DNA of 64,000 nt from Bacteroidales bacterium (GTDB lineage Bacteria > Bacteroidota > Bacteroidia > Bacteroidales > UBA3824). Both the position numbers and the translations under genes were made by a program. Within the stretch, counting starts at the first letter, position 1; each line of letters opens with the position of its first letter. The notes below the pieces were generated by a model, which made no database searches, had not been told where the DNA came from, and was given only the letters and a program-made list of their open reading frames with translations. Below are positions 1 to 64,000 of the stretch, one piece after another. The DNA is taken from positions 1 through 64,000 of the forward strand of contig JAFXZT010000076.1 of assembly GCA_017541145.1 (NCBI GenBank). Direction: 5' to 3'.

Positions 1-676
1 AAAATCTAATGTTTCCTGTGGTGTTGCACATGTTTTCAACGTTGCAAATTTAGAAATTTTGAAAGCAAATCACAACATGACAATGCACCTAAGCCGCTAA
101 CGCCTTCATGTTTTCAACGTTGCAAATTTAGAAATTTTGAAAGCAAATCACAACTACATTTTGTCGCCATAATTCAGATTCTGTCATGTTTTCAACGTTG
201 CAAATTTAAGAATTTTGAAAGCAATTCACAACGCGTCGGCGCTTCTTTAATAAATGGTTTTACATGTTTTCAACGTTGCAAATTTAAGAATTTTGAAAGC
301 AATTCACAACAGTCAATTGATATTTTCGTACTTCGCCAGTCATGTTTTCAACGTTGCAAATTTAAGAATTTTGAAAGCAATTCACAACCCTTAAGGGCTC
401 AGGGCGGGTACATGGTACCATGTTTTCAACGTTGCAAATTTAAGAATTTTGAAAGCAATTCACAACGGAGTGGAGTTTGTAAGAAGCAAAGAGTTTCATG
501 TTTTCAACGTTGCAAATTTAAGAATTTTGAAAGCAATTCACAACCATTTGACAGCTCTATCGAGTTTTGAAGAAGTTGCAAATTTAAGAATTTTGAAAGC
601 AATTCACAACAAGAAGAACCCTTATTTACATCTACTAATTGTTGCAAATTTAAGAATTTTGAAAGCAATTCACAAC
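1..676 (-). CRISPR. CRISPR array, block 1 (9 repeats, continues left of window)
   Basis: Nine direct repeats start at 29, 107, 185, 263, 341, 419, 497, 575 and 641. The first seven are 48 bases (CATGTTTTCAAC followed by a 36-base core starting GTTGCAAATTTA); the last two have only the 36-base core. All eight complete spacers are 30 bases, and 1-28 is the end of a further spacer, so the array continues leftwards. Read on the minus strand the repeat begins GTTGTGAATTGCTTTC, the form I know from Bacteroidota type II-C (Cas9) arrays, so the crRNA sense is probably minus. Two sequence types exist: TTTAGAAATTTT with CAAATCACAAC (first two repeats) and TTTAAGAATTTT with CAATTCACAAC (the rest). No cas gene is in the window; the type is inferred from repeat form only. 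Confidence 0.95.
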
Positions 677-716
677 TGTAGATATGGTTTTAAAAAAACG
701 TGGACATTATAACCTT

Positions 717-754
717 GTTGCAAGTGTATATTCACAAGAGGAAGTAAAAATCCC
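717..754 (+). other. Degenerate repeat-like sequence with a GGA/TCC hairpin (possible anti-repeat relic)
   Basis: GTTGCAA at 717 and TTCACAAG at 731 resemble the two ends of the CRISPR core with the middle deleted. They are followed by GGAAGTAAAAATCC, which can fold as a short GGA/TCC stem. The same order, a degenerate repeat and then GGAAG...AAAAATCC, occurs at 3378-3427. This could be a decayed tracrRNA anti-repeat plus nexus stem, or chance in AT-rich DNA. No terminator follows on the plus strand. Confidence 0.25.
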
Positions 755-813
755 AAACAAAATAAAAGCAACAGCAGCTACAAACGACATTTGGTACTAC
801 GATAGTAAAGTAA

Positions 814-903
814 TAAAAAATTGGCTATCCTCGATGGGGCAACTCCATTTGTTGCCGCTGTTGGAAGCCAATTCAATGTATTCAGATAAAGATTTCTGAA
901 TAC
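814..903 (-). ncRNA. Candidate small RNA inside the CRISPR region
   Basis: A transcript starting near 901-903 on the minus strand would fold first into GTATTCAG/CTGAATAC (903-896 with 885-878, 8 bp, 10-base loop). A longer hairpin follows, closed by AATTGGCT/AGCCAATT (873-866 with 826-819). Inside it is a second perfect stem, GGCAAC/GTTGCC (856-851 with 843-838, 7-base loop). The outer stem runs directly into a T-tract (820-815), the layout of an intrinsic terminator. The promoter lies directly upstream. I do not recognise the family. A plus-strand ORF (684-899) and a minus-strand ORF cross this region, but neither looks like a known protein. Function unknown. Confidence 0.6.
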
Positions 904-907
904 GGTT

Positions 908-939
908 GCAAAGATAACCAACTTTTTTGTAATTACAAA
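908..939 (-). promoter_or_regulatory. Bacteroidota-type promoter for the 814-903 small RNA
   Basis: On the minus strand TTTG (939-936) is followed after 19 bases by TATCTTTGC (916-908). This matches the Bacteroidota -33/-7 consensus with ideal spacing and predicts a start near 901-903. Confidence 0.7.
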
Positions 940-951
940 ATAAATTAACCA

Positions 952-990
952 TAAAAAAAGCGGCTTATTATCAAAGCCGCTTTTTTTATT
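952..990. terminator. Bidirectional terminator
   Basis: AGCGGCTT (959-966) pairs with AAGCCGCT (974-981), flanked by A7 on the left and T7-8 on the right, so it can work both ways. On the minus strand it lies just after the truncated phage gene ending at 1005. Confidence 0.85.
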
Positions 991-1004
991 CAGTATCAAT
1001 TAAT

Positions 1005-1139
1005 CTATTTGCACGCTCGAATAATCTCTCTTAAACCACTTTTGTAACCCTCTAAGTCCATACCACCGCAATATCCGTAGCGGTAAAACAAATCGGTTAG
1101 TCCGTTTTCTGTAATGAACCACGCCTTTGAGCCACCGTA
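1005..1139 (-). pseudogene. C-terminal fragment of a gene (44 codons), cut at a CRISPR repeat
   Basis: The minus strand reads as an open frame ending YCGGMDLEGYKSGLREIIRACK-like and then TAG at 1007-1005, followed by a good terminator. The frame opens at 1139, the base next to the repeat that starts at 1140, so the front of the gene is missing. Codon use and the terminator right behind it suggest a once-real gene end, probably from a phage given the neighbouring fragments. I do not recognise the family. Confidence 0.5.
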
Positions 1140-1421
1140 CATGTTTTCAACGTTGCAAATTTAAGAATTTTGAAAGCAAATCACAACGCTTGTCGCATTC
1201 AAAAACAAAAAAAATTTCATGTTTTCAACGTTGCAAATTTAAGAATTTTGAAAGCAATTCACAACAGCGTTCCTATTAAGGTTTTGGCTTACTGTCATGT
1301 TTTCAACGTTGCAAATTTAGAAATTTTGAAAGCAAATCACAACCAGAAACTCAAAAGAGTGAGGATGAATATTCATGTTTTCAACGTTGCAAATTTAGAA
1401 ATTTTGAAAGCAAATCACAAC
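1140..1421 (-). CRISPR. CRISPR array, block 2 (4 repeats)
   Basis: Four 48-base repeats at 1140-1187, 1218-1265, 1296-1343 and 1374-1421, with three 30-base spacers. The first is a hybrid (AAGAATTTT half with CAAATCACAAC), the second is like the younger type of block 1, and the last two are like the first two repeats of block 1. The block is bounded on both sides by phage-like gene fragments instead of spacers of normal length. Confidence 0.95.
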
Positions 1422-1553
1422 AGAATCTACGACCTTTTGTGCGGTTTCTTCGTCTGTGGCTGTCATAGCTAAAACGCCAGCCAAAAGATTTAAACCGTCT
1501 TTTCTTGCGCCTTGAAATTTAGTTTCAAGTAACTGTAATATTGTTTCTTTCAT
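1422..1553 (-). pseudogene. N-terminal fragment of a phage scaffold/protease-like gene
   Basis: ATG at 1553 begins a frame reading MKETILQLLETKFQGARKDG and ending ...EETAQKVVDS at the repeat edge (1421). After that the frame only reads repeat sequence until a stop at 1395. The opening pattern (MKxxIL, then TKFxG, then a TxEEE-like segment) is what I recall at the start of a capsid-associated protein in Bacteroides Mu-like phages; the family call is from memory. The gene is cut exactly at the CRISPR repeat. It reads in the same direction as the head-protein fragment at 1927-2496, as expected if 1422-2497 is one piece of phage DNA. Confidence 0.55.
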
Positions 1554-1684
1554 ACGTTTGAAATTTGTTTTTGCAAATAAATAAAACATTATTATAATGC
1601 ACAATAGTGTATCAATATTTTTCTTTTTTTTGTTTATTCGTTTTTATTTTTTTTCTTTGTACAAAATTTTAAAAATATAAAATC

Positions 1685-1945
1685 ATGATACCAGAATACG
1701 CAAAAAAAATAGGCACTGAATCTGAATTTACACCGGAAATGCATTATTCAATGTTAAGCGGCGAATGTTCTTATCTTGAAATTATGGTTATGGCTGCGCG
1801 TGCTGAAACAAAAAACGGAATGTCACTTTCCGATGCTTGTAAAAAATACAAAATTACAGTTCAAGATTTTAGAGATAATTATGAAAAAGTTTTTCCGGGT
1901 TCGTTATTCAAAGAAACGTTTCCCGATTATTTAGAATCTAAATAA
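1685..1945 (+). CDS. Hypothetical 86-residue protein in the phage segment
   Basis: The complete ORF starts at ATG 1685 behind a Bacteroidota-like TTCTTTG element (about 1652-1658). The product is small, without signal peptide or membrane segment, and probably all-helical; the stretch LSDACKKYKITVQDFRDNYE resembles a short helix-turn-helix-like unit, but I cannot name the family. It converges with the head-protein fragment on the other strand, and the two coding ends overlap by 19 bases (1927-1945). It lies in the 1076-base segment between CRISPR repeats, so it is probably phage cargo (for example a small regulator). Confidence 0.5.
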   Translation: MIPEYAKKIGTESEFTPEMHYSMLSGECSYLEIMVMAARAETKNGMSLSDACKKYKITVQDFRDNYEKVFPGSLFKETFPDYLESK

Positions 1946-2496
1946 TTTTCAAAAACTTTAACTTGTTTTTTATCTGTCAAATCCAAAAAGCCCCACCAAT
2001 CAAAACTTATAATATCCTCTTTAAATTCGGGATGCTCTGCCAATTTGTTCATTGGAAATGGTGCATTATCGTTTTTAGCTTCATTTTTATAATAATCATC
2101 GATAATTGCTTCCATTAAGGGTTTGTTTTTGGGTGATGCGTTTAACGAAACAAGTTTTTTTACTTCTTCTTTTGATGAAATGCTAAAACCATAACGCGCC
2201 CATGCCCATCCGCCGATTTTATCGTCTGCATGTAATTCAATTTTTTTAATTCCACAATTTTTATATTGTTTGTAAAACGCTTTTGTTATTAATTTAGAAA
2301 TATCTTTTTGTTGCAAATTTCCAATTAATTTAAATCGTGTGTGATTTACAATTTTTTCGCCGTCCCTGTAAAAAAAGTATCTTGATAAATCGATTTTGTT
2401 TTGTTCGCCCTCAAATAAAATTGTTGCTTCTTTAGATTTAACTCTAAAATCTTTTTTCTTTATTTGAATTCCAAATTCTTCAAATATTTTATTCAT
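1927..2496 (-). pseudogene. C-terminal part of a MuF-like phage head protein, cut at a CRISPR repeat
   Basis: The minus frame gives about 189 residues beginning MNKIFEEFGIQ. Near the middle is IELHADDKIGGWAWARYGF, a motif I associate with the C-terminal region of Mu-type minor head proteins of Bacteroidota phages, where the usual form is LxANxDVGGYxWAKYGF. In those proteins this region follows a large head-morphogenesis domain that is absent here. The first ATG (2496-2494) sits one base from the repeat starting at 2498, so there is no natural upstream region and the N-terminal part was probably lost. Expression would have to start in the repeat. Family assignment is by motif memory only. Confidence 0.55.
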
Positions 2497-2497
2497 A

Positions 2498-2545
2498 CAT
2501 GTTTTCAACGTTGCAAATTTAAGAATTTTGAAAGCAATTCACAAC
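2498..2545 (-). CRISPR. Solitary full-length CRISPR repeat
   Basis: A perfect 48-base repeat of the younger sequence type stands alone, with phage-like gene fragments on both sides (1422-2497 and 2546-3177). Confidence 0.9.
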
Positions 2546-2546
2546 C

Positions 2547-2636
2547 GAACGGATGGGCGTATTATTTGAGAGCAACAACACGTACACAGAATACTATGCT
2601 GACCGCACCTTCGGCTCTCCGACACTCACATGGTAA
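2547..2636 (+). pseudogene. C-terminal gene fragment (29 codons) after a CRISPR repeat
   Basis: From the repeat edge an open frame reads ERMGVLFESNNTYTEYYAD... and ends with TAA at 2634-2636. It has no start of its own. GC content and codon use are higher than in the surrounding intergenic DNA, and a terminator follows at 2691, so it looks like the end of a real, probably phage, gene. Family not recognised. Confidence 0.4.
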
Positions 2637-2690
2637 GTAATCCCCGTTTCGCCAGCCGTTGATGCGTAAGACAAACACAATTAATTAAAC

Positions 2691-2720
2691 GCCGTTAAAA
2701 CAGTATTTAACGGCATTTTA
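2691..2720. terminator. Terminator-like hairpin
   Basis: GCCGTTAAA (2691-2699) pairs with TTTAACGGC (2706-2714), followed by ATTTTATT. It lies between the 2547-2636 fragment and the convergent membrane ORF. Confidence 0.6.
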
Positions 2721-2728
2721 TTAATAGG

Positions 2729-2956
2729 TTAATTGTGATTGTTTAGCCACCACCAATTAGTAATGGTGTGTTTCCTGTGTAATGGCATTTCTGTATGTTC
2801 TTGGTCTTGTTGTCTTTGACGAGTTCCCTTATAAATAAGAAAACACGCACCTCCAATAATAAAACAAAAATAGCCGGCAGCCTCACAGCCTAAATATAGG
2901 AAAACAAATCCCGCAATAATAATCAAATACGAATGTTTTAAAATTTTTGCAACCAT
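2729..2956 (-). CDS. Small membrane protein, phage-associated
   Basis: A 75-residue product starting at ATG 2956 has one long or two short hydrophobic segments (roughly residues 8-45: SYLIIIAGFVFLY and then YFCFIIGGACFLIY) and a basic tail. It is transcribed away from the tape-measure fragment at 2969. The same divergent pair (small membrane ORF and tape-measure start) recurs at 24376/24572, which supports it as a real gene of this phage family. The two small proteins share topology, not obvious sequence. Role unknown. Confidence 0.5.
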   Translation of the reverse strand: MVAKILKHSYLIIIAGFVFLYLGCEAAGYFCFIIGGACFLIYKGTRQRQQDQEHTEMPLHRKHTITNWWWLNNHN

Positions 2957-2968
2957 AATATATAAGTT

Positions 2969-3177
2969 ATGAGTGTTAATACAGTATATTCTATCGAGAT
3001 TGTACCAAAAGGAACTGATCAAGTCAACAACGCTGTAGTTGCTGTTAGCAAAATAGGCTCAGCAGTAAACAAAATCAATTCGTCTGTAAATCCTCTAACA
3101 AAAATAATACAGCTTTTGAAAAATACCAACAAAATTTTAATGAATATCTGCAAGGTAGGTGTGGAAAGTTTCAATAA
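2969..3177 (+). pseudogene. N-terminal fragment of a phage tail tape-measure-like gene
   Basis: The frame begins MSVNTVYSIEIVPKGTDQVN and continues KINSSVNPLTKIIQLLKNTNKILM. The same opening occurs at 24572 (YEINIVPTGTDELN ... MDPLAKII, stop, LLETTNKILM), so the two are homologues. An N-terminus of this kind, IxIVPxGTDxhN then a helical repeat region, fits a tail-length tape-measure protein. Here the gene is cut after about 69 codons at the 36-base CRISPR repeat (3178); the rest of what is normally a very long protein is absent. Confidence 0.6.
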
Positions 3178-3213
3178 GTTGCAAATTTAAGAATTTTGAA
3201 AGCAATTCACAAC
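3178..3213 (-). CRISPR. Solitary 36-base CRISPR repeat
   Basis: A perfect copy of the 36-base core, lacking the 12-base CATGTTTTCAAC part exactly as the repeats at 575 and 641 do. Phage tape-measure sequence ends at its left edge and 164 bases of non-phage sequence follow. Confidence 0.85.
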
Positions 3214-3234
3214 ACAAATTGTCTGTCCGTTCAT

Positions 3235-3266
3235 TTGTAGAGACGGTGTGCACACCGTCTCTACAA
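3235..3266. repeat. 32-bp perfect palindrome (REP/MITE-like)
   Basis: TTGTAGAGACGGTGTG (3235-3250) is followed immediately by its exact reverse complement. GTAGAGACG-type palindromes are widespread dispersed repeats in several phyla. Only this copy was noticed in the window. As RNA it would fold into a strong hairpin with U-rich sequence behind it, so it could also stop transcription. Confidence 0.7.
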
Positions 3267-3275
3267 CAGATTATT

Positions 3276-3305
3276 TTTGTTATAAAAAATTGTTTGTATA
3301 TTTGC
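3276..3305 (+). promoter_or_regulatory. Bacteroidota-type promoter for the 3308-3377 RNA
   Basis: TTTG at 3276-3279 and TATATTTGC at 3297-3305, spaced 17 bases (slightly short), predict a start near 3308-3312. Confidence 0.55.
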
Positions 3306-3307
3306 TG

Positions 3308-3377
3308 TGTCAATCTGGCCGGGGCTGCGGCGCGGGCATTCTAAGGATTGACAGGGCGGCTACGGTCGCCTTTTTTT
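3308..3377 (+). ncRNA. Candidate small RNA, GC-rich, with UACG-loop terminator
   Basis: Within very AT-rich surroundings this 70-base stretch is GC-rich and highly foldable. TGTCAATC (3308-3315) pairs perfectly with GATTGACA (3346-3353). Inside, GCCG/CGGC can form a second stem. It ends in GGCGGC-TACG-GTCGCC (3355-3370) followed by T7, an intrinsic terminator with a C(UACG)G tetraloop. A promoter lies just upstream. No ORF fits. A degenerate CRISPR repeat begins at the end of the T-tract. I do not recognise the RNA; a regulatory RNA of the phage or of the CRISPR locus is possible. Confidence 0.65.
3354..3377 (+). terminator. Intrinsic terminator of the 3308-3377 RNA
   Basis: A 6-bp stem (GGCGGC with GTCGCC, one G-U pair) closed by the stable TACG tetraloop and followed by seven T. 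Confidence 0.85.
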
Positions 3378-3410
3378 ATTGCAAATTAATTTTGAAAGCA
3401 AAATCACAAC
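3378..3410 (-). CRISPR. Degenerate terminal CRISPR repeat or anti-repeat
   Basis: ATTGCAAATTAATTTTGAAAG followed by CAAAATCACAAC matches the 36-base core with a short internal deletion and one inserted A. It is the last repeat-like sequence on the right. It may be the decayed end of the array, or a tracrRNA anti-repeat read on the plus strand: GAAAGC...TCACAAC would pair with the crRNA start, and GGAAG...AAAAATCC follows. I cannot decide between the two. Confidence 0.6.
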
Positions 3411-3564
3411 TGGAAGAATCAAAAATCCATGCAATTGTTATTTCTGATGTATCAATCATGCAATTTTTTCTCAAAAATTTTTATAAAAAATTTGGTAATT
3501 TACAACTAATTTATATTTTTGAGTTTATCTAATTTTTGTTTAACCCTTTAATTCGTATTATATT
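3411..3564. other. AT-rich spacer between CRISPR region and chromosome
   Basis: No ORF. A weak stem CTCAAAAAT/ATTTTTGAG spans about 3471-3527, and ATGCAATT occurs twice. Otherwise nothing is recognised. Confidence 0.4.
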
Positions 3565-3732
3565 ATGAAATTGTCAGCACCAACTAATGCAGTTTTGGGC
3601 GTTTCTGTAGCCCTCGCTGTTCTCGGAATACTTGGTAAATATGCAATTGCAGCTCTCGCACCTTACGCTTTTTGGTTCGTTTTAGCTGCTTTTATTGTTT
3701 TGGCTATCGCTTGTTTACTCAAGGGATTGTAG
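3565..3732 (+). CDS. Small two-helix membrane protein (55 residues)
   Basis: The ORF MKLSAPTNAVLGVSVALAVL... runs from ATG 3565 to TAG 3730-3732. Two hydrophobic helices (about residues 8-28 and 32-52), rich in Ala, Leu and Val, are joined by a short APY turn; the tail is LKGL. Codon use is regular and it is well separated from the ATPase gene on the other strand. I recognise only the topology. Confidence 0.65.
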   Translation: MKLSAPTNAVLGVSVALAVLGILGKYAIAALAPYAFWFVLAAFIVLAIACLLKGL

Positions 3733-3812
3733 TTTTTTACCTCAAAAAATTGTAAATTATAATAACATCGGCAATAAATTTTACCGACTGTTATTTTTTG
3801 TTATTGAATAAA

Positions 3813-5144
3813 TTAAACCTCTTTATCTAAACATTTTTGTAACAATGTTTCTGTCCAATCCGATAAAAACAACGGGATGTTTATCAAGTTTCCTGAATAT
3901 GATAAATTTCGCATTGAATAACGGATTTTTATCGACGGAGAATACTTTTTGTCGTAAACAATAAGACTTTTGCCGGTGATACTTTCGCCGGATTTTACTT
4001 CTACCGGAATTACGTTTAATCCCCTCTGAAATACAAAATCTACCTCGGCGTTAGCATCTGATTTCCAATAATATAAATCACTGTTATAAACTACGGAAAG
4101 GCTTTGCAAGATATAGTTTTCTGCCAACGCACCTTTAAACTCTTTGAATGCAATATTTTCTGTTACGAAAACTGAATTTGGTAAATCTGACTTTACTCTC
4201 AAGAGCGCAGTATCGTTCATGTAAATCTTGAAAGCTGAGAGATTTTTGTATGCGGACAACGGTAAATTCGGAATTTCTGACAAAAATATCTGCTGAATCA
4301 ATCCGGCTTTTGACAACCAATAAATTGCATCTTCGTACTCTCGCGCCCTTGCTCCGGTTTTTACAAGTTGAAACAAAAATTTGCGGTTTTCTTTCGCCAA
4401 TTGCGACGGTATTGAATCCCAAACATACTGAATCCTCTTAATATCAGCATTATCGGCGTGCTTGGCAAAGTCATTTTGATATGCCAACAATATCGCTTTC
4501 AACTTTTCGTCCACAAGTTTCGGATTCTTTGTTTCAAACCAAATATTCATTGCTTCGGGCATACCGCCGCACGACAAATATGTCCAATATTGCTGTTTCA
4601 AACTGTTGAAAAACGCCGTCGGAATTTCTGTAATTTCGTCTATACTGTTAACATATTCTACTAAATTGTGATTCTCTACTGCGAGAAACTCTTTGAAACT
4701 CAGCGGTCTGACATTCATAAAATCAACTTTTCCAACAGGAAACGAATCTCCGCGCGAAAGCGAAACGCCAAGCAAACTTCCGGCACAAACAATATGCAAT
4801 TCCGGGATGGTTTCCTGAAAATATTTCAACGAATTGAGTGCTGCGTTACATTCCTGAATTTCATCAAAAATAACCAACGTTTTTCCTTTTTCTATTGACA
4901 TATTGTAATAAAGCGAAAGACTTTGCAGAATTTTTTCGGGATTTTTGGTTTGAACAAAAAACGATTCTACATCCGACTCCAAATCGAAGTTAACATAAAA
5001 TGTATTTTCAAAATATCTTCGTCCAAACTCCTTCATAATCCATGTTTTACCAACCTGACGCGCACCCATAAGTATCAGTGGTTTTCTGAACTGTTTATCT
5101 TTCCAATTTGAAAGTTTGTTGAATATATCTCTGTCGATGTTCAT
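3813..5144 (-). CDS. AAA ATPase with DUF4143 domain
   Basis: A 443-residue protein starting MNIDRDIFNKLSNWKDKQFR. The N-terminal ATPase has Walker A GARQVGKTW (about residues 27-35) and Walker B LVIFDEIQE. The C-terminal DUF4143 region carries EVDFVF...VIPVEVKSGE, a PD-(D/E)XK-like core. Such ATPases are common in Bacteroidota; their role is mostly unknown, and some behave as toxin-antitoxin or defence-linked proteins. The frame could be opened further upstream (5243), but that extension reads through the operator-like repeats, so ATG 5144 is preferred. It stands alone, with four 32-bp repeats just upstream that probably control it. Confidence 0.85.
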   Translation of the reverse strand: MNIDRDIFNKLSNWKDKQFRKPLILMGARQVGKTWIMKEFGRRYFENTFYVNFDLESDVESFFVQTKNPEKILQSLSLYYNMSIEKGKTLVIFDEIQECNAALNSLKYFQETIPELHIVCAGSLLGVSLSRGDSFPVGKVDFMNVRPLSFKEFLAVENHNLVEYVNSIDEITEIPTAFFNSLKQQYWTYLSCGGMPEAMNIWFETKNPKLVDEKLKAILLAYQNDFAKHADNADIKRIQYVWDSIPSQLAKENRKFLFQLVKTGARAREYEDAIYWLSKAGLIQQIFLSEIPNLPLSAYKNLSAFKIYMNDTALLRVKSDLPNSVFVTENIAFKEFKGALAENYILQSLSVVYNSDLYYWKSDANAEVDFVFQRGLNVIPVEVKSGESITGKSLIVYDKKYSPSIKIRYSMRNLSYSGNLINIPLFLSDWTETLLQKCLDKEV

Positions 5145-5202
5145 GGTCTCAAAAAAAATAATAATAAAAATTTCTCCGCAAATATAGGCTTTTATTTTGA
5201 CT

Positions 5203-5316
5203 TTTACACATTTTTCGATGTTAAAATGTGAGAATTTACACATTTTTCGATGATAATTTGCGAGAATTTACACATTTTTCGATTGTAAAATGTGAAAGTT
5301 TACACATCTTCCGAGG
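5203..5316. repeat. Four direct repeats with exact 32-bp period upstream of the ATPase gene
   Basis: TTTACACATTTTTCGATG occurs at 5203 and 5235, nearly identical at 5267, and as TTTACACATCTTCCGAGG at 5299. Starts are exactly 32 bp apart, about three helical turns. Each unit also contains an inverted pair, CACATTTT ... AAAATGTG. The position, 59-172 bp upstream of the ATPase start, suggests an operator bound cooperatively by a dimeric regulator, possibly the ATPase itself. Confidence 0.85.
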
Positions 5317-5334
5317 ATGATTTATCAGAAATCA

Positions 5335-5373
5335 ATAAAAAAATCCCGACTGAAAACAATGATTCAATCGGGA
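5335..5373 (-). terminator. Terminator downstream of metY
   Basis: On the minus strand TCCCGA (5373-5368) pairs with TCGGGA (5349-5344), followed by a run of T. Confidence 0.8.
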
Positions 5374-5400
5374 AGAGGTTAAAAAAAATAATCCGAAAAT

Positions 5401-6681
5401 TTAATCCTCCAAAGCTTGTTTCAAATCGGCGATGAGGTCTTCTTTGTCTTCAAGTCCGCAGCTGTAACGAACCAAACCGGCAGGAATTCCGGCTGCTTTC
5501 AATTGTTCATCAGTCAACTGACGATGAGTAGAAGTTGCAGGGTTCAAACAACATGTACGGGCATCGGCAACGTGAGTTTCAATAGCCGCAAGTTTCAATT
5601 TTTTCATGAAATTCATCGCTGCATCGCGACCGCCTTTCAATTCAAAACTTACAACACCGCAACCGCCATTTGGTAAATATTTTTTAGCAAGTTCATAATA
5701 CGGATCGGTTGGAAGTCCGGAGTAGTTTACAGATACCACTTTCGGATGATTGTGAAGGAATTCTGCTACTGCCTGACCGTTTTCCACGTGACGCGGCATT
5801 CTTACGTGCAACGATTCCAAACCGAGGTTGAGAATAAATGCACTTTGCGGCGACTGCATACAACCGAAATCCCTCATCAATTGAGAAGTACATTTTGTAA
5901 TAAAAGCGGCTTTGTTACCGAATTTTGTAACGTATGTAATACCGTGATAACTTTCATCAGGAGTGCAAAGACCCGGAAATTTGTCAGCATGAGCCATCCA
6001 ATCGAAATTACCGGAATCTACAACTACGCCGCCCAAAGTTGCACCGTGTCCATCCATATATTTTGTAGTAGCGTGAGTTACAATATCTGCGCCCCATTCT
6101 ATAGGACGGCAATTTACAGGGGTAGGGAAGGTGTTGTCCACAATCAACGGAACACCGTGAGCATGAGCTACTTTTGCAAATTTTTCGATATCAAGAACTG
6201 TTAAAGCCGGATTAGCAATTGTTTCTCCGAATACTGCGCGGGTATTGTCTTGAAATGCTGCATTAAGTTCTTCTTCGGAAGCTGTTGGAGGTACAAATGT
6301 TACAGAAATTCCCATTTTTTTGAGTGTAACAGAAATCAAATTGAATGTACCGCCGTAAATGCTTGAAGATGCAACGATATGACTTCCGCATTCGCAGATA
6401 TTAAACAAGGCAAAAAAATTGGCAGACTGACCGCTGCAAGTAAGAAGCGCAGCCGAACCGCCTTCGAGAGCAGCAATTTTGGCTGCAACAAAATCGCATG
6501 TCGGATTTTGTAAACGTGAATAAAAATAACCGCTTGCCTCCAAGTCAAAAAGTTTGCCCATATCTTCAGAGGTATTGTATTTGAATGTAGTTGACTGAAT
6601 GATAGGTATTTGACGAGGTTCGCCATTACCGGGTGTATATCCGGCTTGTACGCATTTTGTGTTTATTGAATTTTGTTCCAT
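5401..6681 (-). CDS. metY: O-acetylhomoserine sulfhydrylase
   Basis: 426 residues, full length for the family. This PLP enzyme makes homocysteine (methionine route) from O-acetylhomoserine and sulfide in the cytoplasm. It shows the Cys/Met-metabolism signature: SGQSANFFALFNI, VDNTFPTPVN, and HATTKYMDGHG with the PLP-binding lysine. Near the C-terminus, the substrate-binding segment reads ETHVADARTCCLNPATSTHRQ. A promoter-like TACTTTTGC lies upstream on the minus strand and the untranslated leader is very short, so there is no room for a SAM riboswitch. Monocistronic; a MATE gene diverges on the other side. Confidence 0.93.
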   Translation of the reverse strand: MEQNSINTKCVQAGYTPGNGEPRQIPIIQSTTFKYNTSEDMGKLFDLEASGYFYSRLQNPTCDFVAAKIAALEGGSAALLTCSGQSANFFALFNICECGSHIVASSSIYGGTFNLISVTLKKMGISVTFVPPTASEEELNAAFQDNTRAVFGETIANPALTVLDIEKFAKVAHAHGVPLIVDNTFPTPVNCRPIEWGADIVTHATTKYMDGHGATLGGVVVDSGNFDWMAHADKFPGLCTPDESYHGITYVTKFGNKAAFITKCTSQLMRDFGCMQSPQSAFILNLGLESLHVRMPRHVENGQAVAEFLHNHPKVVSVNYSGLPTDPYYELAKKYLPNGGCGVVSFELKGGRDAAMNFMKKLKLAAIETHVADARTCCLNPATSTHRQLTDEQLKAAGIPAGLVRYSCGLEDKEDLIADLKQALED

Positions 6682-6818
6682 TAGTTATGATTATTAATTT
6701 TTATACTTGCAAAAGTAATAAATTTCCAAGTACAAAAATTAATCTAGTATTAAAAAATTTTTTACACGCAGATATTTTAAGAGATTTAATTTTGCAACTG
6801 CAAAAAAATTATACCCGA

Positions 6819-8168
6819 ATGAACACAAAATCAGATACTTTAAAAGGTCAATTGAAATCATTGACAACGCCGATTTTTATTGAAATTGCCTTAGTAATGC
6901 TTTTGGGCGCGGTTGATACGGTGATGCTGAGCCATCTTGAGGTAAACAGCGACAATGCAGTGGCGGCTGTCGGCGTTGATAATCAGATTATTAGCCTTGT
7001 ATTTTTGATTTATCAATTTATATCAATGGGTGCTGCAATTGTTTGCGCTCAATATATCGGAGCCGGTCTTAAAAAAAGACTTGTTCAAGTAGTTGGCATT
7101 GCTGTAATTATCAATTTGTTGGTCGGACTTTCTGTAAGTGCGTTCATATTTTTCAATGCTCAAAGTTTATTGGACTTGATGGGACTTAGACCCGAACTTA
7201 TGGACGACGGTCTCAAATATTTGAAAATCACCGGTTCGTTCTCGTTTTTTCAAGCCGTTTCGCTTGCATTTTCCGCCTCGTTAAGAAGTGCCAATTTGGC
7301 AAAATATCCGATGAGAATCACTTTGATTGTAAATCTTGTTAACATCTTGGGAAACTATGCATTGATTTTCGGACACTTCGGACTTCCGGCTCTCGGCGTG
7401 GAAGGTGCGGCATATTCTACTTCTGTAAGCCGTTTTGTATCAATGGTTTTACTGATTATAGTTCATACAAAGAAACATATCGGAAAATTTCCGTTGGAAT
7501 ATTTCAGACCATTTCCGTGGAAAGAACTTAAAAATGTTCTCAAAATCGGTATTCCGGCAGCCGGCGAAGAGCTCAGTTATTGTTCGTCGCAAGTGGTAAT
7601 TACATATTTTATCAACAAACTCGGCAACGATGCTCTTACAGCGCGTACTCTCTGCGCCAATGCTATTATGTTTGTTAACTTGTTTGTTTGCAGCATTGTA
7701 CAAGGCGGCGATATTTTGGTAGGTCATCTTGTAGGACAAAACAAAAATGCCGCGGCATACACAATGGGAAATTATATCTTTAAATGGGCGATGCTTATTA
7801 CATTGATTGTAAGTTTTACGCTCGCTTTGTTGGGCAATACGCTGTTACAATTTCTCACTCAAAATCCTGAAATCATACGGGTCGGAACTGTAATATTTTT
7901 CATCGACGTGGTTTTGTCGATAGGACGCGTATCAAATATTTTTGCGGTAGGAACTCTTAGAAGTACCGGCGATGCAATTTTTCCTGTTTTGATTGGAATT
8001 TCGTTTCAGTGGGTAATTGCAGTAGGATTCAGTTATTTTCTTGGAATTCCGATGGGATTCGGACTTATCGGGATGTGGATCGGTTTTGCCTGCGACGAAA
8101 ACCTTAGAGGAATTGTTCTTATGAAACGTTGGCATTCGCTGAAATGGCAAGGTAAAAATGTCATATAA
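6819..8168 (+). CDS. MATE family efflux transporter
   Basis: 449 residues with about 12 predicted membrane helices in two homologous halves, typical of cation-coupled multidrug and toxin exporters of the inner membrane. The N-terminus reads MNTKSDTLKGQLKSLTTPIF. The frame is open back to 6633, but that part overlaps the metY promoter and lacks membrane-protein character, so ATG 6819 is chosen; TAATTTTGC about 25 bases upstream fits a -7 element. It diverges from metY. Substrate cannot be told from sequence. Confidence 0.88.
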   Translation: MNTKSDTLKGQLKSLTTPIFIEIALVMLLGAVDTVMLSHLEVNSDNAVAAVGVDNQIISLVFLIYQFISMGAAIVCAQYIGAGLKKRLVQVVGIAVIINLLVGLSVSAFIFFNAQSLLDLMGLRPELMDDGLKYLKITGSFSFFQAVSLAFSASLRSANLAKYPMRITLIVNLVNILGNYALIFGHFGLPALGVEGAAYSTSVSRFVSMVLLIIVHTKKHIGKFPLEYFRPFPWKELKNVLKIGIPAAGEELSYCSSQVVITYFINKLGNDALTARTLCANAIMFVNLFVCSIVQGGDILVGHLVGQNKNAAAYTMGNYIFKWAMLITLIVSFTLALLGNTLLQFLTQNPEIIRVGTVIFFIDVVLSIGRVSNIFAVGTLRSTGDAIFPVLIGISFQWVIAVGFSYFLGIPMGFGLIGMWIGFACDENLRGIVLMKRWHSLKWQGKNVI

Positions 8169-8209
8169 AAAAAACACCGCTGAAAAATTTAATATTTTCC
8201 AACGGTGTT
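8166..8209 (-). terminator. Terminator between convergent MATE and receptor genes
   Basis: AACACCG (8173-8179) pairs with CGGTGTT (8203-8209). On the minus strand the stem is followed by a T-run, so it serves the receptor gene. Confidence 0.7.
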
Positions 8210-8228
8210 AACAATTATGAAAAAAAAA

Positions 8229-10202
8229 TTACTTTTGATGATGCGATAAGCTGGACTTCAGCATTATAATATCTTGCGTGTGCTTTTCAATTTGTCTGAT
8301 AATATCGGCGTCCTCATCTTGAGTATTGTTCAAATTGAAAAATTCTACACAGATGTTCAGTTGTTCAAGTTTTTCTCCAAGTTTAGTAGCAAATTCTTCC
8401 ATACGCTCAGCCGATTGCGAATAGTCGGCAGTGATACGTACCAACTGTTCCACGGCTTGAGAAATTGCTTTGTTTTTCTCCTGAAGTTCAATACAATTAG
8501 TAGAAATTTCGGCGGCTTTTGCAGCGTTGGATTTTATACGCGGCGCAATTCTGTCCACCAACAAAGATGAATTTTCTGTCATCTTGAAAGTTTCTGTTGA
8601 CGAGATATTAATCTCTTTTGAAAACAAAATACATTTCTCAGCGAGTTTACGTATTTCGGCGGCTACTACGGCAAAACCTTTTCCGTATTCTCCGGCTCTT
8701 GCGGCTTCTACTGCGGCATTTATCGCAAGCAAATCGGTTCGCGAAGTAATTTCGTCTATCATGCGGGTTTTGTCCAATACATTTCGCATACAATCGAGCG
8801 CATTGTTTGAGGACTCCGCAATCAAAACTATATCGTCGGAAATTTGTTTTGAAATCTCTGATGCTTGTATTGCAGTGTCGGCATTTTCGGAAACTGTGTC
8901 ATAAATATTTTCGATACTTACCGATATTTCTTCTATTGTTGTTGACTGATTTTGTGCGCCTTGTGCAACATTTGATATGGTTTTGTTGAGCGAAGCACTT
9001 TCCTCGGCAATTTCTCTTGAATATTTTCGGATTGAACTTACCGCTTCATAAAGCTGACTCTTCATTTTTATAAAGTTTTGCGACAAAATCGTAAATTCTA
9101 ATGTTTCGGGATTTCTGTTTACATCTACATTTCCGATATTTCCACGTGCAAATTCCGAAGTAAATGATGTTGCGATATTCAACGGTCTTTCTACAAATCT
9201 GCGAATCTGAGTTTTGATAAGTATAATCACACTCACCGAAAATACAAGCATCAATATTGTAATTACTACAAGCAACATGTAATAATTATAGTAAAATTGG
9301 TAATCGTAAAGCGACATCGACAATGCCATATCTTTTGCTCCCGGAATTTTGATGTAACGCATTACCATATCGCGCTTTTTAAACGATTTGAAATGCCAAT
9401 CGTAAACGGTTTTGTCGTTATCAGGTACACTTTCCAATTTATCGAGTTCGCCCTCAAAAAGACCTTCAATATCAACAAATCCGATTTTTAAGAGTGCTTT
9501 CAGATCCAATGTTTTGTTACCGAATTCAAAAAATCCTCTTACTCGTTTTTCATTTTCCAATATTGTGCAGTAACCGCCTCCGTTGATTTTAAATTATTTC
9601 AGTTCGTTGTCGATAACCTCACACGGGAAATATGCGGAAAAAATCGCTTTAATTGTATTTTTGTCAGAATCATAAATCGGGATTGAAACACTGTAAAGCG
9701 TATCAGTCTCAATAAATTCCGACGGGAAAGCATTTCCGTATGATGCCGAATAGTTTTTCTGCATTATCTGAAGGAAAAATTTTGATTTTGAAAAATCAGT
9801 GGTATCTTTTCCGGTTACAGTGTTGTACGAAACGCCGTCAGGAAATGTCACACGAAAAAATCTCCAATTATTGGTATGCTTTCCTATAAAATTTGTTACA
9901 CGCTTGAGCGAATTGGAAATGTCATCAAAATCAAAAATATAGGTAATGACATTTAAATCATCAATATATCTGGAATATGTAAGCCCGACATTGGATGCGT
10001 GGATATTAATATTACCTTCCACCGTTTCTATAAAATCTTTGTTTATTCTTTTGAAAATAATGATTGAGACCGCAAAGTCTGTCAATATTACAAGTGATAC
10101 TATAGTTACAATTAATACTCGTAACAATCGTCTGCTTACGGTAGGTTTTTGGGCTTTGTTTTTCCTACCGAAAATACCTTTTAGTTTGTTAATCAATTCC
10201 AT
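8229..10202 (-). pseudogene. Methyl-accepting chemotaxis receptor split by an in-frame TAA
   Basis: Two consecutive minus frames, 10202-9594 and 9560-8229, are in the same phase, with one TAA (9596-9594) and eleven open codons between them ([11 protein letters not shown]). Read through, they give one receptor of about 657 residues. It has a short cytoplasmic tail, TM1 (about residues 27-50), a Cache-like extracellular domain, TM2 ([19 protein letters not shown]), a HAMP-like linker and a signalling domain with the conserved hairpin [20 protein letters not shown]. The downstream frame alone starts with a TTG and lacks TM1. One base change (for example CAA or AAA to TAA) explains the break. Probably a recent pseudogene; rare readthrough is possible. 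Confidence 0.85.
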
Positions 10203-10275
10203 ATTAGTTGCTATTTAGTATTTTTTTGTTTTTAAACCACAAGGCAAAAATAAATAACTTAAATAAATTTCCAAA

Positions 10276-11619
10276 TTATTTAGGAAGTTTTTTAAAAAAA
10301 TATATTGCTACACTCATTGCAACCACCGCAGAAACGGCATCTGATATCGGCTGACACATCTCTACGCCTTTTAATCCGATAAAATGCGGCAATATTAATA
10401 TCAGCGGTATAAATACTACTCCTTGTCGCATTACGGATGTTACTGATGCCATAAGTTTCTGACCTGTAACTTGTAACAACATATTTGTAAGTATTATTAC
10501 GGAGTTGAACGGAAGCGCCAATCCGTAAAAAACAAATGTTTCAGCACCGATTTCTATCACTCTCGGCGACTCGGCTCTAAACAATGTTACTATATTTTCT
10601 GCAAAAACTATGCAACAAAGCCCGCCAATTATCATAATTGTTAAACAAATTACAAGAGAAAATCTGTAAGCTTGTCGCACTCGTTGAAAAATTTTTGCGC
10701 CGTAAGCAAATCCCACTACGGGTTGATAACCTTGTCCGAATCCGCCAACAATCGACGTAATCAGAAAGTTAACACGCCCGACGATACTCATGGCGGCTAC
10801 TGCTGCATCGCCGTATGCTGCACCCGCACGGTTAAGTAAAATTGTTGCGATTGCAGAACATCCTTGTCGGAACAGCGACGGCAAACCGGTACTTATCACA
10901 AGTAGAAATACGCCAATATTTTTCGACAAATATTTAAAGTGGAGGTTTATCATCGATTTGCTGCTTCTCAACGACAAAAACATCACGCTGAAACTTGTTA
11001 GTTGACAGATATTTGTTGCCAATGCCGCGCCCGCAATGCCCATATTGCAAGTGTAAATCAACAGAGGATCCAACACTATATTTATTACAGCACCCGAAGC
11101 AATACCGAGCATCGCAAAAATTGCCCTTCCCTGCGATCGCAAAACATTGTTGAGCACAAATCCCATAACTGCAAACGGCGCACCCATCAAAATCACGTTG
11201 GAATATGTTTTCGCAAACGGCAATATAGTAGGAGTGGAGCCAAGAAATCTCATAAACGGTTCGTCGCAAAGAAATCCGAAAACTCCTAACAAAATACTGA
11301 AAAGAAATCCCAAAACCAACGACGAAGTCGCGATAATATTGGCTTTGAAAATATGTCTGCGCCCCAAAAATCGCGAAATATTGCTGCCCGCACCCATTCC
11401 GATCCAAAATCCAATTGCCTGAATCATAGCCGTTACAGGAAGACAAATGCCGATAGCCGCCGTTGCCGAATCGCCCAAACGGGATACAAACCACGTATCA
11501 ACAGCATTGTAAACCGCTGAAGTCATCATAGAAATAATGGTAGGAGTTGCCAATCGAGGTATAAGTTTCCTAACCGGCATTTCTGTCATCATTCGATATT
11601 GCTCTTCTTTGGTTTTCAT
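10276..11619 (-). CDS. MATE family efflux transporter (second)
   Basis: 447 residues, about 12 membrane helices, starting MKTKEEQYRMMTEMPVRKLI. The MPVRKLIPRLATPTIISMM opening and the WFVSRLGDSATAAIG motif after helix 1 are characteristic of the MepA/DinF-like MATE group common in gut Bacteroidota. It differs clearly from the MATE at 6819. It lies downstream of nothing on the same strand within 80 bases, so it is probably monocistronic. Substrate unknown. Confidence 0.9.
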   Translation of the reverse strand: MKTKEEQYRMMTEMPVRKLIPRLATPTIISMMTSAVYNAVDTWFVSRLGDSATAAIGICLPVTAMIQAIGFWIGMGAGSNISRFLGRRHIFKANIIATSSLVLGFLFSILLGVFGFLCDEPFMRFLGSTPTILPFAKTYSNVILMGAPFAVMGFVLNNVLRSQGRAIFAMLGIASGAVINIVLDPLLIYTCNMGIAGAALATNICQLTSFSVMFLSLRSSKSMINLHFKYLSKNIGVFLLVISTGLPSLFRQGCSAIATILLNRAGAAYGDAAVAAMSIVGRVNFLITSIVGGFGQGYQPVVGFAYGAKIFQRVRQAYRFSLVICLTIMIIGGLCCIVFAENIVTLFRAESPRVIEIGAETFVFYGLALPFNSVIILTNMLLQVTGQKLMASVTSVMRQGVVFIPLILILPHFIGLKGVEMCQPISDAVSAVVAMSVAIYFFKKLPK

Positions 11620-11706
11620 AATGCAAAATTAATGAATATTTATTTTGAAGGATAATAAATTTGTGTAATTTTACCGCCAAGAATTTTTAATTTTTTTATA
11701 AGATAA

Positions 11707-12138
11707 ATGAATTTTGATGAAAGAGTGCAAAAGGCTATAGCCCTGCGCTCTAAAGGTAATAATTGTGCGCAATGTGTATTTGCGGCATATTCCGATATTT
11801 ACGGAATAGATGAAAAAACAGCACTGAATCTTACGTCAGGACTTGGCGGCGGCATCGGAAAAATGAGAGACACTTGCGGTGCTGCATTAGCGATGTTTAT
11901 GCTCGCCGGATTGGAAAAAGGTGCTGACAATCAGTTGGAAAGTGTTAAACTGGTACAAGAACTTGCAAAGAAATACAAAGATATTTACGGATCAATAATT
12001 TGCGGCGAAATCCTCGGAATGCGTCCTTTTAGAGAAGAGCCTACCGAGCAACAACGCCTGAATTGCAAACAAAATTGTACTATTAAAATAGGTAAAGCTG
12101 CTGAAATTTATGCTGACTATTTATCAAACAAAAATTAA
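11707..12138 (+). CDS. C_GCAxxG_C_C family redox-type protein
   Basis: 143 residues, small and cytoplasmic. The conserved cysteines of the family are present: NCAQCVF near residue 20, DTCGAALAMFML (the GCAxxG part, here CGAALAM) near 58, IICGEILG near 98 and LNCKQNC near 118. Family members are thought to bind metal or take part in electron transfer; the precise role is not known. It follows the divergent MATE gene and precedes two barrel proteins, without a clear operon link. Confidence 0.85.
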   Translation: MNFDERVQKAIALRSKGNNCAQCVFAAYSDIYGIDEKTALNLTSGLGGGIGKMRDTCGAALAMFMLAGLEKGADNQLESVKLVQELAKKYKDIYGSIICGEILGMRPFREEPTEQQRLNCKQNCTIKIGKAAEIYADYLSNKN

Positions 12139-12189
12139 TAAAAACAAAACATATTTACAAACTAATTAATGTCAAATTTTTAAACAAAA

Positions 12190-12846
12190 ATGAAGAAGTT
12201 ATTTTTGATTGTTGCTATGATAACAATGGCAACAAGTGCAACATTTGCACAATTTGGAATTAGAGCCGGAGTCAACTTCAACAAAATAAAAGTTGACGAA
12301 AATCAAAGCCTTTTGGATAACAAAACCGGCTGGCATGCAGGCTGCGTTTACAATTTTCAAATTGTAGACAATTTAATAGGTATACAGCCCGGATTGTATT
12401 TCTCGTCAAAGGGTTATACTCTTACAACAAAAGGTACAAGTGTCTCATCGGCCATCAGCAATATTATTACCGGTATGGACCAAGAATACGAAGGTACAGC
12501 AAATTATCTTGAAATGCCGATTCTTTTGAAATTAAATTTTCAAGTAACTGAAAAAATGGCAATTGACACTCATGTAGGTCCGTATTTTGCTTACGGAATC
12601 GGCGGCAAATACAAAGATACCGATATCAAAATATTTGACAAAGATAATCTCATTACACTCGACCGTTTTGATTGGGGATTTCAGTTTGGCGCAGGAGTTA
12701 CATTCAACAATCAAATTTATTTAGGTTGGGATATTGACCTTGGCTTGCAAAAAATCGACAGCGAAAAAGGTTTGGGAGACGGCAACTTAGAAGCCAAAAA
12801 CTTAACCAACATGATTACAGTTGGTGTATGGTTTGGTAATGACTAA
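12190..12846 (+). CDS. PorT-like outer-membrane beta-barrel protein
   Basis: 218 residues with an N-terminal signal peptide (KKLFLIVAMITMATSATFA, cut before QFGIRAG). The rest alternates short amphipathic strands and ends VGVWFGND, the C-terminal aromatic pattern of PorT/OmpW-type barrels in Bacteroidota. It is paralogous to the next gene (12884): both have GxRxGxNF after the signal, IQPGxY, and HVGPYF. The two probably form one transcription unit, 37 bases apart. Role unknown. Confidence 0.82.
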   Translation: MKKLFLIVAMITMATSATFAQFGIRAGVNFNKIKVDENQSLLDNKTGWHAGCVYNFQIVDNLIGIQPGLYFSSKGYTLTTKGTSVSSAISNIITGMDQEYEGTANYLEMPILLKLNFQVTEKMAIDTHVGPYFAYGIGGKYKDTDIKIFDKDNLITLDRFDWGFQFGAGVTFNNQIYLGWDIDLGLQKIDSEKGLGDGNLEAKNLTNMITVGVWFGND

Positions 12847-12883
12847 TTCAATTTAAATTTTAATTATAAAAGTTCACTTAAAC

Positions 12884-13486
12884 ATGAAAAAACTATTATT
12901 AATTGCAGCTGTAATGATAATTTCAGTTACAGCATCATTTGCTCAGCTCGGCGTAAGAATGGGCATGAATTTCGGTGACCTTGGTGGCGACGATGTAGAA
13001 CACGTAAAATCAAGCATTGGTTTGCACCTCGGCGTTGTTGACAATTTCGAACTTGGTAGCGGTATTTCTATCCAACCGGGTGCTTACTACACTCAGAAAA
13101 ACTGGAAAATTGAAAACGGTAGAGGAAAAGACGAAGATTTGAAAGCCCGCACACATCACTTGGAAGTTCCTGTATTGGTAAAATACAATATCGAATTTGG
13201 TGACATCGCAATTGATCCTCACGTAGGTCCTTATTTTGACTTTGCTTTTGCCGGTAAATTCAAAGACGTAGACGACGTAAAAATCTACAGAAACAGAGAT
13301 AACAAAGGTGACTGGAACTTTTCTAATTTCGATATGGGACTTACTTTAGGTTGCGGTGCTACATACTCTGACATCGTTTACTGCGGTCTTGATTATCAAT
13401 TTGGTTTCAAAGATATCGCAAAAAGCAAAAACACTGAAGTAAGAAGCCACGTATTTATGATTACATTTGGCGTTTGGTTCAAATAA
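12884..13486 (+). CDS. PorT-like outer-membrane beta-barrel protein (paralogue)
   Basis: 200 residues; signal peptide KKLLLIAAVMIISVTASFA, then QLGVRMGMNF. It shares the motifs SIQPGAYY, HHLEVPVLVKYN, DPHVGPYFDF and a final FGVWFK with the preceding gene, so the pair arose by tandem duplication. The barrel is expected in the outer membrane. A strong terminator follows at 13517. Confidence 0.82.
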   Translation: MKKLLLIAAVMIISVTASFAQLGVRMGMNFGDLGGDDVEHVKSSIGLHLGVVDNFELGSGISIQPGAYYTQKNWKIENGRGKDEDLKARTHHLEVPVLVKYNIEFGDIAIDPHVGPYFDFAFAGKFKDVDDVKIYRNRDNKGDWNFSNFDMGLTLGCGATYSDIVYCGLDYQFGFKDIAKSKNTEVRSHVFMITFGVWFK

Positions 13487-13516
13487 TCCGAACTGTCAAC
13501 AAAATATAATAAAAAA

Positions 13517-13553
13517 GAGATTGTCGAATTTTACTTTGACAATCTCTTTTTTT
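13517..13553 (+). terminator. Intrinsic terminator after the barrel gene pair
   Basis: GAGATTGTC (13517-13525) pairs with GACAATCTC (13538-13546), followed by T7. Confidence 0.9.
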
Positions 13554-13592
13554 ATGCTGAAAAGTAATTTCTCAACTTTCGCAATTTTTTTA

Positions 13593-13725
13593 AACACCGA
13601 ATATAACAAATCAAAAATTGCAGAAACTAATATTCGTATAAATTCGTAAAAAATCAGAATCGAAGATTAGGATTTTTCTTGGTTTAATTTATTTTGATTC
13701 GTCTTAATTCGTTTAATTCGGTGTT
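13593..13725. repeat. 133-bp element with terminal inverted repeats (MITE-like)
   Basis: It begins AACACCGAAT and ends ATTCGGTGTT, with further imperfect complementarity inward (AATTCG/CGAATT words on both arms) and no coding capacity. Related arms AACACCGAATTTAAC and TTTATTCGGTGAT occur at 22357 and 25011, so this is a dispersed repeat of the genome. Confidence 0.6.
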
Positions 13726-13730
13726 AAAAC

Positions 13731-14396
13731 TTAAATCGTAATAATATTGTTTCTGATAGCGAATTTCATAAGATCAACACTCGATTTCAGATTGAGTTTC
13801 TGCATGATGTGGTTTTTATGAGTTTCCACAGTTCTAACAGAAATAAACAGTCTGTCAGCTATTTCCTGATTAGTAAGACCGTCGCCCCAAAGTTTAAGGA
13901 TTTCAATCTGACGGGATGAAAGCGAAGCCGATGAGTCATCATAATCATCGTCTTCAGCACTTGCATTAGGACTCATCGTGTTGATATATTTTTGCAACAA
14001 GATATGAGTAATCGACTCGCTGTAAAAATCGTGTCCGCCGCGAATAGTGTAAATTGCTTGAATTAAATCCGAAATTTCGGAATCAAATGTTAAAAAGCCC
14101 TTTGCTCCAGCCTTAATTGTTTTTACAACAATATCCTCTCTTTGCGACTCAGCCATTACAAGAATAGCGGTTTTCGGAAATTTCATTCTCAATGAGATTA
14201 TCAAGTCCAAATCGTTGTGCGAGATTTCAAAAAAGTTAACAATCAACACATTGATAGTACGGCCTTGCATTTTTTCAATCAAGTTTTCCTTGTCGGTTAC
14301 GGATATTACATTTTTTATCTCGTCCGACGTAGAGAGGTAATTTTCAATGCTTTGGAGCAATAATTTGTGCTTATTGAAAATACCGGTATAAATCAT
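13731..14396 (-). CDS. NarL/LuxR-type response regulator with degenerate receiver
   Basis: 221 residues: a receiver-like domain (1-125), an acidic linker (DDDYDD) and a LuxR-type helix-turn-helix (LSSRQIEILKLWGDGLTNQE, IADRLFISVRTVETHKNHIM). The receiver lacks the usual N-terminal acidic pair (IYTGIFNKHK in place of IVDDH). The phospho-acceptor position after the third strand reads LIVNFF, with Asn54 in place of Asp. Phosphorylation is therefore unlikely; the protein may be constitutive or controlled by binding. No histidine kinase is adjacent. Confidence 0.88.
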   Translation of the reverse strand: MIYTGIFNKHKLLLQSIENYLSTSDEIKNVISVTDKENLIEKMQGRTINVLIVNFFEISHNDLDLIISLRMKFPKTAILVMAESQREDIVVKTIKAGAKGFLTFDSEISDLIQAIYTIRGGHDFYSESITHILLQKYINTMSPNASAEDDDYDDSSASLSSRQIEILKLWGDGLTNQEIADRLFISVRTVETHKNHIMQKLNLKSSVDLMKFAIRNNIITI

Positions 14397-14576
14397 ACTT
14401 ATTTATTATTTATTATCTGCCGGTCACAAATTTATAACAAAATTTTATTTCTGAAAAATTTTTAGACTATTTCAAATTTAAAATAATTGCAAAGTTTTTG
14501 CAAGAGAAAAATATTAATTGAATAATTTTGATTAAAATTGCATCGTTTTAAAAGTTAGTAACCAAAAGAAAATACC

Positions 14577-15533
14577 ATGAAAAGAATATCAATTTTAATT
14601 CTTACAGTAATTGCCGCCACATTGAGCAGTTGCTTGCCAACATACGATATAGAGCCTCCGGTGCTTACTGTGAGCTACACGGAAGACGATATTATATATT
14701 TTTCCGAAATTCAAACCGCATCGCTGAATGTAAATATTCACTCGAAAGAAGCTATCGTCGGGTTTCAGATGAGGGGGAATCCGCCGTTTCAAAGCGTTTT
14801 TACGAGGGATTCTATATTTCCACAATATTGTCATAATGTTAATTTTAACGTTAACATCACATATCCAAACGTAAAAATTCAAATAGCACCGGATTCAGTT
14901 TACCAACTTGAATTTTTGGCTTACACCGAAAACGATTCGGCAACAGCAAAAAGAACGTTGAAATATAAATACAGATATCCCGAAATAGATTCTTTTGATA
15001 TCACACTTTCGTCCGATATCTACAACGGTCTTTGTTTGTTGGATATTCAGAATAAAACTGCATACAAATATTCTGAATACAAGAATCACAACTTCGATTT
15101 AGTGTACATCAATCCGTTTGGACTCAACGACAAAAATCCGGCATTAAATAATATGAACAGCTCATTTGCAAGTCCGGACGCCGCGTTTTTGTATGAATAT
15201 TTTGAAGCGAAAACAAAAGATGATCCTTATCTTTACGAAGAAAGTTCTCTCGGATTTAGAACAACTTATTGCGGTGAGCTAATTCCAAACACAGACCATC
15301 CATTCGATTGGAGTAAAATAGACGAAAAAACCGTAAATTCAGAAAGCGGTTGGCTGTATTATTACCTCAACGACAATACAAATTTCGGATATGGTTTAAG
15401 CAGTTTAGGAAAAGCAAGATATTACAAATTCAAACTTTACGACAACTCTTACGCCATGATTCAGATTTTGAGTCAAGTGCTAAGAACCGATCCGAACAGT
15501 TCAATCGATATCAGAGTTTATTACCAAAAATAA
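14577..15533 (+). CDS. Hypothetical lipoprotein
   Basis: 318 residues with a type II signal peptide (ILILTVIAATLSSC, lipobox LSSC at about residue 19), so it is expected at the membrane facing the periplasm or outside. The rest has no motif I recognise; the first 120 residues look beta-rich (VLTVSYTEDDIIYFSEIQ...), possibly an Ig-like fold. It converges with the next gene, with only two bases between the stops. Monocistronic by position. Confidence 0.75.
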   Translation: MKRISILILTVIAATLSSCLPTYDIEPPVLTVSYTEDDIIYFSEIQTASLNVNIHSKEAIVGFQMRGNPPFQSVFTRDSIFPQYCHNVNFNVNITYPNVKIQIAPDSVYQLEFLAYTENDSATAKRTLKYKYRYPEIDSFDITLSSDIYNGLCLLDIQNKTAYKYSEYKNHNFDLVYINPFGLNDKNPALNNMNSSFASPDAAFLYEYFEAKTKDDPYLYEESSLGFRTTYCGELIPNTDHPFDWSKIDEKTVNSESGWLYYYLNDNTNFGYGLSSLGKARYYKFKLYDNSYAMIQILSQVLRTDPNSSIDIRVYYQK

Positions 15534-15535
15534 TT

Positions 15536-16318
15536 TTACTTTTTGAAATAATATCTGCCCATCGTTTGGGTAATATCACCGTACTGAATGGCTGTTTTAG
15601 GACAACGATGAATGCAAGCAAGGCATTTTACACAGTGTCCCAGCCATTTAGGACGGTTGTTTTCTAATTTGATATTTTTTTCAGGACAAGTTTTCTCACA
15701 AAGTCCGCAGCCGTTACAATTGTTGTCAGCAAAAAATTTCTTGTCACCCAAAGTAAATTTCATAAACAACGGATAAATAATGCGACCTTTAAGAAAAGGT
15801 TTAGGTCCGATTACATAATTTTTGTATTCAGAACCGTTCAAAATAGCATCCGCAATTTTCGGAATTTCGATTTCGGCTTTACTAAGTTTTTGTTGCTCAA
15901 GCTCTTTCGGGTCAGTACCAAAACCTTTCATTACAATATAATTGTTCGGCATTTGTACTGAACAGTAAAAATCGAGTTGAATATTATTATATTTTTTCAA
16001 ACGTTCGTTCATCATTTCCATCGCTTTGCCGCAAGTATCGCCGCAAACAAAAACGGAAAATATTTTTTTGATTGATTGAGGATTTTGAATTCTCAAACGC
16101 TCCAAAAAACGTTTCACAGTTAAAGCAAGTCCCCACGAATGTACGGGAGAAACAAAACCCAAAAATCCGTCGTTTTTTACAGTAATTTTCACATCCTTTT
16201 TGTTTGCAATATCGTCGTGAAAATCAGCAATATTAATCACTTCATTGTCACCGATAAGTCCCGACAATGTTTGTGCAACATGTTTAGAATTGCCTGTTCC
16301 TGAAAAATAAAATATCAT
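15536..16318 (-). CDS. EFR1-type flavodoxin-ferredoxin protein
   Basis: 260 residues. An N-terminal flavodoxin-like domain begins MIFYFSGTGNSKHVAQTL, the FMN phosphate-binding loop. The C-terminal ferredoxin domain has two 4Fe-4S motifs, CNGCGLCEKTCP and CVKCLACIHRCP. This matches the EFR1 family of predicted electron-transfer proteins of anaerobes. The longer frame from 16369 adds 17 residues of poor character, so ATG 16318 is chosen. It is followed closely on the same strand by the SSS symporter gene upstream (16381), possibly co-transcribed. Confidence 0.88.
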   Translation of the reverse strand: MIFYFSGTGNSKHVAQTLSGLIGDNEVINIADFHDDIANKKDVKITVKNDGFLGFVSPVHSWGLALTVKRFLERLRIQNPQSIKKIFSVFVCGDTCGKAMEMMNERLKKYNNIQLDFYCSVQMPNNYIVMKGFGTDPKELEQQKLSKAEIEIPKIADAILNGSEYKNYVIGPKPFLKGRIIYPLFMKFTLGDKKFFADNNCNGCGLCEKTCPEKNIKLENNRPKWLGHCVKCLACIHRCPKTAIQYGDITQTMGRYYFKK

Positions 16319-16380
16319 GATAAATTGTTTGATTGATTTATTTTGCAAAAGTAAGCAAAAAATTTTCAAGTTTTTTAATT

Positions 16381-18351
16381 TTATTTCGTATCAATTAATT
16401 TTAGTTTGGAAGATAGTTTGAACAAAATTACAAAACCTATAACTGCCACCAAAGCGAGTATCGAACCTGCAACGGGTTGAAGCATAACGAAATATCCGCC
16501 GGAAAACAAGCAAGCGTAAATTGTAATTATACCGACAAAAACACATAAAATCTGTTTCGGCATATCCCAATGATTGTCAGCTTGTTGCAAATCTACACCG
16601 TCTTTACGAGCATCTTCCGTAACTTTTTTCCAGCCCGGACCTCCGGCTTGAGTAAGTGAATAAAATTCGCGCAAAACAGCAGTATCTTCGGGTTTTGTAA
16701 CAAATACCGTAACAATCCAAACTATAGAAACTACTGCAACTGTAATCAGCAATCTCATTGTACTATGGTCAATTACACTATTCGCCAAACATCCGTCGGG
16801 AATTACAAAAACCATCACAATCGACATCACAAAAGCGGCAATCATGGCAGCAATTTCGGTAGCTGCATTTATTCGCCACCAAAACCATCTGAGAAGGTAA
16901 ACTGCACCCGTTCCCGCACCGCTAAGCAACAATATATCAAAAGCTTGCGTTGCATTATCCATAATAGTCAACGAAACCAATCCGCCTAAAAATGCCAAAA
17001 TTACTGTACATAGAACAGCAATATTTTTCAATCTTTTGTCCGAAGCGTCGGGATTTACAAAACGTTTGTAAAAATCGTTGACCAAATACGATGCACCCCA
17101 ATTAAGATGAGTTGCAATTGTACTCATATAAGCCGCTATAAGTGAAGCAATTATCAATCCGAACCATCCACTTGAAGTTTTTGTAATCATAATCGGATAA
17201 GCTGCATCGTTTTTCAGATATTGCGCATGAGCCTCAGGAAATGCCTTGTGCAACGAGCTGAGGCCTTCTTTCTGAAAATACAAATCTACAACCTTGGTTC
17301 TCAAATTGTTAGGAATTACTGTTTCATCAAAATTTTTGGTATACTCGCTGTAATATTTCGACAATTCTGGCGAATTAAGCTCTGTTTCTGCCTCAGTAAC
17401 AGCCTCTTTGGAATCCGGTTGAAAAACAATTAACGATGCCAACGCCACGATAATCCACGGCCACGGTCTCAACGCGTAATGAGCAAAATTGAAAAACATA
17501 TTTGCGCCCACCGAATGTTTTTCGTCTTTGGCTGACAACATCTTTTGACACATATATCCGCCGCCGCCCGGCTCACTTCCCGGATACCAAACCGACCACC
17601 ATTGAACTGCTATCGGAATTATCAAAATCGGGATGTAAACCGAAGGATCTGTTAGATCAGGCAAAAAGTTAATCTTATCGGCAATCAACTCGTTGTTAAC
17701 CAATCCGCTCAAACCGCCGACTTCAGGAAGATTTACAGCCGTAACAGCCGCAACCACAGCTCCGAGCATTGCCACAAAATACTGAAAAAAATCAGCCCAA
17801 ACCACACCTCTAAAACCGCCGAAAGCAGTATAAAGCACAGCCGCCGAAAATCCGCCGATTACTGTTACGATAGGCGGAAGTCCGAAAATTACCGAACCGA
17901 TTTTTATTGCAGCCAAAGTTACGCTACCGATAATCAACACATTGAAAAACAGACCCAAATACAAGGAACGAAAACCGCGCAAAAAGCGTGCGCCCTTGCC
18001 GGAATAGCGTTTTTCATAAAATTCCAAATCCGTTACAATTCCTGTTCTGCGCCAAAGACGTGCAAAAATAAAAACGGTAGTCATTCCCGTAATCAAAAAC
18101 GACCACCAAGCCCAGTTTTTTGCAACGCCGGACTCACGAACCATTCCCGTAACAAGATTTGGCGTATCGGCAGAAAAAGTACATGCCACCATGGAAACTC
18201 CCAAAAGCCACCACGGCATTTTGCGACCGGCGAGAAAATAATCCTCAACGCCTGATTTTGTGCGTTTTGTAGCCGCCTTGGCTATCAAAATTATCACTAA
18301 GAAAAATATGCCGATTACAACGACATCGGCTGTTGAAAAATTGACATTCAT
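16381..18351 (-). CDS. Sodium:solute symporter family transporter
   Basis: 656 residues with about 14-15 membrane helices, as in long SSS members. Family features: DYFLAGRKMPWWLLGVSM after helix 1, and GGFRGVVWADFFQYFVAMLG near helix 5. A loop with LSAKDEKHSVGANMFFNFAHY follows, and then the second half with STIATHLNWGASYLVNDFYKRF. It takes up an organic solute with sodium; the substrate cannot be assigned, though members with this architecture often carry sugars or related compounds. It is the first gene of a probable two-gene unit with the EFR1 protein. Confidence 0.9.
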   Translation of the reverse strand: MNVNFSTADVVVIGIFFLVIILIAKAATKRTKSGVEDYFLAGRKMPWWLLGVSMVACTFSADTPNLVTGMVRESGVAKNWAWWSFLITGMTTVFIFARLWRRTGIVTDLEFYEKRYSGKGARFLRGFRSLYLGLFFNVLIIGSVTLAAIKIGSVIFGLPPIVTVIGGFSAAVLYTAFGGFRGVVWADFFQYFVAMLGAVVAAVTAVNLPEVGGLSGLVNNELIADKINFLPDLTDPSVYIPILIIPIAVQWWSVWYPGSEPGGGGYMCQKMLSAKDEKHSVGANMFFNFAHYALRPWPWIIVALASLIVFQPDSKEAVTEAETELNSPELSKYYSEYTKNFDETVIPNNLRTKVVDLYFQKEGLSSLHKAFPEAHAQYLKNDAAYPIMITKTSSGWFGLIIASLIAAYMSTIATHLNWGASYLVNDFYKRFVNPDASDKRLKNIAVLCTVILAFLGGLVSLTIMDNATQAFDILLLSGAGTGAVYLLRWFWWRINAATEIAAMIAAFVMSIVMVFVIPDGCLANSVIDHSTMRLLITVAVVSIVWIVTVFVTKPEDTAVLREFYSLTQAGGPGWKKVTEDARKDGVDLQQADNHWDMPKQILCVFVGIITIYACLFSGGYFVMLQPVAGSILALVAVIGFVILFKLSSKLKLIDTK

Positions 18352-18539
18352 CGTTATAAAATTTGTCGTAAAATTAAATTATTTGTACATACTAAAAAAA
18401 GATTTTTTGCAATTTATGTTAAAAAAATTTCAATGAAAAAAAATTATCTCAATATTAAAATTATCTCAAAATTAACTTGCAAAACGCAATCTAAGTATAA
18501 AATAATTTGTAAGTTTGCCGCGAATATAACAAAAAAAAT

Positions 18540-19034
18540 ATGGGCAAAACAGCAGTATTCCCAGGGTCTTTCGATCCTTTTACAATCGGTCATCAGTCCT
18601 TGATAAAGAGAGGGTTGGACATTTTCGACAAAATAATAATAGCAGTTGGAATCAACTCTCAAAAGAAAGGATTTATGCCAATTGAGAAAAGATTGGAACT
18701 TATAAAATCTGTTTTTCAAGGCGAAAAAAGAGTTGAAGTAAAAACATTTAGTAATTTGACTGTGGATTTTTGTAAAGAAAACAAAGCCCGTCACATCCTC
18801 CGTGGCATACGCTCATCAACCGACTATGAATACGAACATTCAATAGCTGAAGCCAACCGCCTGATGAGCCCCGAAATAGAAACTGTTTTTATACTCGCCC
18901 TGCCCGAATACACAAGTTTGAGCAGCTCCGTTGTAAGGGAAATTATAAGCTACAAGCGCGATGCCCGCAAATTTTTGCCCGCAGGTATCAACTATGAATA
19001 TTTTTTTAATTACAATCCTGATATCATTCAGTAA
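18540..19034 (+). CDS. coaD: Pantetheine-phosphate adenylyltransferase
   Basis: 164 residues, usual length. It catalyses the fourth step of coenzyme A synthesis, adenylating 4'-phosphopantetheine. Nucleotidyltransferase motifs: PGSFDPFTIGHQ (with the HxGH-type pair, here TIGH) near the start, LRGIRSSTDYEYE in the middle, and YTSLSSSVVREI near the end. A TAAGTTTGC -7-like element lies 22 bases upstream. The radical SAM gene follows after 58 bases on the same strand. Confidence 0.96.
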   Translation: MGKTAVFPGSFDPFTIGHQSLIKRGLDIFDKIIIAVGINSQKKGFMPIEKRLELIKSVFQGEKRVEVKTFSNLTVDFCKENKARHILRGIRSSTDYEYEHSIAEANRLMSPEIETVFILALPEYTSLSSSVVREIISYKRDARKFLPAGINYEYFFNYNPDIIQ

Positions 19035-19092
19035 ATCAATTAAATAAACATAAAAAACATTCAATCCTTTTTTTAATTTTTTTTTATTAGAA

Positions 19093-20004
19093 ATGGACAT
19101 CCATAATTGTACGATGTGTCCGAGAAAATGTCATGCAGACAGAACTTCGGACAAACTCGGATTTTGCAATATCGACGGCAAACCGCATATTTCGGAAATA
19201 TGTATTCACAAAGGCGAAGAACCTGTTTTGGGCGGCGAAAAAGGTGTTTGCAACGTATTTTTCTCGTCATGCAATCTCAAATGTGTATTTTGTCAAAACT
19301 ATGAAATCTCGCAACTGAAACCGGAGAAAAAAGAAATTACCGATTATCAAAAAGCAGTAAGTACAATAGCAGGTTTTCTGTGTCAAGGCGTTAATACAGT
19401 GGGATTTGTATCGCCGTCGCACCAAATTTTTCAGATGAAAACCATCATCGATATGCTAAGAAAACGCGGCTATAATCCAACAATTATTTATAATTCCAAC
19501 GGTTACGACGATCCGGAAACTTTGCGCGAAATTCAAGATTATGTAGATATCTATCTTCCTGATTATAAATACGGTATCAAAGAAATAGGAGAGAAGTATT
19601 CTTCTGCTCCCAACTATCCGGAAATCGCTCTCAAAGCCATAAAAGAGATGTATTATCAAAAGGGTTCAAGACTTGAACTTAATGATGACGGTATCGCAGA
19701 AAACGGATTGATTATCAGGCATCTTGTATTGCCAAATAATATTGAAAATTCTATTGAAGCCCTCAAAAATATTGCTTACGATATTTCGTCGAATATTCAT
19801 TTATCGTTGATGTCACAATATTATCCGGAGTTCAAAGCTTTGGAAATGAATGAATTGAACCGCACTTTGAACGCCGACGAATACAATAAAATTGTCACCG
19901 TATCGGAAGAACTCGGCATGATGAAAGGATGGCGTCAACAACTCAACAGCAACGAAAATTACAGACCCGATTTCAAAAAAGAAGGAAATCCTTTTGAAAA
20001 ATAA
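19093..20004 (+). CDS. Radical SAM protein, PflA-like (COG1313 type)
   Basis: 303 residues. The cluster motif CNLKCVFCQNYEIS (CxxxCxxC, about residues 59-66) marks it as a radical SAM enzyme. It is preceded by a cysteine-rich N-terminus, CTMCPRKCHADR...GFC, usual for this subgroup. IYNSNGYDDPETL and DIYLPDYKYG are further conserved stretches. The substrate is unknown; members are annotated as pyruvate-formate-lyase-activating-like, but no glycyl radical enzyme is nearby. Probably follows coaD in one unit. Confidence 0.88.
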   Translation: MDIHNCTMCPRKCHADRTSDKLGFCNIDGKPHISEICIHKGEEPVLGGEKGVCNVFFSSCNLKCVFCQNYEISQLKPEKKEITDYQKAVSTIAGFLCQGVNTVGFVSPSHQIFQMKTIIDMLRKRGYNPTIIYNSNGYDDPETLREIQDYVDIYLPDYKYGIKEIGEKYSSAPNYPEIALKAIKEMYYQKGSRLELNDDGIAENGLIIRHLVLPNNIENSIEALKNIAYDISSNIHLSLMSQYYPEFKALEMNELNRTLNADEYNKIVTVSEELGMMKGWRQQLNSNENYRPDFKKEGNPFEK

Positions 20005-20101
20005 TAAATTTTAGGAAAAAAAACTTACAAATATTTTTGTAATTAAAAAAATTTGCAAGATATTTGTAAGCATATAATAAACCCTAAAATTGAAATTGAG
20101 A

Positions 20102-22186
20102 ATGCAGTCAAAAGGATTTTTAAGCAAATTTAGCATCGGAGGCAAAATTACGTTTTGTCTGATGGAGGTTATCGCCATTGTTCTGATAGTCGGAACTATG
20201 ATAATATTTTTTGCGAATGAGTCGCTCAAGACTATTGACTTGACAACCAACAAAATCATTCCTCAAAATCTAATGCTTCAAGAGTTGAAATTTAATGTGC
20301 TTGAAAACATGAAATTTCGTTTTACATATTTGCAAAGCCAAAGCGATGCAGATATAAGAAAAGCTGATGAATTCAGCACAAAAAACGAAAAACTTATGTC
20401 TGAATTAGACCTATTGATTCAAGATCAGGACAAGTCGAATTACCAAAGAGTAAAAGATTATATTAAGGATTACGACGAAAGATTTCAATATATTTTTGAT
20501 TTGGCAATAGAAATACGAAATTACAAAACCGATTTGGATAATATGAAAAATCAGTTTGTTAACAATTTTTTGTCATACAGAAATTCACTTGTAAAAATCA
20601 ACAACAAATATTCAACTGAAAATCAACGTCGTATAAAAGTATTATCGGATGTTGTAAGGGGTTTGGAAATTGCTGCAAATGAAGTTTCTGACCCCGAAAT
20701 CGCAAAAAAAAGAGGTGCAGAAATTAATGGAATGCTCAGCGATATAAAAAATTGGGCGCCATCGGGATTATACAACACCAATTATCAAATTTTCAAGAAT
20801 ATAATTGCTAAAAATATCACTTATAACGAGAAACAAAACGAATATATCTACAAAAACGCAGAAATTATTCAAACCAGCGAAAAGATTAATGATACTATAG
20901 ATTTGTTGATAGAATCGGTTCACAAAAATTCCTCCGACCATATCAATATAATTTCGGAAAATCTGATATATATCATCAAATTTTTCATAATCGTTATGAT
21001 TGTGATTGCGTTGATAAGTTTTATTACGGGACAAGTTATCAACAAAAAAATCACATCAACCGCTAAAAGGACATTGGCAAATCTCGACAGCATAGCAAAC
21101 GGCGATTTAACACAAGAACCGATTGTAGATTCCAACGACGAGTTTGGCAAAATGAACGAATCGATGATTAACATGCTTGCTAAACTCCGCGAAATTATCA
21201 ACAAATTCAAAGAAGGTGCGAACACGATTTCTACCAGCAGCGAGGAAATTGCCAGAACATCACAAGAAATGAGTTCAGGCGCAGGAACACAAGCCTCATC
21301 AGCTGAGGAAGTTTCATCGTCGATCGAGGAAATGAGCGCGGGTATTTGTCTGAATTCCGACAACGCCAAAGCTACTGAAAAAATTGCTTTGAAAACTTTG
21401 ATGAATATCAAGAAAAGTAGTGAGGCAAGTCAACAGAGTATGTTGGCAATGAAAGACATCGCCAACAAAATTTCAATAATTGATGAAATTGCGTTTCAAA
21501 CCAATATTCTTGCGCTGAATGCGAGTGTAGAAGCAGCCAGAGCGGGCGACCAAGGTAGAGGATTTGCCGTAGTAGCCGCCGAAGTTCGTAAACTTGCCGA
21601 ACGTTCTGCCACTGCCGCCGCCGAAATCGACAAGGTTTCAAAACAAGGCGTAATACTCTCAGAAAACACCGAAAATCTTTTGAAAGATATAATTCCTGAT
21701 ATTGAAAAAACAGCAGATTTGGTTCGCGAAATTGCGGCGTCAAGTTCGGAACAAAGCTCCGGAATCGGTCAAATCAACAACGCTGTACAACAGCTAAACG
21801 AAATCACTCAGCGATATGCAGCCTCTGCCGAAGAACTGGCCGCTACAAGTCAACAACTTGCAGCAAAGAGCATAGAACTGAAAAATACTACGAATTTCTT
21901 TAAAATCGAAAAAAACGAAAAGCTTGTAAATCAAACAAAATTCTCCAAACCGACTTCACCGGTTAAGAATACAACGACATCGCGCTCAACCAATAATTCT
22001 ACAAAATTTGAGCACAAAAAGGATGTTGAAAAAACAAGCGAACCGACTAAAAAGTTCGACACGAAAAAACATAACGAACCGGCAAAAGTAACGCCAAAAA
22101 CGTTCGTTGCAAAACCTCATGTTAACAAAGGCACATTTATCGACATGAAAGACAATAGCAAAGATTCTGATTATGAGAAATTTTAA
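20102..22186 (+). CDS. Methyl-accepting chemotaxis-type receptor
   Basis: 694 residues. TM1 is near residues 13-36; a long helical extracellular domain follows (four-helix-bundle type, [20 protein letters not shown]...). TM2 is around 290-315 ([20 protein letters not shown]), then HAMP, then a signalling domain with the conserved tip [20 protein letters not shown]. The tail is Lys/Thr-rich with no CheR pentapeptide. The open frame reaches a TTG at 20090, but ATG 20102 is preferred. No che genes lie nearby; a terminator follows. Confidence 0.93.
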
Positions 22187-22213
22187 CTGATGAATTTGCA
22201 AAACATTTTTTCG

Positions 22214-22241
22214 GGCTGTCAATTTTTTGGCAGCCTTTTTT
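22214..22241 (+). terminator. Intrinsic terminator after the receptor gene
   Basis: GGCTGTCA pairs with TGGCAGCC (one G-U pair), followed by T6. Confidence 0.85.
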
Positions 22242-22356
22242 GTTGACTGTTCTTTCATTTTGACAACGAATCAAACAAATAAAACGAAATTTGTTTACTA
22301 ACAAAATCAACAAGTTAATTATGTTTTTTACGAAATTAAACACGGCAATTTCATTT

Positions 22357-22380
22357 AACACCGAATTTAACAAATAAAAC
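22357..22380. repeat. Left arm of an inverted repeat bracketing the prophage remnant
   Basis: AACACCGAATTTAACAAAT followed by AAAAC. A related arm in the opposite orientation lies at 24997-25020, and both resemble the ends of the element at 13593-13725. Confidence 0.55.
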
Positions 22381-22434
22381 AATTTTTTAATTATTACTAA
22401 TAGATTAAAACTTTTTTTTGCGTATTTGTAAAAT

Positions 22435-22838
22435 TCATCGCCGCTTGCGGCATTTGTTTAATGTAATTGCCAGTGCATTGTTCTTTACTGAGGCTTTCAT
22501 CACGCTGCCGTCTTTGCGTTTTCTTACTTTCTTGTGATACTTGTGGTCATCGCCCCAAAATAGCGTTTCATCTTTGCTGTCACCTTTATTTTGCCGCCTT
22601 CGTTGTGAATTTTGGCGTATGGAAGGTTGGAAGTAAAAGTTATCTTAAACCCGCTTACTTTGGCATTAATGCTCCGTCTCAGCGCACCCGATTGCATCAT
22701 CAGGCTGCCTTTGTGGTTTAGAATCCGTTTCGGCCAAGCCTTTCCGCCAAAGGATTTAGTCTCAAAACTCTTATCAAACAAATCTCCCAGCGATACGGCT
22801 ATTTCCCGCATCATCTGTTTTAGTATCGGTTCTGCCAT
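22435..22838 (-). pseudogene. Phage virion morphogenesis (Mu gpG-like) gene, frameshifted
   Basis: The minus frame from 22838 reads MAEPILKQMMREIAVSLGDL...LPYAKIHNEGGKIKVTAKMKRYF and then ends prematurely as GAMTTSITRK (stop at 22524). Shifting by one base after KRYF gives WGDDHKYHKKVRKRKDGSVM...AITLNKCRKRR with a stop at 22435, a natural basic ending. The gene thus appears to have lost one base near 22556. YAxxHNEGG and the small basic protein fit phage virion morphogenesis / tail-completion proteins next to Mu-type head genes. Confidence 0.7.
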
Positions 22839-22960
22839 GATTAATTAAAAGTTGAAAATTAAAAACCGCGGTCAGTTGGGCGGTCTGTTGGGGCAGACCT
22901 GCGTGTCCGCCCGTTCTTTATTTTGTTCCGTCCGTTCCGCCGCATTTTATGCGGCTATGG

Positions 22961-23203
22961 TTATTTGAGTGTCTTGTATGTGTATGTAGTGTCGTATTGC
23001 ACTTCGATAATCTCCGCATCGTCTCTCATGTGTCTTTTGATATAACACTTTGCCGCACTTGGGGCGCAAAACGGAATACAAGCCGTCAGGGCATCCTGCG
23101 GAAAACCTTTATCTCCTATGCCGTGATAGCCAAACCTATGACTAAGATCAGTATACCCATACACGATATAGCCAGTTGTTGTCTTTTTTATAGTTCCTTC
23201 CAT
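22961..23203 (-). CDS. Hypothetical phage protein (80 residues)
   Basis: Starts MEGTIKKTTTGYIVYGYTDL. There is no signal or membrane segment and no family I recognise. It lies between the virion-morphogenesis relic and the head-protein relic on the same strand, where Mu-like phages carry small structural or regulatory genes. It appears intact, but its surroundings are decayed. Confidence 0.45.
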   Translation of the reverse strand: MEGTIKKTTTGYIVYGYTDLSHRFGYHGIGDKGFPQDALTACIPFCAPSAAKCYIKRHMRDDAEIIEVQYDTTYTYKTLK

Positions 23204-23302
23204 TTTTTCTCGTTTTTTATTTTGTTATCCAATAATTTATTTCTACTTTTGCAGTGGACAAAGCCTTTTACACAAGTAGCGGTCTCCTTGCCGTTGACTG
23301 TA

Positions 23303-24379
23303 TTAGACTTTGTTTTTTATTTTATCCTCGTTAAAATGATCCTCGTCTTGGATTTGATGAACAATAAATTCTCCATTGTACTCTTTGATGACAATATAAG
23401 AATAGCCGTTTAGGAACTTCATTTTATAGTAATGCCATATTGTTACATCTGTATGTCCTCTTGCTTTTATGCCTTTGGCATCAGGAGTATTACCAAGGTA
23501 AACCGCTTTGCTTTTGTCTTGCAAAAGTCGTTTTAAATAGTATATTGCCATATTTTTGGCAAAATAATATTTGTGAGGTTTCCAAACAAGAAGGTCTAAA
23601 TTACTTCTTGTTACTGTTATTTCTTTAACAGGTCCATTGTTTATTGTCCATTTTTGATGTTCGTCTTTTTGTATGAGATTATGAAAATGTTGTTTTGTTA
23701 CATCGCTTGACCATTTTGCACTTGCAGCATCTATCTTTCTACACGCTTTGCATATAGCCTTTTCACTCTCAAAAATCAATTTTTTAAACTCACATTCCCC
23801 GCATCCTTTCGGCAAATACGGATGCTTACTTGGAAATAGCCGTTTTTTTTCTGCCAAATTCTCTTTAAACATCTTTTCTTTTGGTGTCTTAAAGCAACTT
23901 TCGGCTTTGGCTATGCTTCCGTGGCTGTCTTGCACGGGGTAATCGTCTTTAAGAACTGCTACCACCGTACACCTGCAACCCCAGCCATTTGGCGGTGTGT
24001 ACTGTTTCCAAAATGGATCATCCACCGGCAATGTTGTCCCGTGTAGTATGCGGTGTGAGGCTCTCACTCTCTCATCGTTGGCTGTGCGGTATTGCAGATT
24101 GATAAAATCCTTGTTCTTCTCAAAATTCTGCCACTTAGCCGCCATTTGCGCCGCCTGTAATGCTTGATTGTACTCACTTCGTAGGTAGTTGTGGTTGTAG
24201 TCTTTACCCAGTGCATCTACCTCTTTCATAAAAAAAAGACTTTATATTGCCGTCTTTGTCAACCAACATTTGAGACACCTGTTCCAGTTCCGCATGAGTC
24301 TTGAAACCGGAGAACACAAAGGCGTTTTCTCTCAGTGCCGATGATACTGCCGCTATATTGGCGGCTCTTAGATATTTAA
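23303..24379 (-). pseudogene. Phage head morphogenesis protein (SPP1 gp7 / Mu gpF-like), truncated and frameshifted
   Basis: The main frame (24229-23303) carries the head-morphogenesis signature: RTANDERVRASHRILHGTTL, then DDPFWKQYTPPNGWGCRC. Upstream in another phase the minus strand reads DFKYLRAANIAAVSSALREN...FVFSGFKTHAELEQVS...DGNIKSFF, which continues into MKEVDALGKDYNHNYLRSEY if one T is removed from the T8 run near 24230-24237. The 5' end beyond about 24379 is missing; the sequence runs directly into the small membrane ORF. The last 90 residues (WKPHKYYFAKNMAIYYLKRL ... IVHQIQDEDHF) may be a separate C-terminal domain, as in MuF proteins carrying nuclease-like toxins; this is inference. 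Confidence 0.75.
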
Positions 24380-24573
24380 AATCTCCAGCCGTTTTGCCCG
24401 GAGTTTTTGCCGTCGTTGTTCTTAAACCACTCTATCAGTTTGTATACGAGGTGCGCACATAGCATCAAAAACAAAAATCCAAATACAATAGAGCTGATAG
24501 AATGGTATATTATAATAGAGAGTACTATATTAACACCAATTGCTGCAAGATAATAATTTTCTTTTTTCATCAT
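24376..24573 (-). CDS. Small membrane protein, phage-associated
   Basis: 65 residues starting MMKKENYYLAAIGVNIVLSI, with two hydrophobic helices and a hydrophilic tail ending NGWRF. Its start codon overlaps by two bases the ATG of the divergent tape-measure relic (24572). The arrangement matches the pair at 2729/2969, although sequence similarity of the small protein is weak. Its 3' end abuts the truncated head-protein gene. Role unknown. Confidence 0.5.
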   Translation of the reverse strand: MMKKENYYLAAIGVNIVLSIIIYHSISSIVFGFLFLMLCAHLVYKLIEWFKNNDGKNSGQNGWRF

Positions 24574-25003
24574 GGATAATAAATTAAGTTATGAAATAAA
24601 TATAGTTCCTACCGGTACAGACGAACTAAACACTTTGCTAAAAACAATTAACAGTGTAAGTGACGTTAAGTATGTTAATACCTCTATGGATCCTCTTGCC
24701 AAAATTATATAACTTTTGGAAACTACCAACAAGATTTTAATGGAATTGGCAAAGTATAAGTTAAATACTATAGCGGTACATACGGTAGACAGTTTCTAAA
24801 AAAAACATTGGTAAAAAAGTACCGAAGCCGTAGTCGCCGCGGTTGGTGTGTGGCTTTTCACAAAGTTTAACAACGATGTTAATAAAGCCAGCGGATTGAT
24901 AAAAATAGAAGAGTTAGTGAGTAAATTAAATACGTTAGAAAAAGATTTAAACAGCCTTTTGATTTTAGGAGACTTAGAATTAAATGTAAAACAGTTTGTT
25001 TAA
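24572..25003 (+). pseudogene. Tape-measure-like gene remnant with in-frame stop and internal deletion
   Basis: ATG 24572 begins MDNKLSYEINIVPTGTDELN ... MDPLAKII, then TAA, then LLETTNKILMELAKYKLN and another stop. The homologue at 2969 has Gln at the TAA position. From about 24820 another frame reads STEAVVAAVGVWLFTKFNND ... LELNVKQFV and stops at 25001-25003; it may be the original C-terminal end joined by a deletion. A tape-measure gene is normally kilobases long, so almost all of it is gone. Confidence 0.6.
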
Positions 25004-25020
25004 TTTGTTTTATTCGGTGA
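24997..25020. repeat. Right arm of the inverted repeat bracketing the prophage remnant
   Basis: GTTTAATTTGTTTTATTCGG followed by TGA is close to the reverse complement of the arm at 22357-22380. The two arms enclose about 2.6 kb of phage-derived sequence. Confidence 0.5.
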
Positions 25021-25145
25021 TAACAGTTTAAATGAAAGTGCCGTGGAAATTATACTGTAATTGTATTTTTCGTTTTGATTCGCTGTCGCTTGCGGAATTT
25101 GGAAATATTTCGTTGTTAAAAGGAAAATGCGTAATAAACACATCA

Positions 25146-25177
25146 AAAAAAGCAGTCAAATAAAATCTCTGACTGCT
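25146..25177 (-). terminator. Terminator of yidC
   Basis: On the minus strand AGCAGTCA pairs with TGACTGCT, followed by a T-run. Confidence 0.85.
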
Positions 25178-25203
25178 TTAATTATTGTTTGTAACAACTT
25201 AAA

Positions 25204-27135
25204 TTAACGGCGTTTGCCTTTCTTCTGTTGTTCTTTCATAATCTCCATTTGTCTGCGCTGTGCTTCCTCAAGACGAGCCATTAAGCCAGATTTTTTCTTG
25301 CCGGAATTTTTTGCAGCTTTGCTATTGAGTTTTGCCAAAATTGCTTTCTCATCAAGTGTCTTACGAATAATCCACATCTGAAGTATGGTAATGATATTTG
25401 ACAAGAAATAGTAGTAACTCAATCCTGAAGAATAGTCGTTGAACCAACAAACCATCATTACTGGCATGAAATACATCATCATTTTCATACCCGCCATTGA
25501 CTGTCCGGTATCCATTTGGCTTGAATTGATTTTGGTGGAAACTATCATTGCAGCTGCCATCAACAATGTAAACAAGCTAACGTGGTTGCCATAAAACGGA
25601 ATTGTAAACGGCAAATCCAAAATTGAATCATAAGAAGACAAATCAGTTGCCCAAAGGAATGCCTGTTGACGCAATTCGATTGATGACGGGAAAAAGTTGA
25701 ACATCGCAATCAAAATCGGCATCTGCAAAAGCAATGGCAAACATCCGCCCATCGGACTAATTCCAACGCGTTGATACAAAGCCATTACTGCTTTTTGTTT
25801 TTCCATAGCCTGTTCTGGTTTCGGATATTTTTTGCTGATTTCATCGATTTGCGGTTTCAAAACTCTCATCGAAGCAGTAGATTTGTACGACTTGCGGGTC
25901 AACGGGAATATCACGATTTTGATAATGATAGTCATAATCAAAATGATAATACCGTAACTTGAAATGAATGAACCCAACCAGTTGAACAACGGAATGATAA
26001 TCCATTTTGAAATTATACCAAACCATCCCAACGGTACCAATTCTTCGAGACCAAGTTCTTTTTCGTCCTCAGCGTGTGAATCCAAAACTACGTTGTTGAG
26101 GATTTTGTACTGGTTAGGACCGAAGTAAAAACACATCGCTCTTGTGGTATCTGCTACAGAAAAGTCGATGCTGGAAACCATGTATTTGAAATTTTTGTTG
26201 GTGTTGACATCAACATTTTTGAATGCAACTTTTGAACTTGGGAAGTTGGTTTTTGCAATCAACACTGATGAAAAGAACTGTCCTTTGTAAGCAATCCATT
26301 TTGTACCGCCTACAAGTGTCTGTTCATCACTATCCGAAGTCAAAGAAAGTGATTCAGCATCTTCGTTTTCGTACTTGTAATAAAGTCCTGAATGTTGAGA
26401 TTCCCATTTGTTACCTCGCTCAAGAACCGGTAAAAACTGATTCCATGTAAAATTGAGATAACTTGAATTTCTGTTGATTACGTTGTCAAGATTATGAAAT
26501 GTTACATCGTAATCAAGCAAATAACTGTCGTTTTTCAATGTGTAAGCAAATTCGAGCCAAGAAGCAGAATCAACATAAGCACGGAAAACTGCTCTTACCG
26601 GAGCTTGATCTGTAGCAGTAAGTTCGTTACTGCTTCCCATGTACTTAAAGTAAAGTTTCTTGGTAGAAATAGCGTATGCTTCGTTGAAGAAATCGAGATT
26701 CATCTCGTTTTGCGGGTCTTCACGAACCACATTCAAAGGTTCTCCGTCGTATGTTTTATAATTAAAAATTTCAACGTTTGAAATCTGAGCACCTTTTGAA
26801 CTAAGTGAAACTTTGATTTTATCGTTTTGCAACAAAACTGTCTGATTTTCACCAACTGCGCAATTTGAAAATTTACCAAACTGTCCAACGTAATTTGCCA
26901 ATTGAGCCGAATCAACTTGCGAAATATCAAAATTTCCGTTCTGAATATTTCTTAATGAATCTTGAATTCTGGTCTGCTCAGCTTCTGCAGCGAGTTTTTT
27001 CTGATAAACTTCAGAAAGAGAATCTTGATAACGCTTTTGCGCTGCCAAATCCTCTTCTGAAGGGCGCATAAAAAATTGAAAGCCAATAAATACTAAAATA
27101 ATTAGTCCAAAAGCTATTAATTGTTTTTTTTCCAT
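25204..27135 (-). CDS. yidC: Membrane protein insertase YidC
   Basis: 643 residues. An N-terminal anchor (MEKKQLIAFGLIILVFIGFQ) is followed by a large periplasmic domain (about 60-340). The conserved five-helix insertase core comes next, with GIIILIMTIIIKIVIFPLTR, a cytoplasmic loop with KPEQAMEKQKAVMALYQRVG and ISPMGGCLPLLLQMPILIAM; the tail is very basic (MKEQQKKGKRR). It inserts and folds inner-membrane proteins alone or with SecYEG. It follows pyrG on the same strand with a 22-base gap, a pairing common in Bacteroidota. Confidence 0.96.
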   Translation of the reverse strand: MEKKQLIAFGLIILVFIGFQFFMRPSEEDLAAQKRYQDSLSEVYQKKLAAEAEQTRIQDSLRNIQNGNFDISQVDSAQLANYVGQFGKFSNCAVGENQTVLLQNDKIKVSLSSKGAQISNVEIFNYKTYDGEPLNVVREDPQNEMNLDFFNEAYAISTKKLYFKYMGSSNELTATDQAPVRAVFRAYVDSASWLEFAYTLKNDSYLLDYDVTFHNLDNVINRNSSYLNFTWNQFLPVLERGNKWESQHSGLYYKYENEDAESLSLTSDSDEQTLVGGTKWIAYKGQFFSSVLIAKTNFPSSKVAFKNVDVNTNKNFKYMVSSIDFSVADTTRAMCFYFGPNQYKILNNVVLDSHAEDEKELGLEELVPLGWFGIISKWIIIPLFNWLGSFISSYGIIILIMTIIIKIVIFPLTRKSYKSTASMRVLKPQIDEISKKYPKPEQAMEKQKAVMALYQRVGISPMGGCLPLLLQMPILIAMFNFFPSSIELRQQAFLWATDLSSYDSILDLPFTIPFYGNHVSLFTLLMAAAMIVSTKINSSQMDTGQSMAGMKMMMYFMPVMMVCWFNDYSSGLSYYYFLSNIITILQMWIIRKTLDEKAILAKLNSKAAKNSGKKKSGLMARLEEAQRRQMEIMKEQQKKGKRR

Positions 27136-27157
27136 TTTTACGTGTTGAAAATAAATT

Positions 27158-28783
<1,626 letters not shown>

Positions 28784-28804
28784 TTACAAATTGATTTCTT
28801 TTAA

Positions 28805-30832
28805 TTATTTTTTGCCGTCTTTACGTGCTATATCGTTGATAGCGCGGTTGAGCATTGTTACCAAATTGTTGAGTGCTGCAACCTCGTTTTTAGATTTCTC
28901 AAGTTTTTTCTTGAAACCTTCAATCATATTGTCCGCATTTTTGGATTTAGCAAAAAATCCGAGATTGTTTTCTGACAAAATTAATTGCTGACGAAGCGAT
29001 TCAAGACGGTTTTTGATTCGTTCTTTTTCAGCGCGAAGTTTTTCATAAGCTTGAGGACTGTTTTTAACAGACTCAATAAGATTTTTAACGCGAACCTCAT
29101 TGCGCTTGGTTTCGTCGATATTAATTTTGTTGAACTGAGCATCGATAGCTTTGCGGAAACGGTCTTGTACAGAATCTTTGTTGGCACGTGGTACTTGACC
29201 AATTGAAGACCAACGCTTTTGCAATTCTTTGAGAGCAGAGATGTTAGCCTCGTCATTATCAGAGAATTGGAAGGATTCTACTTCTTTAATAATTTGCTCT
29301 TTGAGCTTGAGGTTTTCGTCTTGTTCCTTGTCTTTGTTGGCAAAAAACTGCTGTTTGTTGTCGAAAAATGCGTTGCAAGCTGCACGGAAACGCTGCCAAA
29401 TTTCTTCTGAATTTTTACGAGGAACAGCTCCGATTGTTTTCCATTTTGCTTGAAGATTTTTGAGAATTTCTGTAGTTTTCTTCCACTCAGTAGAATCTTT
29501 AAGAGCCTCAGCCTGAATACAAAGATCTTCTTTCAACTGAAGATTGTTGTCAGCTTCTTCCTTGTTTTGAGCGTAGAAATCACGTTTCTTTTCAAAAAAC
29601 TTGTCACAAGCATTGCGGAAACGTTCATACACCTTATTATTATATTTCTTAGGAGCAAAACCGATAAGTTTCCAAATCTTCTGAAGTTCAAGGATTTCTG
29701 TAGATTTAGTTTCCCATTCCTTACGGGTTTTGTAATCCGGAGCAATAATTTCTTCCGCCTTTTCGCAGATAAGATTTTTAGCCTTGTAATTTGACTCTTG
29801 CTCTTTCTTAATATTTTCGTGATACTCTTGATGACGTTTGTTGATTTTTGTAGTAGCCTGTTTGAAACGTTCCCAAAGTTCTTCCTTCTGAGTAGCCACA
29901 ACAGGACCAATTTCACGCCACTGGTCATGAAGTTTTTGCAATTCCTTGAAAGCTTTTACAACTTTTGGTTCAAGAAGCAATTCTTCGGCCTTTTCACAAA
30001 GTTTTATTTTCTGATCAGTATTTCTCTTGAGGTCAAGATCACGCAATTCCTTGTTGATTTTTACAAAATCATAAAATCTTTCAACTTGGTAATTGTAAGA
30101 TTCCCAAAGCTTTTTGGCATCAGCTTGAGGAACAAGACCGATTTCACGCCATTGTTTTTGAAGATTTTTAAATTCCTCAAAAGTCTGATTGAGAGTTTCT
30201 TGAGAGTTGATAAGTTTTTCGATTTTATCAACAATAGCATATTTCTGTTTAAGATTTTCTACTTTCTGAAGTTCAATAAGTTCATTGAATTTGTTACGTT
30301 TTTCGCGATAAAGATTATAAAGCTCTTTCAACTTTTCTTCAAGCGGATCAACCTCAGCTTTAAAATCTTTTTCATCGTTGCCGGCTTCCACAAATTTAGC
30401 TCTGAGTTCGGCAACATCTGCTTTGTGCTTTTTGTAGAAACAAGCCTTAACATTTTCTACATCATCGCGATACGACAACACTTCTTCATTATTCACAAGG
30501 CTAACCATTGCATCAATAAGTTGCTCTTTAGACATCTCCGCATAATCAGCATTCATTACATGAACTTCCTCATTACTGTCAGCATCATCGTCGTCAGAAT
30601 CCAAAAGCAATTCTTGTGCAGGCTGAGCCATACTTTCACTACTAACTTCGCTAATGATTTTCTCCAAAGGCTCTTGCTTTAGTGCTGCAAGTTTTTGTAG
30701 CACGATGTCAGCAGCGCTCAACTTTTGTGTACTTTGCGAGTTTTCGCTTTCAGAGGATGCGGGTGTGTTAGTAGTAACATTATCAGGATTTTGTTCCTGA
30801 TTTTGATTAGAGATTGGGTCTTGTGATTCCAT
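28805..30832 (-). CDS. DUF349 domain protein
   Basis: 675 residues, highly charged and helical. After an acidic, low-complexity N-terminus (about 1-110), the motif of about 75 residues with W(K/R)xIGxVPxxxxxxxWxRF is repeated at least five times (WREIGLVPQADAKKLWESYN, WREIGPVVATQKEELWERFK, WKLIGFAPKKYNNKVYERFR, WKTIGAVPRKNSEEIWQRFR, WSSIGQVPRANKDSVQDRFR). A coiled coil ends the protein. The molecular role of DUF349 proteins in Bacteroidota is not established. Upstream of pyrG on the same strand. Confidence 0.92.
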   Translation of the reverse strand: MESQDPISNQNQEQNPDNVTTNTPASSESENSQSTQKLSAADIVLQKLAALKQEPLEKIISEVSSESMAQPAQELLLDSDDDDADSNEEVHVMNADYAEMSKEQLIDAMVSLVNNEEVLSYRDDVENVKACFYKKHKADVAELRAKFVEAGNDEKDFKAEVDPLEEKLKELYNLYREKRNKFNELIELQKVENLKQKYAIVDKIEKLINSQETLNQTFEEFKNLQKQWREIGLVPQADAKKLWESYNYQVERFYDFVKINKELRDLDLKRNTDQKIKLCEKAEELLLEPKVVKAFKELQKLHDQWREIGPVVATQKEELWERFKQATTKINKRHQEYHENIKKEQESNYKAKNLICEKAEEIIAPDYKTRKEWETKSTEILELQKIWKLIGFAPKKYNNKVYERFRNACDKFFEKKRDFYAQNKEEADNNLQLKEDLCIQAEALKDSTEWKKTTEILKNLQAKWKTIGAVPRKNSEEIWQRFRAACNAFFDNKQQFFANKDKEQDENLKLKEQIIKEVESFQFSDNDEANISALKELQKRWSSIGQVPRANKDSVQDRFRKAIDAQFNKINIDETKRNEVRVKNLIESVKNSPQAYEKLRAEKERIKNRLESLRQQLILSENNLGFFAKSKNADNMIEGFKKKLEKSKNEVAALNNLVTMLNRAINDIARKDGKK

Positions 30833-30982
30833 TTGTAAATGAAATTTTGTAATTAAAACTTATTTTATTTGTAATCTTATTTTGAAAATTCTGGGTACAT
30901 TAATTTCCCAAATTCAAACCGTGAAATTAATGATTATTAATGAAAAAAAGAAAAATGCAGGATTAATTTTTTGATAAAAAAA

Positions 30983-31013
30983 CAAAAAAAGCGCATCCGT
31001 TTATTGAATACGC
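30983..31013 (-). terminator. Terminator of the siaC gene
   Basis: On the minus strand GCGTATTC pairs (with G-U pairs) with GGATGCGC, followed by T7. Confidence 0.75.
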
Positions 31014-31043
31014 TTATTATCTTTTTACATCTTGTAATCACTA

Positions 31044-31421
31044 CTATTTTTCAACCATATCAAATGGCAAATTCAATACACTTTTCAGCTCCATGCCCCG
31101 GTCGTGCATCACTTCATCGTTTTCGGAATAATACCATGAAATATGTACTTGACTTTTTGATGCATGTATAGATTCCAATGCAATTAATATTTTTACAATT
31201 ATTCTTGCACTTGAAGAGTTGAAATAGTCAAGATTGAAAACAATTTCAGTCTTAGGATTCGGATCGTTACAATAATCATTAAACCAATTCTGAATAGGTC
31301 CGAAAAATTTTATAACATCCTCGGGCAAAGACTTTCCCTCAAACTTAAACACTCCGTGCTCTTTGTTGAGCTCCACACTTGGTGTATCGTTGGTTGCTTG
31401 TATTACTATTGGCTCTAACAT
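31044..31421 (-). CDS. SiaC-type regulatory phosphoprotein (DUF1987)
   Basis: 125 residues starting MLEPIVIQATNDTPSVELNK. A STAS-like fold with the conserved stretch FNLDYFNSSSARIIVKIL contains the serine/threonine site that in SiaC of Pseudomonas is phosphorylated by a SiaB-type kinase; here the NSSSA segment is the likely site. The frame opens earlier (31478), but the extra residues are a lysine-rich run without conservation. No SiaA/SiaB partner is adjacent. Confidence 0.85.
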   Translation of the reverse strand: MLEPIVIQATNDTPSVELNKEHGVFKFEGKSLPEDVIKFFGPIQNWFNDYCNDPNPKTEIVFNLDYFNSSSARIIVKILIALESIHASKSQVHISWYYSENDEVMHDRGMELKSVLNLPFDMVEK

Positions 31422-31528
31422 AATTGTTTTCTTTCGAGTTTTTTTTGAATTTTTCTTGGATTGATTTTTCGGGCTCAAATGTACAAATAATTTTCAAACT
31501 CAAAAAATTTTTTTCTACATCACCTCTG

Positions 31529-32257
31529 TTACTTTGCGTCTATCGACAATCGCTCCCATATAAAATTTGGAATTAACTTCCAGAAAAACACCAATATAGC
31601 GTATTTCCAATCAATTATCGCGACACGTTTCTTTTTAAGAATTGACTTGTAAATTTTATTCGCAGCATATTCTACATTCATCAACATCGGATAATGTCTG
31701 TTTTTATCCAACAAATCGGTAGCTACAAATCCCGGTCTGATATCCGTGATTTTTACACCGGCTTTTGTCATTGTTGACAACTGCGCAAGACACTGTAAAT
31801 AAGTGTTATTCATCGCTTTGGTTGCGCTGTAGGCAGGGGAGGCGCCAAGACCTTTTGTACCGGCAATAGAACTGATAGCCGCAATATGTCCGCCACCGTT
31901 TTCTCTAAAATAGTTGAAAGCGGTATCAATACAACATGCAAAACCTTTGCAATTGGTTTGCATTACAGCAAGTTCCTTATCCAAAGCGAGTTCCCTGTTG
32001 TGACAACCGATTCCTGCAGCGTGAAAATAGATGTCGGTTTTACCGTTTTCTGAAAGCAATCTATTCAAAATCAACGGAGTATTTTCTGTATCGTTAACAT
32101 CAATTTTTTCTGCCGTAACCTTGTCCGACAATTTTGTAAGTTCTTCCAATTTTTCAATTCTACGGGCGCAAACAACTACTTGCCAACCGTTTTTTATAAA
32201 CAGTTTTGCAACTTCGCGTCCCAAACCGGATGAAGCTCCGGTAATTACAATCTTCAT
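31529..32257 (-). CDS. SDR family NAD(P)-dependent oxidoreductase
   Basis: 242 residues. A Rossmann fold starts MKIVITGASSGLGREVAKLF (TGxxxGxG cofactor loop); the catalytic set includes SSIAGTKGLGASPAYSATK (Ser, then Tyr-x3-Lys). The substrate is not known; such stand-alone SDRs act on a wide range of alcohols or ketones. The small downstream hydrophobic end (YAILVFFWKLIPNFIWERL) could associate with the membrane. It follows the 32270 gene after 12 bases on the same strand and is probably co-transcribed with it and the ABC transporter. Confidence 0.9.
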   Translation of the reverse strand: MKIVITGASSGLGREVAKLFIKNGWQVVVCARRIEKLEELTKLSDKVTAEKIDVNDTENTPLILNRLLSENGKTDIYFHAAGIGCHNRELALDKELAVMQTNCKGFACCIDTAFNYFRENGGGHIAAISSIAGTKGLGASPAYSATKAMNNTYLQCLAQLSTMTKAGVKITDIRPGFVATDLLDKNRHYPMLMNVEYAANKIYKSILKKKRVAIIDWKYAILVFFWKLIPNFIWERLSIDAK

Positions 32258-32269
32258 AAAATCAGTTTT

Positions 32270-32911
32270 TTAGTTATTTGAATATGAAATATCTCCGTTT
32301 GTCGTAATTTTCAGTTCATACATCACGCCCTCGCAGGGATGAGTAAGCGACACACGACTAACAGTAATTCCACCGTATTTTTTTGCAACTGTTTCCTCTT
32401 TTGATTCCCTCAACAAAGTTGAAATTTTTCCAATTTCTTTTTTCAAAATCGGGTCAATCATTGTAGAATTATAAATCTGAGGATAATTATCACGAATATA
32501 ATAATCAGTAAGTTCAATACTGTTTACTTCTCCGTTTTTTATAAATTTCATTTTCGCCGGCAAAAAAATATGATGCAAATTGATATCAATATTGGTAAAT
32601 TCCAACAAAATATCGCCATCGTTGTACGCAGTTTCAAAACGACCTACAACCTTGCCGTCAAGATCGAAAAACTTGGCAGCAATAATTTCGCCATCCGGTC
32701 TTGAAACTATTTTGTATCTGATTGGAATGGTTTCTTCTTTCAACAGATGGATTTTTTCTGCTATATGCACCTCATTTTCAATCAAATATGGTTTCAAAAT
32801 AAGGAAATAACAAATAATTCCGACTATTAAAACCACCAATGCGACTGACGCTATTATTATTTTTTTATTCATAAGAAATATACTTGCATTCTTATCAAAA
32901 TCTACACTCAT
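32270..32911 (-). CDS. Membrane-anchored hypothetical protein
   Basis: 213 residues from ATG 32911, which overlaps the ABC transporter stop in an ATGA arrangement, a sign of translational coupling. An internal ATG at 32872 (MNKKIIIASVALVVLIVGII) would also give a protein beginning with the single membrane anchor. The remaining about 170 residues are beta-rich and lie outside the cytoplasm (IPIRYKIVSRPDGEIIAAKF...). I do not recognise the domain; linkage suggests a function with the transporter or the SDR. Confidence 0.7.
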   Translation of the reverse strand: MSVDFDKNASIFLMNKKIIIASVALVVLIVGIICYFLILKPYLIENEVHIAEKIHLLKEETIPIRYKIVSRPDGEIIAAKFFDLDGKVVGRFETAYNDGDILLEFTNIDINLHHIFLPAKMKFIKNGEVNSIELTDYYIRDNYPQIYNSTMIDPILKKEIGKISTLLRESKEETVAKKYGGITVSRVSLTHPCEGVMYELKITTNGDISYSNN

Positions 32912-35900
32912 TTTTCTCTTTTGAATTTCAATCTCAATTGCAAATTACTAAAACCGTCAAGCACTTTTTTCAACAAATTGAAATTTAATGCTATATAAAG
33001 CAATACTGTTGTAATCCAAATAAAAATGATATTAAACGTAAACGTGTTAATTGTATAATTTCCAAGACATTTCACCGGAGAATAAAAATGAGCACGTCCG
33101 TTTTTAAAGCGTGTAATATGATATGCCGGATCTTTCATCTGAACAAGTCTGAAATCCTGAGTTTCAATGATTTTATCAATCTCATTCTTGTTTAGAAGCA
33201 TTTCTTCCAACCGCTTGTTTTGATTATCAGCCTGAAGCTGTCTAACCGCATCTCTTGAGCCAAGTTGCTGAACCAACTCCATATAAACAGCATCTTTCTT
33301 AGCCGCTGCATTAGATTGTCGCTGCTCGGCATCTCGCTTGATTTTATCAAGATAAATATACAATTCTTCAATTACTGTATCATTAAATTTATCTTGTACC
33401 AAATCGTTTACTCTAGAAAATTTTTCACCTTTTACAGTTTCCATTTCCGAAACCATATTCTTGATAATTTTCAAATCTTTGTCAATAAGCTCTGAATGTT
33501 CTCCAGTTTTCAAAGCCTTATGACACAATTCAATACGGGTCTTAAGATTCGGAACTAAAAATGTTGCATCGTAATTTCCCTGACTGATTTCACGTTCAAT
33601 CAAATAAAAATTTTTGCTGTATTCGTTGTCTTCAAATTGCGAAATTGCCAATGCTTCATACGCCCAACGCGAAGTCATAACATCGCCAACTACCGGAACG
33701 CAATCTGCTGAAGCCCAGCCTTTATGGATTTTGCTAAAACTTACCAAAACACCGCCGAACAACAATTCCGGAACTATTATAAAAGGTATCAGGATGTAAA
33801 TATTTACAACGCTGTTCAACGCCGCCGAGATATTTAATCCCACAAGATTGGCAAATGCCGAGGTCGTAAACAATACAATCCAATAATTGAGCGTAAGTCC
33901 GTGAATTTCAAGTATTAAGTTACCAATCAATGCAAATGAAAATGTCTGAATTGCCGAAATCACAAACAATGTTGCAATCTTGGAATTTATATAACTTGTC
34001 CAACTTAAATTCAAGAACCGTTCCCTGTTCAGAATCATCCTGTCGCGGATAATTTCTTCGGCACTTACTGTAAGACCGATAAACATCGAACAAATTACAC
34101 ATATAAATATATATGCCGGAATATTTTCGTTGTTCGCAAAAACGTAAGCACCCGGATCGCCCGGAGCACCGCTAAAATATTTTACAAAATATGCCAATAT
34201 CGCTGCCAAAACCGGTGATTCCAACAAGTTGATCAACAAATATTGCTTGTCAACAATTTTTGAAAGTACATTTCGCTTCAAAAAAATCTTAAACTGATTC
34301 AATCGATTTGGAACACTGAAATTGTTGGCAGGAAGTTCGGTTTCTTTCAACGGGAAATTTTTCTTTCGCTCCTCGATTTTCGGCGCAATGTTTTTATTGA
34401 AAAGGTCGTACCATTCTTTTGGACTTACCTTACGATTTCTGGTGAGTTTACCATACTCATTAACCATCTTAGCCTCAAGAGTTTCAAGAATTTGTTCAGG
34501 GTTAACATTACCGCAAACAGGACATTCACCGTCTTGAGCCGAAATATTATTGGAGATATTTTTGAAATATACAATTGCATCAAGCGGATTGCCGTAATAA
34601 GCCGGATAACCGCCGCGATCCAAAACCAATATTTTGTCAAACATCTTAAAAATATCAGACGATGGTTGGTGAATATTTACAATCACGAGTTTCCCTTTGA
34701 AAGTCTGCTCTTTAAGAAGTGTCATTACCATTTCAGAGTCAGCCGAAGACAAACCCGAAGTCGGCTCATCAGCAATCAGCACCGAAGGCTCACGCATCAA
34801 TTCCAATGCGATATTCAAACGTTTGCGCTGACCGCCGGAAATAAATTTGTTGAGAGGTCCGCCGACTTTCAAATCGCGGATTTCATTCAAATCCATTTCC
34901 ATAAGTATTCGGATAACTAACTGTTTTATACGCAGTTCCGACAAGTCGCTGAAACAAAGTTTTGCATTGAAATACAAATTCTGATAAACAGTAAGTTCCT
35001 CTATAAGTAAGTCATCCTGAGGCACATAACCAATCACACCTTTAAGTTTTTCTTTACCGTGTGAATAATCGTAACCGTTTATTGTAATTTTACCTCCTGA
35101 AAGCGGATAATTTCCGATAAAAAGGTTTAGCAATGTAGATTTTCCAACACCGCTACCGCCCATAATACCAATCAAATTACCCGACTCTTCATAAAACGAA
35201 AACTTATGAATACCGTTTTCAGTATTATCATATTTAAATTCAATATTATCAGCACAAAATTCCAAACGCGCCTTTTGATCGTCCAAAATAAACCGCCCGG
35301 AGATATCACTAAAATATATAGGTGTGATTTTTGAATTTTTGATAACCGTACCCGTACCCAAAAGATAAGTTCGCTCAGACAAAATTTGGGAATTATTCAT
35401 GTAAATCGAATCATCACCTTTGTATTTAAAAAACAACAAGTTGGTAGATTTCATACGAATAATTTCCAAAACTCCGCACAAATTTTTCTCATAGATAAAT
35501 TTGGCAGAAGCCAACTCCGGCGGCACAGATTTATTAGAACCGATCATCATAAACTGTGATTTGTCAACAATATCAGCTTCCGAATAAAGCACAAAAGTCT
35601 TCAAATCATTGTATTCTTGATCCGGAACATTAAATGTCTCAGCCACAGTATTTATAAAGTCAAGCTCTTTATCGGTAATTGTATCTTTTACGAATTCCAA
35701 AAGACGTATTACAACAATTACCTTATCCCTCTGCTGAAGTGTCTCATTAATTTGATTACATATTTTAAGCACCTTAACAGAATTCATAGAATTCCTTTTC
35801 TGCTGCTTAGTATCCGAATTCTTTTTTACTGAACCACTTTGCTTTGCCAGATGCTCATCAAAAAGTGCAAGATATTTTTCAACAAGTTGTTGACTAAGTT

Positions 35901-36015
35901 GCAACCTAAGATAAGACTCCACAATAGTACGGGAATCCGAAGAAATCTCATCCTTGTTGATAGTTGCCAAAATTGCAAACATCTGCATCAATGCGCTTAA
36001 AATAGACTCATTCAT
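32908..36015 (-). CDS. Large ABC transporter, ATPase fused to ABC-2-type permease
   Basis: 1035 residues. Residues 1-170 are helical, TerB-like in pattern. A beta-rich segment follows (about 185-270, SIYMNNSQILSERTYLLGTG). The ATPase has Walker A GGSGVGKST (about 287-295), signature SGGQRKRLNIALELM and Walker B VLIADEPTSG. After CPVCGNVNPEQ (a possible metal-binding pair), about six membrane helices are spread over 600-800 and at the very C-terminus, interrupted by a long coiled coil (about 840-970). The ABCG-like order ATPase-then-permease fits Bacteroidota exporters of unknown substrate. It heads a three-gene unit with 32270 and the SDR. Confidence 0.87.
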   Translation of the reverse strand: MNESILSALMQMFAILATINKDEISSDSRTIVESYLRLQLSQQLVEKYLALFDEHLAKQSGSVKKNSDTKQQKRNSMNSVKVLKICNQINETLQQRDKVIVVIRLLEFVKDTITDKELDFINTVAETFNVPDQEYNDLKTFVLYSEADIVDKSQFMMIGSNKSVPPELASAKFIYEKNLCGVLEIIRMKSTNLLFFKYKGDDSIYMNNSQILSERTYLLGTGTVIKNSKITPIYFSDISGRFILDDQKARLEFCADNIEFKYDNTENGIHKFSFYEESGNLIGIMGGSGVGKSTLLNLFIGNYPLSGGKITINGYDYSHGKEKLKGVIGYVPQDDLLIEELTVYQNLYFNAKLCFSDLSELRIKQLVIRILMEMDLNEIRDLKVGGPLNKFISGGQRKRLNIALELMREPSVLIADEPTSGLSSADSEMVMTLLKEQTFKGKLVIVNIHQPSSDIFKMFDKILVLDRGGYPAYYGNPLDAIVYFKNISNNISAQDGECPVCGNVNPEQILETLEAKMVNEYGKLTRNRKVSPKEWYDLFNKNIAPKIEERKKNFPLKETELPANNFSVPNRLNQFKIFLKRNVLSKIVDKQYLLINLLESPVLAAILAYFVKYFSGAPGDPGAYVFANNENIPAYIFICVICSMFIGLTVSAEEIIRDRMILNRERFLNLSWTSYINSKIATLFVISAIQTFSFALIGNLILEIHGLTLNYWIVLFTTSAFANLVGLNISAALNSVVNIYILIPFIIVPELLFGGVLVSFSKIHKGWASADCVPVVGDVMTSRWAYEALAISQFEDNEYSKNFYLIEREISQGNYDATFLVPNLKTRIELCHKALKTGEHSELIDKDLKIIKNMVSEMETVKGEKFSRVNDLVQDKFNDTVIEELYIYLDKIKRDAEQRQSNAAAKKDAVYMELVQQLGSRDAVRQLQADNQNKRLEEMLLNKNEIDKIIETQDFRLVQMKDPAYHITRFKNGRAHFYSPVKCLGNYTINTFTFNIIFIWITTVLLYIALNFNLLKKVLDGFSNLQLRLKFKREK

Positions 36016-36283
36016 AATAGTAGAATTGTTGAATATATTGATAGCGTTTTAATCTCACAAATATAAGGAAAAATATAATTAAACCAAAATTATTTGTTAA
36101 CAAAATTTACGTCAAAATTAAATAAATATTGCCTAACCCATAATTTCGGTATCAAAATTAATAAAAATGTATTCATATACAAATAAGAAAAAATCGTAAT
36201 CGTAAAAAAATTTATAAATATTATTTTTCTAACCGAAAAAAATGATATAACTTTGTTGTCAGAAAAACACAAACAAAACTAAA

Positions 36284-37156
36284 ATGAGTATACTGGTAAA
36301 CAAAGATTCCAAAGTAATTGTACAAGGATTTACAGGCAGTGAAGGAACATTTCACGCCGGTCAAATGATAGAATACGGTACCAACGTTGTTGGCGGCGTA
36401 ACTCCGGGCAAAGGTGGTCAAGAACACTTAGGCAAACCGGTATTCAACACTGTAAAAGAAGCAGTTGAGAAAACCGGTGCTAACGTAAGTTGTATTTTTG
36501 TACCGCCCGCATTCGCAGCAGATTCTATCATGGAAGCAGCTGAATCAGGAATCAAAGTAATAGTTTGTATTACAGAAGGTATTCCTACTCAGGACATGGT
36601 AAAAGTAAAAGAATATCTCAAAGAAAAAGATTGCAGACTTATCGGACCAAACTGTCCGGGAATTCTTACTGTTGGAGAAGCAAAAGTAGGAATCATGCCG
36701 GGATTTATTTTCCAAAAAGGTCACGTCGGCATCGTATCTCGCTCTGGTACATTAACTTACGAAGCCGTAGATCAAGTTACTAAAGCCGGTTTGGGACAAA
36801 CAACAGCTATCGGTATCGGCGGCGACCCTATTATCGGAACCACAACCCTCGACGCTGTAAAATTATTCATGGAAGATCCGGAAACAGAAGGTATCATTAT
36901 GATTGGCGAAATCGGAGGCTCTATGGAAACAGATGCAGCTTATTGGATTAAAGAACACGGAACCAAACCTGTAGTTGGTTTCATCGCAGGACAAACCGCT
37001 CCAAAAGGCCGTAGAATGGGTCACGCAGGCGCAATCATCGGCGGCAAAGCTGATACAGCTGCTGCTAAAATGCAGATAATGAGAGAATGCGGAATCACTG
37101 TTGCTGAATCTCCTGCCGATTTAGGAAAACTCATGGCGCAAGCCCTCAAAAAATAA
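36284..37156 (+). CDS. sucD: Succinyl-CoA ligase, alpha subunit
   Basis: 290 residues, usual length. The CoA-binding N-terminus reads [20 protein letters not shown]; the C-terminal ligase domain has [19 protein letters not shown] with the phospho-histidine. It interconverts succinyl-CoA and succinate with nucleotide formation in the TCA or fermentative pathway. No sucC is adjacent, so the beta subunit must be elsewhere. A TAACTTTG element lies about 30 bases upstream; a terminator follows. Confidence 0.96.
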
Positions 37157-37177
37157 CATCTTTTTGTATTATTATAC

Positions 37178-37235
37178 ACGGGCGTTGATGCTGTAAGAAT
37201 ATACTATTTTATTGCATTAACGTCCGTTATTATTT
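37178..37235 (+). terminator. Terminator-like long hairpin after sucD
   Basis: ACGGGCGTTGATGC (37178-37191) pairs with GCATTAACGTCCGT (37214-37227) with two G-U pairs, followed by TATTATTT. The T-tract is imperfect. Confidence 0.65.
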
Positions 37236-37336
37236 AAAAAAAATTCAGATTAATTAATAATTGCTTCAAATATTTTTTTGCAAATTCAAGATAGATTTCA
37301 TAATTTTATGATTACAAAATTAAAAACGTAATCAAT

Positions 37337-37816
37337 ATGAAAACTATCAGAATATCAGCAGATATCATAGAGTGCGAAAAATCAGAATTATCAGCAGAAG
37401 ATTTGGAATTAGTAAAATCTTCCGAAAACTTTTTGCCTCACGCATATGCACCATATTCAAAATTCAGCGTTTCAGCAGCCGTAAAACTCGACAACGGAAT
37501 AATAATAAATGGTACAAATCAAGAAAACGCTGCATCTCCTTCAGGAACATGCGCAGAGCGTACTGCAATTTTTTATGCCAACTCGATGTACCCTGAAAAT
37601 AAGATTGTTGCAATGGCAATTTCTGCATTTTTTGACGGCTCAATAATCAAGAATCCGATTACACCTTGCGGATCATGCCGACAAGTAATTCTCGAAACCG
37701 AAAAAAGATATAAATCACCGATAAAAATCATACTTTCGTCACGAAATAAATGCTTGATTATCAATAGTGTTACAGATATTCTTCCGCTCGATTTCGACAG
37801 TTCATTTTTTGATTAA
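37337..37816 (+). CDS. cdd: Cytidine deaminase
   Basis: 159 residues. It deaminates cytidine/deoxycytidine in pyrimidine salvage. Zinc and catalytic motifs are in place: NAASPSGTCAERTAI (Cys-Ala-Glu, with the catalytic Glu) and TPCGSCRQVILE (the two further zinc cysteines). The N-terminal substrate-binding stretch AYAPYSKFSVSAAV is typical. Monocistronic between sucD and yggS. Confidence 0.95.
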   Translation: MKTIRISADIIECEKSELSAEDLELVKSSENFLPHAYAPYSKFSVSAAVKLDNGIIINGTNQENAASPSGTCAERTAIFYANSMYPENKIVAMAISAFFDGSIIKNPITPCGSCRQVILETEKRYKSPIKIILSSRNKCLIINSVTDILPLDFDSSFFD

Positions 37817-37878
37817 TATTTTATAACTTATTAATTATCAGACAGTTATGAATCTATTAATTTAATTGTTTTACTGTA

Positions 37879-37900
37879 GGGTAGGAGTGGGGGAGAGGGG
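37879..37900 (+). other. G-rich tract (possible G-quadruplex)
   Basis: GGG, TAGGAGT, GGGGG, AGA, GGGG in an AT-rich intergenic region between cdd and yggS. With the internal GG it could form a two-layer quadruplex. Similar CTCCCC words appear in the repeat region at 45.6-46.5 kb. Confidence 0.35.
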
Positions 37901-38014
37901 TTGTAACCAGTTATTTTTATGGAAGTTACAATTCAACATCTAAACTTAATTATACCTAAAGTATTACTTTAAGTCATAATATTTGTAACTACTAAAACAA
38001 TCAAAAAAATTCAC

Positions 38015-38023
38015 TATATTTGC
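38015..38023 (+). promoter_or_regulatory. -7 element of yggS
   Basis: TATATTTGC, with a predicted transcription start about 8-10 bases before the ATG, implying a nearly leaderless message. Confidence 0.55.
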
Positions 38024-38038
38024 AAGAAAAATATTACT

Positions 38039-38719
38039 ATGAATTGCGCAGAAAAATATCTCGAAATCAAGAAAACATTACCCGAAAATGTCACACTTTT
38101 GGCAGTCTCTAAGACCAAGCCGGAAGAAGATATCATGGCACTTTATAATATAGGTTGCAGAGATTTTGGAGAAAACAAAGTTCAAGAAATGACCGGCAAA
38201 TACAACAATCTTCCCAAAGATATTCGCTGGCATCAAATCGGTCATCTCCAAACCAACAAGATAAAATACATCATACCATTCGTGTATATGATTCACAGCA
38301 TTGACAGTCTGAAACTTGCAGCAGAAGTAAACAAACAAGCTGAAAAACACAACAAGATTATCAATTGTCTGTTACAATTAAAAGTCGCTAACGAGGAAAC
38401 AAAATTTGGCTTTGCTCCCGAAGAATTGAAAGATTTATGCGCCCAAAATGCTTTCTCAGAGTTCAAACATCTCAAAATAAAAGGGCTGATGGGAATGGCA
38501 ACCAATACAGACGATGAAAATGAAATTGTAAAAGAGTTTACCGAAGTAAAAAACTTGTTCAACTATATCAAAACTAATTATCAAAGTGGTGTAGGAGAGG
38601 GGTTTACCGAAATTTCCATGGGGATGTCAGGAGATTATAAACTTGCGATAAACTGTGGAAGTACAATTGTAAGAATAGGCTCAACAATATTCGGTGAAAG
38701 AGATTACTCCAAACAATAA
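38039..38719 (+). CDS. YggS family PLP-binding protein
   Basis: 226 residues. A PLP homeostasis protein without known catalytic activity. The PLP lysine is in VTLLAVSKTKPEED; other family marks are GENKVQEMTGKY, WHQIGHLQTNKIKYI, LKIKGLMGMAT and EISMGMSGDYKLAINCGST. Monocistronic. The hairpin just after the stop (GTCAAAGG...CCCTTGAC) probably ends both this gene and the convergent caspase gene. Confidence 0.94.
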   Translation: MNCAEKYLEIKKTLPENVTLLAVSKTKPEEDIMALYNIGCRDFGENKVQEMTGKYNNLPKDIRWHQIGHLQTNKIKYIIPFVYMIHSIDSLKLAAEVNKQAEKHNKIINCLLQLKVANEETKFGFAPEELKDLCAQNAFSEFKHLKIKGLMGMATNTDDENEIVKEFTEVKNLFNYIKTNYQSGVGEGFTEISMGMSGDYKLAINCGSTIVRIGSTIFGERDYSKQ

Positions 38720-38739
38720 AGAAAAAAGTCAAAGGTAAA

Positions 38740-40443
38740 TTATTTACCCTTGACTTTCAAACTTTCGATACCTTGAGAAGCCTTGAGGTCACCGGGTTTC
38801 AATCTGAGTGCCATACCGTAATAACGGGTAGCATCATCAGAACCACAGTCAGCCTTAGCAAAAACTTCAGCACGAACCATATAATAGTCATATTTTTCGT
38901 TGATAAGTTTTTTCAAATCAGCTATTTTACGCAAAATTTGTTCATTATCAGGATTTTCTGACAAAGCTTGTTCATAAAGCTGAAGAGCAGCACCAAAGTG
39001 CATTTCGTCTTTGGCTTCTAAGATTTTGTCGGCCTGCTGTTCTTTTGAAGCCTTATTGAAATCACTATTATTGTAAGTATCAACTACATGATTTTTGTTA
39101 GTATCTTTTTTGATAGTTCTAACAGCAAATGTATCTGAAACCGAATTACAATAATTACCGTTATCCGAATTCTGCGGAATCATAAAAAGTACAATAAGCA
39201 AAGTAAAAAACAAAGCGAAAAATTTTCTTTTCGATTTAATACTTACACTCAACTCTTTGATTTTCGCATAAGCTTCATCCACGTGACAGCCTTTAGGGAA
39301 AATACGTAAATAATCTTGATATTTACCCAATGTATCAATATTGCAAACAGATGCCCACATATCATTATCTTCTTTAAAACGTTTGAACTCATAAATTTTG
39401 GCGTTTGCCTTACTCAAATACTTACCCAAAGGATAAGCTTTTACATAATTACTATATGCCAAAGGAGTGCCAAGAATTTCAGTTTGACTCCATTTTTCGT
39501 CCTCTTCAAGCTCAACAATCTTATTTTGAGCTACTTTTTTGTATGGACTTTTAGGAAATTTTTCTACATATTCGTAGTAAGCAGCCAAAGTATTAGCTTT
39601 AACTGTTTTTTTCCATTCAGATTCCGAAACCTCAGTCTGAGTTTTTACCGCTGTAGCAACATAATGATTACTAAAATCTTTGTTGATAGCATTCAACGCA
39701 AACGGCATCATATCCGCATTAAGGACACATGACTGTTGCGGGCACGGCATATTTTTACGACCCTTAAAATCATCACTAATATCATCTACAATTTCACGCA
39801 AAGTAAGATAAGGTTTATCGATATCCATACCTTTGTGTACACGCGATACAAGCGCACCGGTAAAATATGTAGGTGCATTAGGATTTTTCGGGAATAATGC
39901 AGACGAATATTCGTCACAGGCAGACACATAGTGAACGCCTTCATAGTTTTTCATCAAAGACGCAACATTAGATTTTACGTCACCCATAGTATTATGGATT
40001 TGACCACTATGACATGCATCAACCACAAAGATTTTACGGGAAGCCACACAACGATTCAATTTATCAAGGATATTTTTCGCATTTACGCTGGTATCCTCCA
40101 AATATTTTTCGTCAGTGTCAGCTGTCGCAAAATACAATTCAAAATTTTCAGGACTCAAAATACCATGTCCGGTGTAATACACAAACAAAGTATAATCCTG
40201 ATCCTTGGCCAATTTAGCGGCATCGGTAATCTTACGACTAATTGCTTGTTCTCCTTCGTCCAAAGAAAAAACAAGATTAGACTCTTTGATACCGATATAA
40301 CGTTTGTCAAGGAATAATTGTTTCAAATCCGAGATGTTAGTTTTAACATTCGGAATGTCGCCTAATTTGGCGTTGTTGTATGTACTAACTCCGATAAGGA
40401 GTACGACATACTTGCTGTTGTTAATAAAATTTGTTGTTCTCAT
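38740..40443 (-). CDS. Caspase-like (peptidase C14) protein with membrane anchor and TPR-like tail
   Basis: 567 residues. N-terminal caspase-like domain (1-250): YVVLLIGVSTYNN, catalytic His in LFVYYTGHGILS (about residue 95) and catalytic Cys in FVVDACHSGQIH (about residue 145), both present. A middle region follows with repeated short units (AYYEYVEKFPKSPYKK, YSNYVKAYPLGKYLSKA, YQDYLRIFPKGCHVDEA). One membrane segment (FFALFFTLLIVLFMIP, about 400-420) leads to a C-terminal part with TPR-like helices. Bacterial caspase homologues include cell-death and defence effectors as well as housekeeping proteases; no partner gene lies adjacent. Confidence 0.9.
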   Translation of the reverse strand: MRTTNFINNSKYVVLLIGVSTYNNAKLGDIPNVKTNISDLKQLFLDKRYIGIKESNLVFSLDEGEQAISRKITDAAKLAKDQDYTLFVYYTGHGILSPENFELYFATADTDEKYLEDTSVNAKNILDKLNRCVASRKIFVVDACHSGQIHNTMGDVKSNVASLMKNYEGVHYVSACDEYSSALFPKNPNAPTYFTGALVSRVHKGMDIDKPYLTLREIVDDISDDFKGRKNMPCPQQSCVLNADMMPFALNAINKDFSNHYVATAVKTQTEVSESEWKKTVKANTLAAYYEYVEKFPKSPYKKVAQNKIVELEEDEKWSQTEILGTPLAYSNYVKAYPLGKYLSKANAKIYEFKRFKEDNDMWASVCNIDTLGKYQDYLRIFPKGCHVDEAYAKIKELSVSIKSKRKFFALFFTLLIVLFMIPQNSDNGNYCNSVSDTFAVRTIKKDTNKNHVVDTYNNSDFNKASKEQQADKILEAKDEMHFGAALQLYEQALSENPDNEQILRKIADLKKLINEKYDYYMVRAEVFAKADCGSDDATRYYGMALRLKPGDLKASQGIESLKVKGK

Positions 40444-40512
40444 AATTCTAAAAATTTAAAAATTGTTGAAAAAGTTTGTTGTAATTCATATCAATATTAT
40501 TGATATGTACTA

Positions 40513-40544
40513 CAAATATACAAAAAAAAATTGAAATTACCAAA
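40513..40544 (-). promoter_or_regulatory. Promoter of the caspase gene
   Basis: On the minus strand TTTG (40544-40541) and TATATTTG (40520-40513) are spaced 20 bases apart. Confidence 0.6.
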
Positions 40545-40882
40545 TAATCAAGCAATTAACTACGAAAAAGATGTACTTTTGATACAGTTTTCATCAAATT
40601 ATCAATATTTTTATATATTTTTAACACTCTAAAGTACTGAAAATCTGACTGTTTTATTAAAAACACATTTACTTAATCACATAGTTTGTTTGTCACGAAT
40701 CAATTATATTTTACAATTCATAACAATCGGGATTTTAAATTTTAAGTTAACGTGTTAAAAAATGTTAAACTATGATTTTTATATAAAATTTATGGATTTA
40801 ATATACTGATTTTCTGTAGTTTATTTACTTCAAAAGGTATTAAAAACAATCTAATTAACATAAAAATTGAAGGCAAAAATAC

Positions 40883-40914
40883 TTTAACAATTCAGAAAAA
40901 ATTCATATCTTTGC
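40883..40914 (+). promoter_or_regulatory. Promoter of gyrA
   Basis: TTTA at 40883-40886 and TATCTTTGC at 40906-40914 (19-base gap), about 50 bases before the ATG. Confidence 0.65.
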
Positions 40915-40964
40915 AAAAAGATGTCCGGAATGGACGAAGTAAAAGAAAAAATTAATAGAAAACC

Positions 40965-43556
40965 ATGTCAGATACAAACGAAAAAATCGTTAAAGTAAAC
41001 ATAGACAAAGAAATGCGCTCTGCTTACATCGATTATTCGATGTCAGTAATCGTATCGCGAGCTCTTCCCGATGTAAGAGACGGTTTGAAACCCGTACATC
41101 GTAGAGTGCTCTTCGGAATGAATGAAATGGGCGTTTTCGCCAACCGCCCGACTAAAAAATCAGCGAGAATTGTAGGTGAAGTTATGGGTAAATTCCACCC
41201 GCATGGCGACTCTTCTGTATACTTCACAATGGTAAGATTGGCTCAAGATTGGGTTATGAGATATCCGCTTGTAGACGGTCAGGGAAACTTTGGTTCTGTG
41301 GACGGTGACAGCCCTGCTGCGATGCGTTACACTGAAGCAAGACTTAAAAAAATTGCAGAAGACACTCTTATCGACCTTGATAAAGATGCTGTTGATTTTA
41401 TACCGAACTTTGATGAATCGTTGAAAGAACCGGTTGTGTTGCCTACCAGAATTCCTCTTTTGATGGTAAACGGTGCTTCTGGTATCGCTGTAGGTATGGC
41501 AACTAATATGGCTCCTCACAACTTGTCGGATACTATTGATGCTATTGATGCTTATATCGACAACAATGATATTTCAATTGATGAGTTGATTAAGATTATC
41601 AAGGCTCCGGATTTTCCTACCGGCGGTATTATTTACGGCTATCAAGGTGTTGTGGATTCTTACATGACAGGTAGAGGTAGAATCGTAATCCGATCTAAAT
41701 ATCATATCGAAAATTCAAACAGCGGTAAACCTCAGATTGTTTTCGACGAAATTCCTTATATGGTTAACAAGGCTGAGCAAATTAAACATATTGCAGACCT
41801 TGTAAAAGACGATAAAATTCAAGATATTGTTCACGCCAACGACGAATCTGACCGTAAGGGTATGCGTATCGTTGTTACATTGAAAAACGGTGCTATTCCT
41901 AATGTTGTTGTCAACAAGTTGTTTAAACTCACTCAGTTGCAAACTACATTCAATGTCAACAATATCGCCCTCGTAAAAGGTCGTCCTAAGTTGCTCAACT
42001 TGAAACAACTTATTGAATGTTTTGTTGACCACAGACTTGATGTTGTTGTCAGACGAAGCAAATACGAACTTGAACAAGCTCAGAAACGTGCTCACATACT
42101 TCAAGGTTTACTTATCGCTCTTGACCATCTTGACGAGGTAATCGCTTTAATCAGAGCATCTGCTACTCCGGAAGAAGCAAGAGTTGGGCTTATGAATAAC
42201 TTTGGTCTTACCGATGCTCAAGCCCGCGCAATTCTTGAAATGAGATTGCAGAAACTCACCGGCTTGGAACGTGAAAAGGTGAAAAACGAATACGATGAAA
42301 TTATGAAATACATCGATTATTTGAACGAGGTAATCACCAATCACGACAAACAGATGAGCGTTGTAAAAGAAGAATTACTCCAAATAAAAGAAAAATATCA
42401 CGATGAACGCAAAACTCAAATTGAGTACACTGCGTCAGAAAACTTCAATCCTGAAGATTTCTATGCTGATGAAGATGTGGTAGTTACAATTTCAAAACTC
42501 GGTTACATCAAGAGAACACCTTTGGCAGAATTCAAGACACAAAATCGTGGCGGTAAGGGTTCTAAAGGTAGTACAACTCGCGATGAAGACTTTATCTGTC
42601 ATATCTTTAGCGCTACCAACCACAATACGATGTTATTCTTTACCGAAAAAGGTAAATGTATGTGGCTCAAGGTTTACGAAATTCCTGAAGGTAACAAAAC
42701 TTCAAAAGGACGCGCTATTCAAAACGTTCTTAATATCGAAAGCGATGATGCGGTTAAGGCGTATATCAATGTTAAATCGCTCAAAGACGAAGAATATGTT
42801 AACAACCATTACATCATCATGTGTACCAAAAACGGTATCATCAAAAAGACACCGTTGTCAGAATACGCACGTCCAAGAGCAAACGGTATCAATGCAATCG
42901 GTATCCGTGAAGGCGATGCTTTGCTTGAAGCCAAACTTACAAATGGTAAAAATGACATCCTTATAGGTATCAAAGGCGGTAAAGCTATCAGATTCGACGA
43001 AACAGATGCCAGACCTTTGGGTAGAACAGCTTCGGGCGTAAGAGGTATTACTGTTCCTGAAGGCGACGAAGTAATCGGAATGGTTGTTGCCGACAAAGAA
43101 AACGAAAACGAAAATATCCTAGTGGTTTCAGAAAACGGTTACGGTAAACGTTCAAAAATCGATGACTACCGCGTTACAACCAGAGGCGGCAAGGGTGTTA
43201 AAACTATCAATATCACCGACAAAACAGGCTTGTTGATTGCTATCGACAAGATTACTGACGACGACGATTTGATGATTATCTGTAAATCAGGTATCACAAT
43301 CCGTGTTAAGAGCGAGGCTATCAGAACAGCTTCACGTCTTACACAGGGCGTAAAATTGATTGAACTCAATACCAAGAAGAAAGATTCAATCGCATCAATC
43401 GCCGTAGTACCACATACCGAAGACGAGGAAGAAACCGAGGAATCAGTAAATGGAGAAACTGTAAACGGAGAAACTGTAGAAACAATAGAAACACAGGAAA
43501 ATACAACAGAAGCTAACACTTCAGAGAATGAAAATTCTGAAGAAAATAATCAATAA
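40965..43556 (+). CDS. gyrA: DNA gyrase subunit A
   Basis: 863 residues. The breakage-reunion subunit introduces negative supercoils together with GyrB. The quinolone-determining region reads MGKFHPHGDSSVYFTMVRLA; the active Tyr is in SPAAMRYTEARL. The C-terminal six-blade domain contains the gyrase-specific box QNRGGKGSKG, which separates it from ParC. The tail after about residue 820 is very acidic and Thr-rich. Directly followed by the TPR gene (13 bases), probably one transcript. Confidence 0.97.
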   Translation: MSDTNEKIVKVNIDKEMRSAYIDYSMSVIVSRALPDVRDGLKPVHRRVLFGMNEMGVFANRPTKKSARIVGEVMGKFHPHGDSSVYFTMVRLAQDWVMRYPLVDGQGNFGSVDGDSPAAMRYTEARLKKIAEDTLIDLDKDAVDFIPNFDESLKEPVVLPTRIPLLMVNGASGIAVGMATNMAPHNLSDTIDAIDAYIDNNDISIDELIKIIKAPDFPTGGIIYGYQGVVDSYMTGRGRIVIRSKYHIENSNSGKPQIVFDEIPYMVNKAEQIKHIADLVKDDKIQDIVHANDESDRKGMRIVVTLKNGAIPNVVVNKLFKLTQLQTTFNVNNIALVKGRPKLLNLKQLIECFVDHRLDVVVRRSKYELEQAQKRAHILQGLLIALDHLDEVIALIRASATPEEARVGLMNNFGLTDAQARAILEMRLQKLTGLEREKVKNEYDEIMKYIDYLNEVITNHDKQMSVVKEELLQIKEKYHDERKTQIEYTASENFNPEDFYADEDVVVTISKLGYIKRTPLAEFKTQNRGGKGSKGSTTRDEDFICHIFSATNHNTMLFFTEKGKCMWLKVYEIPEGNKTSKGRAIQNVLNIESDDAVKAYINVKSLKDEEYVNNHYIIMCTKNGIIKKTPLSEYARPRANGINAIGIREGDALLEAKLTNGKNDILIGIKGGKAIRFDETDARPLGRTASGVRGITVPEGDEVIGMVVADKENENENILVVSENGYGKRSKIDDYRVTTRGGKGVKTINITDKTGLLIAIDKITDDDDLMIICKSGITIRVKSEAIRTASRLTQGVKLIELNTKKKDSIASIAVVPHTEDEEETEESVNGETVNGETVETIETQENTTEANTSENENSEENNQ

Positions 43557-43569
43557 AAATTTAAAACAA

Positions 43570-45081
43570 ATGAAGAAAATATTTTTAACATTGGCTGTAG
43601 CATCAATAGCAGCAAGTTCTGTATTGGCTCAAGCTGTAGGTACAACACCTGTAGACAGCAAAAAACTCATTGATCAAGCCAAAACAAAAATTGAAAACAG
43701 CAACAAAGACATCAATGACGCCAAAAAAGGTGGTTTATCAAAGACTTGGGAATCAAGAGGTAAATTGTTTCTTGATGCAGCAAAAATCAATACCAAAAGC
43801 GTAAATCCGGGTATGTATGCTGCAAAATGCGATCAAAGCCCATTCATCAACATGGAAATGCTTTTGGGTCAGCCAACTTCTAAAAAAACAGAAGGAGAAT
43901 ACGAAGTTTGGGTTTATCCTACAATCAATTACTACATCAAGGATAACCAATTGGTACTTTGGAAAGAAACTTATGTAGCTGACGAAAAAGCACTTGACAA
44001 AGCAGCTGAAGCATACCGCAAAGCAGCAGAACTTGATCCGAAAGGCGCTTTCAAATCTAAAAAAAGCACAATGGACGCTGTAAAAGATATGAGAAGCACC
44101 TACTTCACTAACGGTCTCAATGCTTATCAATTGAAAGACTACAAATCAGCAGCACAAAACTTTGAAAGTGCATACTCATTGTCAGATTTTCCAAGAGATG
44201 CCAAAGATACAACAATTGCTGACGGTATGATTGCTTACTACGGTGCAATTTGCGCTTACGAAGACAACTCTAAAGATAAAGCTGCTAAACTTTTCAAAGA
44301 AGCTGCCAACAAAAATTATCAAATCGGTGGTTGTTACCACTATCTTTACCAAATCAACATGGACAACGGTAAAGACGCTGAAGCATTGAAACTTATCACA
44401 ACAGCTTATGAAAAATATCCACAAGAAGAACAAATTCTTTATGATGTAATCAACTACTATTTGGGTAAAAAACAAACATCAGAAGCAGAAAAGTATCTTG
44501 ACAAAGCTATTCAGAAATATCCTGAAAATACAAGCCTTTACACTGTAAAAGCAAGCATGTATGTCAACGAATACAATTCACTTGCAAAAGAATACAAAGC
44601 TCAGCTTGGTAAAGTTGACTCTTTGAAAAAAGCAGCATTCAGAAACAGAAACAATGCAGCAGAAGAAAAGAGATTGACTTCAGAAAAAGATGCAATGCAA
44701 GCAAAAGCTGATCAAACAGAAAAACAGTACTATGAAAACCAGAAAAAAGCTGAAGCAATCTACAATCAGATTATTCAGAAAGATGCAAAATATTACGATG
44801 CATATTACATGTTAGGTTTTCTTAACTACGACAAAGCTGATTTCATTACAGAACAAAAGAACGCAATTCCATATTCAGAAGACAAAGACGGCTCAAAAGC
44901 AGCAGCAAAAGACAAACTTATTAAAGAAAGTTTGAACGCCTCAGCAGCAAACTTTGAAAAAGCTTCTCAAATCAAACCGAAAGAAACAGACGTTCTTAAA
45001 AACTTGAAAACCATTTACTACAAATTAGGTGAAACCGAAAAATGGAATGTAGTAAAAGCAAAATTAGACTCTTTGAACTAA
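43570..45081 (+). CDS. Secreted/periplasmic TPR protein
   Basis: 503 residues with a signal peptide (MKKIFLTLAVASIAASSVLA, cut before QAVGT). Multiple TPR units follow (AYRKAAELDPKGAF, AYQLKDYKSAAQNFESAY, KLFKEAANKNYQIGGCYHYL, KYLDKAIQKYPENTSLYTVK), with a coiled coil near 360-400. Probably a periplasmic scaffold. The frame opens at 43528 inside gyrA, but the signal-peptide ATG at 43570 is the clear start. A strong terminator follows. The gyrA-TPR pairing is seen in some Bacteroidales; no specific function is known. Confidence 0.87.
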   Translation: MKKIFLTLAVASIAASSVLAQAVGTTPVDSKKLIDQAKTKIENSNKDINDAKKGGLSKTWESRGKLFLDAAKINTKSVNPGMYAAKCDQSPFINMEMLLGQPTSKKTEGEYEVWVYPTINYYIKDNQLVLWKETYVADEKALDKAAEAYRKAAELDPKGAFKSKKSTMDAVKDMRSTYFTNGLNAYQLKDYKSAAQNFESAYSLSDFPRDAKDTTIADGMIAYYGAICAYEDNSKDKAAKLFKEAANKNYQIGGCYHYLYQINMDNGKDAEALKLITTAYEKYPQEEQILYDVINYYLGKKQTSEAEKYLDKAIQKYPENTSLYTVKASMYVNEYNSLAKEYKAQLGKVDSLKKAAFRNRNNAAEEKRLTSEKDAMQAKADQTEKQYYENQKKAEAIYNQIIQKDAKYYDAYYMLGFLNYDKADFITEQKNAIPYSEDKDGSKAAAKDKLIKESLNASAANFEKASQIKPKETDVLKNLKTIYYKLGETEKWNVVKAKLDSLN

Positions 45082-45103
45082 TTTTCAAATACTTATAAAA
45101 AAA

Positions 45104-45129
45104 GCCATCCGTTTTGGATGGCTTTTTTT
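45104..45129 (+). terminator. Intrinsic terminator after the gyrA-TPR unit
   Basis: GCCATCC and GGATGGC around a 5-base loop, followed by T7. Confidence 0.92.
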
Positions 45130-45211
45130 GTGCTAAAATAGGAGAGAAGAAGTAAATCAAATTGCAAACCTTTTATTTTTTAATCCGTATAATGATTGTA
45201 AAACGACTATT

Positions 45212-45598
45212 ATGAATAGACCAAAAAATCATTTGAGAATAGCAAATTATTTAACTCGAGAAATAGGTAAAATTACACCATTAGAGACCGGAATATATAT
45301 ACCTAATAACGAAAATATCGTTGAATTTACAATAAAAGAATATAAACCGGGCGAAAAAAGTAAAATTATTTTTCTTATTGAAATATGCAATAAAGACAAT
45401 TATAATGAAACAGTAAAACGTTGTATTAATTGTAATAAAAATATTCTAGAAAAATTTATTTATCAATATGATACTAAAGTTTTAAAAAAATTTTACAATA
45501 AAAATAAAATAATAGATGAAACATACAGCAATTATTTAAATTTAGACCTTTGGGATTTTGTAAAAGATTATGTAAAATTTGTAGATCAAACAAGTTAA
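45212..45598 (+). CDS. Hypothetical protein, unusually AT-rich
   Basis: 128 residues starting MNRPKNHLRIANYLTREIGK, rich in Lys, Asn and Ile, with codons more AT-biased than those of its neighbours. A CINCNKNILEKF stretch holds two cysteines. No signal or membrane segment and no family recognised. It stands between a terminator and 1.1 kb of non-coding repeat-bearing DNA, which suggests an acquired or orphan gene. Confidence 0.5.
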   Translation: MNRPKNHLRIANYLTREIGKITPLETGIYIPNNENIVEFTIKEYKPGEKSKIIFLIEICNKDNYNETVKRCINCNKNILEKFIYQYDTKVLKKFYNKNKIIDETYSNYLNLDLWDFVKDYVKFVDQTS

Positions 45599-46718
45599 AA
45601 AAATAAGTTCAAAAATTTGAAATCCATCCAAAATCACAATTCCCCACCCAAAAAAAAAATTTCATATTTTGTCCGATAATTGATATTATGTTAAATAGAA
45701 TATTGAAAGAAGTTGTAAACTACTCATTTTCATGAAAAATATCTTTAAGAGATTTTATTGAAAAAAACTAAAACCTAAACAGAGAAATCATAAGTCCACA
45801 AAAATAATCTATCCAAAAATCATAAAAAATCCGTTCCGGGAAACCTTATAAAAGCACTCTCCTTCTGAATAACTTGTGGTAAGAATCCGTCAATATAATA
45901 TTATGTTAAATAGAAATAGTGAAATAATCAGGCAAATATCGATAATTGTATCTATGGATTGAAAATTTAAGTAAACAGCTCAAATTCATAAAATTATCCA
46001 GAAAATCGGTTCAAATCTCAGATTTAAGACAAAAAGAATTGTTTATAATTTTTCGAAATTAAAATTATGATAAATAGTACAATTTATACAACCATATTTT
46101 ACAGAAATCCATCTCCCCTACTTTTATCATGCAATTAATTGATTTTCAAACAATTAAATTATATTTTTAAGTAAATTCAATTTCAATTTCGGTCAAATTA
46201 ATTAATAATTATAAAAAATTAAATTATCGTGATATAAATGATTATGTTAAATAGAGTAATTTTGCAAATTTATTTTTCATATCCCATATTAACTCGACTT
46301 TCGCAAGTACCAAATTTTTAATCACATATACGCGAATCCGGGAGTCCTTCTCATAAACAAAAAAATTCTTTCCAAATCACAATTTGAACTCCTCTCCCCT
46401 ATTCAAACAATTAATTTTCTGAATTTCAGGAATTTATACGTAAAAAATTAATCAAAAAAAGTATGTAGATTTATTATATTTTTTATATAAAATCAAAATA
46501 AGATTATCGCGCCAACAATGATTATGTTAAATAGAGTAATATAGTATAAATAACATAATCAAATAAAAGTAAATTTTACTATTTACGATTATTATGGTAC
46601 GACTCTTTCTTATAATCACAATATTTCCGGCTATTTTAATTAAAAAAAAATTTGGAATGAAATAATTAATTCTTATCTTTGCCGTTATATTTAAAACAAC
46701 CAATTAATTTATAAGACA
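45599..46718. repeat. 1.1-kb AT-rich non-coding region with five copies of a 16-base motif
   Basis: The motif ATTATGTTAAATAGA plus one base occurs at 45685, 45900, 46064 (two mismatches), 46241 and 46521, at gaps of 215, 164, 177 and 280 bases. The last two copies share a longer context (ATTATCG, about 10 bases, then AATGATTATGTTAAATAGAG). Between copies similar words recur in the same order: a TCCAAAATC-like word and a CCCC-containing stretch (TTCCCCACCC, ATCTCCCCTAC, CTCCTCTCCCCTA). No ORF above about 35 codons is convincing. It looks like a decayed tandem array of a 160-280-base unit of unknown type. Confidence 0.6.
46651..46682 (+). promoter_or_regulatory. Bacteroidota promoter of the 46719 lipoprotein gene
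   Basis: TTTG (46651-46654), 19 bases, then TATCTTTGC (46674-46682): a consensus match. The start codon follows 36 bases later. Confidence 0.75.
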
Positions 46719-47348
46719 ATGAAAAAATTAACTTATGCCTTTATGGCATGCGCTCTTGCGGCATCTACTTTGTTTAGTTCTTGCCACAAAGATGATGATG
46801 ATGATGAAGAATCAGATCTTTCAGTTTTGAAAGCTACAGTTGTTGATGGTGAATTCTCAACTTCTCTTGCAGCTTTTTATTCGTCAAAATCATCTGAAAA
46901 TACCGGAACAACAAAACTCGGAGAAATATTTTCATCAACAGATGGTTCTACAACAATTGCAGGTACTGCTAATGGAATGCAATTGGCAATCACAATCAAA
47001 GGTACAACTGCCGGAACATATAAACTTTCTTTAAATGGTAAAGAAGCTGTTACTAATACTTTGATTAATCTTTTAAGCGGTAAATCAGTAACTGAATCTA
47101 TTAAAGATGCTGTTGATGTTCAAACAGATGCAATGATTATTTACAGAAAATCAGGTGAAGTAGAAGGTGGTAGTAATTATTGGTTTTCTACCGAAGCAAC
47201 TGTAACATTTGACAATACATTTGTTCTTTATGCTACAGGAACATTCTCTGCTAATATGACTAATAAAGCAGGCGATACTTTCACACTCTCTAATGGTAGC
47301 TACAAAGTATTCGGAAAACCGGTTACAAATACAACAAACCAAAAATAA
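46719..47348 (+). CDS. Hypothetical lipoprotein
   Basis: 209 residues with a lipoprotein signal (LAASTLFSSC, lipobox FSSC near residue 22) followed by an aspartate-rich spacer (HKDDDDDEES), common in exported Bacteroidota lipoproteins. The body is beta-rich and Thr/Ser-rich (TTIAGTANGMQLAITIKGTT), resembling small Bacteroidota surface lipoproteins of unknown role. Monocistronic, with a consensus promoter and a terminator. Confidence 0.75.
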   Translation: MKKLTYAFMACALAASTLFSSCHKDDDDDEESDLSVLKATVVDGEFSTSLAAFYSSKSSENTGTTKLGEIFSSTDGSTTIAGTANGMQLAITIKGTTAGTYKLSLNGKEAVTNTLINLLSGKSVTESIKDAVDVQTDAMIIYRKSGEVEGGSNYWFSTEATVTFDNTFVLYATGTFSANMTNKAGDTFTLSNGSYKVFGKPVTNTTNQK

Positions 47349-47365
47349 TAAAAACATCTATATCT

Positions 47366-47404
47366 AAAAAAACGCGGCTGAAAAATTTCAACCGCGTTTT
47401 TTTT
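47366..47404. terminator. Bidirectional terminator between lipoprotein and comF genes
   Basis: ACGCGG (47372) pairs with CCGCGT (47392); the stem extends through GGCTGAAAAATTTCAACC and is flanked by A- and T-runs. Confidence 0.85.
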
Positions 47405-48131
47405 ATGCTTTTGCCAATGCAAATATGCTGACTTTGCAATTCGGCAGATGTTTTTTTAGTAATGATGCGCAAACTCTCATTGTAGAACCGGTTGTAAAAA
47501 CATCGTCTACAATTAGAAAATGTTTGTTTTCGATGTCTTGAGTTTCGATGTTTTTTGCAAATCCAAAAGCTTGTCTGGAATTGTTCAGACGCTGTTTTTT
47601 GTCCATTTTGGTTTGCGATTTTGTATTTATTACTTTTTCCAAAATTCCTTCACGAATCGGAATTTTCAAAATCTCCGACAAACCGACTGCAATTCGTTCG
47701 GCTTGATTGAAACCACGCTTTTTCTGTTTTTTGGGGTGCATCGGAACAGGTATGATAAAGTCAACGTCAGAAAAACGATTGTAACGTTTCAACTGGTAAC
47801 CCGCTATCCTACCGAGTTTTAAACCAAGTTCCGGATGATTGTAATATTTGATATTGTGCAATATTTGCTGTGTGTTCTCCCCTTTTTGAAATCGCAAAAA
47901 TGCGCATCCGTATTCTATCCTACAATCTTGATTGTCAAGCAATTCGGTGATAACATTTTCGTCGTTTTTGTAGAAATCCACACGACTGAGATCGGCTAAA
48001 CATTCTGAACATATCAAATCCTCTGTTTCGGATTTAATATGTTTGCCGCAACTAAGACAAACTTTTGGACTTATGATATCCAAAAGATCGTCTTTGATGT
48101 TTTTTAATATGCGAATTATTGAGAATACCAT
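47403..48131 (-). CDS. ComF family phosphoribosyltransferase-like protein
   Basis: 242 residues from ATG 48131, which follows the upstream stop after one base, so it is co-translated with the acyltransferase. An N-terminal zinc site (CLSCGKHIKS...LICSECL) is followed by a type-I phosphoribosyltransferase fold with the PRPP motif LIVDDVFTTGSTM near the C-terminus. ComF is needed for DNA uptake in some naturally competent bacteria; its role here is unknown. A longer frame (48245) would run into the upstream gene and is not favoured. Confidence 0.88.
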   Translation of the reverse strand: MVFSIIRILKNIKDDLLDIISPKVCLSCGKHIKSETEDLICSECLADLSRVDFYKNDENVITELLDNQDCRIEYGCAFLRFQKGENTQQILHNIKYYNHPELGLKLGRIAGYQLKRYNRFSDVDFIIPVPMHPKKQKKRGFNQAERIAVGLSEILKIPIREGILEKVINTKSQTKMDKKQRLNNSRQAFGFAKNIETQDIENKHFLIVDDVFTTGSTMRVCASLLKKHLPNCKVSIFALAKA

Positions 48132-48132
48132 T

Positions 48133-49053
48133 TTACAAATTACTGTAAAAATCACGAACAATTTCGCCTTTTTCGTTTTTATAATTTTTCCAACGCTTGT
48201 GAGACCACAACCAAATTTCCGGCTGTTTTCTGATAGCTTCCTCAAGCAATGTCATATATCGCTGAGTAATTTCACCGGGCTGACATTCAGAGGGTTTGTC
48301 TGTAATTAAGGTAAAATATTGACGGTAATAACCGCGTTTTATTCTTTGTGACCACATGAAAACTACCGGCAAATCCAAAAGTTTGGCGTAAATTTCAGTT
48401 CCCGGAAGGCAAGCGGTTTTTATTCCCAAAAAGTCAGCCCAAATGGAACGTTTCATATTAGTAGAATTTTGGTCGCCCGCCATGCAAAAACCTACAGGAT
48501 ATTTTTCACGCAACGAAAATGCAAATCTTGTTTTGTCGATTGCGCAAAGATGTGTACCGCGCGATTCTCTACATTTTTCGGTAAATTTGTTGATAAACGG
48601 ATTCTTGAGCGGCTTGAAAAATGCTACAAAATGATGCTGATATTCATATAATGCAGTTTGTGTAGGCCATTCCCAATTGCCCTGATGCCCCAAAGCAACT
48701 ATCATGGATTTACCTTCTTTGTAAAATTTTTCAAATAATGACTTGTCGTCGTAAACAAGATGTTTTTGAAGTTTATTTGCCGGATATGTGTATCCTTTGA
48801 AACTTTCGAGCATGACATCGACCATAAAACTATAATATTTTTTCTTAATTTGGTCGCGCTCTTTTTTTGATTTTTCGGGAAAACATCTTTCCAAATTTCG
48901 GTCTACTACTTTTACTCTGTATCGGAAAACCCTGAAAAACAGAAATGAAAGGATATCAGATTGTAAATAAAGCAACCAAAATGGTGTAATTCTAAATCCA
49001 AAAATCACACACCTATACAAAAGGTAACAGATGTACTGAAAAAATCGTTTCAT
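48133..49053 (-). CDS. Lysophospholipid / lipid A (HtrB-type) acyltransferase
   Basis: 306 residues. A short N-terminal hydrophobic segment is followed by the LpxL/HtrB acyltransferase fold. The catalytic HX4E motif is HQGNWEW; further conserved blocks include FCMAGDQNSTNMKRSIWADF and GTEIYAKLLDLPVVFMWSQR. Probably adds a secondary acyl chain to lipid A at the inner membrane. Operon with comF (1-base gap) and 49063 upstream (9-base gap). Confidence 0.88.
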   Translation of the reverse strand: MKRFFQYICYLLYRCVIFGFRITPFWLLYLQSDILSFLFFRVFRYRVKVVDRNLERCFPEKSKKERDQIKKKYYSFMVDVMLESFKGYTYPANKLQKHLVYDDKSLFEKFYKEGKSMIVALGHQGNWEWPTQTALYEYQHHFVAFFKPLKNPFINKFTEKCRESRGTHLCAIDKTRFAFSLREKYPVGFCMAGDQNSTNMKRSIWADFLGIKTACLPGTEIYAKLLDLPVVFMWSQRIKRGYYRQYFTLITDKPSECQPGEITQRYMTLLEEAIRKQPEIWLWSHKRWKNYKNEKGEIVRDFYSNL

Positions 49054-49062
49054 TTATTAATT

Positions 49063-49827
49063 TTATTTGTTATATTCTGAAAACAACTGCTTGATTATCA
49101 ACACTAATTCATAATCGTTTCGATGCAAAATAAAATCACGATCAAGATTGAAATGTTGCATAAAATTTTGCGATTCTTCGATAGTTAATCCCGTAATATC
49201 TGAAATTATTGTAGGATTATATTTTTCGTAAGCCTCTTTGTTGAGTTCGTCCTGACGTTTTGATTCTTTGATTTTTGCTATTGCTTTTCTACGTTTAACA
49301 TCGAAAGGTAATGAAAATCCGCCACCACGGGCAGCTGTAGCAAGTTGTTGCAACTCGTTGGTACTTATCAGATTTTTTTTCCAATTTTCTATTTGTTTAA
49401 CATAATACGGTTCTTCGGCAACCTCAATTTGTTCGTAATCATAAAGAAAAGATTTCCAACGTTCACTATAAACATTTACGGTTTCGTGTTCGTAAACCTT
49501 TGGTTTTAAGGTGATTAATCCGAAATTAACAGAATTACCATCCTCGTCGTTGATATTAACACCTTGCAACGAAAATCCCGTAGTCTCAAAACCGAGACAA
49601 GAGATCTTTACGGTGTCGGTTTTCAACATCAAAATACGAAAATATCCCGCCGAATCGCTGATGCAAGCAGCGCGTTTGTTAATATTTATAAGTTGAGCAA
49701 ACGGCACGGGATTGGAATTAGGGTCCACAAGACATCCGCGTACCTCATAAACTTGTAATTGAGAAAAAACATCGCTAACTGTCGCAATTACAAGTAATAA
49801 CGTTGTAATAAATTTTATTTTGAACAC
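49063..49827 (-). CDS. Secreted protein with carboxypeptidase-like regulatory domain
   Basis: 254 residues; signal peptide KFITTLLLVIATVSDVFSQ. A CarboxypepD_reg-like beta-sandwich (about 25-110: VRGCLVDPNSNPVPFAQLIN, CISDSAGYFRI, VKISCLGFE) is followed by a helical charged region. It ends in NLDRDFILHRNDYELVLII. Such proteins are common in the Bacteroidota envelope; function unknown. First gene of the unit with the acyltransferase and comF. Confidence 0.8.
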   Translation of the reverse strand: MFKIKFITTLLLVIATVSDVFSQLQVYEVRGCLVDPNSNPVPFAQLININKRAACISDSAGYFRILMLKTDTVKISCLGFETTGFSLQGVNINDEDGNSVNFGLITLKPKVYEHETVNVYSERWKSFLYDYEQIEVAEEPYYVKQIENWKKNLISTNELQQLATAARGGGFSLPFDVKRRKAIAKIKESKRQDELNKEAYEKYNPTIISDITGLTIEESQNFMQHFNLDRDFILHRNDYELVLIIKQLFSEYNK

Positions 49828-50169
49828 TTTTACAAAAATTTATGCAAATGTAGAAAATAAATCAAGTAGAGAAAAGTTTTTAGCGATGTTTAACACAAAA
49901 TCTTCTAAAATTTGCACATAATAAATAAGTGTATAATTAAAGATTTTTTTTAACAATTTTTATTTTTACAAAAAAAAACTTAAAAACTTTCGGGATTCAA
50001 AATTAATAACTACATTTGAATTTTGAAATACAAGACACAATTTATAGTATAGAATTAAATTAACCGGCTTTTTTCTTAACATAAAGAAGTATACCGGGGA
50101 AATTAATTAAGTAAGGCTCAAACAATTGAGCAACAAGATGTTAAAGTAAAAAAGAAACTTAACAAAACT
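49828..50169 (+). other. Leader/promoter region of the clpC-like gene
   Basis: 342 bases. A TACATTTG element near 50010-50017 would give a leader of about 140 bases. In it, GGCTCAA/TTGAGC (about 50116-50134) forms a small hairpin just before the gene. I saw no ORF that could supply the missing N-domain of ClpC and no CtsR/HrcA-type operator. Confidence 0.4.
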
Positions 50170-52341
50170 ATGTTTAAACGAAAAGATAATGAATACAATG
50201 CTGACTTAGAGCGTTTCGAGTATATGCCCAAAGATATGGCAGAAATTCCTGACGACGAGGAAGATGACGACGATTACGATTCTAATCAGCAAAGTGGCAA
50301 CAAGTCAAACCCAAAAAGTTCCGGCTCGGAAACTCCTGTGCTTGATAATTTCGGCACCGACCTCACAAAGGCAGCGGAGGAAAACCGTCTGGATCCGATA
50401 GTGGGACGCGGCAAAGAAATTGAGCGTTTGGTACAAATTCTCAGTCGCCGCAAAAAAAACAATCCGGTACTGATTGGCGAACCGGGCGTTGGCAAATCAG
50501 CTATAGTAGAAGGACTTGCATTAAGAATTATTCAGCATAAAGTATCACGTGTGCTTTACGGCAAAAGGATTATTGCCCTTGATTTGGCGGCGATTGTGGC
50601 CGGTACAAAGTACAGAGGACAATTTGAGGAACGTGTGAAATCGATTCTCAGCGAACTCTCAAGAAACAAGGATGTAATTTTGTTTATCGACGAAATCCAT
50701 ACAATCGTTGGTGCCGGCGGTGCAAGCGGTTCGCTCGATGCAAGTAATATGTTGAAACCGGCTTTGGCACGTGGTGAAATTCAATGTATTGGCGCTACAA
50801 CTCTTGATGAATATCGTCAATATATTGAAAAAGACGGCGCTTTGGAACGTAGATTTCAAAAGATTATCGTAGAGCCAACTTCGGTGGAAGAATCTATCGA
50901 AATTCTCAACAATATAAAAGATAAATACGAAAGTCATCACAATGTAACTTTCACTCCTGAAGCGATTACCGCGTGTGTAAAACTTACAGACCGATATATC
51001 AGCGACCGTTGTCTGCCGGACAAAGCTATTGATGCGTTGGACGAAGCAGGTTCAAGAGTTCATATCTCAAAAATTAAAGTTCCGCAAAGGATTGACGAAC
51101 TCGAAAAACAAATTGAGGCAACTCGCGAAGATAAGGTAAAAGCTGTAAAAAGTCAGAATTTTGAACTCGCAGCATCGTTCCGCGACAAAGAAGGCGAATT
51201 GTTGAAACTTCTTGATTCTGAAAAAGATAAATGGGAAAAAGATCTCAGCAAAAAGCGCGAAACTGTTGATGAAAACAATGTAGAAGAGGTAGTGGCGATG
51301 ATGACCGGCGTACCTGTTACAAGAATTGCTCAGGCTGAAGGTCAACGCCTTAAAAAGATGTTTGACGAACTTCAGGGCAAAGTAATTGGTCAGGACACTG
51401 CTATCGAAAAAATTGTAAAAGCAATCCAAAGAAACCGCGCAGGTCTCAAAGATCCAAACAAACCAATCGGAACTTTTATATTCCTCGGTCCAACCGGAGT
51501 CGGTAAAACTCAGTTAGCCAAGATTTTAGCTGAATATTTGTTTGACTCCAAAGATGCCCTCGTCAGAATAGACATGAGTGAATACATGGAGAAATTCTCA
51601 GTAACAAGATTGGTTGGTGCGCCTCCGGGTTACGTAGGATACGAAGAAGGCGGTCAACTTACTGAAAAAGTGAGAAGAAAACCGTATTCAGTGGTACTTT
51701 TGGACGAAATCGAAAAAGCGCATCCGGATGTTTTCAATATCTTGTTGCAGGTTTTGGACGAAGGACGCCTTACAGATTCTTTGGGTAGAAAAGTTGACTT
51801 CAAGAATACAATTTTGATAATGACTTCAAATATCGGAGCCCGTGATATTCAAAATTACGGTCACGGTGTAGGTTTCGGAACTGAGGATAATACCGACGAA
51901 AACAACAAGTCAATTATCGAAAAAGCATTGAAGAAAGCATTTTCACCGGAATTTCTCAACCGTATCGATGATATAATTTTGTTCAACAGTCTGACACGCG
52001 AAAATATTCATCAAATCATTGATATTGAGCTTAAAGGATTGTTCCAACGCGTTAAGGATTTGGATTATACACTTACTCTTACCGACAAAGCTAAAGACTT
52101 TATCGCAGAGAAAGGTTTTGATCCGAAATTTGGTGCAAGACCATTGAAACGCGCTATTCAAAAATATCTCGAAGACGAAATGGCAGGCGTAATTATCGAT
52201 TCTGAAATTAAAGCCGGCGATGAAATTGTGGCTGATATCAACGAAAAAGGTGATAAAATCGACATCAAAATTATCACCAAAGAGCAATCTGAAGAACCAA
52301 AAGATTCTAAGAATCAAAACGATAGTATTGCTGAAAATTAA
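50170..52341 (+). CDS. ClpC-like AAA+ unfoldase lacking the Clp N-domain
   Basis: 723 residues, against about 820-850 for ClpC. Both AAA modules are complete: first Walker [12 protein letters not shown] (about 101-111) with [15 protein letters not shown]; second [10 protein letters not shown] with [17 protein letters not shown] short ClpC-type middle domain ([20 protein letters not shown]) lies between them. A VGF tripeptide in the second module ([11 protein letters not shown]) is the ClpP-docking loop. Instead of the double-helical N-domain there is an acidic, Ser/Asn-rich stretch of about 57 residues ([20 protein letters not shown]), so adaptor binding should differ. Confidence 0.9.
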
Positions 52342-52356
52342 AATACATTCTATAAA

Positions 52357-52397
52357 CAGAAACCAAAATTTCTATTGTTTTGGTTTCTGTTTTTTTT
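52357..52397 (+). terminator. Intrinsic terminator after the clpC-like gene
   Basis: CAGAAACCAAAA and TTTTGGTTTCTG around a 9-base loop, followed by T8. Confidence 0.92.
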
Positions 52398-52428
52398 ATT
52401 ACAAATAACTTTACAAAATAACAACATC

Positions 52429-52776
52429 ATGACTAAATTAACGGATTTAACCTATCTGAACGAAATAACAAACGGCGATAATGAAACCAAAAAACAATTA
52501 ATCGCGATGTTTTTCTCTCAAATGCAACAAACTTCTATTGATTTACAAAACGCATTGAAAGACAACGATTTAAACTTACTGTCAAAAACCGCTCACACCG
52601 CAAAATCGTCACTGAAAGTTATGGGCATAAATTCAATTGCCGAAAAAATGGAAAATTTACAGAATTTTGCCGCTAAAGGTGAAAATCAAAATCAATATAA
52701 GTATTTGGTTGACATGTTTTTACAAAATATTACCGCCGCAATTTCTGAACTTAAAGAAGAAATGGAAAAGTTGTAA
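52429..52776 (+). CDS. Hpt (histidine phosphotransfer) domain protein
   Basis: 115 residues, a stand-alone four-helix Hpt module. The phospho-accepting histidine is in LSKTAHTAKSSLKVMG (His56). It would relay phosphate between a hybrid kinase and a response regulator; neither is adjacent. ATG 52429 is chosen because the longer frame reads through the preceding terminator. Confidence 0.87.
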   Translation: MTKLTDLTYLNEITNGDNETKKQLIAMFFSQMQQTSIDLQNALKDNDLNLLSKTAHTAKSSLKVMGINSIAEKMENLQNFAAKGENQNQYKYLVDMFLQNITAAISELKEEMEKL

Positions 52777-52876
52777 CAAAAAGTGTATTTTTCATGATAA
52801 TTTGCACAGCTTTTGTACTGCAATTTTTGGGAATAAAATACGATACTAAAAAATAACCTTTCAAAAATAAATTATT

Positions 52877-53353
52877 ATGAAAAATACAAATTTAAAATAC
52901 TTAATCTGTTTTATTGTATTACTCTGTTTTTCAGGACTTTCTTGTACTGATGAAGAAAGCGAAGATATTTCAGCAAACCTCATTGGCACATGGGAAAGTA
53001 CAAAAATTATTGAAAACAAAACAACAGAAGAAACCGATAAATACAAACTGACTTTTACAAATAACAAAGCTGTTTTTCAAGACTTTCAAGAAAAAATTAA
53101 AATGGAAGCAAATTGGTCGTTGGTCGGTCAAAACTTGCAATTATCAGGAAGTTACGAAGAAAATATTCTTGACGAAACTATCTACAACAGCAGAACAATA
53201 TCTTATCATGTTCAAAAAATAAATTCTTCGCAAATGATACTCGATGTAATCAGCGATAAAGAAGTTTACACCATCGGCGGAACAAATCAAACCAATGAAA
53301 ATAATTATGAGAAAGGAGATTACAGAATTTATTTTAACAAAATTTCAAAATAA
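52877..53353 (+). CDS. Lipocalin-like hypothetical lipoprotein
   Basis: 158 residues with a lipoprotein signal (CFIVLLCFSGLSC, lipobox at about residue 24). It continues LIGTWESTKIIENKTTEETD; the LxGTWxxxx opening and alternating strands match the lipocalin-like families of Bacteroidota. Ligand unknown. It converges with the GH18 gene. Confidence 0.72.
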   Translation: MKNTNLKYLICFIVLLCFSGLSCTDEESEDISANLIGTWESTKIIENKTTEETDKYKLTFTNNKAVFQDFQEKIKMEANWSLVGQNLQLSGSYEENILDETIYNSRTISYHVQKINSSQMILDVISDKEVYTIGGTNQTNENNYEKGDYRIYFNKISK

Positions 53354-53391
53354 AATCGAAATCCCCCAAACAAAATAACAACCTCGAAAAA

Positions 53392-54588
53392 CTAAAAACC
53401 GGGCATTCCGTAATCTACATATTGTTTTTTCACGCTTTTTACCTGATGCTTAATTGCATTAGCAAGTCGGAATCTGTCATCAGAAAAATACTCCCAATAC
53501 ATAATTCCGCCCAAATCGTGAAGATAAACATAATCTACCTTGCGAGCCACAGAGCGTTCATCCTCGTATGAAACAAAGATTTTTTCGTCCTTATTATAAA
53601 GTGTAGGCGCCATAGCTTTCGGATCCCAATAGCGGATATATTTTCCGGAATGAAGCAACGAAGTAATCTTGTTGAATGAAATTGAGCCGATACCTTTGGC
53701 AGGTTGAAACAAACCTTTGTTAACAGGTCCGGCATCTTTCCACTGACGACCATAAAAAGCGGCACCAAGTATAATTTTTTCACGCGGAATACCACAATTG
53801 ATATAATTAGAAATTACTTTGTTGACAGAATGACCTTTTGGCTGAAACAACGATGCATAAAGATTGGTATGATGACCGGTATAATTGTTCCACTGTCCAT
53901 AAAAATCGTATGTCATAATATAAAAATAGTCAACAAAAGGCTCAATTTTTCGCGGCTCAGTAAAAGTAAGATAAAGATCAAAAGCACCTGCCGCAATGGT
54001 AAGAATATATTTTTTACCGTCTTTTTTTTGCGCCTCGTTGAATGCAGCACGCAATTCTTTTATCAAAGCGGTAAAATTCACACGGTCGGTGTCGCGAGTA
54101 TCCTTATTCATTCCCGGAAATTCCCAGTCGACATCGATACCGTCCAAATCATAATACCGCACGAAACGAACTGCATCGTCAACGAACACAGCACGTTGCT
54201 CAGGATTGACAGCCATAGCGGAAAAATCTTTAGAAGTACCGTAACCGCCAACCGAAACAAGCACACGCATTTCCGGATATCTGCGTTTTAGTTTTCGAGC
54301 AATCATAAAATTTTCAGCATCACCCGGATGGATAAGCCCCATGTGTGAATTATTGAGTTTTGTAAAAGCAAAATTTACAATATCAACACCGTCAAGATTA
54401 AGAGAATTGATATCAAGTTTACGATTTCCGATATGTAAATAAGCAGAAACCAAAGGTTTAGGTAACGGCTTAAAAGTGCCTGTAGGTAAAGAATTAAGTT
54501 CTACCTGATCTTTGGAATTTGCCATACAACCCACCATTAAGCCCAAAACAGATAATAATATAAAAAAGTGTCTTCCTTGAAAAAACAT
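53392..54588 (-). CDS. Glycoside hydrolase family 18 lipoprotein
   Basis: 398 residues. Lipoprotein signal with lipobox Cys near residue 21 (VLGLMVGCMAN). The TIM-barrel has the GH18 catalytic signature DLDGIDVDWEFP (DxxDxDxE, catalytic Glu156), with SVGGYG before it and YFYIMTYDFYGQW after it. Expected to cut beta-1,4 bonds in chitin-like or glycoprotein N-glycan substrates (chitinase or endo-beta-N-acetylglucosaminidase type). No polysaccharide-utilisation genes (SusC/D) are nearby, so the substrate is open. Confidence 0.93.
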   Translation of the reverse strand: MFFQGRHFFILLSVLGLMVGCMANSKDQVELNSLPTGTFKPLPKPLVSAYLHIGNRKLDINSLNLDGVDIVNFAFTKLNNSHMGLIHPGDAENFMIARKLKRRYPEMRVLVSVGGYGTSKDFSAMAVNPEQRAVFVDDAVRFVRYYDLDGIDVDWEFPGMNKDTRDTDRVNFTALIKELRAAFNEAQKKDGKKYILTIAAGAFDLYLTFTEPRKIEPFVDYFYIMTYDFYGQWNNYTGHHTNLYASLFQPKGHSVNKVISNYINCGIPREKIILGAAFYGRQWKDAGPVNKGLFQPAKGIGSISFNKITSLLHSGKYIRYWDPKAMAPTLYNKDEKIFVSYEDERSVARKVDYVYLHDLGGIMYWEYFSDDRFRLANAIKHQVKSVKKQYVDYGMPGF

Positions 54589-54838
54589 TTTTGATTTTTT
54601 AATTGAAAAATTTTAGGCTGCAAAGATATAAAAATATTTTCATTGAAAAATCCAACAGTTAAAACGATATTTTTGTTAAAATAATAAAACCAACAAAATC
54701 AATGAGTTAACTCTTTTAACAATAAAATAACTTCAAAAACGTAAAAAAAATTTCATATAAGATTTGGAAAATCCAATAAAAGTCCGTAATATTGCAGTCC
54801 GAAAATTAAAAGATTATAACGTAATAAAAAATAAACCC

Positions 54839-55186
54839 ATGGAATTATTAAAAGTAGTTGAAGAACAATACTCATTGAAGAGAGTATGGCCAGATTTCAA
54901 CAGCGGCGACACAGTAACAGTAAGTTACAAAATCAAAGAAGGTAACAAAGAAAGAATTCAGCAATTCAAAGGCGTAGTTATCCAGAAGAAAGGAGCCGGT
55001 ATCAGTGCAACATTTACAGTAAGAAAAATGTCCGGCAATATTGGCGTAGAAAGAATTTTCCCTGTTGAATCTCCATTTATCAGCAATATCGAGATCAATA
55101 AGAAAGGTAGCGTACGCAGAGCAAGAATTTTCTACGTAAGAGAACTTACCGGAAAGAAAGCTCGTATCAAAGAAAAAAGAATGTAA
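54839..55186 (+). CDS. rplS: 50S ribosomal protein L19
   Basis: 115 residues. Start chosen at ATG 54839 ([20 protein letters not shown]); the frame is open back to 54764, but the extra part is not L19. Family features: [72 protein letters not shown]. Located at the subunit interface. Monocistronic here with its own terminator; the usual neighbours trmD and rimM are absent. Confidence 0.97.
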
Positions 55187-55213
55187 TTTCTTTAGAAAGT
55201 TTACAATACAAAG

Positions 55214-55248
55214 AATCCTCAAACCCAAACGTTTGGGGATTTTTTTTT
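55214..55248 (+). terminator. Intrinsic terminator after rplS
   Basis: AATCCTCAAACCC pairs with GTTTGGGGATT (one bulge), followed by T8-9. Confidence 0.85.
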
Positions 55249-55346
55249 AATCGTGAAATAAATTTGAAAATTTGCTGCTAAAATTTTGCTAATCTAAAAC
55301 TAAAAAGCTAATTTTGCACCCGAATTAAGAAAAACATATTATAAAA

Positions 55347-56045
55347 ATGGCAAACACAGAAATAAACGAACCTCAAGAAGATCAATTAGAAAACGTTGAA
55401 AATCAGTTAGGTAGAACAGAACAATATATCGAAAACAACAAAGAAAAATTGTTTACTATTCTCGCTGTAATTGTTTTGTTGATAGTAGCTGTAATGGCTT
55501 ACTTCAAATATTTTAAAGCTCCAAAAGAGGAAAGAGCAGCTGCCGAAATGTTTATGGCAGAACAAAATCTCGAAAAAGACTCGTTTAAGCTCGCTCTCAA
55601 CGGCGACGCAAACTATCCCGGTTTCTTGAAAATTATCGACAATTACGGTAGCACAAAAGCCGGCAACAATGCTCATTATTATGCAGCTGTTTGTTATCTC
55701 CATATCGGAGAATTTGACAAGGCTATCGAGATGTTGAAAGGTTTCTCAAGCAGCGATCCTACCATCGAACCTCTTTCTATCGGTCTTATGGGCGATGCTT
55801 ACTCTGAAAAAGGTAACAACGACGAAGCAGTTTCTTACTACAAAAAAGCTGCTGACAAGGCTGCTAAAAACGATTTTATAGCTCCTTATATCTTGCAGAA
55901 ACTTGCTAATACTTACGAGATTCAGCAGAAATATCAAGACGCTCTCAACATCTACGAAAAAATCAAAACAGAATACCCGCTTTCAAGAGAAGGTGCATTG
56001 GCTGAAAAATACATCCAAGCTATGAAAATAAAATTAGGAAAGTAA
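55347..56045 (+). CDS. Membrane-anchored TPR protein (YfgM-like)
   Basis: 232 residues: a cytoplasmic head with Gln/Asn-rich sequence, one membrane helix (LFTILAVIVLLIVAVMAYF, about 34-53), then TPR repeats outside (HYYAAVCYLHIGEFDKAIEM, GDAYSEKGNNDEAVSYYKKA, LANTYEIQQKYQDALNIYEK). The topology is that of YfgM-type proteins, which act near the Sec translocon or envelope; here this is only by analogy. The unit ends at the hairpin at 56066. Confidence 0.85.
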   Translation: MANTEINEPQEDQLENVENQLGRTEQYIENNKEKLFTILAVIVLLIVAVMAYFKYFKAPKEERAAAEMFMAEQNLEKDSFKLALNGDANYPGFLKIIDNYGSTKAGNNAHYYAAVCYLHIGEFDKAIEMLKGFSSSDPTIEPLSIGLMGDAYSEKGNNDEAVSYYKKAADKAAKNDFIAPYILQKLANTYEIQQKYQDALNIYEKIKTEYPLSREGALAEKYIQAMKIKLGK

Positions 56046-56065
56046 ATTCTGTAATGAAAATAAAT

Positions 56066-56105
56066 AAAAAAGGGAAATTGGTGATTAACCGATTTCCCTT
56101 TTTTG
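56066..56105. terminator. Bidirectional terminator
   Basis: AGGGAAAT and ATTTCCCT, extended inward by GGT/ACC, flanked by A6 and T6. Confidence 0.85.
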
Positions 56106-56126
56106 TTTTTAACATCAATACTTAAC

Positions 56127-56363
56127 CTATTTCGACCTAACAAACTGCCCCTCCGGCATCTCTCCTATTTCGTCGTCATCAAACATCCACGCAAGATATT
56201 CTTCTTTTATTGACTGATAAATATATTCCGCAGATTGCTTTCTAAGGTTAGAATTTTCGTTATTAAGTTCTTGATAAATATTACTTTGCAACAAAAACGC
56301 ATCCAAAGTCTGTTCAGAAATATTGAATTCGTCCTGTAACATCTGTGCAATTAAAATTTGCAT
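56127..56363 (-). CDS. Hypothetical 78-residue protein
   Basis: Starts MQILIAQMLQDEFNISEQTL and is helical and acidic, ending FDDDEIGEMPEGQFVRSK. No signal or membrane part. Probably the first surviving gene of the small mobile-element relic that continues to 57344; family not recognised. Confidence 0.45.
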   Translation of the reverse strand: MQILIAQMLQDEFNISEQTLDAFLLQSNIYQELNNENSNLRKQSAEYIYQSIKEEYLAWMFDDDEIGEMPEGQFVRSK

Positions 56364-56537
56364 AATATTTTAATAGATATATGAAATTTGTAGGATTTTT
56401 TGTTTTAACTTTGCAGTGTCCAATAAGGATAAAAGGTGTTCAAACTTCGAGTCATTATGACATGAGCCACTGAATACCTTATTTATTTTCCCTGTATTTT
56501 GGGTAAAAATTTTCTTTTGACTTATACCAAATACACT

Positions 56538-56642
56538 CTAATTCTGCGGGTTATCCGTGTTGTCGTTCTCTGCGCCTGAATGTCTTTCTTGCGCTCTATA
56601 AGATTCCGATACTTGACGTTTGATGTCCTCAAGTGCTTGCAT
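56538..56642 (-). CDS. Short ORF (34 residues) in the mobile-element relic
   Basis: Reads MQALEDIKRQVSESYRAQER..., charged and helical, ending DNPQN. It lies in a 370-base stretch that otherwise holds only a plus-strand promoter-like sequence (56406-56423). Coding status is uncertain; it could be the N-terminal remnant of a longer phage gene. Confidence 0.3.
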   Translation of the reverse strand: MQALEDIKRQVSESYRAQERHSGAENDNTDNPQN

Positions 56643-56710
56643 ATGATACCTTTTGATACTTTATTATAGGCTGCACAAGTACAAAATGTAGATAATGGTT
56701 GATTTGGGTA

Positions 56711-56724
56711 AAACCGCTTATTTT
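56711..56724. repeat. 14-bp direct repeat, possible att remnant (left)
   Basis: AAACCGCTTATTTT, identical to 57356-57369. The pair encloses the integrase relic; the right copy overlaps the tRNA-Pro terminator hairpin. Confidence 0.45.
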
Positions 56725-56734
56725 TAATGGTGTA

Positions 56735-57042
56735 TCACAACCAAAAAGGAAGTTGTGTAGTATAATAACCTGCGTGTTTCGCCCATTGTTCTATTAGTCC
56801 TTCGACAAAATAGTTTGATGTGCTTCTATTAGTTCGTCCGCTACTTCCTCCGCAGATTTGGGCGGCGATAAGAGAAACGCTCTCACTTCCGGGTTTGTAA
56901 TTATTTCCAACCATTCTTCCGTCGTTAGTTGTCGGCAATTTGAAGCGTGAGGATTGGCCTCAATTCTCCTAAGCCTTCTGTCGGTGTCTGTTTCGATTCT
57001 GCCATTTTGTATATCGTTTATAATGTTATCTAATTGTCTCAA
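56735..57042 (-). pseudogene. Phage-type gene, frameshifted
   Basis: ATG 57042 begins MRQLDNIINDIQNGRIETDT...LTTEEWLEIITNPEVRAFLL and ends as SKD at 56794. A one-base shift near 56825 continues NYFVEGLIEQWAKHAGYYTT...LPFWL to a stop at 56735, which reads like a natural ending. Family not recognised. It directly follows the integrase relic on the same strand. Confidence 0.5.
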
Positions 57043-57053
57043 AGTTACGGAAT

Positions 57054-57344
57054 TTAATCCGTTTTTACAAATAAATTCTTGAAAATTATGGCCACAGTGT
57101 TTTGGTGCAAATTAAGAGAATAAAGGTATCTATCGAAATCGCGGATAAACTTTAACGTTATTTTATCATAATAAAAATCCTTTCCGGCGAAATCTTTTAA
57201 TAATTCAATCACCTTATAATATAGATTTTTGGACTTGTAAGACGTATTTTTATCGTTTGCTTCCTTTGTTGCGAACTCTAAAAACGTGGGAATTTTATTA
57301 TCATCGTCCGAAATGATGTCACCAACTGTATAAATCTGTACCAA
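57054..57344 (-). pseudogene. Tyrosine recombinase (integrase) fragment
   Basis: 97 codons. FLEFATKEANDKNTSYKSKN and FIRDFDRYLYSLNLHQNTVA match the SAM-like core-binding domain of Bacteroidota phage integrases (FxxYL...NT pattern). The N-terminal arm-binding part and the whole catalytic domain (R...HxxR...Y) are missing, so it cannot be active. It sits 71 bp from tRNA-Pro, the usual position of an integrase at a tRNA attachment site. Confidence 0.65.
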
Positions 57345-57355
57345 ACGGCAACAAA

Positions 57356-57369
57356 AAACCGCTTATTTT
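57356..57369. repeat. 14-bp direct repeat, possible att remnant (right)
   Basis: AAACCGCTTATTTT, second copy. It forms one arm of the CCGCTTATTTTC/GAAAATAAGCGG hairpin (57359-57392) that should end tRNA-Pro transcription on the minus strand. Confidence 0.45.
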
Positions 57370-57414
57370 CAGTAATTTACGAAAATAAGCGGCATAATTG
57401 AAATTTTTATGTTG

Positions 57415-57487
57415 TCGGAGTGGCCAGGCTCGAACTGGCGACCTCTACGTCCCGAACGTAGCGCGCTACCAACTGCGCTACACCCCG
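57415..57487 (-). tRNA. tRNA-Pro (anticodon CGG)
   Basis: The minus strand folds as a complete cloverleaf. Acceptor CGGGGTG/CACTCCG (one G-U), D-arm GCGC...GCGC, anticodon stem CTACG/CGTAG with loop TTCGGGA, and T-stem GCCAG/CTGGC with TTCGAGC. The anticodon is CGG, so proline. The discriminator is A and CCA is not encoded. A perfect 12-bp hairpin with T-run follows downstream (57359-57392). Confidence 0.95.
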
Positions 57488-57754
57488 ATGGTGTTTTTCT
57501 CAAATGCGATGCAAAGATATAGCGTTTTTTTTATTTCCAAAAATTTTTCGACATTTTTTTTCGTGTTTTTTTACAAATTTGTTCAATTCTATTTTTTTGA
57601 CTATGGTAGTTTATTAATTATCAATTTTTTAGGTAGTATTGTTACTCCTAAAAATTTTTTTATTAATTTTTTTGGCTTTTTATTTGAATTTTCTCAAAAA
57701 TTGTTTTTAAATTTATCTCAACTAAAATTATCAAAAGTTTCAACTTTGCTAGTG

Positions 57755-58639
57755 ATGAACAACTTTTTAAAAATCAGTTACTTAGCAGCAACACTTGCTG
57801 TATTTTTATCGTTGTGGGCGTGCAACGGCAACAACAATTCTGCTCCTTCCAAAGCAGAAATTGCAGATAATACGCCTCAACAGACATAAGAAAAGACTTC
57901 GGATGAACCTAATCCGGCTGAAGCGGTTATTCAAAAACAAGAAGAATCTAAAGATGATTTTGAAGCTGAACCTGTAACCGCTGAAGAAATTGAACAATCT
58001 TACTCATGCCCTGTTGAAATGAAATATTATCAGCAGAGCGACGAGTATATCTTTGAAAAATTCTACCCAATCGGTTGGAGCAAAAACGGCTTGTTCGCTT
58101 ACATCGTTGAGCCCGCCGACGAAGCTGCCGGATTATATTATTTCAAATTCGTGATCAAAAATATGATTAGCGACAAAGAGGTATATTCTTGGAAACCGGA
58201 GGAAGAACTCGAAAAAGGTAATATTCGCCAGATGTGGAAAGATTATGCCACTACTTTCACTTGTAAACTCAATGAATACAAAATTATCCAACAAAAAGAT
58301 ATGAAATTGTTGGGTACTGAATTTTCTTACAAGGACAACAAATTTAAAGTTACTCTCGAAAACAAAATGGAACCCAACGAAGATTTCGGTTTTGAAGTCG
58401 TAAAAGGTACCAATATTTATATAAAGTCACCTCAGTTGGGAACCAAACAGATATACTCTTACACCGAAAACGAATTCAACCTTTGTATCGGAAAAATCGT
58501 TCAGGGGGTGCTTGTCAGTCCGTTTGAGGACAGAGTAGCAGTATTGGTAAAAACCGAAAAATGCGGCTACGAAGGCCCTCCTAACGTTATAGAACAAATC
58601 CTTGTAGGAGCAAATCTCGTGGAATCGTTCAGAAAATAA
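57755..58639 (+). pseudogene. Lipoprotein gene interrupted by an in-frame TAA
   Basis: ATG 57755 begins a lipoprotein signal (MNNFLKISYLAATLAVFLSL, then WAC) and runs to TAA 57887-57889. In the same phase the frame continues EKTSDEPNPAEAVIQKQEES... into the ORF ending at 58639 (SCPVEMKYYQQSDEYIFEKF...). Read through, it is one 294-residue lipoprotein with an acidic, Pro/Glu-rich linker after the lipidated Cys; CAA to TAA would explain the break (PQQT-stop-EKTS). The downstream part alone could start at ATG 58019, but without export signal. Family not recognised. Confidence 0.75.
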
Positions 58640-58713
58640 CGAATTCCTTTATAATTAATAAAATTAACAAATACCTTAGCTTAAGATTATTTACAAAATT
58701 AAATATTCCGAAA

Positions 58714-59535
58714 ATGTTACAAATAAAGGATTATTTGGTAAGTGGAGACAACGTAAGGAAAATGGTAACAAGTACCAAAACCAGCGGAGAATTCGACAAA
58801 GACTTACCTGATACAATTGTAATACACTATACTGCGGGTCCTTACCAATCATCGCTCAACACCTTGGTAAATCCCAAAGTAAAAGCCTCTGCTCATGTAC
58901 TTATAGACAGAGACGGAAGCATCACACAGATGATTCCATTCAACGAAATAGCATGGCACGCCGGCGAAAGTTCATGGAAAGGCAGAAACGGTTTAAACAA
59001 GTATTCAATTGGTATCGAGATAGTTAACTCCGGACCTCTTACCAAAAGCGGCAATGTCTATAGATCCTGGTTTGGAGCAGCTTACAACCCGTCAGACGTG
59101 GTAGAAGCTATTCACAGAAACCAATCTACAGCAAAATATTGGCATGTATACACTGCCGAACAAATAGAAACAGTCAGACAACTTTGCGCCGAACTGATTG
59201 AAGCATATCCAAATATCAGGAATATCGTTGGACATGAAGAAATTGCTCCGGGACGCAAAACTGATCCGGGTCCTGCTTTCCCGCTCGACAAATTGAGAGA
59301 GCAACTCCTTGGTGCTGACACAAAATCCGACGGCTCTGCTGAAATACCGGAAACCGGTAGAGTAGCTGCTAAAACTCTTAATATCAGAAATGTACCGGAA
59401 TCAGACGGTCAACTTATAGCTCAGCCGCTTCCTAAAGGAACAATGGTAAGCATAGTAGACGAGAAAAACGGTTGGTACAAGGTCAGAACAACTATCGAAG
59501 GATGGGTTTTCGGAAAATATATCGATGTTAACTAA
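58714..59535 (+). CDS. N-acetylmuramoyl-L-alanine amidase with SH3 domain
   Basis: 273 residues. An amidase_2 (T7 lysozyme-like) zinc domain (about 1-190) has TIVIHYTAG (zinc His), SIGIEIVNSG, and GHEEIAPGRKTDPGPAF (second His and the Asp region). A bacterial SH3 domain follows (about 210-273: KTLNIRNVPESDGQLIAQPL...GWVFGKYIDVN). It would cut the bond between muramic acid and the peptide. No signal peptide is visible, as in endolysins. First of four closely spaced genes (11 bases to the next). Confidence 0.92.
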   Translation: MLQIKDYLVSGDNVRKMVTSTKTSGEFDKDLPDTIVIHYTAGPYQSSLNTLVNPKVKASAHVLIDRDGSITQMIPFNEIAWHAGESSWKGRNGLNKYSIGIEIVNSGPLTKSGNVYRSWFGAAYNPSDVVEAIHRNQSTAKYWHVYTAEQIETVRQLCAELIEAYPNIRNIVGHEEIAPGRKTDPGPAFPLDKLREQLLGADTKSDGSAEIPETGRVAAKTLNIRNVPESDGQLIAQPLPKGTMVSIVDEKNGWYKVRTTIEGWVFGKYIDVN

Positions 59536-59546
59536 TCTGTATTACT

Positions 59547-59978
59547 ATGAAAAAGTGGATTATAATTATCGTTTGCATAATTGTAGCTCTGATAGTTATC
59601 GGCGTGTTGCACGAAGCCGGATACCTCAATTTCAAATGGCAGACTCTCACTACGATTTTCGCTTTTTTGGCAAGTCCGTTTACTTATCTCAAAAACAAAT
59701 TGTTCAATAAGAACAGTCCTGATAATGTTAACCAACTTATCAAAGAGGCGAAAGAAAGTATAGCTGAAAATCAAGGTATTGAAGATAATTATCAGAAAAA
59801 CATCTCTGCTAAAGAAGCTGAAATATCAAAACTGGAAGAAAAGGTTAATAATCTGAACAAAAAACTCAACAAGGTAGAACAAGAAAAAGAATATACACCT
59901 ACTTATGTAAGAGAATTGAGTGCAGAAGAAATGGCCATAGAATTTGAAAAACTTTACGGTAATCAAAAAGATGACTAA
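59547..59978 (+). CDS. Single-pass membrane protein with coiled coil
   Basis: 143 residues. One or two N-terminal hydrophobic segments (IIIIVCIIVALIVIGVLHEA, then LTTIFAFLASPFTYL). A long coiled coil follows (about 75-120, AEISKLEEKVNNLNKKLNKV). Family not recognised. Its stop overlaps the start of the next gene (ATGACTAA), so the two are translationally coupled. Part of the amidase cluster. Confidence 0.7.
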   Translation: MKKWIIIIVCIIVALIVIGVLHEAGYLNFKWQTLTTIFAFLASPFTYLKNKLFNKNSPDNVNQLIKEAKESIAENQGIEDNYQKNISAKEAEISKLEEKVNNLNKKLNKVEQEKEYTPTYVRELSAEEMAIEFEKLYGNQKDD

Positions 59979-60417
59979 ACTTAAACTTTTCTTGGTAGTG
60001 TGCTTAGCAGCAATAAGTTTTCAATTTGCCAACGCTCAAATCACTCTCCAAAGCGTAAAACCGGGTCAAGAACTTTTAGTAAAACCCGACAACGATACAA
60101 TTTGGGTGATGAACAACGAGCGAATGGTAAAGGTGATAGAAACCGGCAGACTTTACAGATTGGAAAAAGAAAAATCTGAACTTCTGACCAAAAAATGCGA
60201 TACATTGCAGCAAATCATCACCGAAAAAACAGAACTCGCAGACACACTGAAAGCCAGAGGCGACAGATGGTTTCAAGAACAACAAAAAGCTCATGAAAAT
60301 ACCATCGAAGCAGGTATGATGGCAAAAAAATACCGCAGACGTGCAAGATTAGCTTCAATAGGAATCGGTCTTGGTGCTATTGCCGGTTTTGCTATCGGCT
60401 ACTTAATATTCAAATAA
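59971..60417 (+). CDS. Exported coiled-coil protein with C-terminal membrane helix
   Basis: 148 residues from ATG 59971: a signal peptide (KLKLFLVVCLAAISFQFANA, cut before QITLQ), a short beta-rich head and a coiled coil (about 50-110, RLEKEKSELLTKKCDTLQQI). The C-terminal hydrophobic helix is ASIGIGLGAIAGFAIGYLIF. The layout (export signal, coiled coil, membrane end) recalls spanin-like or holin-accessory proteins, but there is no sequence match I can name. Confidence 0.7.
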   Translation: MTKLKLFLVVCLAAISFQFANAQITLQSVKPGQELLVKPDNDTIWVMNNERMVKVIETGRLYRLEKEKSELLTKKCDTLQQIITEKTELADTLKARGDRWFQEQQKAHENTIEAGMMAKKYRRRARLASIGIGLGAIAGFAIGYLIFK

Positions 60418-60464
60418 AAAAGTTAATAAAAAATCTAAAAGTAATATAAAAAACTACAAATATC

Positions 60465-60992
60465 ATGGTAGAAAATCAATACATGACTATAGTAGATTAC
60501 TACAAAGAACATCTTGGAGAATATTACTTAGGTGTATACATTCCGGTGATGCTTTGGATGGTAATCTCTGTTGTATTTATTGTAATAATGTTCAAGAAAT
60601 ACACATTTGGAGATTGGACAAAAGAAAACCCGAACCCTTGTGACGGTGAAACATTCAACATGCCTCGTGGTACTATCCGTGGCGTACTTACGATGTCTTT
60701 ACTTTTCATAACAGTGGTTTTCGAATTACAAAACGTAAGAGTTATAGGACTTGAAGCTGAATTTCCTGAATTTATGGCAGCATTCCAAATGATGGTTGCG
60801 TTCTACTTCGGTGCCAAAGTTATGCACCATATCAACAGTACCGACAAGCAGAAAACCAAATCTATTGCAGAAGCTGCTATCGCTCAGTCAACCACTCATA
60901 CAACTTCAACTTCTACTACCACAACTACTTACGGTGACGAAGTCACTACAGTTGACAATTCATACTTTGAGGAAGAGGGTGCTGCAGGATAG
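60465..60992 (+). CDS. Integral membrane protein of the amidase cluster
   Basis: 175 residues with about three membrane helices (YIPVMLWMVISVVFIVIMF; GVLTMSLLFITVVFELQNV; FMAAFQMMVAFYFGAKVMHH). A cytoplasmic-looking loop between the first two carries NPNPCDGETFNMPRGTIRG, and the tail is Thr/Ser-rich then acidic (TTHTTSTSTTTTTYGDE...EEEGAAG). Family not recognised; a holin-like role next to the amidase is a guess. A terminator follows. Confidence 0.7.
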   Translation: MVENQYMTIVDYYKEHLGEYYLGVYIPVMLWMVISVVFIVIMFKKYTFGDWTKENPNPCDGETFNMPRGTIRGVLTMSLLFITVVFELQNVRVIGLEAEFPEFMAAFQMMVAFYFGAKVMHHINSTDKQKTKSIAEAAIAQSTTHTTSTSTTTTTYGDEVTTVDNSYFEEEGAAG

Positions 60993-61053
60993 TCCTCTAC
61001 CCCACTCCACATTCTAATTTATTTTGGAATGGTATAAATTATCAATATCAAAA

Positions 61054-61099
61054 CAGAAATCAGGATGGAGAATATTTTCCGTTCGGATTTCTGTTTTTT
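61054..61099 (+). terminator. Intrinsic terminator after the amidase cluster
   Basis: CAGAAATC (61054-61061) pairs with GATTTCTG (61086-61093), followed by T6. Confidence 0.85.
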
Positions 61100-61163
61100 C
61101 AATTTTAATATTTATTCTTTACATCCTTACATCCGATTTTTATTTTTACGGATGACAAAAAAC

Positions 61164-64000
61164 AATGGAAAATTTAACCGAATTATATTCCAAGCATCCT
61201 AATCACGATGTACTTAGCAAATTACTAAAATCTTCAAAAAAAATTTTAGTAAAAGGGATGCACACATCCGCATTGTCATTTTTTATTTCTTCTGACAAAC
61301 AATTAAATTCTCGTCCGGTAATTGTAGTAATGGACAACGAGGAAGACGCAGCTTATACTTACAACGATTTTCAGAGCGCGGAAAAAAACAGAGATGTATT
61401 TTTCTACCCGTTTTCTCACAAACATTCGTCCCTACAAAACGCCGAAACAAATGTAAGTCCGGAATCACTGCTTTCAAAAACCGAAGTTTTGGACAAAATT
61501 TCTAAACTAAATAATTATATCTTAGTAACTTATCCCGAAGCAATTGCTGAAAATGTGATTTCTTCGCACGAACTTGATAAAAATACACTTTCCCTAAAAG
61601 TTGGCGAAAAAGTTAACACCGCTTTTATTGAGGAAGTTTTAGATAGCTACGGTTTCCAACGCGTGGATTTCGTGGCAGAACCGGGACAATTTTCCCAACG
61701 CGGAAGCATCATTGATATTTATTCTTACTCAAATGATGAACCATACAGAATTGATTTTTTCGGAGACGAAATCGATTCAATCAGAACTTTTGATGTTGTA
61801 AACCAATTGTCAATCAACAAGGTACAACAAATTTCAATTATTCCGGATATTTGCAAAAACGAATCGGAATTCAGTAAAATACCGTTTTTGGAATTTGTTG
61901 ACAAAGATTGTATCCTGTGGTTCAATGATTTGACTTTTTGTAAAGAACAAATCAAGAAATTGTATCTGAAAAACGATGACAACACCACAGAAAACGGCGA
62001 ACCGGATCCAGACAAACCGCAATTCGTTGACATCGAAAGCTTTACAAAAACTTTTCAAAACAAATTTATTTTTGATTCCGGACTGAATATTGATTCTCAA
62101 AACACAGACAATACTCTGAAATTCAATATTATAGACCAACCGGTTTTCAAGAAAAACTTTTCTTATCTCGCTGACAATATTCACGAATACCAGTCATATA
62201 ATTATGAAGTTTATATTGCAGTGATGAACGACCATCAAAATATCAGACTTCATGATATTTTCAAGTCAGACGCAGTACAAAACAAAGTTGATTTCAAACA
62301 TATAATTCTCTCTCTAAATCAGGGATTTATAGACAACGATTTGAAAATCTGTTGCTACACCGACCATCAGATTTTTGAGCGTTATTTGAAATTCCGACTG
62401 AAAGAAGCAAAAATCAAAAGAAATCGTGATGCGCTCACTATCAACGAGATGAACACTCTGAAACCCGGAGATTTTGTTGTGCATCAGGATCACGGAATCG
62501 GAACTTTCGGCGGATTGGAAACTCAGGAAATCAACGGCCGCCCGCAAGAGGTTATCAGATTGGTTTACAAGGACAATGATATCTTGTTTGTAAGCATTCA
62601 CAACCTTCACAAGATTTCAAAATACAAAGCCGGCGACAGCGAACCGCCCAAAATTTACAAACTCGGTTCCAACACTTGGAGCAAACTCAAACAAAAAACC
62701 AAATCCAAGGTTAAAGACATCGCCGAAAAACTTATAAAACTCTACGCTCAACGCAAACAAGAAAAGGGTTTTGCATTTTCTCACGACTCTTACATGCAGC
62801 AAGCTCTTGAGGCGTCGTTTATTTACGAAGACACTCCTGACCAAGAAAAAGCAACGGCAGCTGTAAAAGCCGACATGGAACGTCCTGAACCAATGGATCG
62901 TTTGATTTGTGGTGACGTAGGATTCGGAAAAACTGAAATCGCAATTCGCGCGGCTTTCAAGGCGGCTACCGACGGCAAACAAGTGGCTGTTTTGGTACCA
63001 ACCACAATTCTCGCGCTCCAACATTTCAAAACTTTCAGCGAACGTCTCAAAGATTTTCCGGTAACTGTAGAATATATTTCGCGACTTAGAACTGCCAAGG
63101 AAATCAAGGAGATAGAACGCAAAATTTCTGAAGGTCAAATTGATATTATAATCGGCACTCACAAACTTGTAGGTAAAACAATCAGTTTCAAAGATTTAGG
63201 ATTGTTGATTATCGACGAGGAACAAAAATTTGGAGTTTCAGTAAAAGAAAAACTCAAACAATTGAAACTCAATGTTGATACACTTACTCTGTCGGCAACA
63301 CCGATACCGAGAACATTGCAATTTTCGCTTCTCGGCGCAAGGGATCTTTCAATTATCAATACGCCGCCGGCCAACAGGTATCCGGTTGTAACAGAGGTAC
63401 ATACATTCAACGAAGAAGTTATAAAAGAGGCTATTGATTACGAAATGAGCCGCCACGGTCAAGTTTTCATTATACAAAACAAAGTTAAAAATATCTACCC
63501 GACCGAAAAATTGGTGAAAAAATTGTGTCCAAAGGCAGTTTGCTTAACAGGTCACGGTCAGATGGACGGCAAAATTTTGGAAGATATCATGCTCTCGTTC
63601 ATCAACAACGAAGCCGACGTTTTGATAAGCACCACGATTATCGAAAACGGTCTTGACATCGCCAACGCAAACACAATCATCGTAATGGATGCACAAAATT
63701 TCGGACTAAGCGAACTTCATCAGCTCCGCGGACGCGTGGGACGAAGCAACCGCAAAGCATTTTGCTACCTCATGGCGCCGCCCGAAGAAAACCTCACGCC
63801 GCAAGCCCGTCAGCGTTTGCGTGCGATAGAGAATTTCAGCGAACTCGGCAGCGGTTTCAATATCGCAATGCAGGATTTGGATATTCGAGGCGCGGGCAAC
63901 CTTTTGGGCGGTGAGCAAAGCGGATTTATCACGGAAATCGGTATCGAAACTTATCAGAAAATTTTGGACGAAGCTCTGTCCGAAATCAAAGAAGAAGAGT
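61164..64000 (+). CDS. mfd: Transcription-repair coupling factor Mfd, 3' end outside window
   Basis: 945 codons are open from ATG 61164 (MENLTELYSKHPNHDVLSKL) to the window end. The UvrB-like N-terminal module contains GFQRVDFVAEPGQFSQRGSI. The RNA-polymerase-interacting domain follows (LKPGDFVVHQDHGIGTFGGL). Then comes the SF2 translocase: Walker A CGDVGFGKTE, DEEQKFGV as the DExx box, LSATPIPRTLQFS, and the RecG-like end STTIIENGLDIANANTIIV, LRGRVGRSNRKAFCY. It releases RNA polymerase stalled at lesions and recruits UvrA. Typical full length is 1100-1150 residues, so about 150-200 are missing to the right. Confidence 0.95.

Follow-up and report, generated by a model that had tools for sequence, protein, structure and literature searches.

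The start of this contig raises the question of how fragments of phage genes came to lie between the repeats of a CRISPR array and to end precisely where those repeats begin. The window, i.e. the whole stretch of 64,000 nucleotides that we analysed from the genome of a gut-type Bacteroidales bacterium, starts in the interior of a type II-C CRISPR array that occupies positions 1 to 3410 (Table 1).

Three long segments in a type II-C array

A single pattern fits 15 repeats of the array and sets the limits of the long segments exactly. The gaps between these repeats are eleven spacers of 30 nt and three segments of 463, 1076 and 632 nt, corresponding to 15 to 36 times the normal spacer length, with perfect repeats on both sides of each. 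The coordinates and lengths given for them in a preliminary description of the locus were exact, and we add that the repeats are of two lengths and several sub-types. Some are 48 nt long (CATGTTTTCAAC followed by 36 nt) and others 36 nt; a 36-nt repeat borders segment 1 on its left and segment 3 on its right. Sub-type A repeats have the form TTTAGAAATT..CAAATC and sub-type B repeats the form TTTAAGAATT..CAATTC, with a single hybrid between them. The two flanking repeats are unlike for all three long segments, compared with four of the 11 normal spacers (p about 0.10).

The cas9, cas1 and cas2 genes, the leader and the first repeat that probably belong to this array are found on a separate contig, C81, of the same draft genome. 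The genes code for a Cas9 of 1514 residues (TIGR01865, 396 bits), a Cas1 (TIGR03639, 321 bits) and a Cas2 (TIGR01573), and no further ORF of the csn2 or cas4 kind was seen between cas2 and the leader. By gene content, that is, a large cas9, a type II cas1 and a cas2 without csn2 or cas4, this is a type II-C system of the Bacteroidota kind. An identical repeat is present after cas2 and the leader at the end of C81 and at the start of the window contig, the join between the two contigs being unassembled. On inspection, the reverse repeat contains TTG-20nt-TAAATTTG, a putative promoter reading toward the leader. Other Bacteroidota II-C arrays have promoters within each repeat and are transcribed toward the leader (PMC10309648).

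Table 1. Features of the CRISPR array and of the phage-derived segments that it contains
Feature	Coordinates	Strand	Remarks
Partial spacer	1..28	+	28 nt; contig start, leader side
Leader-proximal block	29..676	+	Repeats at 29, 107 (A), 185, 263, 341, 419, 497 (B, 48 nt), 575, 641 (36 nt); eight 30-nt spacers
Long segment 1	677..1139		463 nt; single copy in genome
Gene C-terminal piece	678-899	+	Segment 1
Terminator-like hairpin region	about 951-989		Segment 1
C-terminal piece, convergent gene	1139-1008	-	Segment 1
Repeats and spacers	1140..1421	+	Repeats at 1140 (hybrid), 1218 (B), 1296 and 1374 (A); three 30-nt spacers
Long segment 2	1422..2497		1076 nt; phage head-gene region, reverse orientation
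Scaffold-like N-terminus	1541-1422	-	PHROG 5824, E 3e-7
86-aa ORF	1685-1945	+	Segment 2
189-codon C-terminal piece	2496-1927	-	Segment 2; MuF-like by position only
48-nt repeat (B)	2498..2545	+	Separates segments 2 and 3
Long segment 3	2546..3177		632 nt
Tail-fibre C-terminus	2547-2636	+	Segment 3
Small membrane protein	about 2729-2962	-	Segment 3
Tape-measure N-terminus	2969-3177	+	Segment 3
36-nt repeat	3178..3213	+	Tape-measure/repeat/chromosome junction common to L019
Leader-distal interval	3214..3376		Ahead of degenerate end repeat; palindrome GAGACGGTGTGCACACCGTCTC at 3240
Degenerate terminal repeat	3377..3410	+	TTATTGCAAATTAATTTTGAAAGCAAAATCACAAC

Phage genes are severed at the repeat edges

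The preliminary description had reported five gene breaks at repeat edges. Three of them are borne out by relatives in which the gene continues. At 1422, the scaffold-like gene runs on beyond the edge in the relative carried by a G005 prophage, G005 being a second species of the genus, whose prophage C28 has 82% DNA identity with segment 2. At 2547, the tail-fibre gene extends upstream in the IMG/VR contig L019, and at 3177 the tape-measure gene extends past the edge in a relative from genome G003. A frame of 44 codons is open up to the edge at 1139 and has no family match. The 189-codon frame is likewise open up to the edge at 2497; Pfam and PHROG searches gave no match for it, and its earlier designation as MuF-like reflects its position beside the scaffold gene only. 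The sixth edge, at 677, also falls within an open frame, of 73 codons.

Segment 3 is 93.8% identical to L019 over 627 nt, nearly reaching the left edge, with about 99% identity from 2740 to the repeat. It is thus contiguous mobile-element DNA with no unaccounted bases between intact repeats. L019 is an independent assembly with strain-level differences, and it has the same tape-measure/repeat/chromosome junction at about 99% identity; the 3177/3178 edge is therefore not a one-off assembly error. We do not conclude from L019 that a whole prophage is integrated, since an assembler could join a free phage through the ~430 nt that it has in common with the array segment.

Three spacer slots of this array are filled by pieces of phage DNA. 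As argued in the preliminary description, insertion of a single mobile element does not suffice to explain these pieces. All six edges are gene-internal and at different places, the repeats are intact, and there is no transposase among the segment ORFs. The last two points led us to reject an insertion sequence, and the positions of the edges, together with the size of the pieces (0.46-1.1 kb), a prophage lodged in the repeats as is phage phiAP1.1.

Similar segments in other Bacteroidales arrays

G005 has a comparable segment of 2.46 kb, with unlike flanking repeats. We also surveyed another 78 type II-C arrays from the order, leaving out gaps of ~100-140 nt (a missed or masked repeat) and not counting the long gaps of G230 and G085, which have degenerate end repeats. 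Segments of 0.3-3.6 kb lie between good repeats in six arrays, or in nine when a degenerate end repeat is accepted as a border. G016 has phage genes ~1 kb beyond its array and was set aside because the edges are not flush.

Survey segments were found in G041, G058 and G363 (two segments), and the genes of phage relatives overrun their edges by 204-223 residues in G041, 175-183 in G058, and about 1000 and 820 on the two sides in G363. The G041 segment has translated similarity, from edge to edge, to one stretch of phage contig L214. The flanking repeats are perfect and identical in G041, G363 (both segments) and G282. Several of the segments occupy the oldest, leader-distal slot. Segment lengths concentrate between 0.3 and 3.6 kb, and no segment of 4-12 kb was seen. 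No long segments were found in 18 arrays of the family of G363 or on a Phocaeicola plasmid. The positive genomes are all draft assemblies of 30-200 contigs, that of G005 being assembled from a metagenome. Seven arrays were read from single-contig genomes, and good long segments are absent from all of them, a sample too small to count against a real structure.

This class of segments thus looks recurrent across Bacteroidales, in several percent of related type II-C arrays, and the view that such a rearrangement is uncommon should be revised.

Possible origins of the segments

The preliminary description proposed two routes, recombination between spacers and protospacers and the uptake of very long spacers. 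These are the two main contenders, and both were also proposed for the Sulfolobus element SiL-E1 (PMC3718332). We tentatively rank recombination first, ahead of capture and then misassembly, while giving it somewhat less than an even chance. Phage DNA, from an infecting phage or a prophage, would recombine with the array at two spacers already present and matching it, probably with the assistance of Cas9 cuts, and the phage stretch between the two protospacers would replace the array stretch between their spacers. Phage genes would then be severed exactly at repeat edges, and the flanking repeats would derive from different array positions; the unlike repeats around the window segments would follow from the loss of units in between. 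Should transcription start at repeat promoters and run toward the leader, a guide could still come only from the outermost ~30 nt of each segment on its leader side. Accounts of Varble 2019 in PMC8616872 and PMC10434264 report that a spacer can recombine with its target, joining a phage and a CRISPR locus.

The exact repeat edges, the cut genes, the L019 junction, the recurrence in G005, G041, G058 and G363, the overrunning phage genes and the edge-to-edge similarity of G041 and L214 are all consistent with recombination. The flanks of the right-hand edges agree weakly. No protospacers of the window's own spacers were found in the genus, and phages and plasmids gave nothing beyond weak matches or repeat matches; for this Cas9 the PAM was therefore borrowed from relatives, as a tentative clade flank NNA(C). 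The right-hand edges of all three window segments fit this tentative, borrowed NNA flank (about 0.04 by chance), but their fourth base differs from the C of most G005 protospacers. Also against recombination, the right edge in G005 fits only if the spacer is counted as 29 nt, and in G363 one of the two segments matches the flank at the single known protospacer and the second does not. The lengths cluster more tightly than expected from random protospacer pairs. Finally, neither an intact parent phage nor a normal-length version of any edge spacer was found. The phage DNA of the segments has only short weak matches elsewhere in the genome, the window segments have no match among INPHARED phages, and scans of viral contigs matched segment 3 with L019 alone, while segments 1 and 2 and the G005 segment had no match there.

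The narrow range of lengths would fit better with oversized capture, in which Cas1-Cas2, possibly with Cas9, inserted untrimmed phage fragments of ~0.3-3.6 kb and duplicated the repeat as happens with ordinary spacers. The perfect, identical flanking repeats of G041, G363 and G282 point the same way, as do the phage DNA contiguous to the repeats on both sides in G041 and the absence of a PAM common to the two leader-distal edges of G363. However, the flanking repeats are unlike in G005 and at all three window segments, the slot occupied by several segments is the oldest one, away from the leader, and Cas1-Cas2 normally holds spacer length tight (in these arrays, almost every gap measures 29-31 nt). 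We regard capture as the less likely of the two routes.

Misassembly is less probable again. A metagenome assembler could have switched between array and phage at 30-nt identities of spacer and protospacer, which would also produce 30-nt edges, and the segments would then be absent from the array of the cell. The draft status of all positive genomes, the position of the array at a contig end and the seven single-contig arrays are compatible with such switches, though these last are too few to weigh. Nevertheless, a specific pair of graph branches would have to be lost at every edge, the right edge was found again in L019, and the closed isolate genome of S. islandicus LAL14/1 carries the same kind of structure (PMC3718332). 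The segments are probably real parts of the array.

End joining at microhomologies of repeat ends, site-specific integration (compare phage phiAP1.1 of S. pyogenes) or recombination by way of phage-borne repeats, followed by decay, is improbable: the phage sequence at 3169-3181 (TTTCAATAAGTTG) does resemble the repeat (TTTTCAACGTTG), with L019 differing just there, and phages can carry type II-C-like repeats, e.g. the mini-array of Riemerella phage CRP19, but the edges fall at varied sites inside structural genes and not at one attachment site, neither an integrase nor a transposase was seen at the edges, and the repeats are complete on both sides.

A bolder reading, to which we give a low probability, is that the type II-C systems of Bacteroidales routinely keep kilobase-long pieces of phage DNA as giant spacers, be it by untrimmed capture or by recombination between array and phage. 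If they do, arrays would have a standing, heritable route to acquire phage genes, with guides still produced from the leader-side edge. With segments of this class recurring at several percent in one bacterial order, the question of origin raised by an archaeal case in 2013 becomes testable: does CRISPR adaptation install untrimmed DNA, or do phages targeted by Cas9 recombine with the array so frequently that fossils remain? Both outcomes would inform on array remodelling and on the possible movement of defence loci with phages. In addition, spacer-calling software may misread arrays that hold such gaps.

Comparison with known systems

The only precedent that we found in the literature is that archaeal case, SiL-E1, a 'pseudo-spacer' in CRISPR_2 of Sulfolobus islandicus LAL14/1 whose origin was left open (PMC3718332). 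It is a 1.9-kb plasmid piece, collinear with its source and flush between perfect repeats like the segments described here. In contrast with that single case of conjugative plasmid DNA in an archaeal array of a closed genome, the window has three segments of phage DNA in one bacterial type II-C array, with recurrence across an order, in draft genomes. In the recombination of Varble 2019, as presented in PMC8616872 and PMC10434264, a spacer and its phage target also recombine and phage DNA is fused to the array; that work concerns laboratory staphylococci in a context of gene transfer, whereas here short pieces are trapped in natural arrays and the protospacers are putative. Phage DNA also adjoins CRISPR repeats in the case of phiAP1.1 (Varble et al. 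2021, as related in PMC9379143), but there a whole temperate phage enters the repeats, unlike the gene-internal pieces of 0.3-3.6 kb with edges in unrelated genes. The solitary repeat units of Racr (PMC10651486) and the CRP19 mini-array similarly join phage sequence to host-type repeats. Those repeats lie within intact phages, whereas those of the window are part of an array on the chromosome, which has cas genes and a host flank.

A type II-C array with three long phage segments

The source genome is a 4.6-Mb draft in 192 contigs, and the window is the start of its 77-kb contig C163. Fifteen CRISPR repeats, of 48 nt or of a 36-nt short form, lie at 29-3213. Eleven of the gaps between them measure exactly 30 nt and the other three 463, 1076 and 632 nt, which confirms the long gaps located in the preliminary description. 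The single further genomic copy of the window repeat is the final 48 nt of contig C81, preceded by cas9 (1514 aa), cas1, cas2 and then a leader. On this basis, the window array is of type II-C and its leader lies on the left; the C81-C163 join itself is unassembled. From left to right, the repeat sub-types (A and B, 48-nt forms; b, short form; h, hybrid) follow the order A A B B B B B b b (segment 1) h B A A (segment 2) B (segment 3) b. Unlike repeats flank 3/3 long segments versus 4/11 normal spacers (p about 0.10).

Features of the window, and long segments in other type II-C arrays of the order
Genome	Feature	Position or length	Description
Window	Segment 1	677-1139	Two C-terminal pieces, convergent
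Window	Segment 2	1422-2497	Scaffold-like N-terminus (PHROG 5824) adjoining C-terminal piece; orientation opposite to segment 3
Window	Segment 3	2546-3177	Tail-fibre C-terminus, small membrane protein, tape-measure N-terminus
Window	Palindrome	3240-3261	GAGACGGTGTG[C/T]ACACCGTCTC, distal flank of array; also in L019 (1344 and 10080)
Window	Degenerate repeat	3377-3410	Right, leader-distal array end
Window	Tandem repeats of 32 nt	5203-5330	TTTACACATTTTTCGAT.., upstream of DUF4143 ATPase gene
Window	Prophage remnant	22524-24229 (-)	Amid host genes; Mu F head protein (PF04233, E 3e-18) and likely virion morphogenesis protein
G041	Long segment	2282 nt	Mid-array, good repeats
G363	Two long segments	1156 nt, 1298 nt	Good repeats
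G282	Long segment	478 nt	Good repeats
G320	Long segment	610 nt	Good repeats
G354	Long segment	315 nt	Good repeats
G058	Long segment	3632 nt	Good repeats
G342	Long segment	1162 nt	Degenerate end repeat
G371	Long segment	1790 nt	Degenerate end repeat
G352	Long segment	655 nt	Degenerate end repeat

The C-terminal piece of segment 2 occupies the same place as the MuF gene of a related prophage in G005, another species in the genus, and the pieces of segment 1 have no convincing family match. Elsewhere in the window's genome, segment DNA has nothing beyond short weak matches. A small phage remnant of another relative (G003 C105, L041:4643-6150), adjoining tRNA-like sequence, has its genes arranged as in segment 3: a tail fibre, a membrane protein and a tape measure, here frameshifted.

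The segment 3 junction in a second assembly

Over 627 nt, the IMG/VR contig L019 is 93.8% identical to segment 3, a figure that rises to about 99% from position 2740 of the window on, and the match passes unbroken through the repeat into the chromosomal flank (98.9% over 1.3 kb). Thus, as assembled, the junction of tape measure, repeat and chromosome is present in two strains. The junctions are slightly unlike (TTTCAATAA followed by GTTGC in the window, TTTCAAC followed by GTTGC in L019), and so are the repeat sub-types, as if the repeat had undergone conversion. On the other side of the segment, L019 runs on for >8 kb through genes of a contractile-tail phage, among them those for sheath and major capsid; its phage copy of the palindrome lies within a head-region gene, with 18-nt tandem repeats after it. 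We do not claim L019 as a whole integrated prophage, since an assembler could join a free phage carrying the segment.

Long segments in other arrays of the order

Starting from type II cas1 genes found in the order, we took 100 stretches downstream and scanned 78 arrays (1759 repeats). Gaps >150 nt between good repeats, our cut-off for long segments, occur in six arrays, or in nine with the separately counted cases of degenerate end repeats. Every positive genome is a draft, in 30-200 contigs; seven single-contig arrays, a sample too small for conclusions, contain no good long segment, nor do 18 additional arrays of G363's family contain any. Segment content was examined in three genomes. In translation, that of G041 resembles a 104-kb viral contig from first bases through last, and its left-edge gene has 204-223 aa more in the matching phage. 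The MuF/ADP-ribosyltransferase gene of G058 has 175-183 aa more in two phages, and the 1156-nt segment of G363 comes from the interior of an ORF that spans at least 2194 aa.

In G005 (metagenome-assembled genome RGIG1595, goat abomasum), whose Cas9 is 79% identical to the window genome's, ~30 regular repeats are followed by a window-type repeat, 2.46 kb of phage-like DNA and a terminal repeat. The left repeat cuts a protein of 669 aa whose MuF_C and transglutaminase-like matches are weak and whose C-terminal domain continues in genus relatives; at the right repeat, 126 codons of a frame run open to the edge. The window-type repeat (C65, L038:2310-2357) is single and leader-distal, directly before the segment in an array otherwise of a different repeat type, suggesting that arrays of distinct species have undergone exchange. 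In G016, another relative, a spacer (L098:2186-2215) matches 30/31 nt of a tail-fibre-like gene on another contig of that genome (L046:10794-10824), and cas9 is split over separate frames with stops; this is probably a self-targeting spacer with a broken cas9.

Origin of the segments

The observation in the preliminary description is confirmed; the recombination or oversized capture proposed there is partly supported. We tentatively rank first recombination between array spacers and phage protospacers; rearrangement of an existing array is favoured by the unlike repeats, as expected from loss of intervening units, and by the frequent placement of long segments in leader-distal slots. If two spacers recombined with their protospacers, both segment edges would be 30-nt protospacers and, given transcription toward the leader as in Bacteroidota II-C arrays (PMC10309648), the PAM of the leader-distal edge would remain visible inside the segment. 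Protospacer flanks are CTAC (two matches), CAAC, TAAC, AAAC and TGAT for G005 spacers and TAAA for a G016 spacer, tentatively giving the consensus NNA, often NNAC. Against this consensus from relatives' spacers, the three window edges (GAAAAC, TCAAAT, ATATTC) fit NNA in 3/3 cases (about 0.04 by chance) and NNAC in 0/3. G005's own segment edge fits only if the spacer is 29 nt; in G363, with a single protospacer flank (GGGTTG), edge CAGTTT agrees at positions 3-5 and edge ATCAAA disagrees. These data neither prove nor exclude recombination.

Capture of untrimmed DNA as an oversized spacer comes second and appears rather unlikely. It is slightly favoured by the segment lengths, which span 0.3-3.6 kb with no case at 4-12 kb and suggest that size is limited, but a single event would give like flanking repeats, unlike those of all three window segments. 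Capture would leave a PAM solely outside the leader-side edge, i.e. in the parent phage, and no parent phage was found for the window segments. Misassembly, our main doubt because every positive genome is a draft, is improbable, and some other joining still more so.

Comparison with known cases

A mini CRISPR array is carried by the Riemerella phage CRP19 (OR089151.1; L299:3005-3208); its repeats, of 48 nt, are type II-C-like and its spacers measure 30 nt. According to secondary accounts, recombination between spacer and target occurs in staphylococci (Varble 2019, in PMC8616872 and PMC10434264), and a prophage inserts into CRISPR repeats in S. pyogenes (Varble 2021, in PMC9379143). The closest published case in the open-access literature, outside which others may exist, is SiL-E1, in which 1.9 kb of plasmid DNA directly abuts perfect repeats on both sides in the genome of a Sulfolobus isolate; its authors described such spacers as unreported until then (PMC3718332), and the same two routes, recombination and capture, were proposed for it. 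Structures of this kind were already on record, though almost without parallel, and they apparently recur in the type II-C arrays of Bacteroidales.
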